Part shown: positions 1-64,000 of the stretch, in pieces | How positions within the stretch are numbered: position 1 is the stretch's first letter | Layout of the letters: every line of letters starts with the position of its first letter | Assembly (NCBI GenBank): GCA_016196035.1 | Contig: JACPYM010000011.1 | Coordinates: forward strand, 1 to 64,000 | Reading direction: 5' to 3' | Source: Acidobacteriota bacterium | GTDB taxonomy: Bacteria > Acidobacteriota > Blastocatellia > RBC074 | DNA length: 64,000 nt | Translations under genes and position numbers: made by a program | Notes under the pieces: generated by a model | The model's input: only the letters and a program-made list of their open reading frames with translations | Databases searched by the model: none | Told to the model about the DNA's origin: nothing

Positions 1-192
1 AACCCACGGGCAGCGCGCAATCATTTGCGCGTCGCGTCAGCGACGCTTGAAACACGCGACCATTCAAGCGTCGCTGACGCGACGCGGGTTTGTGGCGCGG
101 ATACCGTGGGTTGAAAACCCACGGCTAAATTCAACCGCCGCGAACGCGGCAAAAACAATTTTCAAAACACGAGATAACTTAGTTTCTCGTGT
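1..192. repeat. Composite palindromic repeat, type A copy 1 (runs off left edge)
   Basis: Several nested palindromes are visible. Arms at 29-52 and 63-85 form a GTCGCGTCAGCGAC inverted repeat. A CCGTGGGTT...AACCCACGG hairpin lies at 104-124, a GCCGC/GCGGC hairpin at 137-150, and a terminal hairpin at 167-192 with arms ACACGAGA/TCTCGTGT. Read on the minus strand, the whole block matches 28253 to about 28450 almost base for base. The block ends exactly where homology to XisH begins, so it appears to have inserted there. Confidence 0.9.
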
Positions 193-513
193 ATTGAGTA
201 TCAGGAATTGACGCTCTATGCTGACTTGGCGGCAGAGCGGGCGTTAGCGGCGGAACGGGCTGGGCAGAAGATCGTGGTGGAGGTCAAAAGCTTCGTTGGC
301 CTTGCCAAGCTGCAAGAGTTGAAGATCGCGTTGGGGCAGTACGACATTTATGCCAGCTTTCTGGAATTGCTCGCGCCTGAACGCAAGCTCTACGCCGCGG
401 TGAGCGCGCAGATTCACGCGGATTTCTTCAGCCGCTCGGCGATTCAAGTGGTGATGCGCCGGACGCGGCTGCCGCTGATCGTAGTGGACATTAGACATCG
501 AGGAGGTTGTGCA
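178..513 (+). pseudogene. xisH: XisH-like protein, 5'-truncated by repeat insertion
   Basis: XisH proteins (fdxN-element excision controlling factor, a PD-(D/E)XK-like fold, about 138 residues) contain a conserved LYADLAAE...KIVVEVKSF...LGQY segment. That segment is present here (LYADLAAERALAAERAGQ, then KIVVEVKSFVG). The first roughly 30 residues are missing. The frame is open only back to a TAA at 175-177, and the upstream DNA is the repeat ending near 192. No ATG precedes the conserved part, and TTG at 208 is the first usable start. The usual stop before xisI is also absent, so the fragment reads in frame into XisI. I infer a broken gene. A functional short fusion protein cannot be excluded. 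Confidence 0.75.
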
Positions 514-855
514 ATGGATCAACTAACCAAATACCGCGAACTCATCAAACAAATCCTGACTGAATATGTCACCCTAACGAAGCGCACTAAGACGACAGGG
601 CCCGAATCACAGTTGTTGATGGATGACGTGCGGGGTCATTACATGTGGCTCAAATTGGGTTGGGAAAAGGGACGGCGCGTGCAATACATCACTGTTTACG
701 TGCGCCTGTGTGATGGGAAACTCTGGATCGAAGAGGACTGGACGGAAGACGGTATTGCCACCGAGTTGCTGCGTGCGGGCGTCCCCCAAGAAGACATCGT
801 GCTGGCCTTTAACGCGCCAGATTCCAGGTCGCAGACGGAATCGGTTGCTGCTTAG
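514..855 (+). CDS. xisI: XisI-like protein
   Basis: This reads as a 113-residue protein, the normal XisI length. The start is ATG at 514 behind an AGGAGG at 501-506. Recognisable XisI features are the MDQLTKYRELIKQIL opening, the DHYxxxxxGW-like segment (here GHYMWLKLGW), the DGKLWIEEDWTEDGIATEL block, and a closing GVPQEDIVLAF. XisI and XisH were named from control of fdxN element excision in Anabaena. Many genomes carry the pair without that element, so the role here is unknown. The partner xisH directly upstream is truncated by a repeat, which may leave XisI an orphan. Confidence 0.85.
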   Translation: MDQLTKYRELIKQILTEYVTLTKRTKTTGPESQLLMDDVRGHYMWLKLGWEKGRRVQYITVYVRLCDGKLWIEEDWTEDGIATELLRAGVPQEDIVLAFNAPDSRSQTESVAA

Positions 856-920
856 CCGCTGTGGCATTCAAACTGATGCTCTTCACACAAAACGACTCAT
901 CTTTCACTAACACCTCCACT

Positions 921-1871
921 GTGAATTTCTGGCTCGGCGTGGATGGCGGCGGTACCAATTGCCGCGCCGCACTCGCTGATGCCGCAGGCAAAGTGCTGGG
1001 CGCCGGGCAAGCGGAGGCCGCCAATCTCATCCGCGTAGGGGTGGAAGCGGCTGTCGCACATATTCAGCAAGCCGTTGCCGCAGCCTGCGCCCAGGCGGGC
1101 GTCAGCGTGGCGCAAATTACCGGCGCGTGTTTTGGCTTAGCAGGCGTCGGCAATGCACAACATCACGCGGCGATGTTGGCGGCCTTGCGAGCGACGTTTC
1201 CGATTCCACATTTGCTGCTCGAAACCGATGCGCGCATCGCGTTGGCCGGGGCGACCGATTTGCAGCCGGGCGTGGTCGTTATCGCGGGGACGGGTTCGAT
1301 TGCCTGTGGCATCAATGCGCGCGGCCAATTTGCGCGCGCGGGCGGCTGGGGGCCGGCGATGGGTGATGAGGGCAGCGGGTTTTATATCGGACGTCGCGCG
1401 CTGGCGGCGGTGGTGATGGCTTTTGACGAACGCGGAGCCGCCACCAGTCTGAGCGGGCCTGTCTGCCAGCACTTTCACGTCAGCGCGCCGCCCGAATTGC
1501 CACCCGTGATTTACAGTGAACCGGTCAAAGTGATGCACGAGATTGCCCAGCTTTCCAAACTGGTGGTCGCGCACGCGCAAACGGGCGATACCGTGGCGCT
1601 GGGCATTCTGACCGATGCTGCGCACGAGTTGGCGCGCGCCGTCAACGCTGTGATCAGGAAACTCGGTATGCAAGATGAAGCGTTTCGCGTGGCCTATGTG
1701 GGCGGCGTGTTCGGCGCGGGGGACTTGATGCTGGAGCCGTTGCGGCGGGCGGTGCGTGCTGGCGCGCCATGGGCGGAAGTCGCGCCGCCGTTGCTGCCGC
1801 CCGTGCAGGGCGCGGTGAAATTGGCGCGGGGCTTGTCGGCGGCTTTACCAAACGCTCATCTCAACGCGTGA
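921..1871 (+). CDS. BadF/BadG-family N-acetylglucosamine (or N-acetylmuramic acid) kinase
   Basis: This protein has the ASKHA fold of the BadF/BadG/BcrA/BcrD family. The phosphate-1 motif GVDGGGTN is next to the start, an internal VVIAGTGS phosphate-2 motif and a GDEGSGFYIG segment follow, and the C-terminal half contains VAYVGGVFGAG. Family members phosphorylate GlcNAc, and the MurK subgroup phosphorylates MurNAc, using ATP in the cytoplasm. I chose GTG at 921 because members normally begin a few residues before the GVDGGGT motif. In-frame starts at 861 (GTG) and 876 (ATG) are also possible, and none has a clear ribosome site. murQ lies 7.6 kb downstream on the same strand, which supports a role in muropeptide amino-sugar recycling. 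The 3' end overlaps the convergent anti-sigma gene by 11 bp. Confidence 0.85.
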   Translation: MNFWLGVDGGGTNCRAALADAAGKVLGAGQAEAANLIRVGVEAAVAHIQQAVAAACAQAGVSVAQITGACFGLAGVGNAQHHAAMLAALRATFPIPHLLLETDARIALAGATDLQPGVVVIAGTGSIACGINARGQFARAGGWGPAMGDEGSGFYIGRRALAAVVMAFDERGAATSLSGPVCQHFHVSAPPELPPVIYSEPVKVMHEIAQLSKLVVAHAQTGDTVALGILTDAAHELARAVNAVIRKLGMQDEAFRVAYVGGVFGAGDLMLEPLRRAVRAGAPWAEVAPPLLPPVQGAVKLARGLSAALPNAHLNA

Positions 1872-2640
1872 CTTGAAAGGTGTACTGCTCAGCCCGAATT
1901 GAACCTGCTGTCGCCATCAGGTTGATTTGATATGCACCGGCGGGTAATTGCGCGGTCGGCACCGTTAAAACAAGCTGTTGTTGCTGGCCTTGCTTGAGCA
2001 GGCGCAAGCCATCCCAACGTTGTTCCTTACCCAACTCGTCACGCAAGACGGCCTGATACGCTCCGCTTTCCACTTGTTCCAATTCAAGAATGAGTTGAAT
2101 TTGCGTAGCGCCGGACGGCACAGCAATGAAATTGCCTGCCGCGCCGCCGCGCGTCGCGAAAGGCAGCAGCGTGAACGAGGCCAGTGGTGGCGTGGTGGCG
2201 CTGCTGGTATGCCATATCCCCCAACCCACGGCCGCGAGTAACACGAACGCGGCGGCATAGGTCAAAGGAGAACTCAACCAGGCGCGCCACCAAGGTATGG
2301 GCGGGCTGGGCGCGAGCGTGAAGGTCGCTTGATTTTGTGGGGCGACAGGCTCGCGGGCCGCCGCTTCTTTCGCGAGTTGTTGGTGCAAGGCTTGCGCCCA
2401 ACGTAAGCGTGTGCGGCGTTCCGGGGCGGCCAGAAAGGTTTGCTCGAATTGTTGCCGGTCGGCGGGACTCAATTCATCGGCAATGTATTCATCCATCAAC
2501 TCGTCTTCTTCAGCCTGCAACAACTCAAAAAAATCGCCGTCGTGCAGTAAACGCTCTTCCAAAGCTGCGCTGGGTTCAGCCGCTAGGACTCCAAGCAGAT
2601 ATTTTTTTATTTGTGTAGCTTCCATGTCTGTTCTAAACAT
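1861..2640 (-). CDS. Putative single-pass membrane anti-sigma factor
   Basis: This is a 259-residue protein. Residues 1-110 form an acidic, helical cytoplasmic region (LLHDGDFFELLQAEEDELMDEYI). A membrane segment follows at about residues 135-155 (LTYAAAFVLLAAVGWGIW), then a periplasmic beta-rich domain. It has no HxxxCxxC zinc motif of ZAS anti-sigma factors, so the call rests on topology and on position 196 bp downstream of an ECF sigma gene on the same strand. An AGGTG sequence lies just before ATG 2640. The outer domain could sense an envelope signal or be a proteolysis target. Such sigma/putative anti-sigma pairs next to CHAT-TPR genes are common in Acidobacteriota (family knowledge). 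Direct binding is not shown. Confidence 0.65.
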   Translation of the reverse strand: MFRTDMEATQIKKYLLGVLAAEPSAALEERLLHDGDFFELLQAEEDELMDEYIADELSPADRQQFEQTFLAAPERRTRLRWAQALHQQLAKEAAAREPVAPQNQATFTLAPSPPIPWWRAWLSSPLTYAAAFVLLAAVGWGIWHTSSATTPPLASFTLLPFATRGGAAGNFIAVPSGATQIQLILELEQVESGAYQAVLRDELGKEQRWDGLRLLKQGQQQQLVLTVPTAQLPAGAYQINLMATAGSIRAEQYTFQVTR

Positions 2641-2836
2641 TTTTCACCTGCACCATCAACCTGCACCCAAAAATGGGAAATTCTTTTCTCACGAACCGCG
2701 CTTTCAAACTGTTATGGGCAAGGCGCACATTTTATTTCATCGGTACTCGCGCGAACGTTGGGTCGCGGGGGCTGATTCGGTTCCAAAGTCTTTTAGGTAT
2801 CTTCAACATCGCTCTTGGGTTAAAGCCATTCGACCG

Positions 2837-3382
2837 TTATTTCTCCAGGCCTTCGCACAGGTATTGAAAAAGTTGTTGGCGCAACCGGTGGACACGGATT
2901 TTGAGCGCGTTATCGCTCAGCCCGTATTGCTCGGCCAAGCGGCGGCGGTGCTCGATCTTGGCGCGTTTGTCGTATTGGTAGTAAGCGGTCACCAACTGAC
3001 GCTGCTCCGGTTCCAGGCGTTGTAAGCAGCGTTCCAGGCATTGCGCTTGATGTTCTGCTTCGGCGGCTGATTCAGGGGGCGGTAAAGGCAGCGGCGCAGG
3101 TTTGACCTTGGTATATTCACGGAAGATGAAATTGGCGATGCCGTAAAAATAGAGTTTACGGTCGCCCTGATAGGTGGGGGCGATTTCCGGCAGCTTGGCG
3201 CTCACGCGATTGAAGGTTTCATCCGCCAATTCGTCCGGCGTGTGACAGCCGCGCGCGGTGAAGATTTTGATCAAGCGCTGGCGAATTTCTTCGTAGCACT
3301 TACCGGCGCTTTCGCGCTCTGGCCCAAGCCAATCCAGCAATTGGTCGAAGGCTTCCGGCGTCAGTTCCCAGTCTTTTTTCAT
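2837..3382 (-). CDS. RNA polymerase ECF-type sigma factor
   Basis: This is a 181-residue sigma factor with only regions 2 and 4. Region 2 is recognisable in DELADETFNRVSAKLP and DRKLYFYGIANFIFREYTK. A proline-rich linker (PAPLPLPPP) follows, then region 4 with LEPEQRQLVTAYY and the HTH core LAEQYGLSDNALKIRVHRLR. It directs transcription of a small regulon whose members cannot be read from here. It starts 22 bp after the stop of the CHAT-TPR gene with no clear Shine-Dalgarno, which suggests co-transcription and perhaps translational coupling. The putative anti-sigma follows. The protease-sigma-anti-sigma order is the basis of the main finding. Confidence 0.85.
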   Translation of the reverse strand: MKKDWELTPEAFDQLLDWLGPERESAGKCYEEIRQRLIKIFTARGCHTPDELADETFNRVSAKLPEIAPTYQGDRKLYFYGIANFIFREYTKVKPAPLPLPPPESAAEAEHQAQCLERCLQRLEPEQRQLVTAYYQYDKRAKIEHRRRLAEQYGLSDNALKIRVHRLRQQLFQYLCEGLEK

Positions 3383-3404
3383 TGAGGGGTGATGCGCGAG
3401 CGCT

Positions 3405-6400
3405 TCAGTTTCGCGGGGGCGCGTGGGGAGCGCCTGGGGAACTGAAATTGCGCGGTTCTCCTTGCAAGATAAACGCCGCCCAAAAGAAAGGCGCGCTGGT
3501 GCGAGGTTGGTTCAACATCTCCAATTGCGCTTGCCGTAAGGCGGCGGCGGGGGCGCGCTTTTCCTGCAACATACCTTGATAAAAGCGGCCCATCAACGCC
3601 GGGGTGGTGTGGTCGTTGACCTTCCACAAACTAGCGACGACCCGCGTGGCGCCCGCATACATAAAGCCGCGCGTCAACGCGATCAGCCCTTCGCCCCGCA
3701 CCTCTTTGCCCAGCGCCGTCTCGCAGGCGCTCAGCACGATCAGTTCGGCGGGCAATTTCAACCGGTAGATTTCGTGCATCCGCAACAGACCGTCCGTCTT
3801 TTTCCCGTCGGGTTGAACGCAGGACAGGAACAGGCCGGAAAGTTCAGGATGCGCGCCGTCCAAGTGTCCATGTGTAGCAAAATGCAGGATGCTGTAGGCG
3901 CTCAATTGCGGGCCATCCAGAATGCCGCGATTGACGTCGAAGCCTTTCAAAATAAGACTTTGCTCCGGTGCCGCATACTTCCGAATCGCTTCAGCCTCTT
4001 CGTCTGCATTGAACAAACGTGTGAGTGGGATCAGGGCGCCGTCATGCGCACGCACGGACAACCCTGACGAGACTGCTGATGGCTGTGTGGTAGCCAATGC
4101 CTGGCCCGCCATCTTGGAGCTTGTCGAACGTAACCGTCCATCATCGGAGTTGTAAACCGGATCAGCCAAAACGGCAAGCAGTTTAGCGTTCGGTGGCCGC
4201 GCCGCCCGTTGCCGCCGCAATTCCGCCAGCACCGCGCCGGAGGGCAAGCTGGTGATCTCGAATTTCGTCAGCAAGGGCGTTCCCGCCGGCGCGCCCGGCA
4301 AGGGCAAGGCGCAGAACGGCAGGTATTGCAGCGCGCCATCACTGACCACGAGCAAGCTGGGCTGCTGCAACTGTGCCAGCAATTCAGGCGGCAAAAGCAT
4401 TTCGCTGAGCCGGGCAGCTTCCTGCCAATACTGTGCATCGGCCTGGCGGACGTATTCGCCGAAGGTTTCCTGGGGAGCGTGCAAGCGCGCCGTGAGTCGT
4501 TCATAAACACACTGCGCCTGTGTTTCAATCTCGCTGCGTTTGGCTAACTGCCAACTGCGCACTTGTTGCGGCGTGATCAACCACACATAGCTGCGTTCTT
4601 CACCAAAAGCATATTCCAGCAGCGCCGTCTGTCCATCCAGCAATTGCCGTTGCACGGTGCGCGCGTCAGTCAGCGGCGGCTGTGTCAGCGCGGCATAGCC
4701 GGGCGCGGCTTGGCGCAGCTCGCCCTCCAGCGTAGCCAATTGTAAGCGCAACTCGCGCACCTCACGGGTCAAGGCCGCCTGCTCTTCGGGCTTGACCTCG
4801 GAAAGCAAACGATTGGCCGCGACGTTTAACTGTTCCTGCAAGGCGCGCTCGCGTTCAAGCAAGGCGAGCGGCAAACCGGTGCGCATCTCGGCGCGGCTCT
4901 CGTTGAGCATTTCGCGTAGGGTGCGCGCGCGCGCTTGCTCGTTCATTTGCCAGGCGCGCGCGGCAAACCCGGCCTGTGGCTGCCGTTCGTGCTGGCGCAT
5001 CAGGATGTCCACGTACAAGCCGTAGCTCTTTTGCACGGTGGCGAAATAGGATTCGCGCAATTGGCGATTAGCGACGCGTTCGCGCAACGTTTCGATTAGT
5101 TGGCGGGCGCGCTTGATTTCCTGTTGCGCCGCCGCCAAACGCCCGAGGTCGCGCTGGGCGTGCGCCAAATTGTGCCGCGTGGTGATTTCGCCCAAACGGT
5201 CTTCGTACTTTTGGCAAATGGGGAGGGCCTGGCGGTAGTAAGCCAACGCGCGCGCTTGCTCGCCCACGGCTTCGTAACGGTTGCCGATGAGGTTGAGCGT
5301 GAGCGCTTCTTCCTGCTTATTCCCGACCTGTTTTGAAAGTGGCAGGGCCTGTTGGTAAAACGCCCCGGCTTGGCTCAGTTCGCCTCGCAACTCGTGCACC
5401 ACGCCAATCTTCCTGAGCATCAAGGCCTGGATGCGTTGATGCCCATGTTGTTCGCTCAAGAGCAGCGCCTTTTGTAAATGAACCAAGGCCTTTTCCGGCT
5501 CTTTCAAGTGCAGATGCGCGTGGCCGAGCAGGCTATGCGCCAGCTCTTGTTGTAACGACAACTGCAGCGTGTCGGCTAAGGCCAACTGTTGCTCGGCAGC
5601 ATCTATCGCATCCTGCTCTTCGCCGAGTTCCAGGTAGGTGTAGCCGAGTCCGGCCAGGGCGCTGACTTCTCCGAGCCGATTGCCGGCTTGCCGGTGAATG
5701 CCCAGGGCCTGCTCGTAATAGCTCAGCGCTTGCTGGAAATTGCCCAATTTGATGTTGGTGACGCCCAAACCGATTTTGGCGCTGGCTTGCCCTTCCGTGT
5801 TGCCAAGCCCTTCCCAGAGTTGCAGCGCCTTCAGGTAATCCGCCTGGGCGAGCGGTACTTGGCCGAGGTCTGTTTTAGCGTTGGCGAGTTGCAGATAGGC
5901 GTTGGCTTCGCCCTCTTGATCATTCAACGCTTTCCAGTGCTGCAAGGCTTGTTGCAAATAGCCGAGGGCGGCCTGTTCCTGGCTTGAATAATAGTGCGTT
6001 AGGCCCAAGCCAAACAGCGTCAAGGCTTCTTCGTGCCGGTCGCCCAGCGCGCGCCAACCCTGCAAGGCCAACTGGTATTGGTTGGTGGAGCGGCGCAAAA
6101 CCTCGGTTGATTGTTGTTCGTGCAGCAACTCAGCCGCTTCCATCGTCCTTTCGGTCAGCACCCGGCGCGCGTCCTGCGCCGCGCTGCCGCGTTGCTCCAA
6201 CCACTGGAGTTCATATTCCAAATTGGCTGTGGTGGCGTCGAGTTTGCTGATTTCGATGACAACCTTGCCGGGAGCTTCAGCCAGCAAAGAAAAATGTGTC
6301 TCGCCGAAGCGGCGGCTGTTGCTGCAATGCTGAATGTTTCCGTGGGCGTCGTAAACCGCCCAGATCAAACCGAAGCCACTTGGCCGCAGACTGAAGCGCA

Positions 6401-6671
6401 GGAACGAAGCGCGCGGCGCTTGCACCGTGTAGCGATGTGTCTGTCCGGCGCTGATGACTTGCCTGATTGGTTGGGCCAGCGTGAGCGTTGGCTTGGTTGC
6501 CGTGATGGGGGTTGGCCTTGTCGAAACGTTTTTAAGCGCGCTGGCGTTGAGATAGAGCAGCGCCGCCAAGCTGAGCAGCAAGCCCGCGCCACACACGAAT
6601 GGACGTGATGGGCGACCGGGCAAGCCTAATCCGCGACGCTGCCAAAACGGGGGAGTGGAGGGCGCTTTCAT
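3405..6671 (-). CDS. Membrane-anchored TPR-CHAT domain protease-like protein
   Basis: This is a 1088-residue protein. An N-terminal signal anchor lies at about residues 24-42 (PFVCGAGLLLSLAALLYL). A beta-rich segment covers about 65-160, and roughly eight to nine tetratricopeptide repeats cover about 195-520 (for example ALTLFGLGLTHYYSSQEQAA and AYLQLANAKTDLGQ). A helical linker leads to a C-terminal CHAT domain. The caspase-like catalytic pair is intact: His934 in LHFATHGH and Cys983 in VLSACETA, followed by the typical GEGLIALTRGFMYAG. CHAT is a clan CD peptidase fold shared with separase and caspases. TPRs normally bind the activating partner or substrate. The N-terminal anchor would place most of the protein outside the inner membrane. 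It is followed after 22 bp by an ECF sigma gene and preceded by a second, C11-type protease. Substrate unknown. Confidence 0.9.
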   Translation of the reverse strand: MKAPSTPPFWQRRGLGLPGRPSRPFVCGAGLLLSLAALLYLNASALKNVSTRPTPITATKPTLTLAQPIRQVISAGQTHRYTVQAPRASFLRFSLRPSGFGLIWAVYDAHGNIQHCSNSRRFGETHFSLLAEAPGKVVIEISKLDATTANLEYELQWLEQRGSAAQDARRVLTERTMEAAELLHEQQSTEVLRRSTNQYQLALQGWRALGDRHEEALTLFGLGLTHYYSSQEQAALGYLQQALQHWKALNDQEGEANAYLQLANAKTDLGQVPLAQADYLKALQLWEGLGNTEGQASAKIGLGVTNIKLGNFQQALSYYEQALGIHRQAGNRLGEVSALAGLGYTYLELGEEQDAIDAAEQQLALADTLQLSLQQELAHSLLGHAHLHLKEPEKALVHLQKALLLSEQHGHQRIQALMLRKIGVVHELRGELSQAGAFYQQALPLSKQVGNKQEEALTLNLIGNRYEAVGEQARALAYYRQALPICQKYEDRLGEITTRHNLAHAQRDLGRLAAAQQEIKRARQLIETLRERVANRQLRESYFATVQKSYGLYVDILMRQHERQPQAGFAARAWQMNEQARARTLREMLNESRAEMRTGLPLALLERERALQEQLNVAANRLLSEVKPEEQAALTREVRELRLQLATLEGELRQAAPGYAALTQPPLTDARTVQRQLLDGQTALLEYAFGEERSYVWLITPQQVRSWQLAKRSEIETQAQCVYERLTARLHAPQETFGEYVRQADAQYWQEAARLSEMLLPPELLAQLQQPSLLVVSDGALQYLPFCALPLPGAPAGTPLLTKFEITSLPSGAVLAELRRQRAARPPNAKLLAVLADPVYNSDDGRLRSTSSKMAGQALATTQPSAVSSGLSVRAHDGALIPLTRLFNADEEAEAIRKYAAPEQSLILKGFDVNRGILDGPQLSAYSILHFATHGHLDGAHPELSGLFLSCVQPDGKKTDGLLRMHEIYRLKLPAELIVLSACETALGKEVRGEGLIALTRGFMYAGATRVVASLWKVNDHTTPALMGRFYQGMLQEKRAPAAALRQAQLEMLNQPRTSAPFFWAAFILQGEPRNFSSPGAPHAPPRN

Positions 6672-6821
6672 AAACGCTACTGCATTGTTTGCGAGGTCTG
6701 TTTTCGGTTGTGCTTCTGATGTCTAGCACTTGGATTGATCGTGGCGGAAGAATAGTACGTTTCTGGCTGAGATGAAAAGCAATATCCTTCCGCACCGATT
6801 TTGACACTACGGTTGCGCCGC

Positions 6822-8669
6822 TTAATCCGCCTTTTGCGAAGAGGCGGGTAGCTCCGCTTGGGGGCTAGGGCATTGACCGTCTGTGGTGGTTCCTTCAACA
6901 GTAGGAGGCAGAGGGAACAGCCCCGTCGGCGGGGCTGGAATCCTTTCAGGACTGCCTTGATCTGCTTTTTCGGGATTGCCCTGACCTGCTTTTTCGGGAT
7001 TGCCCTGACCTGCTTTTTCAGGATTGCCCTGGCCTGCTTTTTCAGGATTGCCTTGACCTGCCTTTTCAGGGTTGCCCTGGCCTGCTTTTTCAGGATTGCC
7101 CTGGCCTGCTTTTTCAGGATTGCCTTGACCTGCCTTTTCAGGGTTGCCCTGGCCTGCTTTTTCAGGATTGCCCTGCCCTGCCTTTTCAGGATTGCCTTGC
7201 CCTGCTTTGACCGCGCCGATGCCGGTCAATGCGCCTGCCCCGCGCAGCGCCGCCGCAACCTGTTCACCATTCACGCGGTCTCCCAGTTCCTCGTCGAGTT
7301 TCAGCAATAGCTCATGCCACCCCGTCACCTGTCCGAATTGCACCGTGCCATAGCTCTCGGCCGGTGCGACCAGCGGGAAGTAAACCGAAACGCCGCGCGC
7401 GTTGCGGACACGGTAGCCGCTGAAACCATAATCGAAAACCAACGCTTCGGGTTGCGCCGGAGCGCCGGCGAAAAGCGCTTGCCGGACGGCCTGGCAACGC
7501 GAGCGAATCGTTTCTTTGGTGGTGAGCATCTCCAACCGGTAGCAGAAATCGTAAAGGTCAACGTAGTTCGCGACAAAAAAGCTCTGCGTGTAAGCGCGCG
7601 CCAAGACAAGTTGCGCGAGCACCGCGGCTTTTTCATGCGGTTGCGCGAGCCAATCCAGCAGGTTTTGTGTCAACTCGCGCAGCGCCTGAACCGTCCCGTA
7701 CCAGTTCGTCAAGTTGCAGATCGCTTTCGTTACGTCGCGATCCCGTTCGCTATAAAAGCGCAAATAGTCGCGCACAATCCACACCGACAACTCCTCCGGC
7801 GACATCCGCGTATGCTGGTGCAGATGCTTCAGAATACGCTCATAGGGCCAACTCTCCAGTGCGATGGTGTCTTCGGAAGCCACCAGAAAGCGGGCACTCT
7901 CGCGCACCGCATAGCCCAGTTCGGCAAATCCCATCAGACAAACATCCATCCCCAAAATATCAATCGGCGCCGGAAACTTGGCGGCAGCCAGGGCCGACGC
8001 CAGGCCTGCGAGACTCAGCACGTCGAGAGATTGTTGGGCTAATTCGTGTGGCGTGTTGTCATCCAATATACCGAGGCCAAAATTTTGTAGCGGTTGGCCG
8101 CCCACTTTCTGACCGGGCACATGCATGACGGACACAGCAGCGGAAGACTGCTCGGCGACCGGCTGCTGCACTGCGTGATAACTGCTTGGATAGGTGTGCA
8201 GCCTGCCTTGCAGGTTGACGCCCAGAGTCTGACCGGCGGGCAGCGTCTCATGTGTGACGAAGCTGTTGGTGGTCAGCCCGGCGGCGCGATGCGGGTCGGT
8301 CAACTGTTGCCAGCCGTTGCCGTGGCCCCAGAGGACGACAAGGTAGTGGTTGGCCGGGTAATTTTTCTGGCCCCAACAAAGGAAAGCCGTCAATTCCGCC
8401 GGGTCGCCGGTGTTGATTTCCGGCAAGGTCTCGACCACGTCCTCTTTCAGCCGGGTCGTTTCGTCGTGCAGCCGGTAGCGGAAGGTTTGGCTGGACGAGC
8501 GGGTGTCGAGTTGGGCCAGCAGGTTGAGTTTGCCGTCAAGTGAGCCAACCTTTTTCATTGCTTCGAGGTTGGCAAAGGCGGCGTCTTCCAATTCGTTATC
8601 AGCGGCGAAATAGACCATCACGGTCCAATCCGCTGTCGCGACGGAATTAGGGGAAGTATTGGTTTGCAT
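6822..8669 (-). CDS. Clostripain-like (C11 family) cysteine peptidase with C-terminal octapeptide repeats
   Basis: This is a 615-residue protein. The N-terminus carries the C11 signature WTVMVYFAADNELEDAAF. The catalytic dyad is present: His116 in VVLWGHGNGW and Cys244 in LGMDVCLMGFAELGYAVR. Clostripain-type enzymes are clan CD peptidases that cut after Arg or Lys and often self-process. No signal peptide is visible, so a cytoplasmic location is likely. After the peptidase part (to about residue 470), residues 488-575 are eleven copies of an eight-residue unit with consensus KAGQGNPE. A proline-rich tail of 40 residues follows. It is the first gene of a minus-strand group, with the CHAT-TPR gene 150 bp downstream and the sigma pair after it. 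Pairing of two clan CD-type peptidases is unusual. Confidence 0.88.
   Translation of the reverse strand: MQTNTSPNSVATADWTVMVYFAADNELEDAAFANLEAMKKVGSLDGKLNLLAQLDTRSSSQTFRYRLHDETTRLKEDVVETLPEINTGDPAELTAFLCWGQKNYPANHYLVVLWGHGNGWQQLTDPHRAAGLTTNSFVTHETLPAGQTLGVNLQGRLHTYPSSYHAVQQPVAEQSSAAVSVMHVPGQKVGGQPLQNFGLGILDDNTPHELAQQSLDVLSLAGLASALAAAKFPAPIDILGMDVCLMGFAELGYAVRESARFLVASEDTIALESWPYERILKHLHQHTRMSPEELSVWIVRDYLRFYSERDRDVTKAICNLTNWYGTVQALRELTQNLLDWLAQPHEKAAVLAQLVLARAYTQSFFVANYVDLYDFCYRLEMLTTKETIRSRCQAVRQALFAGAPAQPEALVFDYGFSGYRVRNARGVSVYFPLVAPAESYGTVQFGQVTGWHELLLKLDEELGDRVNGEQVAAALRGAGALTGIGAVKAGQGNPEKAGQGNPEKAGQGNPEKAGQGNPEKAGQGNPEKAGQGNPEKAGQGNPEKAGQGNPEKAGQGNPEKAGQGNPEKADQGSPERIPAPPTGLFPLPPTVEGTTTDGQCPSPQAELPASSQKAD
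6945..7208. repeat. 11 x 24-bp in-frame tandem repeat
   Basis: Eleven uninterrupted 24-bp units encode the octapeptide repeats of the C11 peptidase. On the plus strand the unit resembles TTCAGGATTGCCCTGGCCTG plus four bases. Units 4-5-6 (from the low-coordinate end) are identical to units 7-8-9. This 72-bp higher-order repeat indicates a recent block duplication. Units 2 and 3 are also identical to each other. Confidence 0.95.
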
Positions 8670-8839
8670 GGTCAGTTCTCCTTACATGGTGTGTGAAATG
8701 GACGGAAACCACCGGGCTGGCCGCTGATTTTGACTGCTCATAATCAGCGGCGGCTGGCGCGGTAGCGAATGGCGAAACTGTGTGTTGACCCGTGTTTGCT
8801 AAGTGTCTATGTCTGTTAAGTGCGTGCCAACTCGTGATA

Positions 8840-8900
8840 GCCCGTCCGAGTTGCCGGGCCGCAAGATAACACGATTGATCAGCGTGGACGGGGCTTTTTT
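8840..8900 (+). terminator. Terminator-like hairpin with T6 tail, no gene upstream on this strand
   Basis: GCCCGTCC at 8840-8847 can pair with GGACGGGGC at 8886-8894 (one bulged G), followed directly by TTTTTT at 8895-8900. The loop is long (38 nt) and partly structured. The adjacent gene is on the other strand and starts at 8669, so this plus-strand terminator has no obvious coding partner. Confidence 0.4.
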
Positions 8901-9381
8901 AGCCGCCATTGGAAAAAAGGCTGCCACGTAAAACTTTTTTTCGTGCTTGGCTGAAACGTTTCCCGCTGCGCTGACATAAAGGAGTGAAGAGCGCAGACAA
9001 GGGTTTGCGCCTCGTGTGTTGATCCGATTTTCGATGTGACAATTCACGCGTTGCGACAGTCGTCGTACCGTTGCTTGTCAGGGATAGAGATTCCCTGGCC
9101 AGCCGCAGTGCGCCCCCGTGTGGCAGCGTTGTGAGGAGGAAGGGTCGCACCTCTCAGGTGTGGCCGTTGCAGGTTTGCGCCGTAGCTCGCCAGCGGGTCT
9201 TCAGTCATTGAAAAGCTAAATAGCCAAAGCTTCGTCCTCAGGGGTAACCGCAAGCTGGCAGGCTGCGGCGCAAACACTTTTGCTCATCTTTATTGAGTCC
9301 AACTTCGGCTTGTCTTATCCGTCCGGCCATCTTTATCGCAGCTTCTCCCATCAGCTTGCCTCGGCATGGTTGCTCTCAGCC

Positions 9382-9409
9382 CTGACACGCGGTTTCGTTA
9401 TGGTATAGT
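9382..9409 (+). promoter_or_regulatory. Candidate sigma-70 promoter for murQ
   Basis: CTGACA (9382-9387) and TATAGT (9404-9409) are separated by 16 bp. The pair lies 64 bp upstream of the murQ start. Both hexamers are close to the -35 and -10 consensus, which stands out in this GC-rich DNA. Not experimentally known. Confidence 0.45.
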
Positions 9410-9472
9410 TGCGCGCCGCCCAAATGCTGAAAACCAGTAATACCAAAACACCGGGTGCGGCAGTTCATCACA

Positions 9473-10366
9473 ATGACCACGACCGAACAATCCAATCCGA
9501 ACACCGCCAACATTGATCAATTGCCGACGCTCGACGCACTGCGCGTGATGAACGCCGAAGACCGACAGGTCGCGCTGGCCGTCGAACGTGTCTTGCCCGC
9601 TATCGCCCGCGCCGTGGATGGCAGCGTTGCCCGGCTGCAACGCGGCGGACGTTTGTTTTACACCGGCACCGGCACCAGCGGACGCCTCGGCGTGCTGGAT
9701 GCCGCCGAATGCCCGCCGACCTTTGGCGTTGCGCCGGAACTGGTGCAAGGCGTGATCGCGGGCGGTTACGATGCCTGTTACAAAGCAGTCGAGGCTTCGG
9801 AGGATGACAAGGAAGCGGGCGCGCGCGATCTGCAAACGCGCGGTCTCACGGCTGACGACGTGGTCGTAGGCATCGCGGCCAGCGGGCGCACGCCTTACAC
9901 CATCGGCGCGGTCGAATACGCGCGGCAATTGGGCGCGCTGACGATTTGCATTACGTGCAACGCCGACACGGCGCTGGCCATAGCGGTTGAAATCCCCATC
10001 GAACCCATCGTTGGCCCCGAAGTCATCGCCGGTTCGACGCGCTTGAAATCCGGCACGGCACAAAAGCTGGTTTGCAACATGCTTTCGACCATGACGCTGG
10101 TGCGCTTGGGTTATGTGACCGGCAATCGCATGACCAATCTGAAAACCAGCAACATCAAACTGCGCCAGCGCGCCACCGGCCTCGTGATGACCGAATGCGG
10201 TTTGGACGAAGCCCAGGCGCAGGCCGCGTTGGCAGCCGCGAACTGGGATTTGCGCGTCGCCATCGTGATGCAGAAGGCGCAGGTGCCGCACGCCCAGGCT
10301 GTGGCCGCGTTACAACAGTCCGGCTTCATCATTGCGCCGGCGGTTGAATTGGCGCGCCATGCTTAG
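9473..10366 (+). CDS. murQ: N-acetylmuramic acid 6-phosphate etherase
   Basis: This cytoplasmic lyase of 297 residues cleaves the lactyl ether of MurNAc-6-phosphate to give GlcNAc-6-phosphate and D-lactate in cell-wall recycling. It opens with TEQSNPNTANIDQLPTLDAL, the typical MurQ N-terminus. The SIS domain follows with RLFYTGTGTSGRLGVLDAAE, where Glu79 corresponds to the catalytic glutamate, then GIAASGRTPY and GSTRLKSGTAQKLVCNMLST. Length is normal. ATG 9473 gives the family N-terminus, and an in-frame GTG at 9455 would add six residues. The matching kinase (921-1871) lies on the same strand but is separated by the protease/sigma genes on the other strand. Confidence 0.95.
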   Translation: MTTTEQSNPNTANIDQLPTLDALRVMNAEDRQVALAVERVLPAIARAVDGSVARLQRGGRLFYTGTGTSGRLGVLDAAECPPTFGVAPELVQGVIAGGYDACYKAVEASEDDKEAGARDLQTRGLTADDVVVGIAASGRTPYTIGAVEYARQLGALTICITCNADTALAIAVEIPIEPIVGPEVIAGSTRLKSGTAQKLVCNMLSTMTLVRLGYVTGNRMTNLKTSNIKLRQRATGLVMTECGLDEAQAQAALAAANWDLRVAIVMQKAQVPHAQAVAALQQSGFIIAPAVELARHA

Positions 10367-10391
10367 TTGAGGTGCCAAATTGAGGTTAATC

Positions 10392-10628
10392 ATGGCTTTG
10401 CTTGAATTGCTGATTGCCGTGGCATTTTTGCTCGGCGCGCTGTTGGCGCTGGTATATGGCCTGTTTTGGATTCGCGCCCAATTCTATTTCGTCAACCAGC
10501 AGGGCCGCGTGCCCTGTCCGCATTGCGCGGAACTGATTCAACCGGCGGCGAAAATTTGCCGCTATTGCCAGCGTGACGTGGGCGACTTGTTCGATACGCC
10601 CAAATCTCCCCGAGGACTTTTTCAGTGA
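10392..10628 (+). CDS. Small membrane protein with zinc ribbon
   Basis: This is a 78-residue protein. The N-terminal half is one hydrophobic segment (LLIAVAFLLGALLALVYGLF). The C-terminal half has a four-cysteine zinc ribbon, CPHC then CRYC, with 13 residues between the pairs. ATG 10392 is the likely start, and an upstream in-frame TTG at 10380 is weaker. Zinc-ribbon proteins with one membrane segment are common and mostly uncharacterised. It sits 25 bp after murQ on the same strand, so the two may be co-transcribed. Function unknown. Confidence 0.65.
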   Translation: MALLELLIAVAFLLGALLALVYGLFWIRAQFYFVNQQGRVPCPHCAELIQPAAKICRYCQRDVGDLFDTPKSPRGLFQ

Positions 10629-10637
10629 GGTTGCAAG

Positions 10638-11186
10638 ATGCCTGCAATCGGGTTGCCCTATTCGCCGCCAAATTGGACAAATCAACCGTTGACGCTTTAT
10701 CACGGCACGGTAGACATTCACGCCGCTTCGATTTTGAGCGGTGTGAATGTGAGTTTGGGCCGTAGCGGTACGGATTTCGGACGCGGCTTTTACACAACAA
10801 CGGTGCAGCGGCAGGCGGATACCTGGGCTTGGCAATTGGCGCAGACGATGACGCGCCGATTGCCCCGCGCAAAACCTGCTGTCTTGGCGTTTGAGGTCAA
10901 GCGCGATGATTTGGCGGCCCTCGATTCATTGTGGTTTGTGCGCGGCCATTTTGACGCCGAGAATTTTTGGAGCTTGATCTTTTACTGTCGCGGCGGCGGG
11001 CTGGCGCACCACCGTAGCAGCAGTTCAATCCCAACAGCAGCGCCAGCTTGGTATGATGTCGTCATTGGTCCCGTCGCCGCAGCTTGGCGGCAACGGCTGA
11101 CAATTTATGATGCTGACCAAATTAGCTTACACACCAGCAACGCGGCGGCAGTGCTCAATCGCAGTCGCAAATGGAGGGTGTCATGA
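10638..11186 (+). CDS. DUF3990 family protein, possible ADP-ribosyltransferase-like toxin
   Basis: This is a 182-residue protein. The hallmark DUF3990 elements are present: LTLYHGTVD near residue 20 and DFGRGFYTTTVQRQADTWA near residue 45. From memory, the family is placed with ADP-ribosyltransferase folds, where the HG of the first motif and the GxGFYTT segment line the NAD site. A late EN/Q element (AENFWSLI) may supply the third motif. DUF3990 genes often occur next to very small partner genes as toxin-antitoxin-like pairs. Here the TGA stop overlaps the next ATG (ATGA at 11183-11186). A toxin role is inference from family and gene pairing only. Confidence 0.75.
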   Translation: MPAIGLPYSPPNWTNQPLTLYHGTVDIHAASILSGVNVSLGRSGTDFGRGFYTTTVQRQADTWAWQLAQTMTRRLPRAKPAVLAFEVKRDDLAALDSLWFVRGHFDAENFWSLIFYCRGGGLAHHRSSSSIPTAAPAWYDVVIGPVAAAWRQRLTIYDADQISLHTSNAAAVLNRSRKWRVS

Positions 11187-11476
11187 TTAACCCACAACAT
11201 TTGAACCTTTCGCTACTCGATCCACACACTCGCAATGAGTTTTGGGAAGTGGTGAAAGAGTGCCTGATTGAATGGCACGGCTTGTCACAGTTCGATGCGT
11301 TGCAGCGCAGTCACGACTTACGCAAGCAAATTGAGACACCGCCTCCCGGCTTGATCAGCGACCTCTTTTATCACAACGAGCCGTTTCAAGTGGCCTGTGA
11401 CATTACCGGGCAACAATTTGATCTGGCCCAGTACCGCGCCCCGTATGAAGCCATTCTGCAACGGCACGGTTGGTAA
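11183..11476 (+). CDS. Small acidic protein overlapping the DUF3990 gene; putative antitoxin/partner
   Basis: This reads as a 97-residue protein from ATG 11183, with GGAGG at 11173-11177 inside the DUF3990 3' end. An in-frame ATG at 11171 would add four residues but lacks that site. The protein looks helical (FWEVVKECLIEWHGLSQFDAL) with no signal peptide, membrane segment or DNA-binding motif I recognise. I do not know its family. The four-base stop/start overlap points to translational coupling with the DUF3990 protein, the arrangement expected for a cognate inhibitor. Confidence 0.7.
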   Translation: MINPQHLNLSLLDPHTRNEFWEVVKECLIEWHGLSQFDALQRSHDLRKQIETPPPGLISDLFYHNEPFQVACDITGQQFDLAQYRAPYEAILQRHGW

Positions 11477-11505
11477 CACGAATCTCCTTTGAAGGAACCT
11501 GTTGA

Positions 11506-12915
11506 ATGACTCTGCAACAAGCCAGATACCCAGACTGGACGATCCCCGGTTATCTCGAAATTCAAAACCAGCACTTGCATATCCACGGCGTAGACGCGAC
11601 GCAACTCGCGGACGAATATGACACGCCGCTCTTCGTGATTTCGGCGCCGCGCATTCGCCACAACATCGCCCAGTTGCGCGAAGCGCAGCAGCATCACCCC
11701 AAACTCAAACTCTGTTTCGCCTCGAAAGCCAACAACCTGCTCGGCGTCTTGCGCGTGGTGCGTGCGGCGGGCATTGATGTCGAAGTCAATTCGGGTGGTG
11801 AACTCTTCAAAGCTCTGCGGGCCGGCTTCCAGCCCGACCAGATCGAAATGAACGGCATCGCCAAGACCGAGCAGGAATTGGCCGAAGCGATTGACGCGGG
11901 CATTTACACGATCAATCTCGATTCACCGTATGAACTGGAATTGGTCGAACAAGTCGCGGCGCGCTTGGGCAAACGCACCAACGTCACGGTGCGCCTGGTC
12001 GCGGGCGTCGGCACGCGTTCGCACGCTGGGTTGCAGACGGCGCTGTATACGTCGAAGTTCGGCGTCTCGCCCGAACAGGCGCGCGCGATGATGTTGCGCG
12101 CGTTGCAACGTCCCGACCTCGTCAATCTGGCGGGTTTGCACATTCACGTCGGTTCGCAAACGCCCGACCCGCAGCCTTATGCCGAAGCCTTCAGCGCGAT
12201 GTGGGAACATCTGTTGTGGCTGTATCGTGAGACGGGGCACCGCTTGCAACACATCAACATCGGCGGCGGCATCCCGGTCAATTATCTGCGCGACGAATTG
12301 CACGCGGGCGAAATCAGCAGCGCCGAACGCACGATGCTCGGCGCAAATTTGACGGCCTCAGAAATGATGAGTGCAACGCTTGAAACCGTGCGCGCGACGG
12401 CGCGCCAGGCCGATGCCGAGCACTTGCTGGACGCGCTCGAAATCGTGCTGGAACCGGGCCGCGCCGTGATCGCCGATGCCGTGACCATTCTGACCAGGGT
12501 GCGCAACGTCAAACATCGCCCCGAAACCGGCGAGGACTGGCTGCTCACTGACGCGGGTTACAACCTGATGCTTTCGATGGTGATGTATCACTGGTACTAC
12601 CACGCGGTGAACGCCACGCGCGCCGCCGCAGCGCACGCGGGCCGCTTTCGCATGGCCGGGCCGTTGTGCGATGGCGGCGATGTCTATTTTGATTTGCACG
12701 GCGACAACCACCTGCCCGATCAGCGCGCCCTGCCGCCGCAGTCGCAAGCCGGCGATGTCATCGCCATGCTCAACACGGGCGCCTATACGATGTCGCAGAT
12801 GACTTCTTACAATGGGCGCGTGTTCCCGGCGGCGGTGTTGATCGAGTCCAACGGCAGCGTGCAACTGGTGCGCCGCCGCGACAGTTACGAAGATTTGCTG
12901 CACAACGAACTTTAG
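11506..12915 (+). CDS. lysA: Diaminopimelate decarboxylase-type PLP enzyme
   Basis: This is a fold-III PLP decarboxylase of 469 residues. The Schiff-base lysine is Lys74 in LCFASKANN. The PLP-phosphate and substrate motifs include GLHIHVGSQ, HINIGGGIPVNY and VLEPGRAVIADA, and the C-terminal domain carries GPLCDGGDVYF and NTGAYTMSQM. These match diaminopimelate decarboxylase (last step of lysine synthesis) better than ornithine or arginine decarboxylases. At 469 residues it is somewhat longer than the usual 410-430. It starts 29 bp after the putative DUF3990 partner. A relaxed-specificity paralogue cannot be excluded, because no other lysine gene is nearby. Confidence 0.8.
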   Translation: MTLQQARYPDWTIPGYLEIQNQHLHIHGVDATQLADEYDTPLFVISAPRIRHNIAQLREAQQHHPKLKLCFASKANNLLGVLRVVRAAGIDVEVNSGGELFKALRAGFQPDQIEMNGIAKTEQELAEAIDAGIYTINLDSPYELELVEQVAARLGKRTNVTVRLVAGVGTRSHAGLQTALYTSKFGVSPEQARAMMLRALQRPDLVNLAGLHIHVGSQTPDPQPYAEAFSAMWEHLLWLYRETGHRLQHINIGGGIPVNYLRDELHAGEISSAERTMLGANLTASEMMSATLETVRATARQADAEHLLDALEIVLEPGRAVIADAVTILTRVRNVKHRPETGEDWLLTDAGYNLMLSMVMYHWYYHAVNATRAAAAHAGRFRMAGPLCDGGDVYFDLHGDNHLPDQRALPPQSQAGDVIAMLNTGAYTMSQMTSYNGRVFPAAVLIESNGSVQLVRRRDSYEDLLHNEL

Positions 12916-13040
12916 AAAGCTATGGAACTGCGGTTATGATGCGTCCGTAAGTTACAAGGGTAACGTGCTGAGCCGCGCGGCAAGGCGGGATGAATAACCG
13001 GTCTGCCAACGAGACCTGAATGCCAAAACAGGAGGCCATG

Positions 13041-13367
13041 ATGAGCAACACTGACGATGTTACTTTGCCAATCAATGAAGGGAGCGATGGGGGCGGTCGC
13101 GACACCGCTCCATTACTCTCACAAATTCGCGCCGACTTGACGCAACTGATGAATCTCACGCGCCAACGTTGGGAACACGACGATACCTTTCAAGCTGAAG
13201 CCCGCCAACGCTGGGGGCGCGACGATGAATTCCAAGCCGAAGTCCGCCAACGCTTGCGCGAAATCGAAATCCAAGTCGGTTTGTTGCACAAAGATCAGTT
13301 CCGCATCCGCACGGATGCGGCGGATATAGCGCAGCGCGTTGAGTGGTTGGAACGCAAAGCCGGCTAA
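13041..13367 (+). CDS. Small coiled-coil hypothetical protein
   Basis: This is a 108-residue protein with an acidic N-terminal tail followed by a charged, helical coiled-coil-like region. An EHDDTFQAEARQRW / GRDDEFQAEVRQRL near-repeat is evident, and the end is DIAQRVEWLERKAG. GGAGG at 13031-13035 favours ATG 13041, although ATG 13038 is also in frame. No signal peptide, membrane segment or catalytic motif is visible. I do not recognise a named family. Confidence 0.55.
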   Translation: MSNTDDVTLPINEGSDGGGRDTAPLLSQIRADLTQLMNLTRQRWEHDDTFQAEARQRWGRDDEFQAEVRQRLREIEIQVGLLHKDQFRIRTDAADIAQRVEWLERKAG

Positions 13368-13435
13368 GCTCAGCTTGGCGGCGGCGTTTGGCGGTGGGGC
13401 GTAGCGTAACTTTTACGAAACAACCAGGTGTCAGC

Positions 13436-13816
13436 ATGAACGACAAAGGCTTTCCAGTATTGAAGCGCGTAACGGGTTGGAAAACGCAGCTCACCGGCGC
13501 ACAGCAGGCCAAGGCCTTTTCGGCGGCAACCGAGGCTTTGCCTGAACAAGAAGTGAGCCTTGATATTGAGTTAGTGGCGCGCGCCTGCGATGGCTATCAA
13601 TTGCGTTATCGCGCGCGCACCGCTGAAGCCGAAGTGACGGCGGGTGAGTCCTACCATCGCACGCCGCTGGCTGCCGAAGAGGCCGCCGCCGCGTTCTTCG
13701 GCGTCACGCGCGACGCTTGGCAAACCGTTCCGCCTGCCAATCAGATTGGCACTGTGCCCGCGCGCCCTGGCGGAGAGAGCGCTACGAAGCCGCCCATGCC
13801 ACAGCGCAAACGTTAA
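13436..13816 (+). CDS. Hypothetical protein
   Basis: This is a 126-residue protein beginning at ATG 13436 (NDKGFPVLKRVTGWKTQL). The open frame extends upstream to 13343 and overlaps the previous gene, so the internal ATG is preferred. It appears to be a compact alpha/beta domain of about 95 residues with a basic, proline-rich tail ending KPPMPQRKR. No motif or signal is recognised. It lies 18 bp before the DUF1080 gene on the same strand, so they may share a transcript. Confidence 0.5.
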   Translation: MNDKGFPVLKRVTGWKTQLTGAQQAKAFSAATEALPEQEVSLDIELVARACDGYQLRYRARTAEAEVTAGESYHRTPLAAEEAAAAFFGVTRDAWQTVPPANQIGTVPARPGGESATKPPMPQRKR

Positions 13817-13834
13817 TCAACCGAGCGGAAGATC

Positions 13835-14470
13835 ATGAAACATAAACTGCTCTGCGTGCTTTGCCTCTTGCCGCTCGCCCTGTCTGGCGTAGGCGCCGCC
13901 CCGCAACCCAAAACCATCAGGCTGTTCGACGGCAAGACCTTCAAAGGCTGGGAAGGGAACTTGAACCTCTTCCACATTGCCGATGGCGCAATCATTGGCG
14001 GCACTTTGAAAGAACCGATTGCGCGCAACGAATTCCTCTGCACCACGCAGGAATACGGTGATTTTGAATTGCGCGTGAAGTTCAAACTGCTGGGTGACCC
14101 CGCCAAAGCCAACGCCGGGATTCAAATCCGCACGCGCCGCATTCCCAATCATCACGAAGTCATCGGCTATCAGGCGGACATGGGGCAAAACTATTGGGGC
14201 GCGCTCTATGACGAATCGCGGCGGCGCAAAGTGCTGGCCGCGCCCGATGCTGAAGCGGTAAACAAGGTATTGAAGCGCGATGACTGGAATGATTATGTGA
14301 TTCGCGCCGAGGGCAAACGCATTCGCCTGACGCTGAACGGATTGCAGACGGTGGATTACACCGAGGCCGACGATACGATTGAGCAGAAGGGTTTGATCTG
14401 CGTTCAGATTCACGCCGGGCCGCCGAGCGAGGCGTGGTACAAGGATTTGCGGCTGACGTTTTTGAAGTAA
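13835..14470 (+). CDS. Secreted DUF1080 (3-keto-disaccharide hydrolase-type) protein
   Basis: This is a 211-residue protein with a signal peptide at residues 1-24 (LLCVLCLLPLALSGVGAAP). It is followed by the concanavalin-like DUF1080 fold. Typical landmarks are IRLFDGKTFKGWEG near the start, YGDFELRVKFKL, NAGIQIRTRR, and a closing EAWYKDLRLTFL. The domain is named after 3-keto-glycoside hydrolases, but many members are only inferred carbohydrate-active proteins. Length is that of a single-domain member. The following gene, hflX, is convergent. Confidence 0.85.
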   Translation: MKHKLLCVLCLLPLALSGVGAAPQPKTIRLFDGKTFKGWEGNLNLFHIADGAIIGGTLKEPIARNEFLCTTQEYGDFELRVKFKLLGDPAKANAGIQIRTRRIPNHHEVIGYQADMGQNYWGALYDESRRRKVLAAPDAEAVNKVLKRDDWNDYVIRAEGKRIRLTLNGLQTVDYTEADDTIEQKGLICVQIHAGPPSEAWYKDLRLTFLK

Positions 14471-14554
14471 AGGACAGCTTACGTGCAAGAGCTTCGAAAG
14501 GACGAACACAGGCTGTAGCCTGAACTCCATGCTCTTGTGCTTTGCTTAGGCGCA

Positions 14555-16339
14555 TCACTCCGGCGCTGCAACAACGCTCTCTGCCGCGTTCTCTTCTTGG
14601 GCGGGCCGCAACCGATTGCTGAGCGCCTCCGCCAACTCATTTAACGAATTGCGATTCAAGGCCGAAATGCCCAGCGCATTGTGCGTCCGGCAGAGATGCA
14701 GCCGTTCTTCTTCCGCCACCAAATCCAGCTTGTTAAACACCAGCAAGCGCGGAATCTCGCTCAATTCCAACTCATCCAGAATGCGATTGACCGAGGCCAT
14801 CTGGTTTTCAAACTGCGGGCTTGATGCGTCTACCAGATGAATCAGCAAGTCCGATTGCTCGACCTCTTCCAACGTAGCCTTGAACGCGGCCAGCAAATCT
14901 TTGGGCAGATCGCGGATGAAGCCGACCGTGTCGTTGACGATGATCTCCTGGTCTTGCGGCAAACGCAGGCGGCGGCTGGTCGGGTCGAGGGTGGCGAACA
15001 TCTGTTGCTCGGCATAAACGCGGCTCTGTGTCAGCGTGTTGAGCAGGGTGCTCTTGCCGGCGTTGGTGTAACCGACGATGGAAACGACGGGCATTTCGCG
15101 TTTGGCGCGCTGGGCGCGACGTTGCTGGCGGCTGCTGCGAATCTTTTCGAGTTGCTGTTCGAGATGTGTGATGCGGTCGCGCACGCGGCGGCGGTCGGTT
15201 TCCAGCTTAGTTTCGCCAGGGCCGCGTCCGCCGATGCCGCCCATCAGGCGCGACATTTCCGCGCCGCTGCCACTCAGGCGCGGGAGCATGTATTTCAACT
15301 GCGCCAACTCGACTTGAATGCGGCCATCGCTGGTCTGGGCGCGCTGGGCGAAGATGTCGAGGATCAATTGTGAACGGTCGAGGATTTTCAGATCAGTGGC
15401 CGCATTGATCGAACGCATTTGCGCGGGCGACAGCTCGCGGTCAAAGACGATCATATCCGCGCCGAGTTGCAGGCTGCGAATGACGATCTCGCTCAGCTTG
15501 CCTTTGCCGATCAGCGTGGCCGGGTCGAGTTTATGGCGGCGCTGAATGACTTCATCCAACACGACGAGTCCGCCCGAAGTCGCCAGTTCGTGCAACTCGT
15601 CCATAGACTCGCGCGCGTCGGTCAAGGTGCCGGTGGTGATGCCGACGAGCAGGGCGCGGTCGCGTGTGTCCGAGGCTTTGCGCGTGCCGCGATTGCGCGC
15701 CATTTCGGCTTCGAGCGCGGTGATGAGTTCGAGGAAGTCCACGTCGAGTTGGCCGGGCAAATGCGGATCGAGAAATTGATAGGGTTGCGGCGCGGGGGGC
15801 TTGGCTTCTTCCTCCTCGGTCTCAAGTGCGGGCGCGGGGGCCTCGATGCTGATCGGCAGCACGTGGGCCGCGCGCACCAACCCGGGCAGCCCGGTCTTTT
15901 CGTCCACATCAATCGCGACCATCAGATCGAGCCGCAGCAGCGCCAAGTCGGTCAGATCGTCCTGCGTCAAACGCTTTTCGCCGCGCAGGTGCGTGTGCAG
16001 GCAGCGCAGGCCGTTGAACCGCGATTGGCTCAGGCGCGCCCGATCCAGCACGGGCAGCACGATTTGCGTGGCATCGCCCACGACGACATGTTCGACGTAG
16101 CCTTTGCGGTTGACCAGCACGCCGACTTGGCGGCCAATTTCGTGCGAGAGTTCGGTCAATTGCCGGGCGAATTCGGCGGTGATGATTTCGGTGGGCGGCA
16201 AACGGCGCTGATACATCTTTTCGAGCCGTTTGAGTTGGCTGGGCTTCAAGCCCAGCGTTTTGCCTTCGATGTTGGGAATAAGCTTGTTCTCCTTTGGCGT
16301 CGGGTCGTTGACGCGCCATACGCGCGCCGCAGAGAACAT
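14555..16339 (-). CDS. hflX: GTPase HflX (ribosome-associated)
   Basis: This is a 594-residue GTPase. Residues up to about 220 form a long N-terminal extension with its own conserved-looking domain (EIGRQVGVLVNRKGYVEHVVVG). The HflX subdomain follows with ELATSGGLVVLDEVIQRR and GKGKLSEIVIR, then the glycine-rich linker GSGAEMSRLMGGIGGRGPGE, and then the G domain. G motifs are GYTNAGKS (about residue 424), DTVGFI and FNKLD. HflX splits or rescues stalled ribosomes, particularly under heat stress. Typical HflX is 420-450 residues, so this is the extended form. The product is cytoplasmic. Confidence 0.95.
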   Translation of the reverse strand: MFSAARVWRVNDPTPKENKLIPNIEGKTLGLKPSQLKRLEKMYQRRLPPTEIITAEFARQLTELSHEIGRQVGVLVNRKGYVEHVVVGDATQIVLPVLDRARLSQSRFNGLRCLHTHLRGEKRLTQDDLTDLALLRLDLMVAIDVDEKTGLPGLVRAAHVLPISIEAPAPALETEEEEAKPPAPQPYQFLDPHLPGQLDVDFLELITALEAEMARNRGTRKASDTRDRALLVGITTGTLTDARESMDELHELATSGGLVVLDEVIQRRHKLDPATLIGKGKLSEIVIRSLQLGADMIVFDRELSPAQMRSINAATDLKILDRSQLILDIFAQRAQTSDGRIQVELAQLKYMLPRLSGSGAEMSRLMGGIGGRGPGETKLETDRRRVRDRITHLEQQLEKIRSSRQQRRAQRAKREMPVVSIVGYTNAGKSTLLNTLTQSRVYAEQQMFATLDPTSRRLRLPQDQEIIVNDTVGFIRDLPKDLLAAFKATLEEVEQSDLLIHLVDASSPQFENQMASVNRILDELELSEIPRLLVFNKLDLVAEEERLHLCRTHNALGISALNRNSLNELAEALSNRLRPAQEENAAESVVAAPE

Positions 16340-16349
16340 AGCGCGCTAA

Positions 16350-16620
16350 GCGGCTTGAGACAAGCAGGGCAACCCTGGGTGCGCGGCGCTGCTAGGGCCT
16401 TTGCAAAGTCGCCAGCGAGCGCGCTCGAACGGTTTGACTGAATCCTGATGCCCGGTTCCTGATTCCTGACAAACTGAAAATACCGGCTGATTTTCAATTT
16501 GTCAGGAGTCAGGAGTCAGGAACCGGGCATCAGTAAAGAGTCTTGGGCGGATGTTTTGAGGACTTTGCAAAAGCCCTGGCGGCGCTGCCAGCGCCGCGCA
16601 CCCAGGACACACGCAAACCT
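16350..16620. repeat. Nested palindrome filling the hflX upstream region
   Basis: The inner arms are 16445-16481 and 16490-16533 (CTGATGCCCGGTTCCTGA...TCAGGAACCGGGCATCAG), with GGAGTCA-type 7-mers repeated in the right arm. The outer arms are about 16360-16411 and 16560-16606 (CCTGGGTGCGCGGCGCTG with its complement CAGCGCCGCGCACCCAGG). The structure occupies almost the whole 296-bp gap. No gene is seen in it. Confidence 0.85.
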
Positions 16621-16635
16621 TTGAGGCAAGCTTGC

Positions 16636-19600
16636 TCAACGCGGCCTGGCGCTGACCGGCGCCTCGCCCGCTTGTCCCAGTGGCCGCGCCAGTACGCTGC
16701 TATCGCCGCTGCAACGGATGTACCAGGTTTGATCCGCCGCGCGCCAGACGGCCACATCCACTTGTCCATCGCCGTCATAATCGCCCGGCACGGCTTGATC
16801 GAAGTACGGTGCAGCATTCGCACCCCACGCCGTCACGCGGTAGTTGTTGCTCGCGCTTTGCCAGATGTACCACGTGCCCGTGCGCCAGATGGCGAAGTCC
16901 GTCTTGCCATCGCCGTCGTAATCCGCCGCGACCGGCACGTCCGTCCCCACGCCCCATTGCTTGCCGCTGAATTGGCCGTCGCTGCTGCGCTTGACCAGCC
17001 ACGTTCCCGTTGCGCGCCGGAAGACGGCCAGATCAGTTTTGCCATCGCCGTCGTAATCGCCCGGCACCGCTACGTCGTCGTAAGGCGCATAACCCGCGCC
17101 CCAGGCGGTCACGGTGTATTGCTGATCCGAACTGCGCAGCACGTACCAGTTGCCGTCGCTGGGCCGGAAGACGGCGCAGTCCGTTTTGCCATCGCCATCG
17201 TAATCACCCGGTACCGGCACATCGCCGAAGGCGCCCCAGGCGTTGACGAGCGCGCTGCCATCGCTGCTGCGCTTGACGTACCAAGTGCCGTTCGCGGGGC
17301 GGAAGACTGCCAAGTCCGTCTGGCCGTCGCCGTCGTAATCGCCCAGCAAGGCGAGGTCGCCCGCCGTGCCCCAACCGGGCGTGAGGCTTTGCTGATCGCT
17401 GCTGCGCAGAATGTTCCAGCGGCCCGTGCTGGCCGACCACAAGACCGCATCGCTCTGGCCGTCGCCGTCGTAATCGGCCTGTTGCGCGCGCGCCACCACG
17501 CGGCTGCCGATGGTCACGCGGTATTCGCGTTGGCCCGTGCAGTTGTTGCCGTCGGTAGCGCGGAGGGTGAAGCTGTACGTGCCCGCCGCCGTCGGGTAGC
17601 CGTAGAGCAAGGCTGCCTGGCTGTAAAACGTCACGCCCGGCGGCAGGCTGCCCGCCGTCATCACATAGCTGTACCCGGCGGTCGGACTGGCCGCCACCGA
17701 GTTGTTATACAACTGGTATGGCGCACCGTTCGGCAAAGCGGGCAAGCTGATCGTCGGGCAGCCGCTGAGCACGAAGGCATACGCGCGCGCCCCCGTGCAC
17801 GCGCCCCAGCCCGTCGCCGTGAGCGTGAAGTTGTAGCTGCCCGTCACCGCTGTTATCCCGCTCACAGTGCCCGTCGCCGCATTCAGCGTCAGCCCCGGCG
17901 GCAACGCGCCGCTGGTGACTGCATAGCTGTAATTCCCGCCCGCCGGTGTGGCCGTTACCGTTTGATTGTAGAAGGTGTTCAACGCCGGCGCGGGCAAGGC
18001 CGATACACTGATGGCCGGGCAATTGATCGTCAGCCTGTAGGCCTGTTCGCCCCCACAGGTATTCGTAGTCATATTGGTGGCGCGGATGGCGAAATTGTAA
18101 ACGCCCACAACGTGCGGCAGGCCGCTCACCACCCCGGCCAAACTGAGCGTCAGCCCGGACGGCAGATTGCCCTGGCTCAGCGTGAAGGTGTAATTGCCCG
18201 CCGGCGTCGCCGTGACGGTGTAGTTGTAGGCGATGCCCGCCGCGCCATCGGGGAAGGGCGGCGTGGTCAGCGTAATCGCCGGACAGGCGACCGTGAAGCT
18301 GTACGTGCGACTGCCCGCGCAACCGCCTGTCCCGGTCGCCGTGATCGTGACGTTGAAGGCGCCGCTGGCGGTCGGCGTGCCGCTGAGCAACCCCCCGCTG
18401 CTCAGCGACACGCCGGGCGGCAAGCCGCCCCCAGTGATGGCAAAGGCATACGGCGCCACACCGCCGCTGGCCGTGAGCATTTGGCTGTACGCGCTGCCGG
18501 CCTGCGCCGCTGGTAGCGGATTCGGATTGAGCGTGACGGGGCCGCAAGTGATCTGCAAGGTGTAAGCGCGCGCCCCGCTGCACGTGAGCGCATCGCTGGC
18601 CGTGACGGTGAAACTGAAATTCCCCAAGGCCGCCGGCGTGCCCGTCAGCAGGCCCGTTGGTGAAAGCGTCAGTCCGGCTGGCAACGCGCCGCTGGTGATG
18701 CTGAAGCTGGCCGAGTTGCCGAACGCGCCACTCTGCGTCAACGCTTGTGAATACGCGACACCGGTCATGCCGGCGGGCAGGATGCTGTTGGTTGGCGTGA
18801 CCGTGAGCGCCGGACACAGCACCGGCACTGGCCCGGCGGTTGAACAGTTGTTGTTGGTGTTCGTGTCGGGCACCAGGCCCGCAACGCAGGCCATGTTGGT
18901 AAGCGTGGTATTGGCTGCCGCCCCGGCAACCGTCCCCGTGACCGTGAGCGTCACCGAACTGTTGGCGGGCAACGAGGTAAGCACCGCATTGATTGCATTG
19001 CCGCTGCCGCTGGCGCCCGCGCCGCACACCGCGCCGCCGGTCGGATTGCCGCAACTGAAAGTGACGTTGCTGAGCGAGGCGCTGACATTGTCGGTCACGA
19101 CGGCATTGCTGGCGCCACTCGGCCCGGCGTTGCTGACCAGGATCGCGTAACTGATCGTACCGCCCGCCACGACGCTCGGCGGCCCGGTCTTGAGCACGGC
19201 TAAATCAGCGCCGGGCAGATCGAAGCCGAAGTTGGCCGTCGCCATGCCGCCATTGGTGACCGCCGCCGTCAAATCGTTCGGCGTGCCCAGCGTCGCGCTC
19301 AGCGGCAAGTCGGGATCATTCGTTTTGACCCGCACCGTGTAATTGCCCACCAGAATGTTGCTGAAGTTATAAACGCCACCCGCGCCGCTGTCAGTGATAC
19401 CCGTGACCGCGCCAGTGCTCTGGTCAATCAAGCGCACTTCGATATTCGGAATGCCTGCTTCGCCGCCGCCGGGCATATTGTCGCGGTCGTCGTCGCTGTA
19501 AACCCGCCCCGTTACCGTGCCGGTCGCCAGGTTGACGCATTGCTGGACGGTCACATCGTCCATCGCAAAATCGTTGCCGTAGTTGCCGAAGGTGTTGTTG

Positions 19601-20319
19601 CGCAGGCGGAAGGTGATCGTCGTCGAAGGGCCGGTGTTGAAAACGAAGCTGCGCTGCTCCCACACAAACTGCGGCATGTGGATGGGGAAGGCGGTCGGTG
19701 CCAGACGCGGCACCGTGCCGAAAACGTCCACGGTCTCGAACGAGACGCTCGCTTCCAACGCCGGCACGCTGTTGAGGCTGCCGCCGAAGATCGAAAACTC
19801 GTAGTTGGTATTCGGCTGCAACCCGCTGACGGTTTCCTCGAAGAAAATGTCCGGTGTGCCCGCCGCATTGATCATCACGAAGTTGTCGTTATCCAGCCCC
19901 GTCGTGTGGCCCTTGGGCTGATACCAATTGCCGTACAGCGCGGCGTTCGGGTTGTTGACCACCGTGTATTCACCGTCTACCGGATGATTGAACGTGTTGC
20001 CCAGGTTGTAATCAACATAGGCATAGCCGGGAATGACGCCGGCGGGCAGCGCGCCTGCCGATGCGCCAGGCGCGCCCGTGCCCGTCCCGAATGTGCCGTT
20101 GCTGGCGGCGGTGAAGAGATTGCCGCCCGTCAGCATGCCGCCCGCCATCGTGCAAGCGCCGTTAGCCGCCTGAGCGCTTTTCCCGGCGGCCAAGGCCGTG
20201 TGGGTGGTGCGGCTGGTCAGCAGCCAGCCCAGCGTGAGCGCGCAAAGCAGCCCGGCCACACAGCTTAAAACCAAGCGGCGGCGTTGTTGAGTTGTCGTGT
20301 TGAGCTGAATGTTTCGCAT
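16636..20319 (-). CDS. Giant secreted protein with CnaB-like, DUF11, He_PIG and FG-GAP repeats
   Basis: This is a 1227-residue protein from ATG 20319, eight bases after AAGGAG; an in-frame upstream extension is not preferred. The signal peptide is at residues 12-45 (LVLSCVAGLLCALTLGWLL). An N-terminal beta domain is followed by a SdrD/Cna-B-like module (about 265-373; GRVYSDDDRDNMPGGGEAGI). Next is a DUF11 module (about 373-496; VLKTGPPSVVAGGTISYAI), then at least six putative-Ig He_PIG repeats (about 500-943; LPPGVSLSSGGLLSGTPTAS style). The C-terminal FG-GAP repeats (about 943-1227) carry DYDGDGKTDxAVFR calcium-binding-like loops. It is probably exported and adhesive. No sortase or PEP-CTERM tail is seen. 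Confidence 0.9.
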   Translation of the reverse strand: MRNIQLNTTTQQRRRLVLSCVAGLLCALTLGWLLTSRTTHTALAAGKSAQAANGACTMAGGMLTGGNLFTAASNGTFGTGTGAPGASAGALPAGVIPGYAYVDYNLGNTFNHPVDGEYTVVNNPNAALYGNWYQPKGHTTGLDNDNFVMINAAGTPDIFFEETVSGLQPNTNYEFSIFGGSLNSVPALEASVSFETVDVFGTVPRLAPTAFPIHMPQFVWEQRSFVFNTGPSTTITFRLRNNTFGNYGNDFAMDDVTVQQCVNLATGTVTGRVYSDDDRDNMPGGGEAGIPNIEVRLIDQSTGAVTGITDSGAGGVYNFSNILVGNYTVRVKTNDPDLPLSATLGTPNDLTAAVTNGGMATANFGFDLPGADLAVLKTGPPSVVAGGTISYAILVSNAGPSGASNAVVTDNVSASLSNVTFSCGNPTGGAVCGAGASGSGNAINAVLTSLPANSSVTLTVTGTVAGAAANTTLTNMACVAGLVPDTNTNNNCSTAGPVPVLCPALTVTPTNSILPAGMTGVAYSQALTQSGAFGNSASFSITSGALPAGLTLSPTGLLTGTPAALGNFSFTVTASDALTCSGARAYTLQITCGPVTLNPNPLPAAQAGSAYSQMLTASGGVAPYAFAITGGGLPPGVSLSSGGLLSGTPTASGAFNVTITATGTGGCAGSRTYSFTVACPAITLTTPPFPDGAAGIAYNYTVTATPAGNYTFTLSQGNLPSGLTLSLAGVVSGLPHVVGVYNFAIRATNMTTNTCGGEQAYRLTINCPAISVSALPAPALNTFYNQTVTATPAGGNYSYAVTSGALPPGLTLNAATGTVSGITAVTGSYNFTLTATGWGACTGARAYAFVLSGCPTISLPALPNGAPYQLYNNSVAASPTAGYSYVMTAGSLPPGVTFYSQAALLYGYPTAAGTYSFTLRATDGNNCTGQREYRVTIGSRVVARAQQADYDGDGQSDAVLWSASTGRWNILRSSDQQSLTPGWGTAGDLALLGDYDGDGQTDLAVFRPANGTWYVKRSSDGSALVNAWGAFGDVPVPGDYDGDGKTDCAVFRPSDGNWYVLRSSDQQYTVTAWGAGYAPYDDVAVPGDYDGDGKTDLAVFRRATGTWLVKRSSDGQFSGKQWGVGTDVPVAADYDGDGKTDFAIWRTGTWYIWQSASNNYRVTAWGANAAPYFDQAVPGDYDGDGQVDVAVWRAADQTWYIRCSGDSSVLARPLGQAGEAPVSARPR

Positions 20320-20436
20320 GGTAATTCTCCTTGGTGTCTTGCGTGTTTGGGTCAGCAGATGAACCGTGAGCGCCACGCGCCGGGTAGGGATGCCCGCTGT
20401 GGGGACGCGCAAAGCGGCGGCCCCCGCGCGTGGCGT

Positions 20437-20760
20437 TCACGCTGCATCTGCCGGTGCAGGGAGACAACCGCGACCAGCGTCAGCGGTTTGTGTTTGTGCC
20501 CAGCGCAACAACGCGGGCAGACAAAGGCGCGGCGCGGCCGCCACGGCTTCACTGAAATGCAACGCGCCGGCTTCGATCCAGCGATAGACCTGGCGCGTGT
20601 CATAGCCCGCCGCCGCGGCGGCCTCATCCGGCGTCAGCCAGACGACGCGCGCCGCACAGGCCGCGCACCAGGCTTCGGTGACGGCCGCCGGACTGCTGAT
20701 GGGCTGGGCCTGAACGCTCAGCAATTCGCGGGTGACGATGGTGATTTTGGTGCGCCGCAT
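20437..20760 (-). CDS. Small HTH (excisionase/MerR-like) DNA-binding protein
   Basis: This is a 107-residue protein from ATG 20760; the open frame continues upstream but without a better start. A CAAC pair of cysteines precedes a helix-turn-helix of the HTH_17/MerR type, VWLTPDEAAAAAGYDTRQVYRWIEAGALHF. It lies 117 bp upstream of the giant secreted protein on the same strand and is divergent from the winged-helix TPR gene. It may regulate either, which is inference from position. The PAPRLCLPALLRW tail resembles other small acidobacterial HTH proteins of unknown role. Confidence 0.7.
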   Translation of the reverse strand: MRRTKITIVTRELLSVQAQPISSPAAVTEAWCAACAARVVWLTPDEAAAAAGYDTRQVYRWIEAGALHFSEAVAAAPRLCLPALLRWAQTQTADAGRGCLPAPADAA

Positions 20761-21024
20761 GTTTGTTTCTCGAAAGTTTGGGTGGGACGATTTGCCAAAT
20801 CGCCCCGCTATGTTTTGTCGTGCTGGCGTCCCGCTGCTAGACTGCGCCCGGCGTCGCAACCCCACGATCAGACGCCGGTCGCCCCCGCGCCTAACCAATC
20901 AACCGGCGAACCATACTTTCGTTCAACAGGCCGTCTACAGGACGGGGCGAAGCTTAGGCGGGAGGCCGCTAAAGAGTCCTAAATTTGGGGCTAAAGCTTT
21001 CCGAAGATTTCCGAAGACGGGTTT

Positions 21025-23055
21025 ATGTCCAAGCCTGAGAGTTCCTTATACGAGTTCGGCGAATTTCAACTGGATGCCGCGCGGCGCTTGTTATTGCGCC
21101 AGGGCGAGCCGGTGACGATTGCGCCGAAGGTTTATGAGGTGCTGCTGGCGCTGGTCGAAACGCCGGGCCAACCACTGAGCAAGGATGAATTGTTGCGCCG
21201 CGTCTGGCCTGACACGGTGGTTGAGGAGAGCAACCTGACGGTCAGCGTCTCGGCCCTGCGCAAGGTGCTGGGCGAACGGCGCGACGAGCATCAATTCATC
21301 GCCACGCTGCCCGGTATCGGTTATCAATTTGTCGCGCCGGTCAGTCAGCTAGAAAACAACCCGCCAGAAGAGGGGGGGCGCGGGTACGGAACGGGGAGCG
21401 TGAGCGACCTGCACCTGGGCAAGGGGCGCGAACCGCAAGCTCAGGTCGCTCACGCTCCCCGTTCCGTACCACTGGCTGAACAGGTGCTCGAACGCCAGAC
21501 CATCGCGCAAGTCGTGATCGAAGAAGAGACCGAGGCCGAGACGCACGCGCGCACAACTCCGCCGCTGCAATTACCGGCTCCACGCCGGAGCTTCGTTGCG
21601 ACGCGCTGGCTGGCGCTGGGCGGCGCGGCGTTGCTGTTGGTGGCGGCCTTGGCTTGGTACTTCCGGCGTGAAGCGCCCGCCAACAGCGGTCAGGTGCGTT
21701 CGCTGGCCGTGCTGCCGTTCACAGAGTTGGGCCAGTCCCAAGCGGATTCCGCGCTTGGCTTAGGCATGGCCGATACGCTCATCAGCCGGCTGGGCAGCCT
21801 CGGTCAAATCGAAGTGCGCCCGACCGCCGCCATTCGCCGCTATGCGGGCCAGACCGCCGACCCGCTGGCCGCCGGGCGCGAGCTGCGCGTCGAAGCCGTG
21901 CTGAGCGCCAACCTGCAACGCCAGGGGCAGACCCTGCGCGTGACCGCGCAATTGGTGCGCATCAACGATCAACACACGCTGTGGTCGGACACGCTGGACG
22001 AACAGGCCACGCGGCTTTTCACCTTGCAGGACAACCTCAGCGCGCGGCTGGCCGCGGCCCTGGCCTTGCCGCTCAGCGCGCGCGACCGCGAACGCCTGAC
22101 CAAACACGGCACCGCGAATATCGAGGCTTATCAGCTTTACCTGAAAGGCCGGCTGTTCTGGAACCGGCGCACGCCGGAATGGATTGCGAAAGGGATCGAG
22201 TCTTTCGAGCAGGCGCTGCAGTTGGATCAGCAATACGCGCTGGCTTGGGCGGGGCTGGCTGATTGCTATGTGCTCAGCTCTTCGGGGCTGCCCGCGCTGG
22301 AACGCATGCCCAAAGCCCACGCGGCGGTCGAGCGGGCCTTGCAACTGGACGAGCAATTGGCCGAAGCGCACGCCACGCGCGGGCTGATCAAATTCAAGTT
22401 CGATTTTGATCTGGCGGGCGCCGAGACGGCCTTTCAACGCGCCATCGAATTGAACCCGAATTACGCGACGACTTTTCACTGGTATGGCGACTGTCTCTCG
22501 CGCCTGGATCGTTTCGACGAAGCGTTGCGGCTGTTGCGCCAGGCCGAACGCCTAGACCCGCTGGCGCTGGCGCTCAAAGAGGACATCGGCACGGTCTATT
22601 ACCGCATGCGGCGTTACGCCGAAGCGGAAAAGCAATACCGCGACGTGCTGGCGATTGACCCGGGCTTTGCGCGCACGGTCGGCATGCTGGCCCTGGTTGA
22701 CGCGGCGCAGGGCCGTTACGACGAAGCCGTCGCCATGCATTTGCACAAACAGGAACTCGCGGCGGCCCCGCCCGCCGAGTTGAGCGCGTTCAAGCAGGCC
22801 TATCAACAAGGCGGCTGGGCCGGATACTGGCGCAAGTATCGCGCGGCGAACGGCGAAAAAAAGGGTAACGCCTACGAGAACGCGCGGCTCGCGTTGCGGC
22901 TGGGCGAACGCGCGCGCGCTTATGAATGGCTGGAGCAATCCTTCGCCGATCACAGCGGCATTCAGATCGACATCAAGAACGACCCCGAAATGGACCCGCT
23001 GCGCGCCGAGCCACGCTTTCAAGCGTTGCTGCGGCGTTGTGGATTCGCGCCTTAG
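21025..23055 (+). CDS. CadC-like winged-helix transcriptional regulator with TPR sensor region
   Basis: This is a 676-residue protein. The N-terminal OmpR/PhoB-type winged helix (residues 8-107) includes FQLDAARRLLLRQGEPVTIA, KDELLRRVWPDTVVEESNL and RRDEHQFIATLPGIGYQF. Residues 108-195 are a linker of which 120-149 are encoded by a perfect DNA palindrome (separate entry). A membrane segment lies at about 195-214 (WLALGGAALLLVAALAWYF). The periplasmic part has a FlgO/TolB-N-like domain (SLAVLPFTELGQ) and then TPRs from about 370. Architecture matches membrane-bound CadC-type regulators with one-component signalling. Targets unknown. Confidence 0.9.
   Translation: MSKPESSLYEFGEFQLDAARRLLLRQGEPVTIAPKVYEVLLALVETPGQPLSKDELLRRVWPDTVVEESNLTVSVSALRKVLGERRDEHQFIATLPGIGYQFVAPVSQLENNPPEEGGRGYGTGSVSDLHLGKGREPQAQVAHAPRSVPLAEQVLERQTIAQVVIEEETEAETHARTTPPLQLPAPRRSFVATRWLALGGAALLLVAALAWYFRREAPANSGQVRSLAVLPFTELGQSQADSALGLGMADTLISRLGSLGQIEVRPTAAIRRYAGQTADPLAAGRELRVEAVLSANLQRQGQTLRVTAQLVRINDQHTLWSDTLDEQATRLFTLQDNLSARLAAALALPLSARDRERLTKHGTANIEAYQLYLKGRLFWNRRTPEWIAKGIESFEQALQLDQQYALAWAGLADCYVLSSSGLPALERMPKAHAAVERALQLDEQLAEAHATRGLIKFKFDFDLAGAETAFQRAIELNPNYATTFHWYGDCLSRLDRFDEALRLLRQAERLDPLALALKEDIGTVYYRMRRYAEAEKQYRDVLAIDPGFARTVGMLALVDAAQGRYDEAVAMHLHKQELAAAPPAELSAFKQAYQQGGWAGYWRKYRAANGEKKGNAYENARLALRLGERARAYEWLEQSFADHSGIQIDIKNDPEMDPLRAEPRFQALLRRCGFAP
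21383..21470. repeat. Palindromic repeat, type B copy 1, inside a reading frame
   Basis: The arms 21383-21411 and 21442-21470 are perfect 29-base complements (GGTACGGAACGGGGAGCGTG... and ...CACGCTCCCCGTTCCGTACC). The loop is 30 bases. It keeps the frame of the CadC-like regulator and encodes about 30 residues between the DNA-binding domain and the membrane segment. Confidence 0.95.
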
Positions 23056-23101
23056 CGCGATTGGCAATTTGGCGTAGGGCAGTAGCCGCGCAGCCCGGTA
23101 C

Positions 23102-23184
23102 GGTACCGCGCGCGTGAGCAAGCGGCGCTTAGGCTGCCACACCAGTCCGCCGTACTTGACGTGCCACTTGCTCACGCGCGGCAC
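23102..23184. repeat. Palindromic repeat, type B copy 2
   Basis: The left arm 23102-23125 (GGTACCGCGCGCGTGAGCAA) pairs imperfectly with the right arm 23164-23184 (CACTTGCTCACGCGCGGCAC). It lies between the regulator stop and the next secreted protein. It is closely similar to the copy at 37055-37146. Confidence 0.85.
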
Positions 23185-23323
23185 TGTCCCAGCTTTGAGC
23201 ACGCTTGGCGAGAAATTTGAGGCCCGCCTAAATACAATCACACCACTCTCTGCGTATGTTGTGAAGCAGGGAAGGCCACGCCTTTCCACGCAGGCAACAA
23301 GTCCACAAAAGAGGAGTCGCATC

Positions 23324-24988
23324 ATGAACAGCAATTGGTTTCATTCAATCCGGCTGGCGCTTGCGCTGCTGGCGCTGAGCACGCTGGCGCTGGCGCAACA
23401 CGAACACCATACTGTGCCCGCCAAACCCGCCCGCCGCATAGCTGGCGTGGGCAACTGGCAGCATCCGGTCACGACCAAAAACATCCAAGCCCAACAATTT
23501 TTCAATCAGGGCCTCGCGCTCATTTACGCCTTCAATCACGAAGAGGCCGCGCGCTCGTTTGAGCGTGCGGCGGAACTCGATCCGCAATTGGCAATGGCGC
23601 ACTGGGGCTACGCGCTGGCCGTGGGGCCGAATTACAACGAACCCACGATTGACCCCGAACGCATGAAAGCCGCCTATGAAGCCGTGCAGAAGGCGCAAGC
23701 GTTGGCCGCCAATGCCAACGAAGTCGAACGGGCTTACATCAACGCGTTGGCGACGCGCTTTACGCTCGAGGCCAACCCGGATGGTAAGAAACTGGGTACG
23801 GCTTACAGCGTGGCGATGCGCGATGTTTATCAACGCTTTCCTGACGATTTGGATGCGGCGGTGCTTTACGCTGACAGTTTGATGAATGTGCAGCCCTGGC
23901 AATTGTGGGCGCGTGATGGCAAGCCGCTGGGCCACACCGAAGAGATCGTGCGCGTGTTGGAAAGCGTGCTCAAGCGCAACCCGCAACACGTCGGCGCCAA
24001 TCATCTTTACATCCACGCGGTCGAAGCTTCCAAACAACCAGGCCGTGCGTTGGCCAGCGCGCGCCGTCTGGGTAAGCTCGCACCTAAGGCCGGTCACCTC
24101 GTGCACATGCCCGCGCACATCTACATTCGCACGGGCGCGTATGACGCTTCCGCCGCCAGCAACGAAGCAGCGGCGGCAGTGGATCGTGCTTACATCAAAG
24201 CGACCGGTGCAAGCGGAATGTATCCGGCGATGTATTACAGCCACAACCTGCATTTCCTGGTCGAGTCGTACAACCGCGCGGGCAACTTCGCCAAAGCCCG
24301 GCGTTCGGCGCATCGGCTGGTCGCCAACGTGGCCGGGCATATCGAGATGATGCCCCAGATGGCCGGAATGCTCGAAGGCTTTTTGCCGTCAGAGGCATTT
24401 GTGCTGTTGCGCTTTGGCAAATGGAGTGAGGTGTTAAGACAGAACGAGCCGCCGCGTGAACAGAAGATCACGCATGTGTTTTGGCAGTACGCACGCGGCG
24501 TGGCGCTGGCTTCACTGGGTAAAATGGCTGACGCGGAAGCGGCTCGTAGGGCTTTTTTGCAAGAAGGTAACAGCTTGCCGGGCGAGACGCCTTTTGGCCT
24601 GAATTCGGCCAGCAGCGTCTTGCAAATCGCCGCAAGTGTACTGAACGCGAAACTAGCCGAGGCGCAAGGAACGCGTGAGCAGTCATTGGCGGCCTGGCGG
24701 CTGGCAGTGGACGCGCAAGACGCGCTGAATTACGACGAACCGCCGGGATGGTATTACTCCGTCCGCGAATCTTTCGGAGCGGCGCTTTTGCGTGCCGGAA
24801 AAGCGCCGGAAGCCGAGCGCGTATTTCGCGCCGATCTGGCTGATAATCCGGGCAACGGACGCTCGCTGTTCGGCCTCGCCGAAAGCCTGAAAGCGCAGGG
24901 CCAGCGGCAAAAGGCGGCGGCGGCGCGGCGTGCTTTCGTTAAAGCTTGGCGCAATGCCGACGCGCCGTTGCGCTTGAACGATTTGTAA
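23324..24988 (+). CDS. Secreted TPR protein
   Basis: This is a 554-residue protein. ATG 23324 follows GAGGAG and gives a signal peptide at residues 1-23 (SIRLALALLALSTLALAQ). The open frame extends further upstream through a palindrome, but that part is not protein-like. TPR-type helical pairs run through the protein (QFFNQGLALIYAFNHEEAARSFERAA near residue 55; further repeats near the end). LDPQLAMAHWGYALAVGPNYNEP is characteristic of a family of exported TPR proteins common in Acidobacteriota and planctomycetes with no assigned biochemical role. A strong hairpin with a T-rich tail follows. Confidence 0.8.
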   Translation: MNSNWFHSIRLALALLALSTLALAQHEHHTVPAKPARRIAGVGNWQHPVTTKNIQAQQFFNQGLALIYAFNHEEAARSFERAAELDPQLAMAHWGYALAVGPNYNEPTIDPERMKAAYEAVQKAQALAANANEVERAYINALATRFTLEANPDGKKLGTAYSVAMRDVYQRFPDDLDAAVLYADSLMNVQPWQLWARDGKPLGHTEEIVRVLESVLKRNPQHVGANHLYIHAVEASKQPGRALASARRLGKLAPKAGHLVHMPAHIYIRTGAYDASAASNEAAAAVDRAYIKATGASGMYPAMYYSHNLHFLVESYNRAGNFAKARRSAHRLVANVAGHIEMMPQMAGMLEGFLPSEAFVLLRFGKWSEVLRQNEPPREQKITHVFWQYARGVALASLGKMADAEAARRAFLQEGNSLPGETPFGLNSASSVLQIAASVLNAKLAEAQGTREQSLAAWRLAVDAQDALNYDEPPGWYYSVRESFGAALLRAGKAPEAERVFRADLADNPGNGRSLFGLAESLKAQGQRQKAAAARRAFVKAWRNADAPLRLNDL

Positions 24989-25035
24989 AAGCCGCCGCAC
25001 GGCATTGAAACTCAGGGCGGGCTTGGCGCAAACTT

Positions 25036-25110
25036 AGCGAGCTTGACGCGCATCGGTTGCATCGGAGCGCGTCGCGGTGGCAGGTAGAGCGTCAAGCTCG
25101 CTTTTGTTTT
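25036..25110 (+). terminator. Rho-independent-type terminator after the secreted TPR gene
   Basis: The 14-base arms AGCGAGCTTGACGC (25036-25049) and GCGTCAAGCTCGCT (25089-25102) are perfect complements, followed by a T-rich run to 25110. The loop is long (39 nt), so it may also be one of the local palindromic repeats. Confidence 0.5.
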
Positions 25111-25149
25111 ACCCCCACTAACATTTCCAACGCTGTTAAAGGAGTCGCA

Positions 25150-26079
25150 ATGAATCAACGTTATCTGCCCGCCTTGTGGTTAGCTCTTGCCGGGGCGGCC
25201 TGCGTGTTTCCGGCTGGCACTTTGGCGCAAGCCCGTCCACAACCGAAACCGGCTGCGCCACCGGCAACGCCAGCGCCTGCCGCGCCGGTCAGCACGGCGA
25301 AACCGCCCTCCAAAGACGAGGTCTATTTCGCCATCGCGCGCCGCATCAACGCGCAAAACAACACGGCGGTCAGCGGCGTGGTGGGCGCGCTGGGGGGCGT
25401 GATCGAAGTCAAAGACATCGCTATGGGCGCCGATGGCAAAGCGACCGTGACCGTGCAGGAACGCGCCGGCTCGAATGCCGCCTACACCCAGAAATCCATG
25501 CGCATCATGTTGACGCCGCCGGTGGCCGGCGACAAAGACAACAAATGGGCGTGGGAACAGTTCGAAGAGGGGCGCCGCTTTTACGCGGTGGATAGAATTT
25601 TCCCGTTTACATCCGGCGATCTGAATCGCAAGAAACAGAACATCAGCGCCAAGTGGGCCAACTTCTCCGCTGCCATCGGCAAACAACTCGAAACCGGTAT
25701 CAAAGCGCTGGAAACGGCCAAGGCCGTCATCAAAACCGATCCGGCGCCGCTGATTGCCTTGCTGCCGCTGCGCACCTCGCTGGCCGAGGCGCTCAAGAAT
25801 AACGAGCAGGACGCCCTGGTCAGTATTAGCCTGGAACTGAGCAGCAGCACCGATAACATCACCGCGCTGGCCGATACGTTTGAGGCCCTCAAAGCCAATG
25901 ATGCGTATTTGCGGTTGTTGGAAGAGTTCAAGGCTGCCGTCAACGCCATCATTGCGATGCGTCGCGATTATGTCGAGGCGGTCAAGGTTTACAACGAATC
26001 GCTGGAGCGCCTGCCCTACGCCTTGGTGGCTTACGGGCTGGAATTTCAACGCATCGAACCGAAGCTGACGGCGGATTAG
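25150..26079 (+). CDS. Secreted hypothetical protein
   Basis: This is a 309-residue protein from ATG 25150 with AAAGGAG just upstream. The signal peptide is at residues 1-26 (ALWLALAGAACVFPAGTLAQ), and a proline/alanine-rich spacer runs to about residue 55. The remaining helical body starts PSKDEVYFAIARRINAQNNT and contains long amphipathic helices. No catalytic or binding motif is recognised. It may act in the periplasm or at the outer membrane. Neighbours give no functional hint. Confidence 0.65.
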   Translation: MNQRYLPALWLALAGAACVFPAGTLAQARPQPKPAAPPATPAPAAPVSTAKPPSKDEVYFAIARRINAQNNTAVSGVVGALGGVIEVKDIAMGADGKATVTVQERAGSNAAYTQKSMRIMLTPPVAGDKDNKWAWEQFEEGRRFYAVDRIFPFTSGDLNRKKQNISAKWANFSAAIGKQLETGIKALETAKAVIKTDPAPLIALLPLRTSLAEALKNNEQDALVSISLELSSSTDNITALADTFEALKANDAYLRLLEEFKAAVNAIIAMRRDYVEAVKVYNESLERLPYALVAYGLEFQRIEPKLTAD

Positions 26080-26082
26080 CAA

Positions 26083-26202
26083 CCTGGGTACGCGCGCATC
26101 CCTGCGCGCCGCGTGGCGTAAAACGCATTGAGGCTGAATAGTTCTGGTGGCCTGATTCCGTCGTTTGCCACCCTTGCCCGCAAGGATGCGGGCGTACCCA
26201 GG
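26083..26202. repeat. Imperfect inverted repeat after the secreted hypothetical gene
   Basis: The left arm starting at 26083 (CCTGGGTACGCGCGCATCCC) pairs with the right arm ending at 26202 (GGATGCGGGCGTACCCAGG). It lies 4 bp after the stop codon and may also act as a terminator or processing hairpin. Confidence 0.75.
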
Positions 26203-26272
26203 AACTTTCGGCGCAAGGTTGCGTATGAAGCGCTGATGCAAACACAACCCCACGTAATCACAAGGAGAATTT

Positions 26273-26659
26273 ATGAGCGACAATCCGAATAACCCCGCGA
26301 ACGCGCCGTTAGCCACACAACCGCCACCACCTGCTCAAGGCAAAGACACGATCGAAGAGATCGCCACGACCTTGCGCGACCTCTTCAACCGCGTGCCCGA
26401 GACGGTCAACAAAGCGGTCGAGCGCGCGATGAACGTGAAAGACACCACCGTGCTCGTGCGGTTGAGCGACGATTCGTCGGACAAACTCGACCGGCTGGTC
26501 GCGGCGGGCGTGTTCAAAAATCGTATGGAAGCGGCGGGCTTTTTGGTCGAAGAGGGCATCAAGGCGCAAGCCGGACTCTTCGAACGTATTCAGGCCAAGC
26601 TGGACGAGATCGAACGCATCCGCGCCGAGTTGCGCCACAGTGTCGCCCCGGAAGCATAG
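26273..26659 (+). CDS. Small protein with possible ribbon-helix-helix fold
   Basis: This is a 128-residue protein. After a low-complexity Asn/Pro/Ala N-terminus, the central part VLVRLSDDSSDKLDRLVAAG followed by an NRMEAAGFLVEEGI stretch resembles the strand-helix-helix pattern of CopG/Arc-like proteins. The end is a charged helix (RIQAKLDEIERIRAELRH). AAGGAG lies nine bases before ATG 26273. The fold assignment is pattern-based and tentative. Similar proteins occur in other Acidobacteriota (recollection). No toxin partner is adjacent. Confidence 0.5.
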   Translation: MSDNPNNPANAPLATQPPPPAQGKDTIEEIATTLRDLFNRVPETVNKAVERAMNVKDTTVLVRLSDDSSDKLDRLVAAGVFKNRMEAAGFLVEEGIKAQAGLFERIQAKLDEIERIRAELRHSVAPEA

Positions 26660-26670
26660 AACCACGATTC

Positions 26671-26748
26671 GGTACCGGGAGCGGTAGCGACTGGGCGCTT
26701 GGCACTCGCATAAACTGCCAAGCACCCGATCGCTACAGCTCCCGGTAC
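26671..26748. repeat. Palindromic repeat, type B copy 5
   Basis: The left arm 26671-26704 (GGTACCGGGAGCGGTAGCGA...) and right arm 26716-26748 (...TCGCTACAGCTCCCGGTAC) form a long hairpin in the gap before the enoyl-CoA hydratase gene. The loop is 11 bases. Confidence 0.9.
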
Positions 26749-26761
26749 TGTCAAGCACGCC

Positions 26762-27538
26762 ATGACTTACGAATACCTGCTCGTCGAAACCGCCGCCGCG
26801 ATCACGCGCATTACGCTCAATCACCCGGCCCGCCGTAACGCGCTCTCGCTGGCGCTGATGCGGGAGTTGACCGCGTGTTTGCGCAGCGTGAGCCAATCCG
26901 CCGCAACGCGTGCCGTGATTCTGGCGGCCAACGGGCCAGCCTTTTCCGCTGGGCACGACCTGCGCGAAATGCTTGACCGCAGTGTTGCTGAGTACCGCGC
27001 ACTGTTCGATGCCTGCGTGGAGTTGATGACCACCATCCAAAGCATCCCGCAACCTGTCATTGCCGAAGTGCAGGGCATCGCGACAGCCGCCGGTTGCCAA
27101 CTGGTCGCCACTTGCGATCTGGCGGTGGCCAGCGAAACGGCAACCTTTGCCACGCCCGGCGTGCGCATCGGCCTGTTTTGCAGCACGCCGATGGTCGCCC
27201 TGACGCGCGCGCTTGGCCGCAAACGCGCGTTACAAATGCTGCTGACCGGCGCGCCGATTGACGCGCGCACCGCAGTCGAATGGGGCCTCATCAACCAGGC
27301 CGTGCCTGCTGACCAACTTCGCATTACGACCGAAGAACTCGCCGCGCAAATTGCCGCAGCCAGTTCACTGACCGTCGGCCTCGGCAAACAGGCGTTTTAC
27401 GCCCAACTCGAATTGGAGCAAACCAAAGCTTATGCCTACACCAAAGAAGTCATGAGCCTGAACGCGCTGGCCGCTGATGCCCAGGAAGGCATGGGCGCGT
27501 TTTTAGAAAAACGGCCCGCCTGCTGGAAGGGAAGATAG
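26762..27538 (+). CDS. Enoyl-CoA hydratase/isomerase family protein (ECHDC3-like)
   Basis: This is a 258-residue crotonase-fold protein. It has the oxyanion-hole signature PAFSAGHDLREM and the second glycine-rich segment IAEVQGIATAAGCQLVATCD. The ITLNHPARRNALSLALM opening and the TPMVALTRALGRKRALQMLLTG segment resemble ECHDC3-type members. Whether it hydrates enoyl-CoA is uncertain, since the catalytic glutamates of classical hydratases are not obvious. Length is typical. pssA follows after a 74-bp hairpin of TGGTCAG units, so the pair may be one transcript. Confidence 0.85.
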   Translation: MTYEYLLVETAAAITRITLNHPARRNALSLALMRELTACLRSVSQSAATRAVILAANGPAFSAGHDLREMLDRSVAEYRALFDACVELMTTIQSIPQPVIAEVQGIATAAGCQLVATCDLAVASETATFATPGVRIGLFCSTPMVALTRALGRKRALQMLLTGAPIDARTAVEWGLINQAVPADQLRITTEELAAQIAAASSLTVGLGKQAFYAQLELEQTKAYAYTKEVMSLNALAADAQEGMGAFLEKRPACWKGR

Positions 27539-27609
27539 TGGCTAGTGGTCAGTGGTCAGTGGTCAGTAACCGCCAACCACTGACCACTGACCACTGACCA
27601 CTAGCCACT
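27537..27609. repeat. Hairpin with arms of tandem 7-mers (TGGTCAG type)
   Basis: The left arm 27537-27567 has three tandem GTCAGTG units and the right arm 27576-27609 has the complementary CACTGAC units. Outer ends (GTGGCTAG and CTAGCCAC) also pair. It fills the space between the stop of one gene and the start of pssA. Confidence 0.95.
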
Positions 27610-27612
27610 GCT

Positions 27613-28209
27613 ATGACCAAACATTTCTCAATGCTGCGCACCTTTCACCTGGCGGACTTGTTCACACTGGCCAATGGTGCGTGTGGCGTCAGTGCGATCT
27701 TCGGTGCAATGAAATATCTGGCGACGCAGGAGCGTTGGCATCTTTACGTTGCTTTTGGCTTGATTCCGCTGGCCCTGGTATTTGATGTGCTGGATGGGCG
27801 TATCGCGCGTTGGCGGCATACGGCGTCATCGTTGGGGCGCGAATTGGATTCGTTGGCGGATGTGATTTCGTTTGGCGTCGCGCCAGCGGCGATTGCCTTT
27901 GCCGCAGGACTGAACAGCGGCCTGGAGCAGTTGCTGCTGATTTTTTTTGCGGCGTGCGGGCTGAGCCGGTTGGCGCGTTACAACGTGACGGCGGAACGGT
28001 TGGCGGCCAACACTGGCAAGGTCGAATATTTTGAGGGCACGCCGATTCCGACCAGCGTGGTGCCGTTGGGCGTGTTATTGCTGTTGTTTCACTTTGACCG
28101 GTTGCAGCGCGTGGCGTTGCTGGGCGTGGATTTGCATTTGGTGGCGCTGCTCTTTTTCGTCTCGGGCTGTTTGATGATCAGCAAGACCTTGCGCATCCCC
28201 AAACCCTGA
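27613..28209 (+). CDS. pssA: CDP-diacylglycerol-serine O-phosphatidyltransferase
   Basis: This is a 198-residue integral membrane enzyme. The CDP-alcohol phosphotransferase motif D-G-x2-A-R-x8-G-x3-D-x3-D is intact (FDVLDGRIARWRHTASSLGR, then ELDSLADVISFGVAP). Hydrophobic segments flank it on both sides. The FHLADLFTLANGACGVSAI opening and the VISFGVAPA segment favour phosphatidylserine synthase over PgsA. It makes phosphatidylserine from CDP-diacylglycerol and serine in the inner membrane, leading to phosphatidylethanolamine. The length is short but normal for this subclass. Confidence 0.85.
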   Translation: MTKHFSMLRTFHLADLFTLANGACGVSAIFGAMKYLATQERWHLYVAFGLIPLALVFDVLDGRIARWRHTASSLGRELDSLADVISFGVAPAAIAFAAGLNSGLEQLLLIFFAACGLSRLARYNVTAERLAANTGKVEYFEGTPIPTSVVPLGVLLLLFHFDRLQRVALLGVDLHLVALLFFVSGCLMISKTLRIPKP

Positions 28210-28252
28210 AGCCTTCCATCGAAATCAAAATCGTCTGGCCGAAAGAGTAACT

Positions 28253-28550
28253 ACACGAGAAACTAAGTTATCTCGTGTTTTGAAAATTGTTTTTGCCGCA
28301 GAGCGGCGGTTGAATTTAGCCGTGGGTTTTCAACCCACGGTATCCGCTACAAACTACAAACCCGCGTCGCGTCAGCGACGCTTGAATGGCCGCGTGTTTC
28401 AAGCGTCGCTGACGCGACGCGCAATTGATTGTGCGCTGCCCGTGGGTTGAAAACCCACGGCTAAATTCAACCGCCGCTCTGCGGCGAAGAGTGCGCTGCC
28501 CGTGGGTTGAAAACCCACGGCTAAATTCAACCGCCGCTCTGCGGCGAAGA
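28253..28550. repeat. Composite palindromic repeat, type A copy 2
   Basis: It starts with the hairpin ACACGAGA (28253-28260) / TCTCGTGT (28271-28278). It continues through the CGTGGGTTTTCAACCCACG hairpin and the GTCGCGTCAGCGAC inverted repeat. To about 28450 it is the reverse complement of 1-192, with few differences. A 60-bp unit is then duplicated (separate entry). No gene is present in 28210-28633. Confidence 0.95.
28431..28550. repeat. Exact 2 x 60-bp tandem duplication
   Basis: 28431-28490 and 28491-28550 are identical. Each has GTGCGCTGCC, the CGTGGGTTGAAAACCCACGG hairpin, and a CCGCCGCTCTGCGGCG hairpin. It is a local amplification of one module of the type A repeat. Confidence 0.98.
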
Positions 28551-28579
28551 GGTAAATGCCAGAAAATTTAGTTTTTCTT

Positions 28580-28610
28580 GTAGTAACGCAACCCGCCGAG
28601 GTTGCGCTAC
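28580..28610. repeat. Short hairpin of GCAACC-TCGGCGG-GGTTGC type, copy 1
   Basis: The hairpin pairs ACGCAACC with GGTTGCGCT around a CGCCGAG-type loop. It recurs in opposite orientation at 40903-40934. Confidence 0.8.
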
Positions 28611-28633
28611 TGCGGCGCGAGTCTTCAGTGCGA

Positions 28634-28870
28634 CTATTTGCGCATCAACTCAGGGTGTTCAGCCGGATCGAATCTGAATTTGCCGTCTTTGTCCATACAC
28701 CACGGATTGCTGTATTCGCGCAGGTGCGGCAGCACTTCGCGGGCGGGGTCAACGTGCAGCACTCGTTTGCAGACGTGGCGAAAGCGGCGGTTGTAGCGCC
28801 GCTTGTCCTGCTTTTCGCTGCGGGCCAGCGTGATGCCGTGAATGGGCGTTCGTTTTCGTGATCTGCTCAT
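28634..28870 (-). CDS. Conserved small hypothetical protein (MSRSRKRTPIHGIT type)
   Basis: This is a 78-residue basic protein. ATG 28870 has GGAGG a short distance upstream on the minus strand; the frame opens further but without a better start. The opening SRSRKRTPIHGITLARSEKQ, the DKRRYNRRFRH segment and the ending RFDPAEHPELMRK match a small family I recall from cyanobacteria and other bacteria, always annotated hypothetical. The many Lys/Arg residues could suit nucleic-acid contact, but that is speculation. A terminator separates it from the upstream TonB receptor gene, so it is probably transcribed separately. Confidence 0.7.
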   Translation of the reverse strand: MSRSRKRTPIHGITLARSEKQDKRRYNRRFRHVCKRVLHVDPAREVLPHLREYSNPWCMDKDGKFRFDPAEHPELMRK

Positions 28871-28972
28871 TATCATTAGTACCTCCACTAATGAAACGGC
28901 TTCACGCAATGCCTCCGCTGTGTGGTTGGTTGAGTGAACATCGCCGGCATTTTCGGCTTGGCTGTGGCAAAA

Positions 28973-29006
28973 GAAAAGGGCTGACGCGCTTGCGCCAGCC
29001 CTTTTC
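28973..29006 (-). terminator. Terminator after the TonB-dependent receptor gene
   Basis: The arms GAAAAGGGCTGACGC (28973-28987) and GCGCCAGCCCTTTTC (28992-29006) pair with one mismatch and a four-base loop. On the minus strand the transcript ends in a T-rich TTTTCTTTTG tract. It lies 24 bp past the receptor stop codon. The symmetric flanks could make it bidirectional. Confidence 0.85.
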
Positions 29007-29029
29007 AGTTACTTCCGTGGTGTGCTTAG

Positions 29030-32000
29030 TTAGAAGTTGATCTTCAGCGCCATCTGCCCCGTGCGCGGGCCAGTACGCGGGCCGCCGGTGACGCCAAAGC
29101 GTCCGGTGGTCGGATTGGTATCCGTCACGTTCGGGCGAATCGGCGTGCCGCCGATGCCGAAGTTCGTGCGGTTGAAGATGGTGAAGAATTCGCCGCGTAA
29201 CTCGATGTTGACCGTCTCGCTGATGCGCGTGCGCTTAATGAAGCCCATGCTTTCGTTGTAAACGTTCGGGTCACGCAACTCATTCAGGTAAATCGGCGCG
29301 TTGCCCAATTCAAACGTGCCGGGGATCGTAAAGAAGTCGGTCGTCCACCAACGCTTGGTCAGATCGCGCGGATCGAGGTCTTGGCGGCTGACATTGGTGC
29401 GAATCGCCTTGCCCGGCACGATATTCACGCGCTTGCGGCCATACTCAAATCCCCATTGCGGATAGGTGTATGGCGCATTGAGCAAGGCCAGCGCGCCGTT
29501 GGTGTAGCTGCCGGTAAAGCTGATCGTCCAGCCGCCGACGAGTTTGTCGAGCACGCCGTTGCCGCTCAGGAACTTTTGACCTTTGCCAAAAGGCAGGTCA
29601 ACCACGGCCACGACGTTGGCGATGTTCGGATAGTCGGTGTATTGCAAACTCTTGTTCAACTCGACGGCACGTGGGTCATAGGGCCGGTCGGTCTTCGGGT
29701 TGCGATTGCTCGCGTCGCCGCCGGTTTGTGTGCCCGAAGCGTCGGTCAATGCTTTTGAGCGCGTGTAGTTGGCTTCGAGCGTGACCCAGCCGAAACGGCG
29801 ATCCAGTTTGACTTGCAACGAGTCGTACCAGGAATGACCAATCGGATTGTAAAGATTGTTGATCGGGCCGTTGATTTGCGGGAACGGGCGTAGCGCACGC
29901 GCCAATGTTGCGCCCGCACCCCAATCGGCGATGAAGTTGGCGTAAGGTGATTTGTAACCCGCCGCGACCACTGCCGGGTCGTCAATGCGTGAGTTGAGGA
30001 GTGCGCCCAGTGAATAAAACTTCGGATCAAGATGGTTGAGCGGCGCGTGGCTCGACGAAACGCGTGTGCCGCGCATGCCGATGTATGCGACTTCGGCCAC
30101 CAGCTTCCAGGGCAGTTCGCGCTGAATGCTGATGCTGTAGTTTTGGAAACGCGGCGCTTTGCCCGAATCCGGCGTGATGAAATAAATGTCATCCGCCGCG
30201 TTGCTAACCGACGCATTGACCACCGGCGGCGCGAGGAACGTGGGTGGCGGCACAAAGCCGTTGTCCCAATTCAAGGCCGCGCCCGTCGTGCCCGCGCGCG
30301 ACAGACCAGCGGTCGTGGAATAGCCGTTGGCGCATCGCAAACAGAAACCGCCCGTCAAGCCATTGCCCGCCGCATAATAAATGCCATAACCGAGCCGCAC
30401 GACGGTCTTTTGATTAACCGACCAGGCCAGGCCCAGGCGTGGCCCGATGCTGCTGAAATCGGTGTCGGCAAAGCGCGACTTCTTGATGCAGCCGTTGCAA
30501 TCGCCCAGATAGGCGGTCGCGCCTTTCAAGCCCGAACGCGGATCGGTGAGCGTTGGATCGAACGAAGTAAAGCCCGTCGGACTGGTCGAACGCGCCAGCG
30601 GCAATTCATAGCGCATGCCGAGATTGAGCGTGATGTTCGGACGGATGCGCCAATCGGTTTGCGCGTACCAGCCGTGGTAACCGAAATTTGCCGAGATGGC
30701 GCTGGCGTTGAAAGTGCGCGAGGCGTTGTCAACCAAACCGAGCAGGAAACTGGCAAACGAGTTGCCCGAACCCGACACGTTGGCGGCACTGGCCGTTTGG
30801 TTGGCCGCGAAGGCAAAGGTGCCCTGCACGCCCGCGTCGTCAAACCCGCCAGTCGAAAGCGGTTTACCAGTGGTGCGCATCCAGCGATGGTCGGCGCCGA
30901 ACTTCCAATTGAAATTGCCGCGCACCCAACTCAGATCGGCCCGGAAATGATCGGTGAAGTTGTACTGCGTGCCTTTGGTCTTGTTGCCGTTGGTATCGGC
31001 ATAGGCCGTGTAACCATCAGTTGCAAAGGTGATGACGGGGAACGAATTGGTATCGCCTTCCGAGACGCCCTTCAGGCCCAGCTTTTGCGGCCAACCCTGG
31101 CCGACCTGATCGTTGTCGAAAATCTGGCGCAATCTGGTCATGCCGTAGGTCAAATGCAAATTCACCGTCGGCGTGATGATGTAATCGTAATTAAACCGCG
31201 TAAAGGTCGGGCGATTGGCCGAATAGGAAGTCGTGCCCCCGCCTTGCAACGGTTGCGGCAAAGGCCCCACCTGCAACGAACCGAGGTCTTGCCAGGTGTA
31301 AAAGAAATTGATCAGGTGTTTGTCGGTGATGTTGTGATTGGCCTTGATGCTCCACGAATTCTGGCGCGCCCGTGTTTGAATGGTCGCCAGATAATTATTG
31401 AGCATGCCGGAAGTCGTGGTCGCCGGGATCAACGGCAAAATGTTTTTAGTAACGTTGCTGAACCGGTTTTGCGGAATGAGGTTGCCCGCGAAGGGCTGCC
31501 CCGTCAGCGGATCGTAAATCACACGGCCCGGCAGCAATTCAGAGAAATCGCCCGTGCGCATTTTTGCGGTCGGCAGGCTGCGAAAGCTCGATGATGCATC
31601 GGTGCGCCGATAATTCTCAGTCGTGAAGAGGAAGAAGGATTTGTTTTTCGACTCGTTATAGCCGCCCAAGGGGCCAAAGTATTTTTTGGGCAGGAAGATC
31701 GGCCCGCCCAGCGCGCCGCCAAACGTATTGCCGTGGTATTTCGGTTTCACGGCGACAACGCCAGCGCCCAGCGGATTTGCTTTAGTCGCCCAGGCCGTAG
31801 CGCTCAGCGCGCTCGATGTGTGGAAGTCATAGACGGTGCCGTGGAAGTCGCGTCCGCCCGATTTGGTGACGAAGGATTCGATGCCGCCGCCCGTGCGGCC
31901 ATATTCCGCCGCAAAGGTATTGTTGATGAGTTTGAATTCGCCGATGGCTTCGACCGAGGGCAAGCCGTTGAAGGCCACGCCGCCCGATTCCGGGTTGGTC

Positions 32001-32581
32001 GCGTTGACGCCGTCAATCAGAATTTCCTTGGAGCGGCGCTGTCCGCCGCCAATGCCGCCTTCACCGCCCGCGCCATTGACGACGCCGGGTTGGAAACCGA
32101 TGAATGCTTCCGGGTTGCGAATGCCGGCGCCACTGATGGGGGCATCCACCATCAGTTTCGGCGAAAAGTTGACGCCGACTTCGGTCGTCGTTGTTTGCAG
32201 TTGCGCCGCTTCCCCTGTGACTTCCACGGTCTGGTTCACGTCCCCGACTTCCAGCTTCAAATCGGCCACCGTGGTGTTCGAGATGGCGACGATGACATTG
32301 GAGCGCGCGATTTTTTTGAAACCGGATTGTTCGACCGTCAGGGTGTAAACGCCGACTTCCAGGTTGGAGTAGGCATACAACCCTTCGCTGGTCGTGACGG
32401 TTTTGATTTCGCGTCCGGTGGCATTCTGCTTGGCCGTGACTTTGGCGCCCGCCACGGCGCCGCCATTGGCGTCAGTCACGATGCCGGAAAGCGAGCCGGC
32501 ACTACTTTGCGCAAACACGGCGGTCGCCGGGCCTAAGAAAAGACAGCTTAAAGTTAGCAATCGGATGAGCTTTTTCATCAC
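29030..32581 (-). CDS. Oar-like TonB-dependent receptor with carboxypeptidase-regulatory domain
   Basis: This is a 1183-residue outer-membrane protein. The signal peptide is at residues 1-25 (LIRLLTLSCLFLGPATAVFAQ). A carboxypeptidase regulatory-like beta domain follows (about 28-110; GSLSGIVTDANGGAVAGAKV). The plug is at about 120-250, and the rest is a large beta-barrel ending in GQMALKINF with the C-terminal aromatic typical of outer-membrane barrels. This architecture is greatly expanded in Acidobacteriota and is usually tied to uptake or export of large substrates. A TonB box is not certain. A polysaccharide-lyase-like gene lies 244 bp upstream on the same strand, suggesting glycan use. 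Substrate unknown. Confidence 0.92.
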   Translation of the reverse strand: MMKKLIRLLTLSCLFLGPATAVFAQSSAGSLSGIVTDANGGAVAGAKVTAKQNATGREIKTVTTSEGLYAYSNLEVGVYTLTVEQSGFKKIARSNVIVAISNTTVADLKLEVGDVNQTVEVTGEAAQLQTTTTEVGVNFSPKLMVDAPISGAGIRNPEAFIGFQPGVVNGAGGEGGIGGGQRRSKEILIDGVNATNPESGGVAFNGLPSVEAIGEFKLINNTFAAEYGRTGGGIESFVTKSGGRDFHGTVYDFHTSSALSATAWATKANPLGAGVVAVKPKYHGNTFGGALGGPIFLPKKYFGPLGGYNESKNKSFFLFTTENYRRTDASSSFRSLPTAKMRTGDFSELLPGRVIYDPLTGQPFAGNLIPQNRFSNVTKNILPLIPATTTSGMLNNYLATIQTRARQNSWSIKANHNITDKHLINFFYTWQDLGSLQVGPLPQPLQGGGTTSYSANRPTFTRFNYDYIITPTVNLHLTYGMTRLRQIFDNDQVGQGWPQKLGLKGVSEGDTNSFPVITFATDGYTAYADTNGNKTKGTQYNFTDHFRADLSWVRGNFNWKFGADHRWMRTTGKPLSTGGFDDAGVQGTFAFAANQTASAANVSGSGNSFASFLLGLVDNASRTFNASAISANFGYHGWYAQTDWRIRPNITLNLGMRYELPLARSTSPTGFTSFDPTLTDPRSGLKGATAYLGDCNGCIKKSRFADTDFSSIGPRLGLAWSVNQKTVVRLGYGIYYAAGNGLTGGFCLRCANGYSTTAGLSRAGTTGAALNWDNGFVPPPTFLAPPVVNASVSNAADDIYFITPDSGKAPRFQNYSISIQRELPWKLVAEVAYIGMRGTRVSSSHAPLNHLDPKFYSLGALLNSRIDDPAVVAAGYKSPYANFIADWGAGATLARALRPFPQINGPINNLYNPIGHSWYDSLQVKLDRRFGWVTLEANYTRSKALTDASGTQTGGDASNRNPKTDRPYDPRAVELNKSLQYTDYPNIANVVAVVDLPFGKGQKFLSGNGVLDKLVGGWTISFTGSYTNGALALLNAPYTYPQWGFEYGRKRVNIVPGKAIRTNVSRQDLDPRDLTKRWWTTDFFTIPGTFELGNAPIYLNELRDPNVYNESMGFIKRTRISETVNIELRGEFFTIFNRTNFGIGGTPIRPNVTDTNPTTGRFGVTGGPRTGPRTGQMALKINF

Positions 32582-32825
32582 ATTACCTCTGGGTTAGTTG
32601 AGTTGTTCGTACTCCGGCGTTCCAAGCAGGTGCCGTTGGAGTAGGAGTTTGATGTTGGTTGTTGATGATCGGGGAGTGCAATCCCACATGTGCCCAGCAA
32701 AACTTGTATCAATAGGTAAGTTAGTAAATTGTGGGGGACAAGGTATGGCTAGACATCGGGGATGTCAAGTGGTTATACCAATAAGACGAATTTTCCGGAT
32801 GGGCTTTTTTTAGGGTGTGTGGCGC

Positions 32826-35102
32826 TCAATTCCTGACAGGCGTCGAGGCTTCCCAAAAACGCCATTTGGCATACCCTGCACGTGTGCCCGCGCCATCCAA
32901 TTGCAAGCCGAAAGAGTTGGGCAAGGCTTCCTGCAAGACCTGTTGGCGGAAACTGAGTTTGATGAATGTGGCCGCGCCGTATTGAAGCTGGTTGCCGTTG
33001 AGCTTGGCGAACAGATACGACGCATCCGTCTCGAATTCGCCGTATTTCACCTTGCCCAAATCGTATTGATAACGCGGGCCGATTTGTTCGCGCGCCAAAT
33101 CCATCTCCAAGTCGAGTTTGACACACAGGTAAGACCTTTCCGCACCGTCCGTGATTTCCAGGCCGAGCGCGCGCCCCGCCTTGTCCACCTCCAGCAGCTT
33201 GAATTGCGGGTAGGCGATGTCGCCCTCGGCGCTATGCGGGAAGAGCACGGTCACAAAGAATTCATAAGCGCCCGCTTGGTAAAACTGCGAGTTGGTTTGA
33301 TAGATCGCCGTCTCGTCCTGAAAGTGGCGCGTGATGGGGAAGGTGCCGATCTGTTTGCCCTGGGCGTTTTCAGGGAAGCGAATCGTCAGCACTTTGTTTG
33401 CTGGCAACTCGTCCGTCTGGATTTTGTCGTAGCGCGTCTCGAAGCTCTGCCCGTTGCCTGATTGGCCCTGGCCGATGATTTGGCGCGTGTGCCAGAGGTT
33501 GGTGAAGGTGTAGTAATCGGGTCGCAGCACCTTGATGCCGTCCACCACGATGAAGTAATCGCGCGCCTTGACGTGCGTGATGACGCGATCCCATTGGTAG
33601 CCGAGTTCGTCATCGGTGACGCGCGTGCGGCTGGCGTCCACGTCCTTGAACTTGAGGAAGTCAATTTTCTGCGTCGTGACTTTGCGGTATGCGCCGGAGT
33701 TGCGGATGAATTCGTAAACGCCTTGCGCTTTGCCGCGTTTGTTTTTGCGCGCCACGACGCGGTTGTGGAAGTAGTCGCTTCGCCATTCGCCAAACGGGCC
33801 GCTGGGCAAATCGGGGCGATAGCCGCCGTCGTGCAGCAGCACCGAACCGCCCGACATCAGCAGCGCGATGCTGTTTTCGTCGGCGTGGCCGTGATGCATT
33901 TTCTCTTCTTCGACTGAAAGCGTTTGGCGCAGGAAATCGCGCCCGAGCAAACCGCCGTCGCCTTCGTCGCGGTAATTCAACAGCATCATCGTTGATGTTC
34001 TGTCCCAGCCGTTGCGAAAGACGACTTTCTTACCGATGACATCTTCGAGCACGTCGCCGCTCAGATTCGCGGGCGGCGCGGGTTTGATCGAATCGTCGGC
34101 CCAGCGGCAGGCATCGGTAAACGGCGAGCCTACCCCGGCGCCGAGGTTGACGTCGCTTAAGTTTTGCGTCTTGGCCGCGCGTTCAATTGCGCGCTTAGTC
34201 AGTTGTTCGGCGACGTATTTGTAAACCGGGTTGCGATAGAGCGTCGCGGCCTTTTCATACACGGGCACGAAGCGTTCCCAACCGCCATTCCAATGCGCGT
34301 CGCCGAAATCCGCGATGTTGCCGTGCGGCGTCAGCAGTTGCGCGAAATAATCCAGGTAGTAATGCACCATCGGGGAACGCAGCACGTCTTCGCGCCCGGC
34401 GATGTCGGCGTAGGAGAAAACGGAATAGAGCCAGATACCGTGATAGCCGGTGGCATCTTCGATTTCCCATTGCTTCATACTGTCGCTGGCCAGCGTCTCG
34501 GCCAGTTGCTTCCACTTCGGCGCATTCGGGTGATTGGCCAGTGCAACCGCACCGTAATAAAGACTCTCGGCGCGCAGCATCGCGCGGTTGTGCGCGCCCC
34601 ATTCCGGGTAATAAAAGATGTGATCCAGACTGAAGGCGAGGTCGGTTTCGATTTTGGCCTTGGTCTTGGCGTCGAGCACGCCGCTCTCGCGGATGCGCAT
34701 GTACGAGCGCGCGTATGGCGGCATGATGAAAAAGTTCGAGATCGAGGGCACGCCGCCACGGTATTCGACGCGCTTGCTCTGAAACTCCTTCGGCATGATT
34801 TCGCGCAGGTCGCCGTAACTCGCCAGCAGATCGCGCGCGCGTTCGGCGTATGTCTTGTCTTTGGTTTCCTGATACAGATAGCCGAGCAGGTCGGCGAGAT
34901 AGACCGGATGGCCGGGCGCGTCGTAGCCCCAGAGTTCGCTTGGCTTGGTCGTCTGCTTCCAGTTTTCGAGGATGGCGGGTGTATCGGCCCAGCCGCGGGC
35001 GGCGGCGGTTTTCAGATAACGCAGGTAATCGCTTTTGAGTGTTTGGGCGGACAGCGAAGCAGTGAACAGCAGTAGTAAGGAGCAACAGCTGAGCAGGCGC
35101 AT
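32826..35102 (-). CDS. Secreted heparinase II/III-like polysaccharide lyase
   Basis: This is a 758-residue protein. The signal peptide is at residues 1-19 (SCCSLLLLFTASLSA). An alpha-toroid domain covers about 20-370, with YYPEWGAHNRAMLRAESLYY and a GYHGIWLYSVFSYADI segment. The beta-sheet heparinase II/III domain follows, marked by MHHGHADENSIALLMSGGSV and LLHDGGYRP, where His residues usually contribute to metal binding or catalysis. Such enzymes cleave uronic-acid glycans (heparin, alginate or related) by beta-elimination. The target polymer cannot be told from sequence. It starts 2 bp after the DUF3782 stop, so the two are co-transcribed, and the TonB receptor follows. Confidence 0.82.
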   Translation of the reverse strand: MRLLSCCSLLLLFTASLSAQTLKSDYLRYLKTAAARGWADTPAILENWKQTTKPSELWGYDAPGHPVYLADLLGYLYQETKDKTYAERARDLLASYGDLREIMPKEFQSKRVEYRGGVPSISNFFIMPPYARSYMRIRESGVLDAKTKAKIETDLAFSLDHIFYYPEWGAHNRAMLRAESLYYGAVALANHPNAPKWKQLAETLASDSMKQWEIEDATGYHGIWLYSVFSYADIAGREDVLRSPMVHYYLDYFAQLLTPHGNIADFGDAHWNGGWERFVPVYEKAATLYRNPVYKYVAEQLTKRAIERAAKTQNLSDVNLGAGVGSPFTDACRWADDSIKPAPPANLSGDVLEDVIGKKVVFRNGWDRTSTMMLLNYRDEGDGGLLGRDFLRQTLSVEEEKMHHGHADENSIALLMSGGSVLLHDGGYRPDLPSGPFGEWRSDYFHNRVVARKNKRGKAQGVYEFIRNSGAYRKVTTQKIDFLKFKDVDASRTRVTDDELGYQWDRVITHVKARDYFIVVDGIKVLRPDYYTFTNLWHTRQIIGQGQSGNGQSFETRYDKIQTDELPANKVLTIRFPENAQGKQIGTFPITRHFQDETAIYQTNSQFYQAGAYEFFVTVLFPHSAEGDIAYPQFKLLEVDKAGRALGLEITDGAERSYLCVKLDLEMDLAREQIGPRYQYDLGKVKYGEFETDASYLFAKLNGNQLQYGAATFIKLSFRQQVLQEALPNSFGLQLDGAGTRAGYAKWRFWEASTPVRN

Positions 35103-35104
35103 GG

Positions 35105-35854
35105 TTATTTTTTCTTTTTGGATTTGCCGGTTTTGTGCCCATTCTTGTGGCCGTTCTTTTCAACGGCCGGGCCAAACGCTTGCGGTTGGAAATTGCGTGG
35201 GATTTGCAGCTTGAATGTCTCGTCGTTGATACGGGCCAGGTACAGCCCAGCCTTCCACACTTCGGCGCGCAGATTGGCGGGGATGTCCACGGCGGCGATG
35301 ATGCCGTAAATCTTACGGTCTTTCATGGCAGGAAAGAAGCGCGGTAGTTTGGCGATAGTCTCAAGAATCTGCTCAATCGCTTCCGGTTTGAGGTGGCTTT
35401 TGATCTCGACGACGTAAGCTTCCTTGAGAGTGCCAGTATTGTCGTAGCCAAATACGTCCATTTCAAGCGTTTCGCCGTTGAGAAAGAATTTGCGGCGCGG
35501 TGAGACATCGTTCACGCCGAAGCGTCTGCGCAGCACTGTTTCCATAGAAGGCAAGGCCATGCCTTCGGCAAAACTGCCAAACTTGTTGCCGAGGTCGCCA
35601 ATTTGTTTATCCACACGTTTAATTTGTTTATTGGTTTCGGCTTGTTGGCGGTCAAGTTCGGCTTGGCGGCGGTCAGACTGTTCCCGCAACTCGGCTTGGC
35701 GGCGGTCGGACTGTTCCCGCAACTCGGCTTGGCGGCGGTCAGACTGTTCCCGCAACTCAGCGATGCGCCGGTCGTGTGCTTGCATTTGCGCAGCGGTTTC
35801 AGCCTGCATTTTTGCAACGCTCGCGACTAAGTCTCTCAATTCCTGGTCAGTCAT
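35105..35854 (-). CDS. DUF3782 protein, PD-(D/E)XK nuclease-like, with coiled coil
   Basis: This is a 249-residue protein from ATG 35854, preceded by AGGAGG. Residues 1-100 form a long charged coiled coil holding three exact-length 11-residue repeats (REQSDRRQAEL, residues 35-67). The C-terminal domain carries the pattern of PD-(D/E)XK folds: LEMDVFGYDN, then AYVVEIKSHLKPEAIEQI, with Asp and Glu-x-Lys as candidate catalytic residues. A Lys-rich tail ends KKKK. DUF3782 members are scattered, often multi-copy, and of unknown biological role. Its position in front of the lyase gene has no obvious logic. Confidence 0.75.
   Translation of the reverse strand: MTDQELRDLVASVAKMQAETAAQMQAHDRRIAELREQSDRRQAELREQSDRRQAELREQSDRRQAELDRQQAETNKQIKRVDKQIGDLGNKFGSFAEGMALPSMETVLRRRFGVNDVSPRRKFFLNGETLEMDVFGYDNTGTLKEAYVVEIKSHLKPEAIEQILETIAKLPRFFPAMKDRKIYGIIAAVDIPANLRAEVWKAGLYLARINDETFKLQIPRNFQPQAFGPAVEKNGHKNGHKTGKSKKKK
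35654..35752. repeat. 3 x 33-bp in-frame tandem repeat
   Basis: Three 33-bp units code for REQSDRRQAEL in the DUF3782 coiled coil. They differ at only one or two bases, implying recent duplication. The unit length matches the three-heptad (11-residue) periodicity of a coiled coil. Confidence 0.95.
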
Positions 35855-35919
35855 AAAACCTCCTGCCGTGTTTGGCTCGTTGATGAATGGCGCGGAAATA
35901 CTAGCACACCAAATCTGAT

Positions 35920-37023
35920 TCAGCTTCGGCCCAAAAACAAATCCCGCCCTTTGACCAAGGCCGCAATCTTCCGATCCGCAATCGAACGCTTGTTCATCCA
36001 GAAGCCGCAATCGGGATTGACCCACTTAATGCGTTCCGCGCCGATGAAACCCGCCGCCGTCGCGATGCGTTCGGCAATCTCGTCGGGCGTTTCGACAGTG
36101 TTGACCTTGATGTCCACCACGCCCAGGCCCAGGCCGATGCGCGGGTCGAGTTCATCTTTGAAGTATTGCAACTCTTCGTACCCGCGAAAGGCCATCTCGA
36201 TCAGGATGTGGTCGCAATGCAACCGATTCAAAAAGGCGATCAGCTTGCGCCATTCACCGCGTTGGATGGACTGACCGCCGTAATTGCCGAAGCACAGATG
36301 CACGCCTTTTTCTCTGGCGCTGGTGGCTGCGTCAAGCACGACGTTGAGGGCGTCGGCGGCCCAGTCGCCTTCGTCGGGGTGGCCGGTGATGTTGGCTTCG
36401 TCAATTTGAATCACGTCGGCGTCAATTTCGGGGACTTGCTTGGCGAGTGCGTGCGCCAAGGCTGCCGCGAGTTCGGCGCGATTGGCGTAGCGATGATCTA
36501 TGAGCGTCTTGCACAGCATGTGCGGCCCCGTCAGCGTGAATTTCATGGGATGCGTCGTGCAAGCGCGGGCGCGCCGGTAATCCTCCCCCAGATTCAACAT
36601 GCCTTCGTCAATCGTATCTTCGACGACACCGGCGGGGGTGGAACGAAAGCCCATGCCTTCCAGTCGTTTGAATTCGGCAATGTCGGTGCGGGTGACTTGC
36701 GAGCGGATGCCCGTCATCGGGCGAATAAAGTATTCGATCATGCCGTTGGTGTCGGGATGATTGACATCCCAGCGATACAGTTCGCCATCGGCGACGACAT
36801 CGAGGCCGGCGAGTTCTTGAATCTTAAAGACGACTTTGGTCGCGTCAATCAATCCCTGCTGACTAGGCGAAGCCATCAGCCAGTCGGGGACGGGATAGGA
36901 ACCCACGACGGTAGTGCGGATCGGTGGAATTGCGGACTCAGCGATTGCGGATTGCGGATTGCGGATTGCGGATTCGCTCAAGTTGTCTGCTCCTGTGAAT
37001 CGAATTGTTAGATCGGTTTTCAC
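35920..37023 (-). CDS. MetE-like methionine synthase family protein (cobalamin-independent type)
   Basis: This is a 367-residue single-domain protein of the UROD/MetE barrel family. The zinc ligand pattern of MetE catalytic domains is visible: H-x-C in VHLCFGNYGGQ, Glu in HILIEMAFRGYEEL, and Cys in KWVNPDCGFW. It starts catalytic-like sequence at TTVVGSYPVPDWL (about residue 38). The first 35 residues include SAIRNPQSAIAESAI, produced by tandem GATTGCG repeats in the DNA and probably not folded. Known short homologues act as methyl transfer or carbon-sulfur enzymes. Full-length MetE is about 750 residues. The exact reaction is unknown. Confidence 0.75.
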   Translation of the reverse strand: MKTDLTIRFTGADNLSESAIRNPQSAIAESAIPPIRTTVVGSYPVPDWLMASPSQQGLIDATKVVFKIQELAGLDVVADGELYRWDVNHPDTNGMIEYFIRPMTGIRSQVTRTDIAEFKRLEGMGFRSTPAGVVEDTIDEGMLNLGEDYRRARACTTHPMKFTLTGPHMLCKTLIDHRYANRAELAAALAHALAKQVPEIDADVIQIDEANITGHPDEGDWAADALNVVLDAATSAREKGVHLCFGNYGGQSIQRGEWRKLIAFLNRLHCDHILIEMAFRGYEELQYFKDELDPRIGLGLGVVDIKVNTVETPDEIAERIATAAGFIGAERIKWVNPDCGFWMNKRSIADRKIAALVKGRDLFLGRS

Positions 37024-37251
37024 TTCAGTTTACGGGAAAAGAGCCGCGCCTCAAGACGGTATCGCGCGCGTGAGCAAGCGGAGCCTGTGCGATTCGGACA
37101 ATGGCGTAAGCTTGACGCGCCGCTTGCTCACGCGCGCGGTACCGTCCCGGCACAAGCTGCTCCCGTAAACGCGATTGCAAACCGCTCTAAGTGAAAGGTA
37201 GCGTATCAATAACACCGGTGGCAGTAAATCCGCAATCCGCAATCCGCAATC
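36943..37251. repeat. Split inverted pair of tandem 7-mers (GATTGCG / CGCAATC)
   Basis: The left block 36943-36970 has four GATTGCG units and overlaps the 5' end of the MetE-like reading frame. The right block 37228-37251 has complementary CGCAATC units. Between them lies type B copy 3 (37055-37146), so the palindromes are nested. 37024-37378 holds no gene. Confidence 0.85.
37055..37146. repeat. Palindromic repeat, type B copy 3
   Basis: The arms 37055-37081 (GACGGTATCGCGCGCGTGAG...) and 37120-37146 (CCGCTTGCTCACGCGCGCGG...) are nearly perfect complements. The right flank (TTGCAAACCGCTCTAAGTG) resembles the flank of copy 4 at 40955-41080. Confidence 0.93.
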
Positions 37252-37378
37252 AATTGAGCTTGTTCAGGCTTTCTGTTAGCATCTGCCGCGCAATTGCGGC
37301 GAGACAAGCAGTTGGCAACGTGGCGGAACCCCCCTCCCAACCTTTTTCTGTAAACGTTCGGACGTTATCTGTTTTTGC

Positions 37379-38344
37379 ATGGAAGCTGAATCGGCCTTCG
37401 TGTTGTGCCACACGGACGGGCGCATTGTGGCAGAAAATCCAATGTGGCGGCAGTGGTTTGCCGCCGCGACGGATTGCACGCATCTGCAAGCGGCTGCGGC
37501 GCGCCTGGCTTGCCCGCAATTGTGGCCGTTGTCGAGCGCAGCCGTGGAGGCGGGCGCGGTTGAAGTGCAGATTGGCTCCCAGTCGTATCTAATGCATGTG
37601 CATACGCTGGGCGAATGGCTCTTGCTGGAATTCACTGCGGCAGAGCAAGACCGTGCGGCGCAAGCTGAGACAGACGCCCTGCTCGATATGGGGCGGCTGA
37701 CGTCGCGGCTGATTCACGACTTTCGCAATCAGATGGGCGGGCTGAAACTCTATGCTTCCTATCTGAAGAAACGCCTGGCGGGCGCGGAGGCCGGGACGGC
37801 GGGGCAGGAAGGCGCTGAGATTGCCGACAAGATCATTGAAGGGTTGAATACGATGGCTGAACACGCGACGCTGGTCAGCCGTATGACCAAGCCGATTGAA
37901 TTGCGTTGCGAAACGGGTGAGTTGGCGGCGCTGGTTGAGCAACTTGTAAGTGAACAGCGGTTGCGCGCCACGCCGCGCCACGTCCAACTGGTCAGTGGGC
38001 TGGCCGATGACCTTCTCGAATTGCCTTTCGATGTGCAGCAATTGCACGCGGCGCTCACGGCCTTGCTGGCCCGCGCCATCGAAGTTTCACCGCCGCAAAC
38101 GACCGTCACGGTTACGTTGCAACGTGACGCTGAGGATTGCGTTCTGACCGTGACGGATGCCGGGGCGCGGTTGACGGACGCGCAACGCGCGGCGCTTTTT
38201 GATTTTTTGACCCATGAACGACTCAACAAAAACGCCCTTGAACTGGCGCACGCCAAACGCATCCTCGAAGCTCATGGCGGTTCGCTGGTGGCGCGGGCGG
38301 CAGGTAAGGTTGGAACATCGGTACAAGTGAGGTTGAAAATATAA
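37379..38344 (+). CDS. Sensor histidine kinase (partner of NtrC-type regulator)
   Basis: This is a 321-residue protein. A PAS-like N-terminal part (about 1-90) is followed by a dimerisation helix with the phospho-acceptor His in GRLTSRLIHDFRNQMGGLKL. The C-terminal HATPase region (about 190-321) is degenerate: the N-box is ALTALLARAIEVS and the G boxes are weak (VLTVTDAGARL, AHGGSLVARA). No membrane segment is seen, so it should sense a cytoplasmic signal. Next gene, 93 bp on, is a sigma-54 response regulator; they form a plausible two-component pair. Confidence 0.8.
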   Translation: MEAESAFVLCHTDGRIVAENPMWRQWFAAATDCTHLQAAAARLACPQLWPLSSAAVEAGAVEVQIGSQSYLMHVHTLGEWLLLEFTAAEQDRAAQAETDALLDMGRLTSRLIHDFRNQMGGLKLYASYLKKRLAGAEAGTAGQEGAEIADKIIEGLNTMAEHATLVSRMTKPIELRCETGELAALVEQLVSEQRLRATPRHVQLVSGLADDLLELPFDVQQLHAALTALLARAIEVSPPQTTVTVTLQRDAEDCVLTVTDAGARLTDAQRAALFDFLTHERLNKNALELAHAKRILEAHGGSLVARAAGKVGTSVQVRLKI

Positions 38345-38437
38345 ACATAAGGCTGGCCGTTCATTTTTCCGTTTGTCATTCACTGGCAGTACGGCAAATG
38401 AGAACACTGACTGGACAGAGGGCGAGGGGCGGAACCG

Positions 38438-39883
38438 TTGAAACAAGAAATCAACATCCTGGTAGTGGACGATGAACCGATGATGACCGAGGGCCTCAGA
38501 TTGGTGCTCGGCGCGGAAGGTTATCGTGTGCAAACGGCGCAGGATTTCCGCGCGGGTCACGCGGCGCTGCAACGCGGCGCCTTTGATCTGGTCATCTCCG
38601 ATTTGCAATTGCCCGATGATCAGCAAGGCGGGTTGTCGTTGCTGCGCGCGGTTAAAAGCCGCGACTCCCAAAATGGCCAATCCGAAACCGAAGTCATCAT
38701 CATTACTGGCGTCGGTTCAGTCACGAAGGCCGTCGAAGCCACCAAAGCCGGCGCGTTTTACTTTGTCGAAAAGCCCTTCGAGCCGGAGCAGATGTTGCTG
38801 CTGGTCGAAAAAGCGCTCGAACGCCGCCGCTTGCGCACCGAGTCTGAGAACCTGCGCAAACATTTTCAGCGCTCCGAATTCGCCAGCATGATCGGTGCCT
38901 CGAAGGCGATGCAGAAAATTTACGAGACCATCGAGAGCGTTGCCAAAAGCGATGCCAACGTCCTGATCATTGGCGAATCCGGCACCGGCAAGGAACTGAT
39001 CGCCAACGCCATTCATTTCAATTCGCTGCGCGCCACGCATGAGTTCGTCAAGGTCAATTGCTCCGCGCTGCCTAAAGAACTGATCGAGTCCGAACTGTTC
39101 GGCTATGTCAAAGGCGCGTTTACCGGAGCGAATCAAAACCGCTCCGGCCTCATCGCCGAGGCCAAGGGCGGCAGCCTGATGCTCGACGAAATCGGCGAGA
39201 TGCCGCTGGAGTTGCAGCCGAAGCTTTTGCGCGTGCTGGAAGAGCGGCGCTTCCGTCCGGTCGGTTCGTCCGAAACCTTCGAGGCCGACTTCCGCTTGAT
39301 CGCCGCCACCAACCGCGAACCGCGCGAGGCGATCAAGGACGGCCAGATGCGCGAAGACCTTTTCTATCGCGTCTCGACCATCACGATCAGCGTGCCGCCG
39401 CTACGTGAACGCAGCGAAGACCTGCAACTATTGATTGATCACTTCTTCAATAAGTTTTCCAACAAATACAAACGGCCGCTGCAAGGCATTTCGCAGGCGG
39501 CCTATCAACGCCTGTTTGCCCACCCCTGGCCCGGCAACGTGCGCGAATTGCAGAACGCGCTGGAGCGTGCCGTGCTGTTGGCCAAAGGCAATCAAATTCA
39601 ACCCGAAGATTTGCCATTCGGCGCGTCCACGGTGGATGGCGAACAGGACGGCAATGCGGCGCACCATTTCACGGTGCCGCCGGATCTGACCTTGGACGAA
39701 ATTGAAAAGATCGTCATTGCGGAAACCTTGAAACGCACGGACGGCAATAAACAGGAAGCTGCCCGCTTGCTGGGCATCTACCGCCCGCGGTTGTACAGCA
39801 AGATTCGCAAATACAAGCTGGAAGTCTCTAGCAAACCCGGACGCCGCCCCAAAAAGAAAGCGGCCACGGGCGCGGGGGACTGA
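38438..39883 (+). CDS. NtrC-family sigma-54-dependent response regulator
   Basis: This is a 481-residue protein. The receiver (1-120) has the phospho-Asp in FDLVISDLQLPDD. The AAA+ domain (about 145-385) has Walker A GESGTGKELIA, the sigma-54 contact GAFTGA in YVKGAFTGANQNRSG, and Walker B MLDEIGEMPLE. The C-terminal Fis-type HTH (about 420-460) contains NKQEAARLLGIYRPRLYSKI. It activates RpoN promoters when phosphorylated. The start is TTG at 38438. It follows the histidine kinase gene. No -24/-12 site was confirmed near it. Confidence 0.93.
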   Translation: MKQEINILVVDDEPMMTEGLRLVLGAEGYRVQTAQDFRAGHAALQRGAFDLVISDLQLPDDQQGGLSLLRAVKSRDSQNGQSETEVIIITGVGSVTKAVEATKAGAFYFVEKPFEPEQMLLLVEKALERRRLRTESENLRKHFQRSEFASMIGASKAMQKIYETIESVAKSDANVLIIGESGTGKELIANAIHFNSLRATHEFVKVNCSALPKELIESELFGYVKGAFTGANQNRSGLIAEAKGGSLMLDEIGEMPLELQPKLLRVLEERRFRPVGSSETFEADFRLIAATNREPREAIKDGQMREDLFYRVSTITISVPPLRERSEDLQLLIDHFFNKFSNKYKRPLQGISQAAYQRLFAHPWPGNVRELQNALERAVLLAKGNQIQPEDLPFGASTVDGEQDGNAAHHFTVPPDLTLDEIEKIVIAETLKRTDGNKQEAARLLGIYRPRLYSKIRKYKLEVSSKPGRRPKKKAATGAGD

Positions 39884-39948
39884 GCAACAAATCAAATGGC
39901 GCAGGCAGCACTGCTAGCCCTTTGGTTTCTTTACCTAGGAGTTGAGGT

Positions 39949-40881
39949 ATGAGAACAGTTACAACATTTGGTTTGAGTCTGGCCCTTTGCGCCGGATTGA
40001 CCTTGATGGCAGCGGCACAAACCGGGCAAACGCAAGCAACTGATACGACCAGCGCCACCCAATCACAAGCCGCCGCCGCGCCGCTGGAAGCGGTCAATTT
40101 GGTCATCACCAACAAAGAAGTCTCGGCCGTGCAAGCCGCCTTGCTGGGACGCGGCTATTTGCAGGCGCGACCGAGCGGCGTCCTTAATGGGCAAACGCGT
40201 GAAGCGTTGCGCGCCTGGCAAACCGATCACAAGCTCGAAGTCAGCGGACGCATTGACCGCCCGACGCTCGAGAGCCTGGAGGTCAGCTATCCGGCCACGG
40301 GCAAAGAAACCGAGAGCGCGCGCCGCAACGGCATGCTGCCGAGCCTTGGGTACAAGACCAAAAATGGCGCGCTCACGGCCAAGAATGCGGTCACGGGCAC
40401 TTCGCAAAGCGTGGACAACCACACGAAAGCCGGTTATCAAAAAACGGTGGATACGACCAAGAACGCGGGGCTTTACGTGAAGGACAAAACCGTGGGCGCG
40501 GCCCTGTACACCAAAGACAAAACCGTCGGCGCGGCGCGGTACAGCAAAGATAAAACTGTCGGCGCCTTTACGCGCACCAAAAACGTTACGGTGAGCGCGG
40601 GGCAAACCACGTCGGGCGGCGTCAAGACGGCGGCGCGCAAAACACAGGGTGCCGCGCAACGCACGACGGACGCCGTTGTCGGGCGCAGCGACTTGGACAT
40701 CCAAACCCAGATTCGGGCTGTGCTCGAGGGCGATTCTGAAGCGCGCAACTTCACGACCACCGTCAAAAACGGCAATGTCACCGTGAAATTGCCGCCCGGC
40801 TATCAACAGGACTACAGCAACGCCATTGCCAGCATTCGGCGGGTCGGTGGCGTCAAGTCGGTGTTTGTGGTGCAGCCTTAG
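39949..40881 (+). CDS. Exported BON-domain protein with peptidoglycan-binding-like region and KDKTVGAA repeats
   Basis: This is a 310-residue protein. The signal peptide is at residues 1-23 (LSLALCAGLTLMAAAQ). A PG_binding_1-like motif follows (about 50-105; VQAALLGRGYLQARPSGVLN, then LRAWQTDHKLEVSG). A Lys/Thr-rich middle has repeats of the KDKTVGAALYT type about 11 residues long (residues 178-210). The C-terminal BON domain (about 245-308) ends GVKSVFVVQP. BON domains bind phospholipid or link envelope layers, so a periplasmic cell-wall/outer-membrane connector is plausible. It follows the NtrC regulator by 65 bp. Confidence 0.8.
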   Translation: MRTVTTFGLSLALCAGLTLMAAAQTGQTQATDTTSATQSQAAAAPLEAVNLVITNKEVSAVQAALLGRGYLQARPSGVLNGQTREALRAWQTDHKLEVSGRIDRPTLESLEVSYPATGKETESARRNGMLPSLGYKTKNGALTAKNAVTGTSQSVDNHTKAGYQKTVDTTKNAGLYVKDKTVGAALYTKDKTVGAARYSKDKTVGAFTRTKNVTVSAGQTTSGGVKTAARKTQGAAQRTTDAVVGRSDLDIQTQIRAVLEGDSEARNFTTTVKNGNVTVKLPPGYQQDYSNAIASIRRVGGVKSVFVVQP

Positions 40882-40902
40882 CAGCAGGGCTTTGAGTGGT
40901 AT

Positions 40903-40934
40903 GCGTAGCGCAACCTCGGCGGGTTGCGCTACGC
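40903..40934. repeat. Short hairpin of GCAACC-TCGGCGG-GGTTGC type, copy 2
   Basis: A near-perfect hairpin, GCGTAGCGCAACC / GGTTGCGCTACGC, with a short CTCGGCG-like loop. It lies 22 bp after the BON gene and is related to 28580-28610. Confidence 0.85.
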
Positions 40935-40954
40935 CGATCGGATTGCAGAGCGGT

Positions 40955-41080
40955 GTACGGGCGGCGCTCCGGGGCAGTACCGCGCGTCAGCAAGTGGAGA
41001 CTCAGGGTGTACCGTATTGCGCCAGCGTTGACGCACCGCTTGCTGACGCGCGCGGTACTGCTCCGGAGCGCCGCCCGTAC
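40955..41080. repeat. Palindromic repeat, type B copy 4
   Basis: The arms of about 43-45 bases, 40955-40997 and 41036-41080, contain GTACGGGCGGCGCTCCGGGG and its complement, then GTACCGCGCGTCAGCAAG. It lies in the 341-bp gap 40882-41222, which contains no gene. Confidence 0.95.
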
Positions 41081-41222
41081 ATTCAATTGCAAACTGATCT
41101 AAAGTGCGCTTTGTTCTCGAAATGGCCTTTTTGGATAAGTGTCCAGCCATCACATACAGTAAAACCTGCCTCGAAGTGAGTAGTTTACTTGGTTTGAGCA
41201 GGGGAGAAAGCGGGCGGGCAGG

Positions 41223-42956
41223 TTAGAGCTTGACGGGTTCGCGGCTGGTGCTTTGCGCGGGGAGCGTGCCTTGTTGGGTTTTGAGGTCTTCTTCCAGGTC
41301 TTTTTTGATTTGTTTGAGTTCTTTGGCGACGTCTTCGCAACGTTGCTCGATCTCGTCTATGCGTTCAGGCGAAAGTTGTGCGATGTCAATCAGCGTGGCT
41401 TGCGCTCTATTCAGCTTCTGGCCCAATTTCTCGCGCTTTTCGGTGCCGACTTTGGGTGCCGCCGCCAAGTCGTTTTTCAGTTTCGTGATCTCATCATGCA
41501 GACTCGTTAGCAGGGATTGTTTTTGCGTCTCGCGTTCCAGGCGCTTGTGCTGCTTGACCGCTTCGGCCTCGGCGGTCGAACGCTGCTGTTGATTGAAGTA
41601 CCAAAAGGCCGCGCCGCCGATCCCCGCGAGGGCGATGATGGTCAGAATCACTGGCAGGAAGGAGAACGATTTTTGTTCTCCTTGACCGTGACTGGCCGTC
41701 GCTGCCATGCGCCCGGAATGATTCGTTTGGGGTGCGTGGGGTAAGAGGTCTCCTGTACCATCAGCCGAAGTGGTCTTTAACTCCTCTTCAAAATCGCCAA
41801 TTTCAAACACCGCCGTAATCGGGCCGACGCGGTCGGTCATGTCGTTGGTTGACTTAAGCGGGGTAGTACGCGAGGGGAGCGGCGAAGTCGTCGGTGGAGG
41901 GGGAATGGGCGCGACTAAAGGCCCGGTTTTTTTGGCGTTCAGTTCACCGGTTAAAGCCCCGGTGCGGGCGGGTGACCCGGCCACAGCTTCACCCGCGAGG
42001 TCAGGCCCCGTCGGATCGGTAAGCTGGTCGGTCGTCGCTCCCGCTGACCAATTCAGTTCGGTCGGCGTATCCGGTGAACGCGCGATGCCTTGCGGTTCAA
42101 TGGCGTCGCCCTCTGGCTGCTCGAGCGCGCTGCCGGAAAATTGCGCGATGACGACGGTGATGTTGTCTTCGCCGCCGCGCTGATTCGCCAGGGTGATCAG
42201 ATTTTGGCAGGCGGTTTTGAAATCCGCCGATTCCTGCACGATCTGCAAAATCTCTTCGGCATGCATCTTGCCCGAAAGTCCGTCACTGCACAGCACCAGC
42301 GTATCGAGATGGCAAACCGGCAGCGTGTTGACCTCGACGTTGACGTTGATGTGCGCGCCCAGGGCTTGCAGGATGACGTTGCGGTAACTGTGGGTCTCGG
42401 CCTCTTCTTCGGTAATCTGACCGGCATCAATCAATTGCTGAACCAGCGATTGATCTTTGGTGATGCGCGCGATTTTGCCTTTGCGAATCAAATAGGCCCG
42501 GCTGTCACCGACCTGCGCGAAATACGCGTGGCCGCTATGCACGGCGACGCCGGTGAAAGTGGCGCCGAGACCTTTATGGGCGGGATTAGCCATGCCATCC
42601 GAATGGATGAGCAGGTTGGCTTCTTCAATCGCCAGCCGCAAGCGTTCCTGGAAGGGCACTTTGCCGTAATTCTGGTGGGCTTGCAATTGCAGCATGCGAT
42701 CCCGCACGGTCTCAACCGCCAGCCGCGAAGCGACTTCGCCGGCCAGCGCGCCGCCCATGCCGTCCGAGACAGCCAGCAGCGAACCGTAATAGCCTTGCTG
42801 AAACGTCAGCAATTCCGGGGGTTCTTCCTCGCCCGCGCTCCAACTGGTGCCCGTCGAAAGATCCAGAATCAGAAAATTGTCTTCGTTGCCGCTCCGCACC
42901 ATGCCGACGTCGGTTTGGGCGTACAGTGCAACATTCATCGTTGGGTGGTCTGCCAT
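41223..42956 (-). CDS. PP2C-family Ser/Thr protein phosphatase with C-terminal membrane anchor
   Basis: This is a 577-residue protein from ATG 42956; ATG 42938 is also possible. The metal-dependent phosphatase domain (about 1-255) has the PP2C motifs TDVGMVRSGNEDNF, LAVSDGMGGALAGEVAS, and GDSRAYLIRKGKIARITKDQ, and ends SNQRGGEDNITVVIAQ-like. A Pro/Thr-rich linker leads to a transmembrane segment (about 433-455; PVILTIIALAGIGGAAFWYF) and then a charged coiled coil at the C-terminus. It would dephosphorylate Ser/Thr phosphoproteins, probably those of the kinase encoded at 45169-47346. Confidence 0.92.
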   Translation of the reverse strand: MADHPTMNVALYAQTDVGMVRSGNEDNFLILDLSTGTSWSAGEEEPPELLTFQQGYYGSLLAVSDGMGGALAGEVASRLAVETVRDRMLQLQAHQNYGKVPFQERLRLAIEEANLLIHSDGMANPAHKGLGATFTGVAVHSGHAYFAQVGDSRAYLIRKGKIARITKDQSLVQQLIDAGQITEEEAETHSYRNVILQALGAHINVNVEVNTLPVCHLDTLVLCSDGLSGKMHAEEILQIVQESADFKTACQNLITLANQRGGEDNITVVIAQFSGSALEQPEGDAIEPQGIARSPDTPTELNWSAGATTDQLTDPTGPDLAGEAVAGSPARTGALTGELNAKKTGPLVAPIPPPPTTSPLPSRTTPLKSTNDMTDRVGPITAVFEIGDFEEELKTTSADGTGDLLPHAPQTNHSGRMAATASHGQGEQKSFSFLPVILTIIALAGIGGAAFWYFNQQQRSTAEAEAVKQHKRLERETQKQSLLTSLHDEITKLKNDLAAAPKVGTEKREKLGQKLNRAQATLIDIAQLSPERIDEIEQRCEDVAKELKQIKKDLEEDLKTQQGTLPAQSTSREPVKL

Positions 42957-43017
42957 AGAAACAGTGTGAGTCCGATTTGCGAGCCGTGCAACCTGAAACG
43001 CCTTCAGGTCTGACTTG

Positions 43018-44157
43018 CTAGATCCGTTCCAGTGCTTGGTCGAGATCAGTGATGATGTCTTCGACATCTTCGATGCCGACCGAAATCCGCACCAGACCGT
43101 CGGTGATGCCTAACCGCGCACGTTGTTCCGCGGGAACCGAGGCATGCGTCATACTGGCAGGGTGACTGATTAACGTCTCCACCCCACCCAAACTTTCAGC
43201 CAGCGCAGAGAGGCGCACATTATCCAATAGAGACCGCGCTGCCGCAAGCGAACCGGTCTCAAAGGCGAGCATTCCGCCGAAGCCGCTCATTTGTTGTTTG
43301 GCGCGGGCGTGTTGGGGATGTGAGGGAAGACCCGGATAGTAAACTTTTTGCACCTTCGGGTGCTCGGTGAGGAAACTGGCGACGCTCCGTCCATTGGCGT
43401 CGTGTTGTTGCATACGCAGCGCCAGCGTCTTGGTGCCGCGCATAATCAAAAACGCGTCGAAGGGCGACAGAATTGCCCCGGCGGCGTTTTGCAAAAAGCC
43501 GATGCGGTCGGCGTCGGCTTCTTTGGTCGTAATGGCGACACCGCCGACGCTGTCGCTGTGACCATTCAGATATTTCGTAGTGGAGTGCACCACGATGTCG
43601 GCGCCGTGTTCGATGGGCCGCAGGAAATAGGGACTCATAAACGTGTTGTCCACCACCAGCCGTAAATTGTTGGCTTGGCAGAGGGCCGCAATCCCTGCCA
43701 AATCGGCAATCGCCATCATCGGATTGGTCGGCGTCTCGACGAATACCATCCGCGTTTCGGGGCACAAGGCCGCCTCGACGTTGAGGGCCGCGGTCGTGTC
43801 CACGTAGGAAAACGTTAGCCCAAATTCTTTCAGCACCTGTTCGAACAAACGATAAGTGCCGCCATACGTATTTTCAGAAACGATGACGTGATCGCCGCCC
43901 TTAAGCAGCAGCAGCACGGTATGAATCGCCGACATCCCAGAGGCAAAACAGTGCCCGGCCAACCCGCCTTCCAGGGCCGCCAAATTGCGCTCGCAGGCTA
44001 ACCGCGTAGGGTTTTGCGTGCGCGCATATTCAAAGCCTTTATGTTGCCCCAGCGCATCCTGAACATAAGTGGATGTTTGGTAAATCGGCACGGCGACCGC
44101 GCCGGTGGTGGGATCGGGGTCTTGCCCCGCGTGAATTGCTGTCGTTGCAAATGCCAT
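43018..44157 (-). CDS. Cystathionine gamma-synthase/lyase family PLP enzyme
   Basis: This is a 379-residue fold-I PLP enzyme. It has FATTAIHAGQDPDPTTGAVA near the start, ALEGGLAGHCFASGMSAIH, and the Schiff-base lysine in VHSTTKYLNGHSD (about residue 193). The tail contains GGVETLISHPASMTHASVP, typical of trans-sulfuration enzymes. Whether it forms cystathionine or cleaves it to cysteine, ammonia and 2-oxobutyrate cannot be decided from motifs alone. It ends 61 bp from the PP2C start and may be co-transcribed. Confidence 0.92.
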   Translation of the reverse strand: MAFATTAIHAGQDPDPTTGAVAVPIYQTSTYVQDALGQHKGFEYARTQNPTRLACERNLAALEGGLAGHCFASGMSAIHTVLLLLKGGDHVIVSENTYGGTYRLFEQVLKEFGLTFSYVDTTAALNVEAALCPETRMVFVETPTNPMMAIADLAGIAALCQANNLRLVVDNTFMSPYFLRPIEHGADIVVHSTTKYLNGHSDSVGGVAITTKEADADRIGFLQNAAGAILSPFDAFLIMRGTKTLALRMQQHDANGRSVASFLTEHPKVQKVYYPGLPSHPQHARAKQQMSGFGGMLAFETGSLAAARSLLDNVRLSALAESLGGVETLISHPASMTHASVPAEQRARLGITDGLVRISVGIEDVEDIITDLDQALERI

Positions 44158-44323
44158 ACTAAAGTTGCCAAAGCTGCCAAAGCTGAATGTTAAGTTGATG
44201 ATTCCGCTCGCGCATATTAAAGACTCGACTCAGAAAATGGAAGCGCAAACTCCGGTCTCTCTCAGCCCACTAGAAGATGATAGCGCTGCCCAGCTAATTC
44301 AGCTAAAATCCCGCCGGTTTTTC

Positions 44324-44980
44324 ATGGCAAACCCCGAGTTACAGATCAAGGCGGCAGAACAAAGCGCGCTGCAAATGGCTTGGCAAGAATTGGCTGGCGC
44401 TGAAAACGCATTCTGGACGACCTTGCGCGACGCGTATTCCGAACCCGCGCGCCATTATCACAATCTGGGGCATATCCAAGCCTTGCTGGCTTGGGCGACG
44501 GAATATCGCGCGCAATCGCAGGATTATGATGCCGTGCGCTGGGCCATCTGGTTTCACGATGTCGTTTATGACACCCGGCGCGGTGATAACGAAGAGCGCA
44601 GCGCCGCCCTGGCCGTACAGGTTTTGTCGGACTTAAACCGCGCCACGCCGTTGCTCAAAGCGGTCGAGGCCATGATTCTGGCGACCAAAACGCATCAGCT
44701 TGGCGAACTCAACGGCGATGCGGCCTGGTTTTTGGATTTCGACTTGGCGATTTTAGGTAGCGCGCCGGAAGTTTATCAGGCTTATAGCCAAGCCATTCGG
44801 CGTGAATATCAGTGGGTGCCCGGCTGGTTATTTCGCCGCAAACGCCGCCAGCTTTTGGCAAGCTTCCTGCAACGCGAGCGGCTCTTTTTTACCGCTGAAT
44901 TGCGCGGGCGGTTAGAGCGTCAGGCACGCCGGAATTTGCAGGAAGAGTTGCAGCAATCGAATTGGGTAGTGGGGAAATGA
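44324..44980 (+). CDS. HD superfamily phosphohydrolase
   Basis: This is a 218-residue protein from ATG 44324. The frame is open to 44165, but the preceding part is poorly protein-like. Metal-binding HD motifs are HYHNLGHIQALL and, about 45 residues later, WAIWFHDVVYD, followed by RGDNEERSAALA. The family hydrolyses phosphate esters and often nucleotides. Specificity is unknown. The last four residues and the stop codon lie inside the outer arm of the 44966-45119 palindrome. No signal peptide. Confidence 0.8.
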   Translation: MANPELQIKAAEQSALQMAWQELAGAENAFWTTLRDAYSEPARHYHNLGHIQALLAWATEYRAQSQDYDAVRWAIWFHDVVYDTRRGDNEERSAALAVQVLSDLNRATPLLKAVEAMILATKTHQLGELNGDAAWFLDFDLAILGSAPEVYQAYSQAIRREYQWVPGWLFRRKRRQLLASFLQRERLFFTAELRGRLERQARRNLQEELQQSNWVVGK

Positions 44981-45119
44981 GGTTGGATAATGTAGGGGCA
45001 GACCTGCGTGTCTGCCCCGGTCGGGTCGGACGCCCTTGATTCCGCCTAAGGCCACCGGGGCAGACACGCAGGTCTGCCCCTACGTTGGGTTCATCATCCC
45101 ACATCATTTCCCCGCTACC
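44966..45119. repeat. Nested perfect palindrome (GTAGGGGCAGACC type)
   Basis: The inner arms 44992-45020 and 45055-45083 are perfect 29-base complements (GTAGGGGCAGACCTGCGTGT... and ...ACACGCAGGTCTGCCCCTAC). The outer arms from 44966 (GTAGTGGGGAAATGA) and at about 45104-45117 (TCATTTCCCCGCTAC) also pair. Similar GTAGGGGC-type palindromes are known as dispersed repeats in other bacterial phyla. Confidence 0.95.
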
Positions 45120-45168
45120 TTGAATTGAACTCCCCACGCTAACCGAAGTTATCCCTTAGAGGTCATTC

Positions 45169-47346
45169 GTGCAAAAGATTTGCCCCCAGTGCCAGCAGCC
45201 CGCCAGTGAAAGCCAGCAATTTTGTGTGCATTGCGGCGCCGCGTTCAGCGGTCAGCGCGCGCCCACCGAACCGACGCAACTGATGCTGGCGCCAAGCATC
45301 AAGAAAGCCCCACCCGACGAATTGATTGGCCGCCTGCTCGACGGCAAATATCAATTGCAGGCACGCATCGGCGCGGGTGGGATGGGCGCTGTTTACCAGG
45401 CGCGGCGCGTGCACATCGGCGACGAAGTCGCGGTCAAGGTTTTGCACGCGCAATACGTCACCGAAGCCAGCGCCGTTGAACGCTTTCGCCGCGAAGCGCG
45501 CGCTGCCGCGATGTTGCGCCACCCCAGCGTCGTCGCCATCTATGATTTTGGCGAGGCGCGCGGCAACGATCCGGCCTTTATCGTAATGGAGTTGGTCGAA
45601 GGTCTTTCGCTGCGTGCGCTGTTGCAACGCGAACGCCGCTTGCCGCCAGAGCGCGCGGTGGCCCTGATGCGCGAAATCTGTGCCGGTGTCGGCGCGGCGC
45701 ATCGGCATAATGTCGTTCACCGCGACCTCAAACCCGACAATGTGATCGTCACCGCGCCCGCGCACACAGGCGAATTCGAGAAGGTCAAAGTCCTCGATTT
45801 CGGCATCGCCAAATTGCGCGACCTGACGCCCGATCAGAGCCTGACGCAAACCGGCGCGGTGCTGGGCACGCCCTATTACATGTCGCCCGAACAATGCCGC
45901 GGCGATGTGCTGGATGCGCGGTCGGATGTCTACAGTTTGGGCGCGATGCTTTATGAAATGATCGCGGGCCAGCCGCCTTTCACGGCCAATACGATCACGG
46001 GCGTGGTGGCGAAGCATTTGACCGAAACGCCCGTGCCGGTCAATCAACATACGACCGTGGCGCCCGCGCTCGAAGCCTCGATCATGCGCGCGCTGGCAAA
46101 AGACCCCAATTGGCGGCAGACCGATGCCATCGCCTTTGCCCGTGATTTGCAAAGCGCGCTGCAAGGCGCCGGGGGACGCATCATTGAACTGACGCCGGAA
46201 CCATCTTCTGCCAGCCGCCCGGTATCGTTTGGTGAAGCCACTGTTGCCATGCCGCCGCCACAGCCAACGATGCCGCCGCGGGCCGCACAGACGGTGCCGC
46301 CGGCAACGGCGTCAACCAGCAGGCCGTCAGCGCCTTCTTTTTCCCAGCCTTCCATGCAGGCACAGGCAAGGCAAGTCGTGCCGGTCGCGCACCCCGTGAC
46401 GTTGTTGCCCTCAGCCGTTGAGAAAACTGCCAAGCAGAGCCGCAATCTGGTGTATTGGGCCAGCATTAGCGCCACCGTATTGATTTTGTTGGCTGGCGTG
46501 GCCGCCTGGCTGGTGCGGCACGCAGAATCGGTCAACAACCGGGCTGTCGCCAGCGCTTCGCCGAGTCCGACACCGCCCCCCGTGGCTTCGCCACCCAATG
46601 CCAAAGTGCTGGCCGCGACCACCGCCCCGGCGGATGACGCCACCACCTATGCCAAGCCGCTGAGCGTGCCCCGCGCTGAAAGCGCCGAGGCGCTTTTGGC
46701 CCACGGCGAAGCCCTGTCCGAAAAAGATTTGGTCGAGTTGGGCGTGCCAGAATTGCGCATCTTGCGAAATACCGTGTATGCGCGGCATGGCCGGATGTTT
46801 GAATCGCCTGGGTTGCAGCGCTATTTCGGCAGCCGCTCCTGGTATAAGCCAAACACGGCGTATACCGATGAACTGCTGACCGAAGCCGACCGCACCAACC
46901 TGGAAGTAATTGCCACCGCCGAACGCCAGGCCAGGACGACCCAAGCCACGACGGCGCACGCGTCCAGCCGCTTGAGCGACCAGTACGGGCCGGAAAACAC
47001 CCGCGATGATCGCGTCGAATCCGCGTGGGTCGAGGGCGTCAAAGGCCCCGGCGTGGGCGAATGGATTGCCTTCACCTTCAAACCGCAGACGATTCAATAC
47101 CTCGAAATCTATCCCGGCTACGGCAAAAGCAAAGACCTCTTTTTCGCCAATCACCGGCTCAAACGCGCCACGCTGATCTTTTCGGACGGCACCCGCGTGG
47201 CCGTGCAGCTTTTCGATGAAATGCGCGTGCAAACCGTCGCGCTGCCCGCCCTTGTGCACACCAGTTCACTGCGGCTGATCATCGAAGAAGTTTTCCCCGG
47301 CGCGCAATACGATGACACCGCCATCGCCGAGATAAGCTGGCGCTGA
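45169..47346 (+). CDS. Membrane Ser/Thr protein kinase with zinc ribbon, YARHG and glycan-binding-like domains
   Basis: This is a 725-residue protein, GTG start with AGAGG upstream. The zinc ribbon has Cys5, 8, 19 and 22. The kinase domain (about 60-320) has the glycine loop IGAGGMGAVYQ, VAVKVL, VHRDLKPDNV (about 183) and KVLDFGIAKL. A Pro-rich linker precedes the membrane segment (about 425-445). The outer part has a YARHG domain (about 518-582; LRILRNTVYARHGRMF) and a C-terminal discoidin-like NADase-type glycan-binding domain (about 600-725; WIAFTFKPQTIQYLEIYPGY). It is a Hanks-type kinase likely sensing an envelope or cell-wall ligand. PP2C is 2.2 kb away. Confidence 0.9.
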   Translation: MQKICPQCQQPASESQQFCVHCGAAFSGQRAPTEPTQLMLAPSIKKAPPDELIGRLLDGKYQLQARIGAGGMGAVYQARRVHIGDEVAVKVLHAQYVTEASAVERFRREARAAAMLRHPSVVAIYDFGEARGNDPAFIVMELVEGLSLRALLQRERRLPPERAVALMREICAGVGAAHRHNVVHRDLKPDNVIVTAPAHTGEFEKVKVLDFGIAKLRDLTPDQSLTQTGAVLGTPYYMSPEQCRGDVLDARSDVYSLGAMLYEMIAGQPPFTANTITGVVAKHLTETPVPVNQHTTVAPALEASIMRALAKDPNWRQTDAIAFARDLQSALQGAGGRIIELTPEPSSASRPVSFGEATVAMPPPQPTMPPRAAQTVPPATASTSRPSAPSFSQPSMQAQARQVVPVAHPVTLLPSAVEKTAKQSRNLVYWASISATVLILLAGVAAWLVRHAESVNNRAVASASPSPTPPPVASPPNAKVLAATTAPADDATTYAKPLSVPRAESAEALLAHGEALSEKDLVELGVPELRILRNTVYARHGRMFESPGLQRYFGSRSWYKPNTAYTDELLTEADRTNLEVIATAERQARTTQATTAHASSRLSDQYGPENTRDDRVESAWVEGVKGPGVGEWIAFTFKPQTIQYLEIYPGYGKSKDLFFANHRLKRATLIFSDGTRVAVQLFDEMRVQTVALPALVHTSSLRLIIEEVFPGAQYDDTAIAEISWR

Positions 47347-47348
47347 AA

Positions 47349-47483
47349 CAGACTTCAGACCTCAGACCTCAGACCTCAGACCTCAGACGGGCAAAGCATA
47401 ACCAAATCACTTCGAGCTTGAGGTCTGAAGTCTGAAGTCTGAAGTCTGAGGTCTGAGGTCTGAGGTCTGAAGTCTGAGGTCTG
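47349..47483. repeat. Hairpin with arms of tandem 7-mers (CCTCAGA / TCTGAGG)
   Basis: The left arm 47349-47388 is tandem ACCTCAG units. The right arm 47421-47483 is the complementary TCTGAGG and TCTGAAG units, about nine in number. The arms differ in copy number. It fills the gap between the kinase stop and the kdsB start. Confidence 0.95.
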
Positions 47484-47486
47484 TTT

Positions 47487-48254
47487 ATGGTTATTGCTCT
47501 GATCCCCGCTCGTTACGCCTCGACGCGCTTGCCCGGCAAGCCGTTATTGGACATTGGCGGTGTGCCAATGATCCTGCGTGTTGTCCAGCGTGCCCGCCAA
47601 GCCGCTTCCATCCAGCGCGTCATCGTGGCCACCGATGATGAGCGCGTGTTTGCCACGGTCAAGGCCGCCAGAGAAGAAGTCTGGCTGACTTCGCCTGCGC
47701 ATCGCACCGGCACCGACCGGCTGGCCGAAGTCGCTGCGCAACTCGACGCCGGCATCATCGTCAATGTCCAGGGTGATGAACCGCTGATCGAACCCGCGAC
47801 CATTGACGCCGCCGTTGCGCCATTGCTGGCCGATGCTTCCATCGTGATGAGCACCACCTGTGAACCCATCGAATCCGCCGCCGACCTGCTCAATCCCAAC
47901 GTTGTCAAAGTCGTCACCGACACCGCCGGGTTCGCGCTCTATTTCTCGCGCAATCCGATTCCGTATCCGCGCGCCGAAGCTCAGGCGCATGGCTCACTCA
48001 CAGCGGCTTTGCAGGCGCAGCCGGAATTGCTCGCCCGCTACGCCAAACATACGGGCCTGTACGCCTATCGCCGCGACTTTCTGTTGCAATACGCCAAGCT
48101 GCCGCCGACGCCGCTTGAGCAGACAGAACTGCTCGAACAGTTGCGCGCGCTCGAACACGGCTACCGCATCCGCGTAGTGAAAGTGCGGCAGCGTTCGATT
48201 GGCGTGGATACGCCGGAGGATTTGGAATTGGTGCGGCGGCTGTGCCAGCAATGA
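47487..48254 (+). CDS. kdsB: 3-deoxy-manno-octulosonate cytidylyltransferase
   Basis: This is a 255-residue nucleotidyltransferase. The N-terminal IALIPARYASTRLPGKPLLD signature, the IVNVQGDEPLIEP segment and the FSRNPIPYPR motif are those of CMP-Kdo synthetase. It joins Kdo to CMP before lipid A/core assembly, in the cytoplasm. It shows that the organism makes Kdo-containing LPS and is Gram-negative. The repeat hairpin ends three bases before the start, leaving no normal Shine-Dalgarno except within the repeat. No other Kdo gene is nearby. Confidence 0.95.
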   Translation: MVIALIPARYASTRLPGKPLLDIGGVPMILRVVQRARQAASIQRVIVATDDERVFATVKAAREEVWLTSPAHRTGTDRLAEVAAQLDAGIIVNVQGDEPLIEPATIDAAVAPLLADASIVMSTTCEPIESAADLLNPNVVKVVTDTAGFALYFSRNPIPYPRAEAQAHGSLTAALQAQPELLARYAKHTGLYAYRRDFLLQYAKLPPTPLEQTELLEQLRALEHGYRIRVVKVRQRSIGVDTPEDLELVRRLCQQ

Positions 48255-48275
48255 AGCTGCCGAACTGCGCGGACT

Positions 48276-48968
48276 TCAAAACAATTTGAGCAACTCAGCC
48301 GGAGTCTCCAAGACATAATCAGGCTGTTGGGCTTCCAGTTCTGTACGCGGAAAAGGCCCCCAGGCAGCGGCGGCGGTGGTCATGTTGGCGGCGCGCCCGG
48401 CGGCGATGTCGTGGATGCTGTCGCCGACGTAAAGGGCGTGGTGCGGCGCGGCTTCAAAACGTTCCAACGCGCGCCACAACGGTTCGGGGTGCGGTTTGTG
48501 CCGCGTCACGTCATCGGCGGCGATGATGACCGCAAAGAACTCCTGCAACGCAAACAGCCGCAAGCCGCGCTCGACACCCGCGCGCAATTTCGACGAGACG
48601 ATGCCCAGGCGATGGCCGCGCCCTTTGAGTTCCGCGAGGGTTTCCTTGACCTCGGCAAATGGCTCGCACAATTCGTCGTGACGCGCGCCATTGAATTCGC
48701 GGTAGGTGCGCAACAACTCATCGGCTTTGGTCGGCAGGTCGGCGATGGGGGCGATGCGTCCGTCATCAATGCCTTGTTGCGTCAGTTGCTGTAACGCCGT
48801 GTGCAGCAGCGTGCCGAAGGTGTTGATGTACAGGCTGTCGTCCAGCGTGAAGCCGAAACTGTGCTGCCAGGTGGCGCGAAAGGAATGCAGAATCAGCGGC
48901 GTGGTGTTGACCAGCGTGCCGTCAAAATCAAAAAGAATGACACTGCGGTCAGTGGGTTTCTTGTTCAT
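48276..48968 (-). CDS. HAD-superfamily phosphatase (phosphoglycolate phosphatase-like)
   Basis: This is a 230-residue protein from ATG 48968. HAD motif I is ILFDFDGTLVNTTPLI, motif II is the IVSSK stretch, motif III includes HKPHPEPLWRALE, and motif IV is YVGDSIHDIAAGRAANM. The helical cap sits between motifs I and II. Similar enzymes include Gph and PpaX. The substrate (phosphoglycolate, pyrophosphate or a sugar phosphate) cannot be decided. It is convergent with kdsB and divergent from def. Confidence 0.85.
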   Translation of the reverse strand: MNKKPTDRSVILFDFDGTLVNTTPLILHSFRATWQHSFGFTLDDSLYINTFGTLLHTALQQLTQQGIDDGRIAPIADLPTKADELLRTYREFNGARHDELCEPFAEVKETLAELKGRGHRLGIVSSKLRAGVERGLRLFALQEFFAVIIAADDVTRHKPHPEPLWRALERFEAAPHHALYVGDSIHDIAAGRAANMTTAAAAWGPFPRTELEAQQPDYVLETPAELLKLF

Positions 48969-49036
48969 GCGTTCGGACTTTCGGTTTGTTACACTGCGCT
49001 TGCGTTTAAGCACATTCAACCAGGAGCTTACCATAT

Positions 49037-49549
49037 ATGCCCGTTCGTGAAATCCTGCTGCTTGGCAACCCGCAGCTTTGGCAGCCGTCGTCTGAAATTA
49101 CCGAAGTTCAAGCACCGCAAACCCGCGCGTTGATTACTGACTTGGCTGACACGCTAGCCGACTTCCGGTTGCGCAACGGTTTTGGCCGCGCCATCGCCGC
49201 GCCGCAAATCGGCGTCAAGCAGCGCATGCTATTCGTGAATATGCAAAACGGCAGTACGCCGTTTCCGCTCATCAATCCGCATATCGTGCGCGCCAGTTAC
49301 GAACAAATGGAATTGTGGGACGACTGTTTTTCGCTGCCGAATTTGCTGGTGCGGGTGCGGCGGCACAGCGAGATTGACGTGCGCTATTTCGATCAGAACG
49401 GCGCTGAGAGATTGCTGACGGCGACCGCTGATCTTTCGGAATTGCTGCAACACGAGATTGATCATCTGGACGGCATTCTGGCGACGGATCGCGCGATTGA
49501 CAGCCGCAGTCTGGCCTTCCGCAGCGAACTTCAGCGGCAGCCAGGCTGA
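49037..49549 (+). CDS. Peptide deformylase-like protein
   Basis: This is a 170-residue protein, CAGGAG ten bases before ATG. Motif I is NGFGRAIAAPQIG, an elongated version of the classical GxGLAAPQ. Motif II is DDCFSLP, with the metal-binding Cys but not the EGCLS form. Motif III HEIDHLDG is intact. PDF removes the N-formyl group from nascent proteins, using Fe2+ or Zn2+ bound by one Cys and two His. The variant motifs mark a divergent subfamily. It may deformylate or act on other substrates. Confidence 0.8.
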   Translation: MPVREILLLGNPQLWQPSSEITEVQAPQTRALITDLADTLADFRLRNGFGRAIAAPQIGVKQRMLFVNMQNGSTPFPLINPHIVRASYEQMELWDDCFSLPNLLVRVRRHSEIDVRYFDQNGAERLLTATADLSELLQHEIDHLDGILATDRAIDSRSLAFRSELQRQPG

Positions 49550-49636
49550 GGCGTGCCGTTTCGTTGTCGGCCTGACCGCTTTGGTTTAGAGTGCCGCCAT
49601 TCCCCCCTCCCAATCTTTACAGACAATACAGTGGCA

Positions 49637-52771
<3,135 letters not shown>

Positions 52772-52795
52772 TCGCAGGTGTGACAATGGCAAAGA

Positions 52796-52882
52796 GAGAT
52801 TACGGAACAGGCGGAAATAACGGAACAGACGGAACCGAATAAGGCAGCCTGCTTCCGTTATTTCCGTCTGTTCCGCAATCTC
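52796..52882. repeat. Hairpin between propeller kinase and its response regulator
   Basis: The left arm 52796-52825 (GAGATTACGGAACAGGCGGA...) pairs with the right arm 52853-52882 (...TCCGTCTGTTCCGCAATCTC). GGAACAG/GGAAATA units recur within the arms. The loop has an inner AAGGCAGCCTGCTT mini-hairpin. Confidence 0.9.
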
Positions 52883-52910
52883 CAAAACCGTTTGAAAGGA
52901 AAGCTGACTG

Positions 52911-53564
52911 ATGAATCCAATCATTCGCTTGCTGATTGCCGACGACCATCCGTTGTTGCGCGCCGGGCTGCGTCAGGTGATTGCCACCGACCCGCGTTTG
53001 CAGGTCGTTGCCGAGGCGGAGGACGGCGCGACCGCGCTCGAATTGCTCGCCGCCCACAAACCCGATGTCGCCGTGCTCGACATCGAGATGCCGCAATTGA
53101 CCGGCTTCGCCTTGTTGCGCGAAATGCGCGCACAACGCCTGACGACCGCCGTCGTCTTCCTGACGATGTACCACGACGAAGAGATGTTCAACGAGGCGCT
53201 CGATCTAGGCGCGCTGGGCTACGTGCTCAAAGACAGCGCGACGACCGACATCGTCGCCGCGATTCGCGCCGCCGCCGCCGGACAGCCTTACATCAGCCCG
53301 GCCATTTCAGCTTTTCTGTTCAATCGTGCGACACGCGCGGCGGCGCTGGCGCAACAGCATCCCAGCCTGAACGACTTGACCCCCACCGAACGCCGCGTGC
53401 TGAAACTGATCGCTGCGAACAAAACCAGCAAAGAGATCGCGGCGGAGCTTTTCATCAGTTACCGCACGGTCGAAAACCACCGTTCCAACATCTGCCAGAA
53501 ACTTGACCTCAAAGGCAGCCATTCACTGCTCAAGTTCGCGTTTGAGCACAAATCCGAGTTGTAA
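52911..53564 (+). CDS. NarL/FixJ-family response regulator
   Basis: This is a 217-residue protein. The receiver (1-120) has acidic DDHP at residues 11-14, phospho-Asp in VAVLDIEMPQLTG and the conserved Lys in GYVLKDSA. The LuxR-type HTH (about 150-210) has LTPTERRVLKLIAANKTSKE and then IAAELFISYRTVENHRSNI. AAAGGA lies a short distance before ATG. It is the expected partner of the propeller kinase and would bind promoters of genes for uptake or envelope functions. Targets unknown. Confidence 0.93.
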   Translation: MNPIIRLLIADDHPLLRAGLRQVIATDPRLQVVAEAEDGATALELLAAHKPDVAVLDIEMPQLTGFALLREMRAQRLTTAVVFLTMYHDEEMFNEALDLGALGYVLKDSATTDIVAAIRAAAAGQPYISPAISAFLFNRATRAAALAQQHPSLNDLTPTERRVLKLIAANKTSKEIAAELFISYRTVENHRSNICQKLDLKGSHSLLKFAFEHKSEL

Positions 53565-53569
53565 ACGGG

Positions 53570-53827
53570 TTTTCGTCGCGTAGCGACGGGGGGAATTTAG
53601 CCGTGGGTTTCAACCCACGGTGGGCAGTGCACATTTCCCCGCGTCGCGTAGCGACGCTTGAAGGATTGAGGAGAAAACACCTTGACTAATCCCGAACCTC
53701 TTTTCTTCCCTGCACGACCTAAAGCCGTAGCGGATTCAGGCGTCGCTACGCGACGCGGGAACGCTCGTCTTCCCAACCGTAGGTTGAAACCCACGGCTAA
53801 ATTCACCCCGTCGCTACGCGACGAAAA
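53570..53827. repeat. Composite palindromic repeat, type A copy 3 (complete inverted repeat)
   Basis: Outer arms TTTTCGTCGCGTAGCGACG (from 53570) and CGTCGCTACGCGACGAAAA (to 53827) pair perfectly. Inside are GAATTTAGCCGTGGGTTTCA with its complement TGAAACCCACGGCTAAATTC, and a second GCGTCGCGTAGCGACGC pair. The whole unit is a nested palindrome of about 258 bp. It begins 5 bp after the NarL gene stop. Apart from the receiver-only gene, 53565-54011 holds nothing else recognisable. Confidence 0.95.
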
Positions 53828-54011
53828 CACCTGCCCCGCGCGCAATCAGCCCAATCAGCCCAACCTTTTCCTGACTACACGCCTAAGTGGAAACACCCAG
53901 CAAAATGAGTGGAAACACTCAGGCATTTTGTGAGGGTTCCTCTATACCCAACGCGCGCTTCCTGCCGTAGCTTCCTCGGTGTCCCCACATCCCCCCAAAG
54001 AGGTGAACGGA

Positions 54012-54362
54012 ATGCTGAGTGTTTTGCTTGTGGAAGATCACGCGCCGATGCGCGCCACGTTGCGGCTGTGGCTGGCCGATCTGGCCGCGCCGATTACCGA
54101 GTGCGCAAACGGCGCGGAAGTCTGCGCCAGTTACGCCGCCGAGCGCCCCGATTGGGTGCTGATGGACATTGAATTGCCGGGGCAGGACGGCCTCGCGGCG
54201 ACGCGCGAATTGCTCGCCGCAGAACCGGCGGCGCGCGTGCTGATCGTGACGACTTATGACGATGCCGAGTTGCGGCGCGCGGCGCAGGCGGCGGGCGCGC
54301 GCGGCTATGTGCTGAAGGAAAATTTGCTGGAACTGCGGCAATGGCTGCAACCGGCAGCTTGA
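54012..54362 (+). CDS. Receiver-only response regulator
   Basis: This is a 116-residue protein with a single CheY-like receiver: LLVEDHAPMRATL (acidic pair), phospho-Asp in VLMDIELPGQDG, Thr in LIVTTYDD, and Lys in GYVLKEN. There is no output domain. ATG 54012 follows AGAGG; an in-frame GTG at 54003 is also possible. Such proteins act as phosphorelay intermediates or protein-protein switches. It stands between the NarL system and the giant secreted protein and ends 35 bp before it, so it could share that transcript. Confidence 0.85.
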   Translation: MLSVLLVEDHAPMRATLRLWLADLAAPITECANGAEVCASYAAERPDWVLMDIELPGQDGLAATRELLAAEPAARVLIVTTYDDAELRRAAQAAGARGYVLKENLLELRQWLQPAA

Positions 54363-54397
54363 ATCTCAACAGGCTTTCAATCATCGAGGACAAGACC

Positions 54398-57300
54398 ATG
54401 AAACGACACATCACCTTAATCGTAGTGCTGCTGAGCTTGTTGGCCGGCTTCGCGTTGTGGCGCGCCGCGCGCACGCAGGCCGCGCCCTTTGCCACGCTGC
54501 GCGTGCCGGAAGACCACGCCACCATTCAAGCCGCCATTAACGCCGCGCAAGCTGGCGATACGGTGGATGTCAGGGCAGGCACTTACAACGGCGCGGGCAA
54601 CCGCGAACTCACCGTCAACAAAGCCATCACAATCAAATGCCGCACGGGCACCGGCGACGATTGCATCGTTGAGGATGGACGGGGGCTTGCCGCCCGCACC
54701 ATCGTTACCTTCAGCACGCCGAACGTGACGCCCGTGCTCGACGGCTTCACGCTGCGCGCCGGCACCGGCTTCGGTTTCATTGCGGGCGGCATGTACATTT
54801 ACAACGGCGCGCAGCCGCTCATCCGCAATTGCAAAATCACCGGGAACAACGCCATCAACGAGAACGGCGGCGTGCTGGTCGAAAACGCTTTCCCGGAATT
54901 CCGCAACTGCGCGATCAGCGGCAATCTCGGCACCGGGATGAAGGTGACTGGCGTGAGCATTGCCGCGCTCAGCGATTGCACCCTCAGCAACAACACGAGT
55001 GACGGGTTGAAAGTCGGCGCGTCCACCCTCGGCCTTTTCAACGAGGCCAGCGGCAAGCCCACGGCGCTCATCAGCAACTGCCGCTTCGAGAACAACACCC
55101 AGTCCGGTCTGGAAGTGGCCTCCATCGTGCCGGACTCAGAACCGTCGGCCATCGTGACGGGCAGCGTCTTTAGCGGGAATGGACAATCCGGCGTGGACGC
55201 ATTTAACGCCGACACGCTGAGCCTGACCAACTGCGCCTTGCTCTTCAACACGGGCATCGCTCCGAACGCCGGCGGCCTCAATCTCCTCCTGGCGCGCCAG
55301 TTCGCGCTCACCAACTCGCTGGTGGTTGGCAATCGCGTCATCCCCCGCGTCGCGCAACCGGGCGTGCTCGATTCACCGGCGAGCGCGGTGGCGCTCACGT
55401 TTCCCCGCGCCGCCGCCGTCACCAATTGCACCATCACGAGTCACAATTCCCCCACGCTGCCGACGATGTATTTTGTCCCGGCACTCGACACCAGTCTCGT
55501 CAATGTTCCCTTTCGCGTGACCAACACGATCTTCTGGGGCAATACCGCCACCACGGACATCATCGGCGTGAACACACCGGGCTACCCGGCGGTTACCGTC
55601 AGCGCCTGCGACTCGCAACGCGGCACGATGGACGTGGCGGACGGCGGCGGCAATCTCAACGTTGATCCGCTTTTCGTGCGCAACGCGCTGACCAACGGCG
55701 CGACTGATGCGGGCGATTTGCGTTTGCAAAACACTTCGCCGGTCATCAATCGCGGCACGACCGCCGGTCTCGATCTCAACATCTTTCCCAAAAACGTCAA
55801 CAACACGCCGCTCGATTACGCCGGGAACCCGCGCGTGTTTTGCGCCGGGCAGATTGACCAGGGGGCGTATGAGAATCAGTCCACGCCCAGCGGCGGGCAG
55901 CTCGTTTTCGGCCAACAACCGAACGGCACGACGCCCAACACGCCGCTCAGTCCGACGGTCACGGTGCGGCTGGTGGATGCTTGCGGCACTTTGATGAACA
56001 GCAACGCCGCGGTCACGCTCACGCTCAACAACGCCAACGGCGCGACGCTCAGCGGCGGCAGCGTCAACGCGGTCGGCGGCAGCGCCACCTTCAACAATCT
56101 GGCCGTCAGCAAATCCGGCATCGGCTACACGCTCACGGCTGCCAGCGGAGCGTTGACGGGGGCGACCTCGAATGCGTTTGACATCGCCTGTCCCAACATC
56201 ACTATCGGCACGCCCGCCAGCGCCATGCTCGGCGTGCTTTACAGCAGTTCGATTGCCGCCACACCGGCAGCACCCAGCGGCCAGAGTTACCAGTACTCGC
56301 TGGCGAATAACACCAGTCTGCCGAGCGGCTTGATTCTGGTGAGCAACGCCGCCGGCATCGGCGGCATACCGGCGGTCAGCGGCAATTTCAGCTTCGACCT
56401 CAAAGCCGAGTTATTCAACGGCAACGTCTCGACCGGCTGTAGCGTGACGCAAACGCGCACGATCAACGTGACCTGCGTGAGCAATCCGATGGTGACGAAT
56501 CGGAATGACAGCGGCGCGGGCAGTTTGCGCGAAGCCATTGCCACGGCCTGCGCGGGCAGCACGATCAGCTTTGCCGACGGGCTGACGGGGACGCTGTCAT
56601 TGACCTCGGATGAACTGAAGATCGAGCGGAGCCTGACGATTCAGGGGCCGGGCGCGAACCTGTTGAACGTGCAGCGCGGCAGCGGCACGCCCAACATTCG
56701 CATCTTCCACATCACGGCGGGCGACGTGACGCTGGCGGGCTTGACGATGTCCAATGGGCAGGCGACGCCCGACCGCAATGGCGGCGGCGTGCTCAACGAA
56801 GGCACGGGCACGGTCACAGTCACGCGTAGCACGCTCAGCGGCAACTCGGCTGATTACGGCGGCGGCGGCATCGCCAACTTCAGCACGGGCGCGGTTACGG
56901 TCACGTACAGCACGCTCAGCGGCAACTCGGCCACCTCGGTGGGCGGCGGCATTTATAACGCCAACCTAGGCACGATCACGGTCGTCAACAGCACGCTCAC
57001 CGGCAACACTTCGACCGTCAACGGCGGCCAAGGCGGCGGCCTTTATAACGGCAACGGCCTGGGCGGCACGGTCACTCTCACCAACTGCACGGTCGCCGGC
57101 AACACGGCCAACCGCGCCGGGGGCATTTATAACCAGGGCGCAGACTTGGTGCGGCTCAGAAATACGCTCGTCGCGGCGAATACCGCGACGACTGCCCCAG
57201 ATGCCTTCGGCGGCCTGACCTCGCTGGGCAACAACCTGCTGGGCAAGAGTGACGGCAGCACGGGCCTCACGAACAATGTGAACAACGACAAGGTGGGCAC

Positions 57301-60300
57301 GCTGGCCGCGCCGCTCGATCCGCTGCTTGCCGCGCCCGGCAATTACGGCGGCCCCACGCAGACGCAGCGCCCGCTGCCCGGTTCGCCGGCCATCAACGCG
57401 GGCGACAACTGCGTCTTCGACAACACCTGCTCGCCCAATCCGCTCGGCTTCAACCTGACCAGCGATCAGCGCGGTGCAACCTTCAGTCGGAAAGTGGGCG
57501 GCACGATGGACATCGGCGCGGTCGAGACCAGCTACGCGCTCGCGGCCACCGGCGGCACGCCGCAAAGCACGGTCGTCAACACGAACTTCACCAATCCATT
57601 GGTCGCCACGCTGACCGAATCCGGTCAACCGGTCAGCGGCGTTTCAATCACCTTCACCGCGCAAGCCGCCAACAACGGCGCGAGCGCGAGCTTCACCGGC
57701 AGCAACCCGGCGACGACCAACGCCAGCGGACAAGCCAGCGTGAACGTCGCGGCGAATGCCTTCACGGGCAGTTACAGCGTGACGGCCAATACCACGCCGG
57801 GCCTGGCGACGGCGGCCAGTTTCACGCTGACCAATACCTGCCCAATGATCACGGTGAATGCGCCTGCCACGACGACCGGCACGGCGGGCTTCGCCTTCAA
57901 TCAAATGTTCACGCAAACAGGCGGCGTTGGCGCGCCGACGTTCAGCTTGCAAAGCGGGACCTTGCCGCAGGGCTTGACGCTGGCGGGCAATGGTGTCTTG
58001 AGCGGCACGCCCGTGCAAACGGGCACGTTCCCGCTGACGGTCAAAGCCACCGACGCGAACAACTGCACCGGCCTGAGCGCGCCGTATAACCTGGTGATTG
58101 GCTGCCCGACCCTCACGTTGAGCGCGTTGCCAGCCGCGACAGCGGGCACGTTGTTCACGGCGAACCTGAACGCGAGTCCGGCGGGCGGCAATTATCAATT
58201 CAGCAGCGCCGACAAACCGGCCTGGTTGACGCTGGCCGCCAATGGCGCACTCACGGGCACGCCGCCGACGGCGGGGCCGGTGAACTTCACCCTCGGCGTG
58301 ACCGGCTTTGGCGGCGCGTGCGGACAAAGCTTCAATGTCACGCTCGTGGTCAACTGCCCAAGCCTCATGCTCGCGCCGGCGACGTTACCCAATGCGGCGA
58401 TCAACACCGCCTATCCAACAATGCTCAGCGCGACGCCGGCGGGTGGCAATTACAGCTTTGTGGTGACGAGTGGTTTGTTACCCGCCGGGTTGGCGCTCAA
58501 CGGCAATGGCAGTTTCAGCGGCGCGCCGACGCAAAGCGGCGTGTTCAACTTCCGCGTCACGGCGACGGGCTTCGGCGCGTGCGGCAGCTTTCGCGATTAT
58601 GTATTGACGGTCGAATGTCCGGGCGTGTCACTCAATCCGGCCAGCTTGCCGGGCGGCATGGTAGGCGCGGCGTATAACCAAAGCATCGCGGCAAGTCCGG
58701 CGGGTGCGTACAGCTACAACGTGACGAGTGGGGCGTTGCCGGTGGGGTTGACACTCAATGCGGCGACGGGCGCGTTGACGGGCACGCCTGCGCAAGCGGG
58801 CACGTTCAGCTTCACGCTGGCGGCGGCGGCGGGCGCGTGTGCGGCCTCACGCAGCTACACGGTGACGATGGGTTGCGCGGGCATCACGCTGGGCGCGTTG
58901 GCGAATGCCACGGTGGGCACGAGCTACGCGGGCAGCGTGGCGGCGTCGCCGAGCGGCGCGTACACCTATGCGTTGGTCACGGGCGGCTTGCCTGTCGGGT
59001 TGATGCTCAATGCCACAACCGGCGCGCTGACGGGTACGCCGAGCAGCACTGGGACTTTCAACTTCACGCTCAAAGCACAAACGGCGAATGGGTGCGGCGG
59101 GCAGCAGAGCTACGCGCTGGTGGTGGGCTGTCCAACGATCGCACTGTCAGCGCTGGCGACGCCGACGTTAAATACGGCCTACAACCAAACGATCAGTGCG
59201 ACACCGGCGGGCGGCAACTATGTTTACGCCGTCAGCAGTGGCGCGCTGCCAGCGGGCTTGGCATTGAATGCGGCCACCGGCGCGTTGACGGGCACACCGA
59301 CAGCGGCGGGCGCGTATAGCTTCACCCTCACAGCCACGGGCTTCGGCACATGCACGGGCAGTCGCACGTACAGCGGCGTCATTGCGAGCACTTGCCCGAC
59401 AATTACCTTGTCGGCCCTGCCGAATGGGCAACCGGGACAGCTTTACAGCCAGGTCGTGACGGGTTCGCCGAGCGCGACGTATAGCTACGCTGTGACAGCG
59501 GGCAGCGTACCGCCGGGGCTGACGTTCATCGCGGCGGGCGGCTTGCTCTATGGCTATCCGACAGCGGCGGGCACCTACAACTTCACCATTACAGCGACGG
59601 ATGCAAACAATTGCACGGGCGCGCGCGCTTACACGCTGAGCATCGGCAGCGGCGCGGCGGCGCTGGCAATGCAGGCGGACTACGACGGCGACGGCAAGGC
59701 CGATCCGGCGCTCTGGGCGGCGCAGGAATGTCTCTGGCGCATCAGCAAGAGCAGCACCCAACAAGCCGAACAGCAAAGCTGGGGCATGGCGGGCGATGTA
59801 ACGTTGCTGGGCGATTATGATGGCGACGGCAAATCCGACTTGGCGGTCTTTCGTCCCAGCAACGCGACGTTTTATGTGAAGCGTAGCAGCGATGGTGGCT
59901 ACCTCATCAAGCAATGGGGCTTGAGTACGGACGTGCCGGTGCCCGGCGATTACGACGGCGACGGCAAGACGGATATTGCCGTCTGGCGCGGGTCGAACGG
60001 GACTTGGTATGTGCTGCGCAGTGCGGATCAGCAGCCTGAAGTGACGGCCTGGGGCGCGGGCTACGCGCCGTACCACGACGTGCCGGTGCCAGGCAATTAC
60101 GATGGCGATGGCAAGACCGATCTCGCCGTCTTCCGGCGCGCGACCGGCACCTGGCTGATCAAGCGCAGCAGTGACGGGCAATTCACGATCAAGCAATGGG
60201 GCGTGGGAACGGATGTGCCGGTGCCGGGCGATTACGACGGCGACGGCAAAACGGACATCACGGTCTGGCGCGGCGCGGAAGGCAATTGGTACGTGCTGCG

Positions 60301-60517
60301 TTCGAGTGATCAGCGTGCCCAAGTCTCAGCCTGGGGTTCAACGGCGGTCGGCGATGCGCCCGCGCCGGGCGATTACGACGGTGACGGCCAAGCTGATCTG
60401 ACGGTCTGGCGCGGGCCAACAGGCGCTTGGTACGTGCGGGAGAGCCGCACGCAGACCGTGCGCACCCAAAGTCTCGGTCAAAGCGGCGACCGCCTCATCG
60501 GTCAGCCCGCGCGCTAA
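54398..60517 (+). CDS. Giant secreted beta-helix/He_PIG/FG-GAP protein
   Basis: This is a 2039-residue protein. The signal peptide is at residues 4-30 (ITLIVVLLSLLAGFALW). A right-handed beta-helix (about 38-490) starts VPEDHATIQAAINAAQAGDT. A Big_1-like segment covers about 500-610. A CSLREA-type beta-helix (about 694-1040) contains NRNDSGAGSLREAIATAC and GGGIYN turns. A further Ig-like segment is followed by about seven He_PIG repeats (about 1147-1747; LPVGLTLNAATGALTGTPAQ style). The C-terminal FG-GAP repeats (about 1757-2039) have DYDGDGKTDIAVW loops. It is probably surface-exposed and adhesive or glycan-binding. The modules resemble those of the gene at 16636-20319. Confidence 0.92.
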   Translation: MKRHITLIVVLLSLLAGFALWRAARTQAAPFATLRVPEDHATIQAAINAAQAGDTVDVRAGTYNGAGNRELTVNKAITIKCRTGTGDDCIVEDGRGLAARTIVTFSTPNVTPVLDGFTLRAGTGFGFIAGGMYIYNGAQPLIRNCKITGNNAINENGGVLVENAFPEFRNCAISGNLGTGMKVTGVSIAALSDCTLSNNTSDGLKVGASTLGLFNEASGKPTALISNCRFENNTQSGLEVASIVPDSEPSAIVTGSVFSGNGQSGVDAFNADTLSLTNCALLFNTGIAPNAGGLNLLLARQFALTNSLVVGNRVIPRVAQPGVLDSPASAVALTFPRAAAVTNCTITSHNSPTLPTMYFVPALDTSLVNVPFRVTNTIFWGNTATTDIIGVNTPGYPAVTVSACDSQRGTMDVADGGGNLNVDPLFVRNALTNGATDAGDLRLQNTSPVINRGTTAGLDLNIFPKNVNNTPLDYAGNPRVFCAGQIDQGAYENQSTPSGGQLVFGQQPNGTTPNTPLSPTVTVRLVDACGTLMNSNAAVTLTLNNANGATLSGGSVNAVGGSATFNNLAVSKSGIGYTLTAASGALTGATSNAFDIACPNITIGTPASAMLGVLYSSSIAATPAAPSGQSYQYSLANNTSLPSGLILVSNAAGIGGIPAVSGNFSFDLKAELFNGNVSTGCSVTQTRTINVTCVSNPMVTNRNDSGAGSLREAIATACAGSTISFADGLTGTLSLTSDELKIERSLTIQGPGANLLNVQRGSGTPNIRIFHITAGDVTLAGLTMSNGQATPDRNGGGVLNEGTGTVTVTRSTLSGNSADYGGGGIANFSTGAVTVTYSTLSGNSATSVGGGIYNANLGTITVVNSTLTGNTSTVNGGQGGGLYNGNGLGGTVTLTNCTVAGNTANRAGGIYNQGADLVRLRNTLVAANTATTAPDAFGGLTSLGNNLLGKSDGSTGLTNNVNNDKVGTLAAPLDPLLAAPGNYGGPTQTQRPLPGSPAINAGDNCVFDNTCSPNPLGFNLTSDQRGATFSRKVGGTMDIGAVETSYALAATGGTPQSTVVNTNFTNPLVATLTESGQPVSGVSITFTAQAANNGASASFTGSNPATTNASGQASVNVAANAFTGSYSVTANTTPGLATAASFTLTNTCPMITVNAPATTTGTAGFAFNQMFTQTGGVGAPTFSLQSGTLPQGLTLAGNGVLSGTPVQTGTFPLTVKATDANNCTGLSAPYNLVIGCPTLTLSALPAATAGTLFTANLNASPAGGNYQFSSADKPAWLTLAANGALTGTPPTAGPVNFTLGVTGFGGACGQSFNVTLVVNCPSLMLAPATLPNAAINTAYPTMLSATPAGGNYSFVVTSGLLPAGLALNGNGSFSGAPTQSGVFNFRVTATGFGACGSFRDYVLTVECPGVSLNPASLPGGMVGAAYNQSIAASPAGAYSYNVTSGALPVGLTLNAATGALTGTPAQAGTFSFTLAAAAGACAASRSYTVTMGCAGITLGALANATVGTSYAGSVAASPSGAYTYALVTGGLPVGLMLNATTGALTGTPSSTGTFNFTLKAQTANGCGGQQSYALVVGCPTIALSALATPTLNTAYNQTISATPAGGNYVYAVSSGALPAGLALNAATGALTGTPTAAGAYSFTLTATGFGTCTGSRTYSGVIASTCPTITLSALPNGQPGQLYSQVVTGSPSATYSYAVTAGSVPPGLTFIAAGGLLYGYPTAAGTYNFTITATDANNCTGARAYTLSIGSGAAALAMQADYDGDGKADPALWAAQECLWRISKSSTQQAEQQSWGMAGDVTLLGDYDGDGKSDLAVFRPSNATFYVKRSSDGGYLIKQWGLSTDVPVPGDYDGDGKTDIAVWRGSNGTWYVLRSADQQPEVTAWGAGYAPYHDVPVPGNYDGDGKTDLAVFRRATGTWLIKRSSDGQFTIKQWGVGTDVPVPGDYDGDGKTDITVWRGAEGNWYVLRSSDQRAQVSAWGSTAVGDAPAPGDYDGDGQADLTVWRGPTGAWYVRESRTQTVRTQSLGQSGDRLIGQPAR

Positions 60518-60667
60518 CGCAAGCAAGCGGATGGCTGGCACGCTTGCTGGGGTGCGGTGTTGAGCAGGTTCACCGCCGCACCCCAATACGGCAAGCGGCA
60601 AAGCACGGCAATCAACCTCCTCCCCCTCCGCTGTCCACGCGACAGCGTCAAACCACGGAGAATCCCG

Positions 60668-63600
60668 ATGAAACGACAACTTATCACGCTGAGTATTACC
60701 CTTTGTCTGTTGCTGGGTCTGACCTTTTGGCAGCGCCCGCAAGCGATCACTGTAAAGGCTGCCCCGCCAGCAGTAGCTTGCTCAACCGCGAGTTTTAGCA
60801 CTGCCACCAATTTTGCGACGGGGAGCAATACGTTCCCGTACTCCGTCGCGGTCGGCGATTTCAACGGCGACAGCAGGCTTGATCTCGTCACGGCGAATTT
60901 GTTCACCGGCAATGTCGCACTGCTGCTCGGCAATGGGATGGGCGGCTTCGGTGCGGCCACCCTCTTCGGCATGGGAGTCCTGCCGGATGCGGTTGCTGCC
61001 GCCGATGTGAATGGTGACGGCAAGCTCGACATCATCACCGCCGATGCGGGCGACAACGGTGGCCGGGTGTCAGTGCGGCTAGGCGATGGGATGGGCGGCT
61101 TTGGTGCTCGCACATTCTTCAATCTCTTTGGCTTTGGCTTCAATACTGTCGAGCCGCACGACATTGTTGCCAGCGATCTCAACGGCGACGGCAAGCTTGA
61201 TCTCATCACCGCGAATTTCGAATCGGATAACGCCGCCGTGTTGCTCAACAATTGCACCGCGCCCTGCGCCACGCCGAGTTTTGCCAACCCGGTGTTTTAT
61301 GCCACCGGTTTGAATGCTGGCTCGGTCGCCGTGGGCGATGTCAACGGCGACGGCAAGCGCGATCTGGTGGTAACGAATCACAATAGTTCCAACGTCTCGG
61401 TGCTGCTGGGCAACGGCAACGGCACGTTTCAGACGGCAGTCAACTTCAATCCCAACGGCCAGCCGCTGGCGGTCACGCTGGGTGATGTCAACGGCGACGG
61501 CAAGCCCGATCTGCTCGTCGCCAATGACAATCAGGACCAGGTCGCGGTATTGCTCAACACGTATACCGCGCCGACCTTCAACACATCGAGCTTCGGCGCA
61601 GCCACCAGTTTCAACGCCGGAGATCACCCGCTAGCCATTGACACAGGTGATTTCGATAGCGACGGCAAGCTCGATGTCGTGACCGCGAACCTGAGTGCCA
61701 GCAACGTCACAGTGCTGCTCGGCAATGGGATGGGTGGCTTCGGCACGGCCAAACCGTTCGCGGTCGCCGCCGCGCCGCGCTGGGTCGCCGCCCGTGATTT
61801 CAACGGCGATGGCAAACTCGACCTCGTCACTCCCACTGATGCCGACAACGTTTCGGTGCTGCTCAATAATTGCTTGCCCAATCAAGCACCGACGATCACG
61901 GCGCTCGGCGTCGCGCGCAATGCGGGCGCGCCTGCCAGCAATTCCGCCATCGCCACGGTCAGTGACGCCGAAGACGCCGAAAATACGCTGAGCGTCACCG
62001 TCAACAATGCCGGCAGCGCCACCGTCAATGGCGTCACGGTCAGCAACATCAGCGTGGATAGCAGCGGCAATGTCACGGCGGATGTCGCGGCGGTTTGCGC
62101 GTCGTCGTCGGCGAGTTTTACTTTGCGCGTGACAGATAGCGGTACGCTGGCCGCCACGGCCACGCTCACCGTCACGGTAACGCACGCCGCCACGCCGCTC
62201 GCTATCAACGTGCCGGCCACTCAACCCAGTTGCAACGGCGCGACCAACGGCAGCCTGACGATCAACGTGGACAACGGCACCGGCCCTTTCCAATACTCGA
62301 TTGATAATGGCGCGCATTTCAGCAGCACGGCCACGTTCACCGGCCTGGGCGCGGGCACCTATAACGTCATCGTCAAAGACGCCTACGACTGCAACCGGGC
62401 GATGGTAAATATCGTGCTGGGGCAACCGGCGGCCCTCAGCTTCACCACCACGCCCGTCAGCCCGACCTGCAATGGCGGGATGGACGGCAGCCTGACGATC
62501 AATGCCACGGGCGGCACGGGCGCGAAGCAGTATTCGATCAACAACGGCACGAGTTTCAGCAACACGCCCACGTTCTCTGGCCTGGGCGCAGGCACCTATC
62601 CCGTCGTGGTCAAAGACGCCAACAACTGCCAGACAGCGGCGGCGAATGTCACGTTGACGCCGCCAACAGCCATCAGCTTCACCACTACGCCGGTCAATCC
62701 AAGCTGCAACGGCGGGACGAATGGCAGCCTGACCATCAACGCCACGGGCGGCACGGGCGCGTTGCAGTATTCGATCAATAACGGTCAAAGCTTCAGCGCG
62801 AACGCGCAATTCAACGGCCTGGGCGCAGGCACCTATCAGGTCATCGTGAAGGACGCGAACAACTGCCAAACGGCGGCGGCGACTGTCACGCTGGCGCAAC
62901 CCAATGCCCTTGCGTTCAACGTCACGCCGGTTGCACCGACCTGTAATGGCGGCACAAATGGCAGCTTGACCATTCAAGCCACGGGCGGCACGGGCGCGCT
63001 GCTGTATTCCATCAACAACGGCCAGAGCTTTGGGTCCAATCCCGTGTTTACGGATTTGGCGGCGGGTCTCTATCCGGTCGTCGTGAAAGACGCGAATCAA
63101 TGTTTCTCGGCGGCGCAAACCATCACGCTGACGCAACCGGCGGCGTTGGCCTTGAGTCCGGCGGCACTGCCCACCGGCTTCGCGGGCCAGTCGTTCACGC
63201 AAGTCTTTACGGCCAGCGGCGGCACAGGCACGAAGAGCATCAGCCTGGCAGGCGCGTTGCCGAATTGGCTGAGCTTCACGCCCGCGACGGCGACGCTGAG
63301 CGGAACTGCGCCGCAACCGGCGACGGTGAGCTTTGCGCTGGTCGTGACAGACCAGGCGGGCTGCACGGCGAGGTTCAATTACACGCTGAATTTTGTTTGC
63401 CCCTCCATCACGCTCGCGCCCGCGAGCTTGCCCAACGCCGCCATCAACACGGCATATCCCCAAACGCTCACCGCCTCGCCGACGGGGACATACAGCTTCG
63501 CCGTCACCAGCGGTCTGTTGCCGGCGGGCTTGACGCTCAACAGCAATGGCGGCTTCGGCGGCGCGCCCATGCAAAGCGGCGTGTTCAACTTCCGCGTCAC

Positions 63601-64000
63601 GGCGAGCGGCTTTGGCGTGTGCAGCGGCTTTCGCGATTATGTATTGCAGGTGGATTGCCCTGGGGTGACGCTCACGCCGGCGAGCCTGCCGGGCGGCCTG
63701 CTGGGCGTGGCATACAACCAAAGCGTCGCCGCCACGCCTGCGGGCAGTTATAGCTACAGTGTGACGAGCGGCGCGCTGCCGGCGGGCTTGACGCTCAATA
63801 CGGCGACGGGCGCGCTCACGGGCACGCCGACGCAATCCGGCACGTTCACCTTCACCATCCGGGCCAGCGCGGGCAATTGTGCGGGGTCGCAAGGCTACAG
63901 CGTGACCATTGGCTGCTCGTCCCTGCTGTTTGCCACGACTTCGCCGCTGACAGCGGGCCAGGCGGGGATTGCTTATACGCAAACAATCGCGGTCACGCCT
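60668..64000 (+). CDS. Giant secreted FG-GAP/SprB/He_PIG protein (partial, runs off right edge)
   Basis: It starts at ATG 60668 and stays open to the window end (at least 1111 codons). The signal peptide is at about residues 1-30 (ITLSITLCLLLGLTFW). About seven FG-GAP repeats (35-405) have DFNGDSRLDLVTAN and DVNGDGKLDII loops. Four SprB repeats (about 512-824) follow with CNGGTNGSLTINATGGTG and GLGAGTYQVIVKDANNC. He_PIG repeats begin about residue 825. SprB repeats are known from the gliding adhesin of Flavobacterium. Here they are in an acidobacterial-type protein. A long opposite-strand open frame over 61631-63982 is a shadow. Confidence 0.9.
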   Translation, partial: MKRQLITLSITLCLLLGLTFWQRPQAITVKAAPPAVACSTASFSTATNFATGSNTFPYSVAVGDFNGDSRLDLVTANLFTGNVALLLGNGMGGFGAATLFGMGVLPDAVAAADVNGDGKLDIITADAGDNGGRVSVRLGDGMGGFGARTFFNLFGFGFNTVEPHDIVASDLNGDGKLDLITANFESDNAAVLLNNCTAPCATPSFANPVFYATGLNAGSVAVGDVNGDGKRDLVVTNHNSSNVSVLLGNGNGTFQTAVNFNPNGQPLAVTLGDVNGDGKPDLLVANDNQDQVAVLLNTYTAPTFNTSSFGAATSFNAGDHPLAIDTGDFDSDGKLDVVTANLSASNVTVLLGNGMGGFGTAKPFAVAAAPRWVAARDFNGDGKLDLVTPTDADNVSVLLNNCLPNQAPTITALGVARNAGAPASNSAIATVSDAEDAENTLSVTVNNAGSATVNGVTVSNISVDSSGNVTADVAAVCASSSASFTLRVTDSGTLAATATLTVTVTHAATPLAINVPATQPSCNGATNGSLTINVDNGTGPFQYSIDNGAHFSSTATFTGLGAGTYNVIVKDAYDCNRAMVNIVLGQPAALSFTTTPVSPTCNGGMDGSLTINATGGTGAKQYSINNGTSFSNTPTFSGLGAGTYPVVVKDANNCQTAAANVTLTPPTAISFTTTPVNPSCNGGTNGSLTINATGGTGALQYSINNGQSFSANAQFNGLGAGTYQVIVKDANNCQTAAATVTLAQPNALAFNVTPVAPTCNGGTNGSLTIQATGGTGALLYSINNGQSFGSNPVFTDLAAGLYPVVVKDANQCFSAAQTITLTQPAALALSPAALPTGFAGQSFTQVFTASGGTGTKSISLAGALPNWLSFTPATATLSGTAPQPATVSFALVVTDQAGCTARFNYTLNFVCPSITLAPASLPNAAINTAYPQTLTASPTGTYSFAVTSGLLPAGLTLNSNGGFGGAPMQSGVFNFRVTASGFGVCSGFRDYVLQVDCPGVTLTPASLPGGLLGVAYNQSVAATPAGSYSYSVTSGALPAGLTLNTATGALTGTPTQSGTFTFTIRASAGNCAGSQGYSVTIGCSSLLFATTSPLTAGQAGIAYTQTIAVTP

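What the first reader, a model, noticed from the sequence alone, without database searches (positions are those of the whole stretch)
21383..21470. Perfect 29-base-arm palindrome inserted in frame in the CadC-like regulator
The palindrome codes for about 30 residues between the winged-helix domain and the membrane segment, a tolerant linker. This resembles repeat elements that insert in frame into genes, such as the Rickettsia palindromic elements. The other four type B copies here are intergenic.
Basis: partly seen in the sequence, partly recalled or inferred. Interest (0 to 1): 0.55.

Follow-up and report, generated by a model that had tools for sequence, protein, structure and literature searches.

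The report
Palindromic mobile element inside a gene
A short hairpin-shaped mobile DNA element, one of a large family in this bacterium, appears to have inserted into a regulator gene without breaking its reading frame, and the same family seems to have done so in several other genes here and in related species.

Summary
The palindrome is real: two 29-base arms, 100% complementary, 30-base loop, inside an intact 676-codon ORF. It belongs to a dispersed family, 73 copies in 1.66 Mb of its own genome, with the anatomy of a REPIN (two inverted REPs). Arms of this family flank a Y1/HUH-like transposase in the same genome and a 61%-identical one in a relative. The closest published description is class 3 TnpA_Y1 (PMC6006769).

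In-frame insertion recurs. Of 137 copies examined, 7 were flagged as read through by coding-like sequence; 6 survive inspection. All 6 have lengths of 1 mod 3, against 22 of 131 others (Fisher p = 4.6e-5). An aminotransferase has exactly 30 extra residues against 7 of 10 homologues. RNase R of two related species shares one in-frame copy; a third has a likely remnant.

REPs inside ORFs are already published (PMC3733652); what is new is this element class and the frame-length evidence. Mobility and protein function are inferred.

The parts
21025..23055 (+). Host gene: CadC-like regulator, 676 aa, winged helix (Trans_reg_C, residues 27-102), linker, probable membrane segment, TPR repeats
21383..21411 (+). 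Left arm (REP), 29 nt
   Evidence: 100% complementary to the right arm
21412..21441 (+). Loop, 30 nt
21442..21470 (-). Right arm (REP in inverse orientation), 29 nt
21382..21471 (+). Inferred net insert, 90 nt / 30 codons; the exact borders are not shown for this gene
   Evidence: inference from the homologous aminotransferase insert
21387..21390 (+). CGGA foot of the left REP (CNGW type)
   Evidence: sequence; foot columns
21463..21466 (-). CGGA foot of the right REP
   Evidence: sequence
23094..23193 (.). Further family copy, not spanned by coding sequence
26663..26757 (.). Further family copy, not spanned by coding sequence
37050..37151 (.). Further copy; its arms resemble the REP beside a second own-genome transposase (C64, L116)
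40968..41067 (.). Further family copy, not spanned by coding sequence

Best explanation
The palindrome is a REPIN: a non-autonomous doublet of inverted REPs that spreads by a Y1/HUH single-strand transposase, most likely the P0002 type encoded at G000:C18:9660-10229 between arms of the same family. It inserts as a unit with fixed ends. Here the net length is a multiple of three and one frame through the element is open, so the insertion added about 30 residues to a tolerant linker instead of destroying the gene. Shown: family, copy number, linkage to the transposase, absence from the homologues examined, recurrence of in-frame copies, length constraint. Inferred: movement by P0002, the single-strand mechanism, and that the longer protein is made and works.
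For: 73 copies in 1.66 Mb. Paired arms with covariation: 8 of 28 pairs changed on both sides, 0 of 500 shuffles as high. Arms beside P0002 and a complete palindrome on each side of its 61%-identical homologue in G003. 13 of 15 homologue loci searched have inverted repeats near the gene. 18 regulator homologues lack the peptide. Aminotransferase: 30 extra residues against 7 of 10 homologues. Length phase 6 of 6 against 22 of 131. Shared copy in RNase R of G006 and G010.
Against: No empty site of this very gene in a close strain; the best homologue is about 40-42% identical. P0002 itself matches no Pfam or NCBIfam model and has no relevant PDB relative. No P0002 homologue at E <= 1e-10 in G006 or G010, which also carry in-frame copies. 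Coding status rests on codon statistics, not on a gene caller. No direct sign of recent movement, and the element's ends are not seen directly.
Confidence: 0.82

Rival explanations
1. A MITE of an ordinary cut-and-paste (DDE) transposon: terminal inverted repeats with an eroded interior, moved by an unrelated transposase.
For: Some loop conservation between copies; long inverted repeats flank homologues of P0002 as TIRs would.
Against: The gene flanked by family arms codes for a protein with HUH-like (TNHxH) and Y-4-Q signatures, and its 49%-identical paralogue passes the Y1_Tnp model. No direct repeats flank the window copy. I did not search for DDE transposases.
Confidence: 0.08
2. The hairpin is kept for a regulatory role in the mRNA (attenuation, stability) and the in-frame position is incidental.
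For: Very stable predicted hairpin, z -8.72.
Against: Hosts are unrelated genes; the RNase R copy in G008 looks decayed and G006 has an added partial duplication, which does not suggest a conserved hairpin. It does not compete with a mobile origin.
Confidence: 0.07
3. The palindrome arose in place by local duplication and inversion inside the gene.
For: Local repeat growth does happen: the G006 RNase R copy holds a partial tandem duplication.
Against: The same arms occur at dozens of unlinked sites.
Confidence: 0.01

Closest known systems
Class 3 TnpA_Y1 genes and their REP-like structures (Quentin et al. 2018, PMC6006769; passages and section 27 seen)
   Same: Protein of about 178-190 aa with NHxH, W[TA] and Y-4-Q; several flanking structures; 5' foot CnGA in 10 of 14 loci; many genomic copies
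   Different: Foot is CnGT in 4 of 14 loci; paired palindromes of REPIN form; in-frame gene insertions are not mentioned in the parts I saw; no tree was made
REPINs and RAYTs (Bertels and Rainey 2011, PMC3116915; abstract and passages seen)
   Same: Inverted REP doublets forming a hairpin, dispersed, with a Y1 transposase nearby
   Different: Foot is not GTAG; a minority of copies lie inside genes in frame; those of Pseudomonas fluorescens are described as primarily extragenic
Intragenic GTAG and CGTC REPs (PMC3733652; passages and section 15 seen)
   Same: REP dimers inside ORFs coding 20-30 aa
   Different: Other REP classes; CGTC repeats have no linked transposase according to that paper
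Rickettsia palindromic elements (from review PMC10969869, section 13; original papers not held)
   Same: Palindromes inserted in frame in unrelated genes, each coding a conserved peptide
   Different: About 150 bp there, about 90-114 nt here; no sequence comparison was made

Membership tests
REPIN (inverted REP doublet) | Two REPs in inverse orientation that pair into one hairpin | tested here: met
REPIN (inverted REP doublet) | Dispersed, mostly extragenic copies | tested here: met
   131 of 137 copies not kept as in-frame gene insertions; codon statistics only, 5 'split' copies unresolved
REPIN (inverted REP doublet) | Linked Y1 transposase flanked by the same REP | tested here: met
Class 3 TnpA_Y1 | HUH motif NHxH, W[TA], Y-4-Q, about 178 aa | tested here: met
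   P0002 has NHAH, WA, YVLYHQ, 190 residues; signature
Class 3 TnpA_Y1 | Flanking structures with 5' foot CnGA | tested here: inconclusive
   CnGA in 10 and CnGT in 4 of 14 loci, read by eye
Class 3 TnpA_Y1 | Falls in the class 3 clade of a tree | not tested
   published sequences were not compared
GTAG REP / class 2 RAYT | GTAG tetranucleotide at the REP foot | tested here: not met
   The foot of this family is CNGW followed by AC
Rickettsia palindromic elements | Recurrent in-frame insertion in unrelated genes with a shared peptide | tested here: met
   a likeness of behaviour only
Rickettsia palindromic elements | Sequence homology to RPE families | not tested
   No RPE sequence was fetched; membership is not claimed

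The most novel reading that the evidence does not exclude
This REP/transposase family is able to live inside genes as well as between them: fixed ends, copies of matching length and one open frame make it a recurrent donor of a similar peptide of about 30-38 residues (YGTGSVSDL...QVAHAPRSVP) to protein loops and linkers, sometimes lying at the join of two fused genes. It would offer a mechanism for Rickettsia-style protein-coding palindromes.
Probability: 0.15. Interest if true: 0.8.

Novelty: new variant of a known kind. Interest (0 to 1): 0.55.

Why it matters
In-frame palindromes are best known from Rickettsia; a 2024 review (PMC10969869, section 13) calls a similar process in other prokaryotes 'conceivable'. 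The 2013 survey (PMC3733652, passages and section 15) says that CGTC repeats, to which some Rickettsia elements were assigned, have no linked transposase. Here the same behaviour appears with a linked Y1-type transposase, many copies, and one copy in RNase R shared by two species. That makes it directly testable how and how often mobile palindromes lengthen proteins.

Tried and rejected
Considered: MITE of a DDE transposon, local palindrome formation, regulatory hairpin only (see rivals). PF01797 in the own genome gave 14 matches but not P0002; of those 14 loci only C33 (L095) had a family copy within the fetched flanks, about 580 bp or more from the gene with different repeats closer, so I did not take it as the cognate gene. 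P0002 against PDB gave only four weak chance-like hits (CD69, E 0.06-0.16). Flagged copy L161 (C15), one of 7, was dropped: codon scores 0.08 on both sides and a translation that looks antisense; a judgement, not a test. Five 'split' copies were not followed; they may be adjacent genes or broken ones. A first core-distance count used leftmost regex matches that can shift; it was redone with best matches, same conclusion. I first took the shared element frame of the six copies for a bias; a recheck shows that in 4 of 6 no other forward frame is open, so I withdraw that point and lowered the novel case from 0.20 to 0.15. Of the hits (a capped list) I fetched 20 regions and tested 22 frames; 5 passed a two-sided coding threshold, with codon statistics trained on G000. 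One region (L355, G006:C38) shows an open frame of 46 aa in my script against 552; unresolved and not counted. L369 had no frame spanning the match. Rfam: no match in the window. No structure prediction was run.

Full report
OBSERVATION. The window has two 29-nt arms, 21383-21411 and 21442-21470, 100% complementary with 30 nt between, inside an uninterrupted ORF, 21025-23055, 676 aa, with a Trans_reg_C domain at residues 27-102 and TPR repeats. The palindrome codes for part of the linker before the probable membrane segment (my reading of the sequence). As RNA it is far more stable than shuffles (z -8.72).

FAMILY. An arm pattern occurs 41 times in the own genome (9.59 Mb, 139 contigs) with up to 2 mismatches, against 0 for the reversed control. 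A covariance model R1 from 19 copies finds five elements in the window and 73 distinct ones in 1.658 Mb of own sequence including the window, about 420 if scaled to the genome. The whole-genome run scored only 150 of 4478 candidates, so its 139 strand matches are a lower bound. The helix pairs in 95.1% of cells, 8 of 28 pairs change on both sides, 0 of 500 shuffles reach the observed values and no slide comes near; the structure was derived from the same 19 sequences. Each arm reads as a REP: foot C[A/G]G[T/A], then AC, then an imperfect hairpin such as GGGAGC-GTGA-GCGACC, a reading by eye.

TRANSPOSASE. At G000:C18 a protein, P0002 (190 residues as translated, 189 from its Met), lies between arms of this family: one about 35 bp beyond its stop, one about 12 bp before its start and a third farther upstream. 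A 61%-identical homologue in G003 (L106) has a complete palindrome of the family on each side. P0002 matches occur in 11 of 38 genomes searched, own included, at E <= 1e-10. Of 15 homologue loci searched for inverted repeats, 13 show them near the gene, mostly with other sequences than the window's; L113 and L114 showed none in the stretch searched, and L121-L124 were not searched for inverted repeats. The aligned proteins keep GTWLxGD, a TNHxH core and a Y...Q end. P0002 hits no Pfam or NCBIfam model, but its 49%-identical paralogue at C64 passes PF01797. These traits fit the class 3 TnpA_Y1 group of Quentin et al. 2018 (PMC6006769): about 178 aa, NHVH, W[TA], Y-4-Q, 5' foot CnGA, many genomic copies. 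The foot is CnGA in 10 of 14 loci and CnGT in 4, by eye. That the host is an acidobacterium is my guess; no call names it.

IS IT AN INSERTION? Eighteen regulator homologues align without the peptide; their spacing between the winged helix and SLAVLPF is 70-114 residues, median 95, against 121 here (11 other loci left out as partial or of another architecture). The linker is variable, so this gene alone gives no exact size. The exact case is an aminotransferase at C92: from DY to PQMK it has 62 residues, against 32 in 7 of 10 homologues, 31 in one and 34 in two (alignment, DNA). Thirty extra residues are 90 nt, for an element of the same core-to-core length as the window's 88-nt palindrome.

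HOW OFTEN IN FRAME? I examined 137 copies: 73 from contiguous stretches and 64 other model matches. The script flagged 7 as read through with coding-like codons on both sides; I dropped one (C15) as not coding. The six are: this regulator; the aminotransferase (C92); a P-type copper ATPase (C57), in a loop of variable length; an SBBP/cohesin-domain protein (C86); a TIR-domain protein (C114; NACHT just under its cut-off); and a YfhO-PMT protein joined through the element (C66). In the contiguous sample 2 of 73 were flagged and only the window copy kept; the other five came from the 64 model-selected copies, so no unbiased rate can be given. All six use one element frame, peptide YGTGSVSDL...QVAHAPRSVP or variants; since in 4 of 6 no other forward frame is open, this is no evidence of a preference.

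LENGTH TEST. If the ends are fixed, only copies of one length class can sit in frame. All six in-frame copies have model-match length 1 mod 3; among the other 131, 22 do (Fisher p = 4.6e-5; without the window copy 2.2e-4). Between cores it is 6 of 6 against 18 of 122, 9 not measurable (p = 2.5e-5; without the window copy 1.3e-4). This supports fixed ends and retention of frame-keeping copies. The copies are related sequences, so p-values are a guide.

OTHER SPECIES. Of 22 frames then tested, five passed a two-sided coding test: in G010 an RNase R and a pentapeptide-repeat protein, in G001 a fused ABC permease-ATPase, and two in G006. They were found with a profile of that frame and cannot support a frame bias. 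In RNase R the copy lies between the RNB and S1 domains; G006 and G010 share it, G006 has a partial in-frame tandem duplication, and G008 keeps what looks like a decayed left arm. The other 14 aligned RNase R proteins lack the peptide, though the loop varies in length and the own genome's is long. So one insertion has probably been carried in a conserved gene since before these species split. Against a simple story: no P0002 homologue at E <= 1e-10 was found in G006 or G010.

WHAT IS KNOWN. REPs inside ORFs, including dimers coding 20-30 aa, are published for GTAG and CGTC families (PMC3733652, section 15); Rickettsia elements are the best-known case (review PMC10969869, section 13; an original paper asked for is not held). 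Searches for REPs of this kind in Acidobacteria and for REPINs in frame listed no paper that I recognised as describing in-frame class 3 elements; only parts of the long lists were shown, so this is not proof of absence. I call it a new variant of a known kind.

VERDICT. Best explanation: a REPIN of a class-3-like Y1 transposase, inserted in frame. Mobility and protein function are inferred, not shown.

Noticed in passing
G000:C64:88303-88818 (L116) and window 37050-37151: A second own-genome transposase of the P0002 type is flanked by repeats (CGGTACCGCGCGCGTGAGCAAGCGGC) that resemble the arms of the window copy at 37055-37146, so the window seems to hold copies of two REP families.
   Followed up: partly
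L252 (G000:C66) and L361 (G001:C410): In both, the element lies at the join of two domains that are often separate proteins (YfhO with PMT; ABC permease with ABC ATPase): possible gene fusion through the element.
   Followed up: partly
L368 (G010:C572), L373 (G006:C4), L371 (G008:C39): RNase R carries a shared in-frame copy between RNB and S1 domains in two species and a likely decayed left arm in a third.
   Followed up: yes
window 28292-28548 and 53569-53828: Other long inverted repeats with a CCGTGGGTT...AACCCACGG core, unlike the element studied.
   Followed up: no
window 47346-47486 and 27536-27609: Head-to-head runs of short units (CAGACCT; AGTGGTC) that form long inverted repeats.
   Followed up: no
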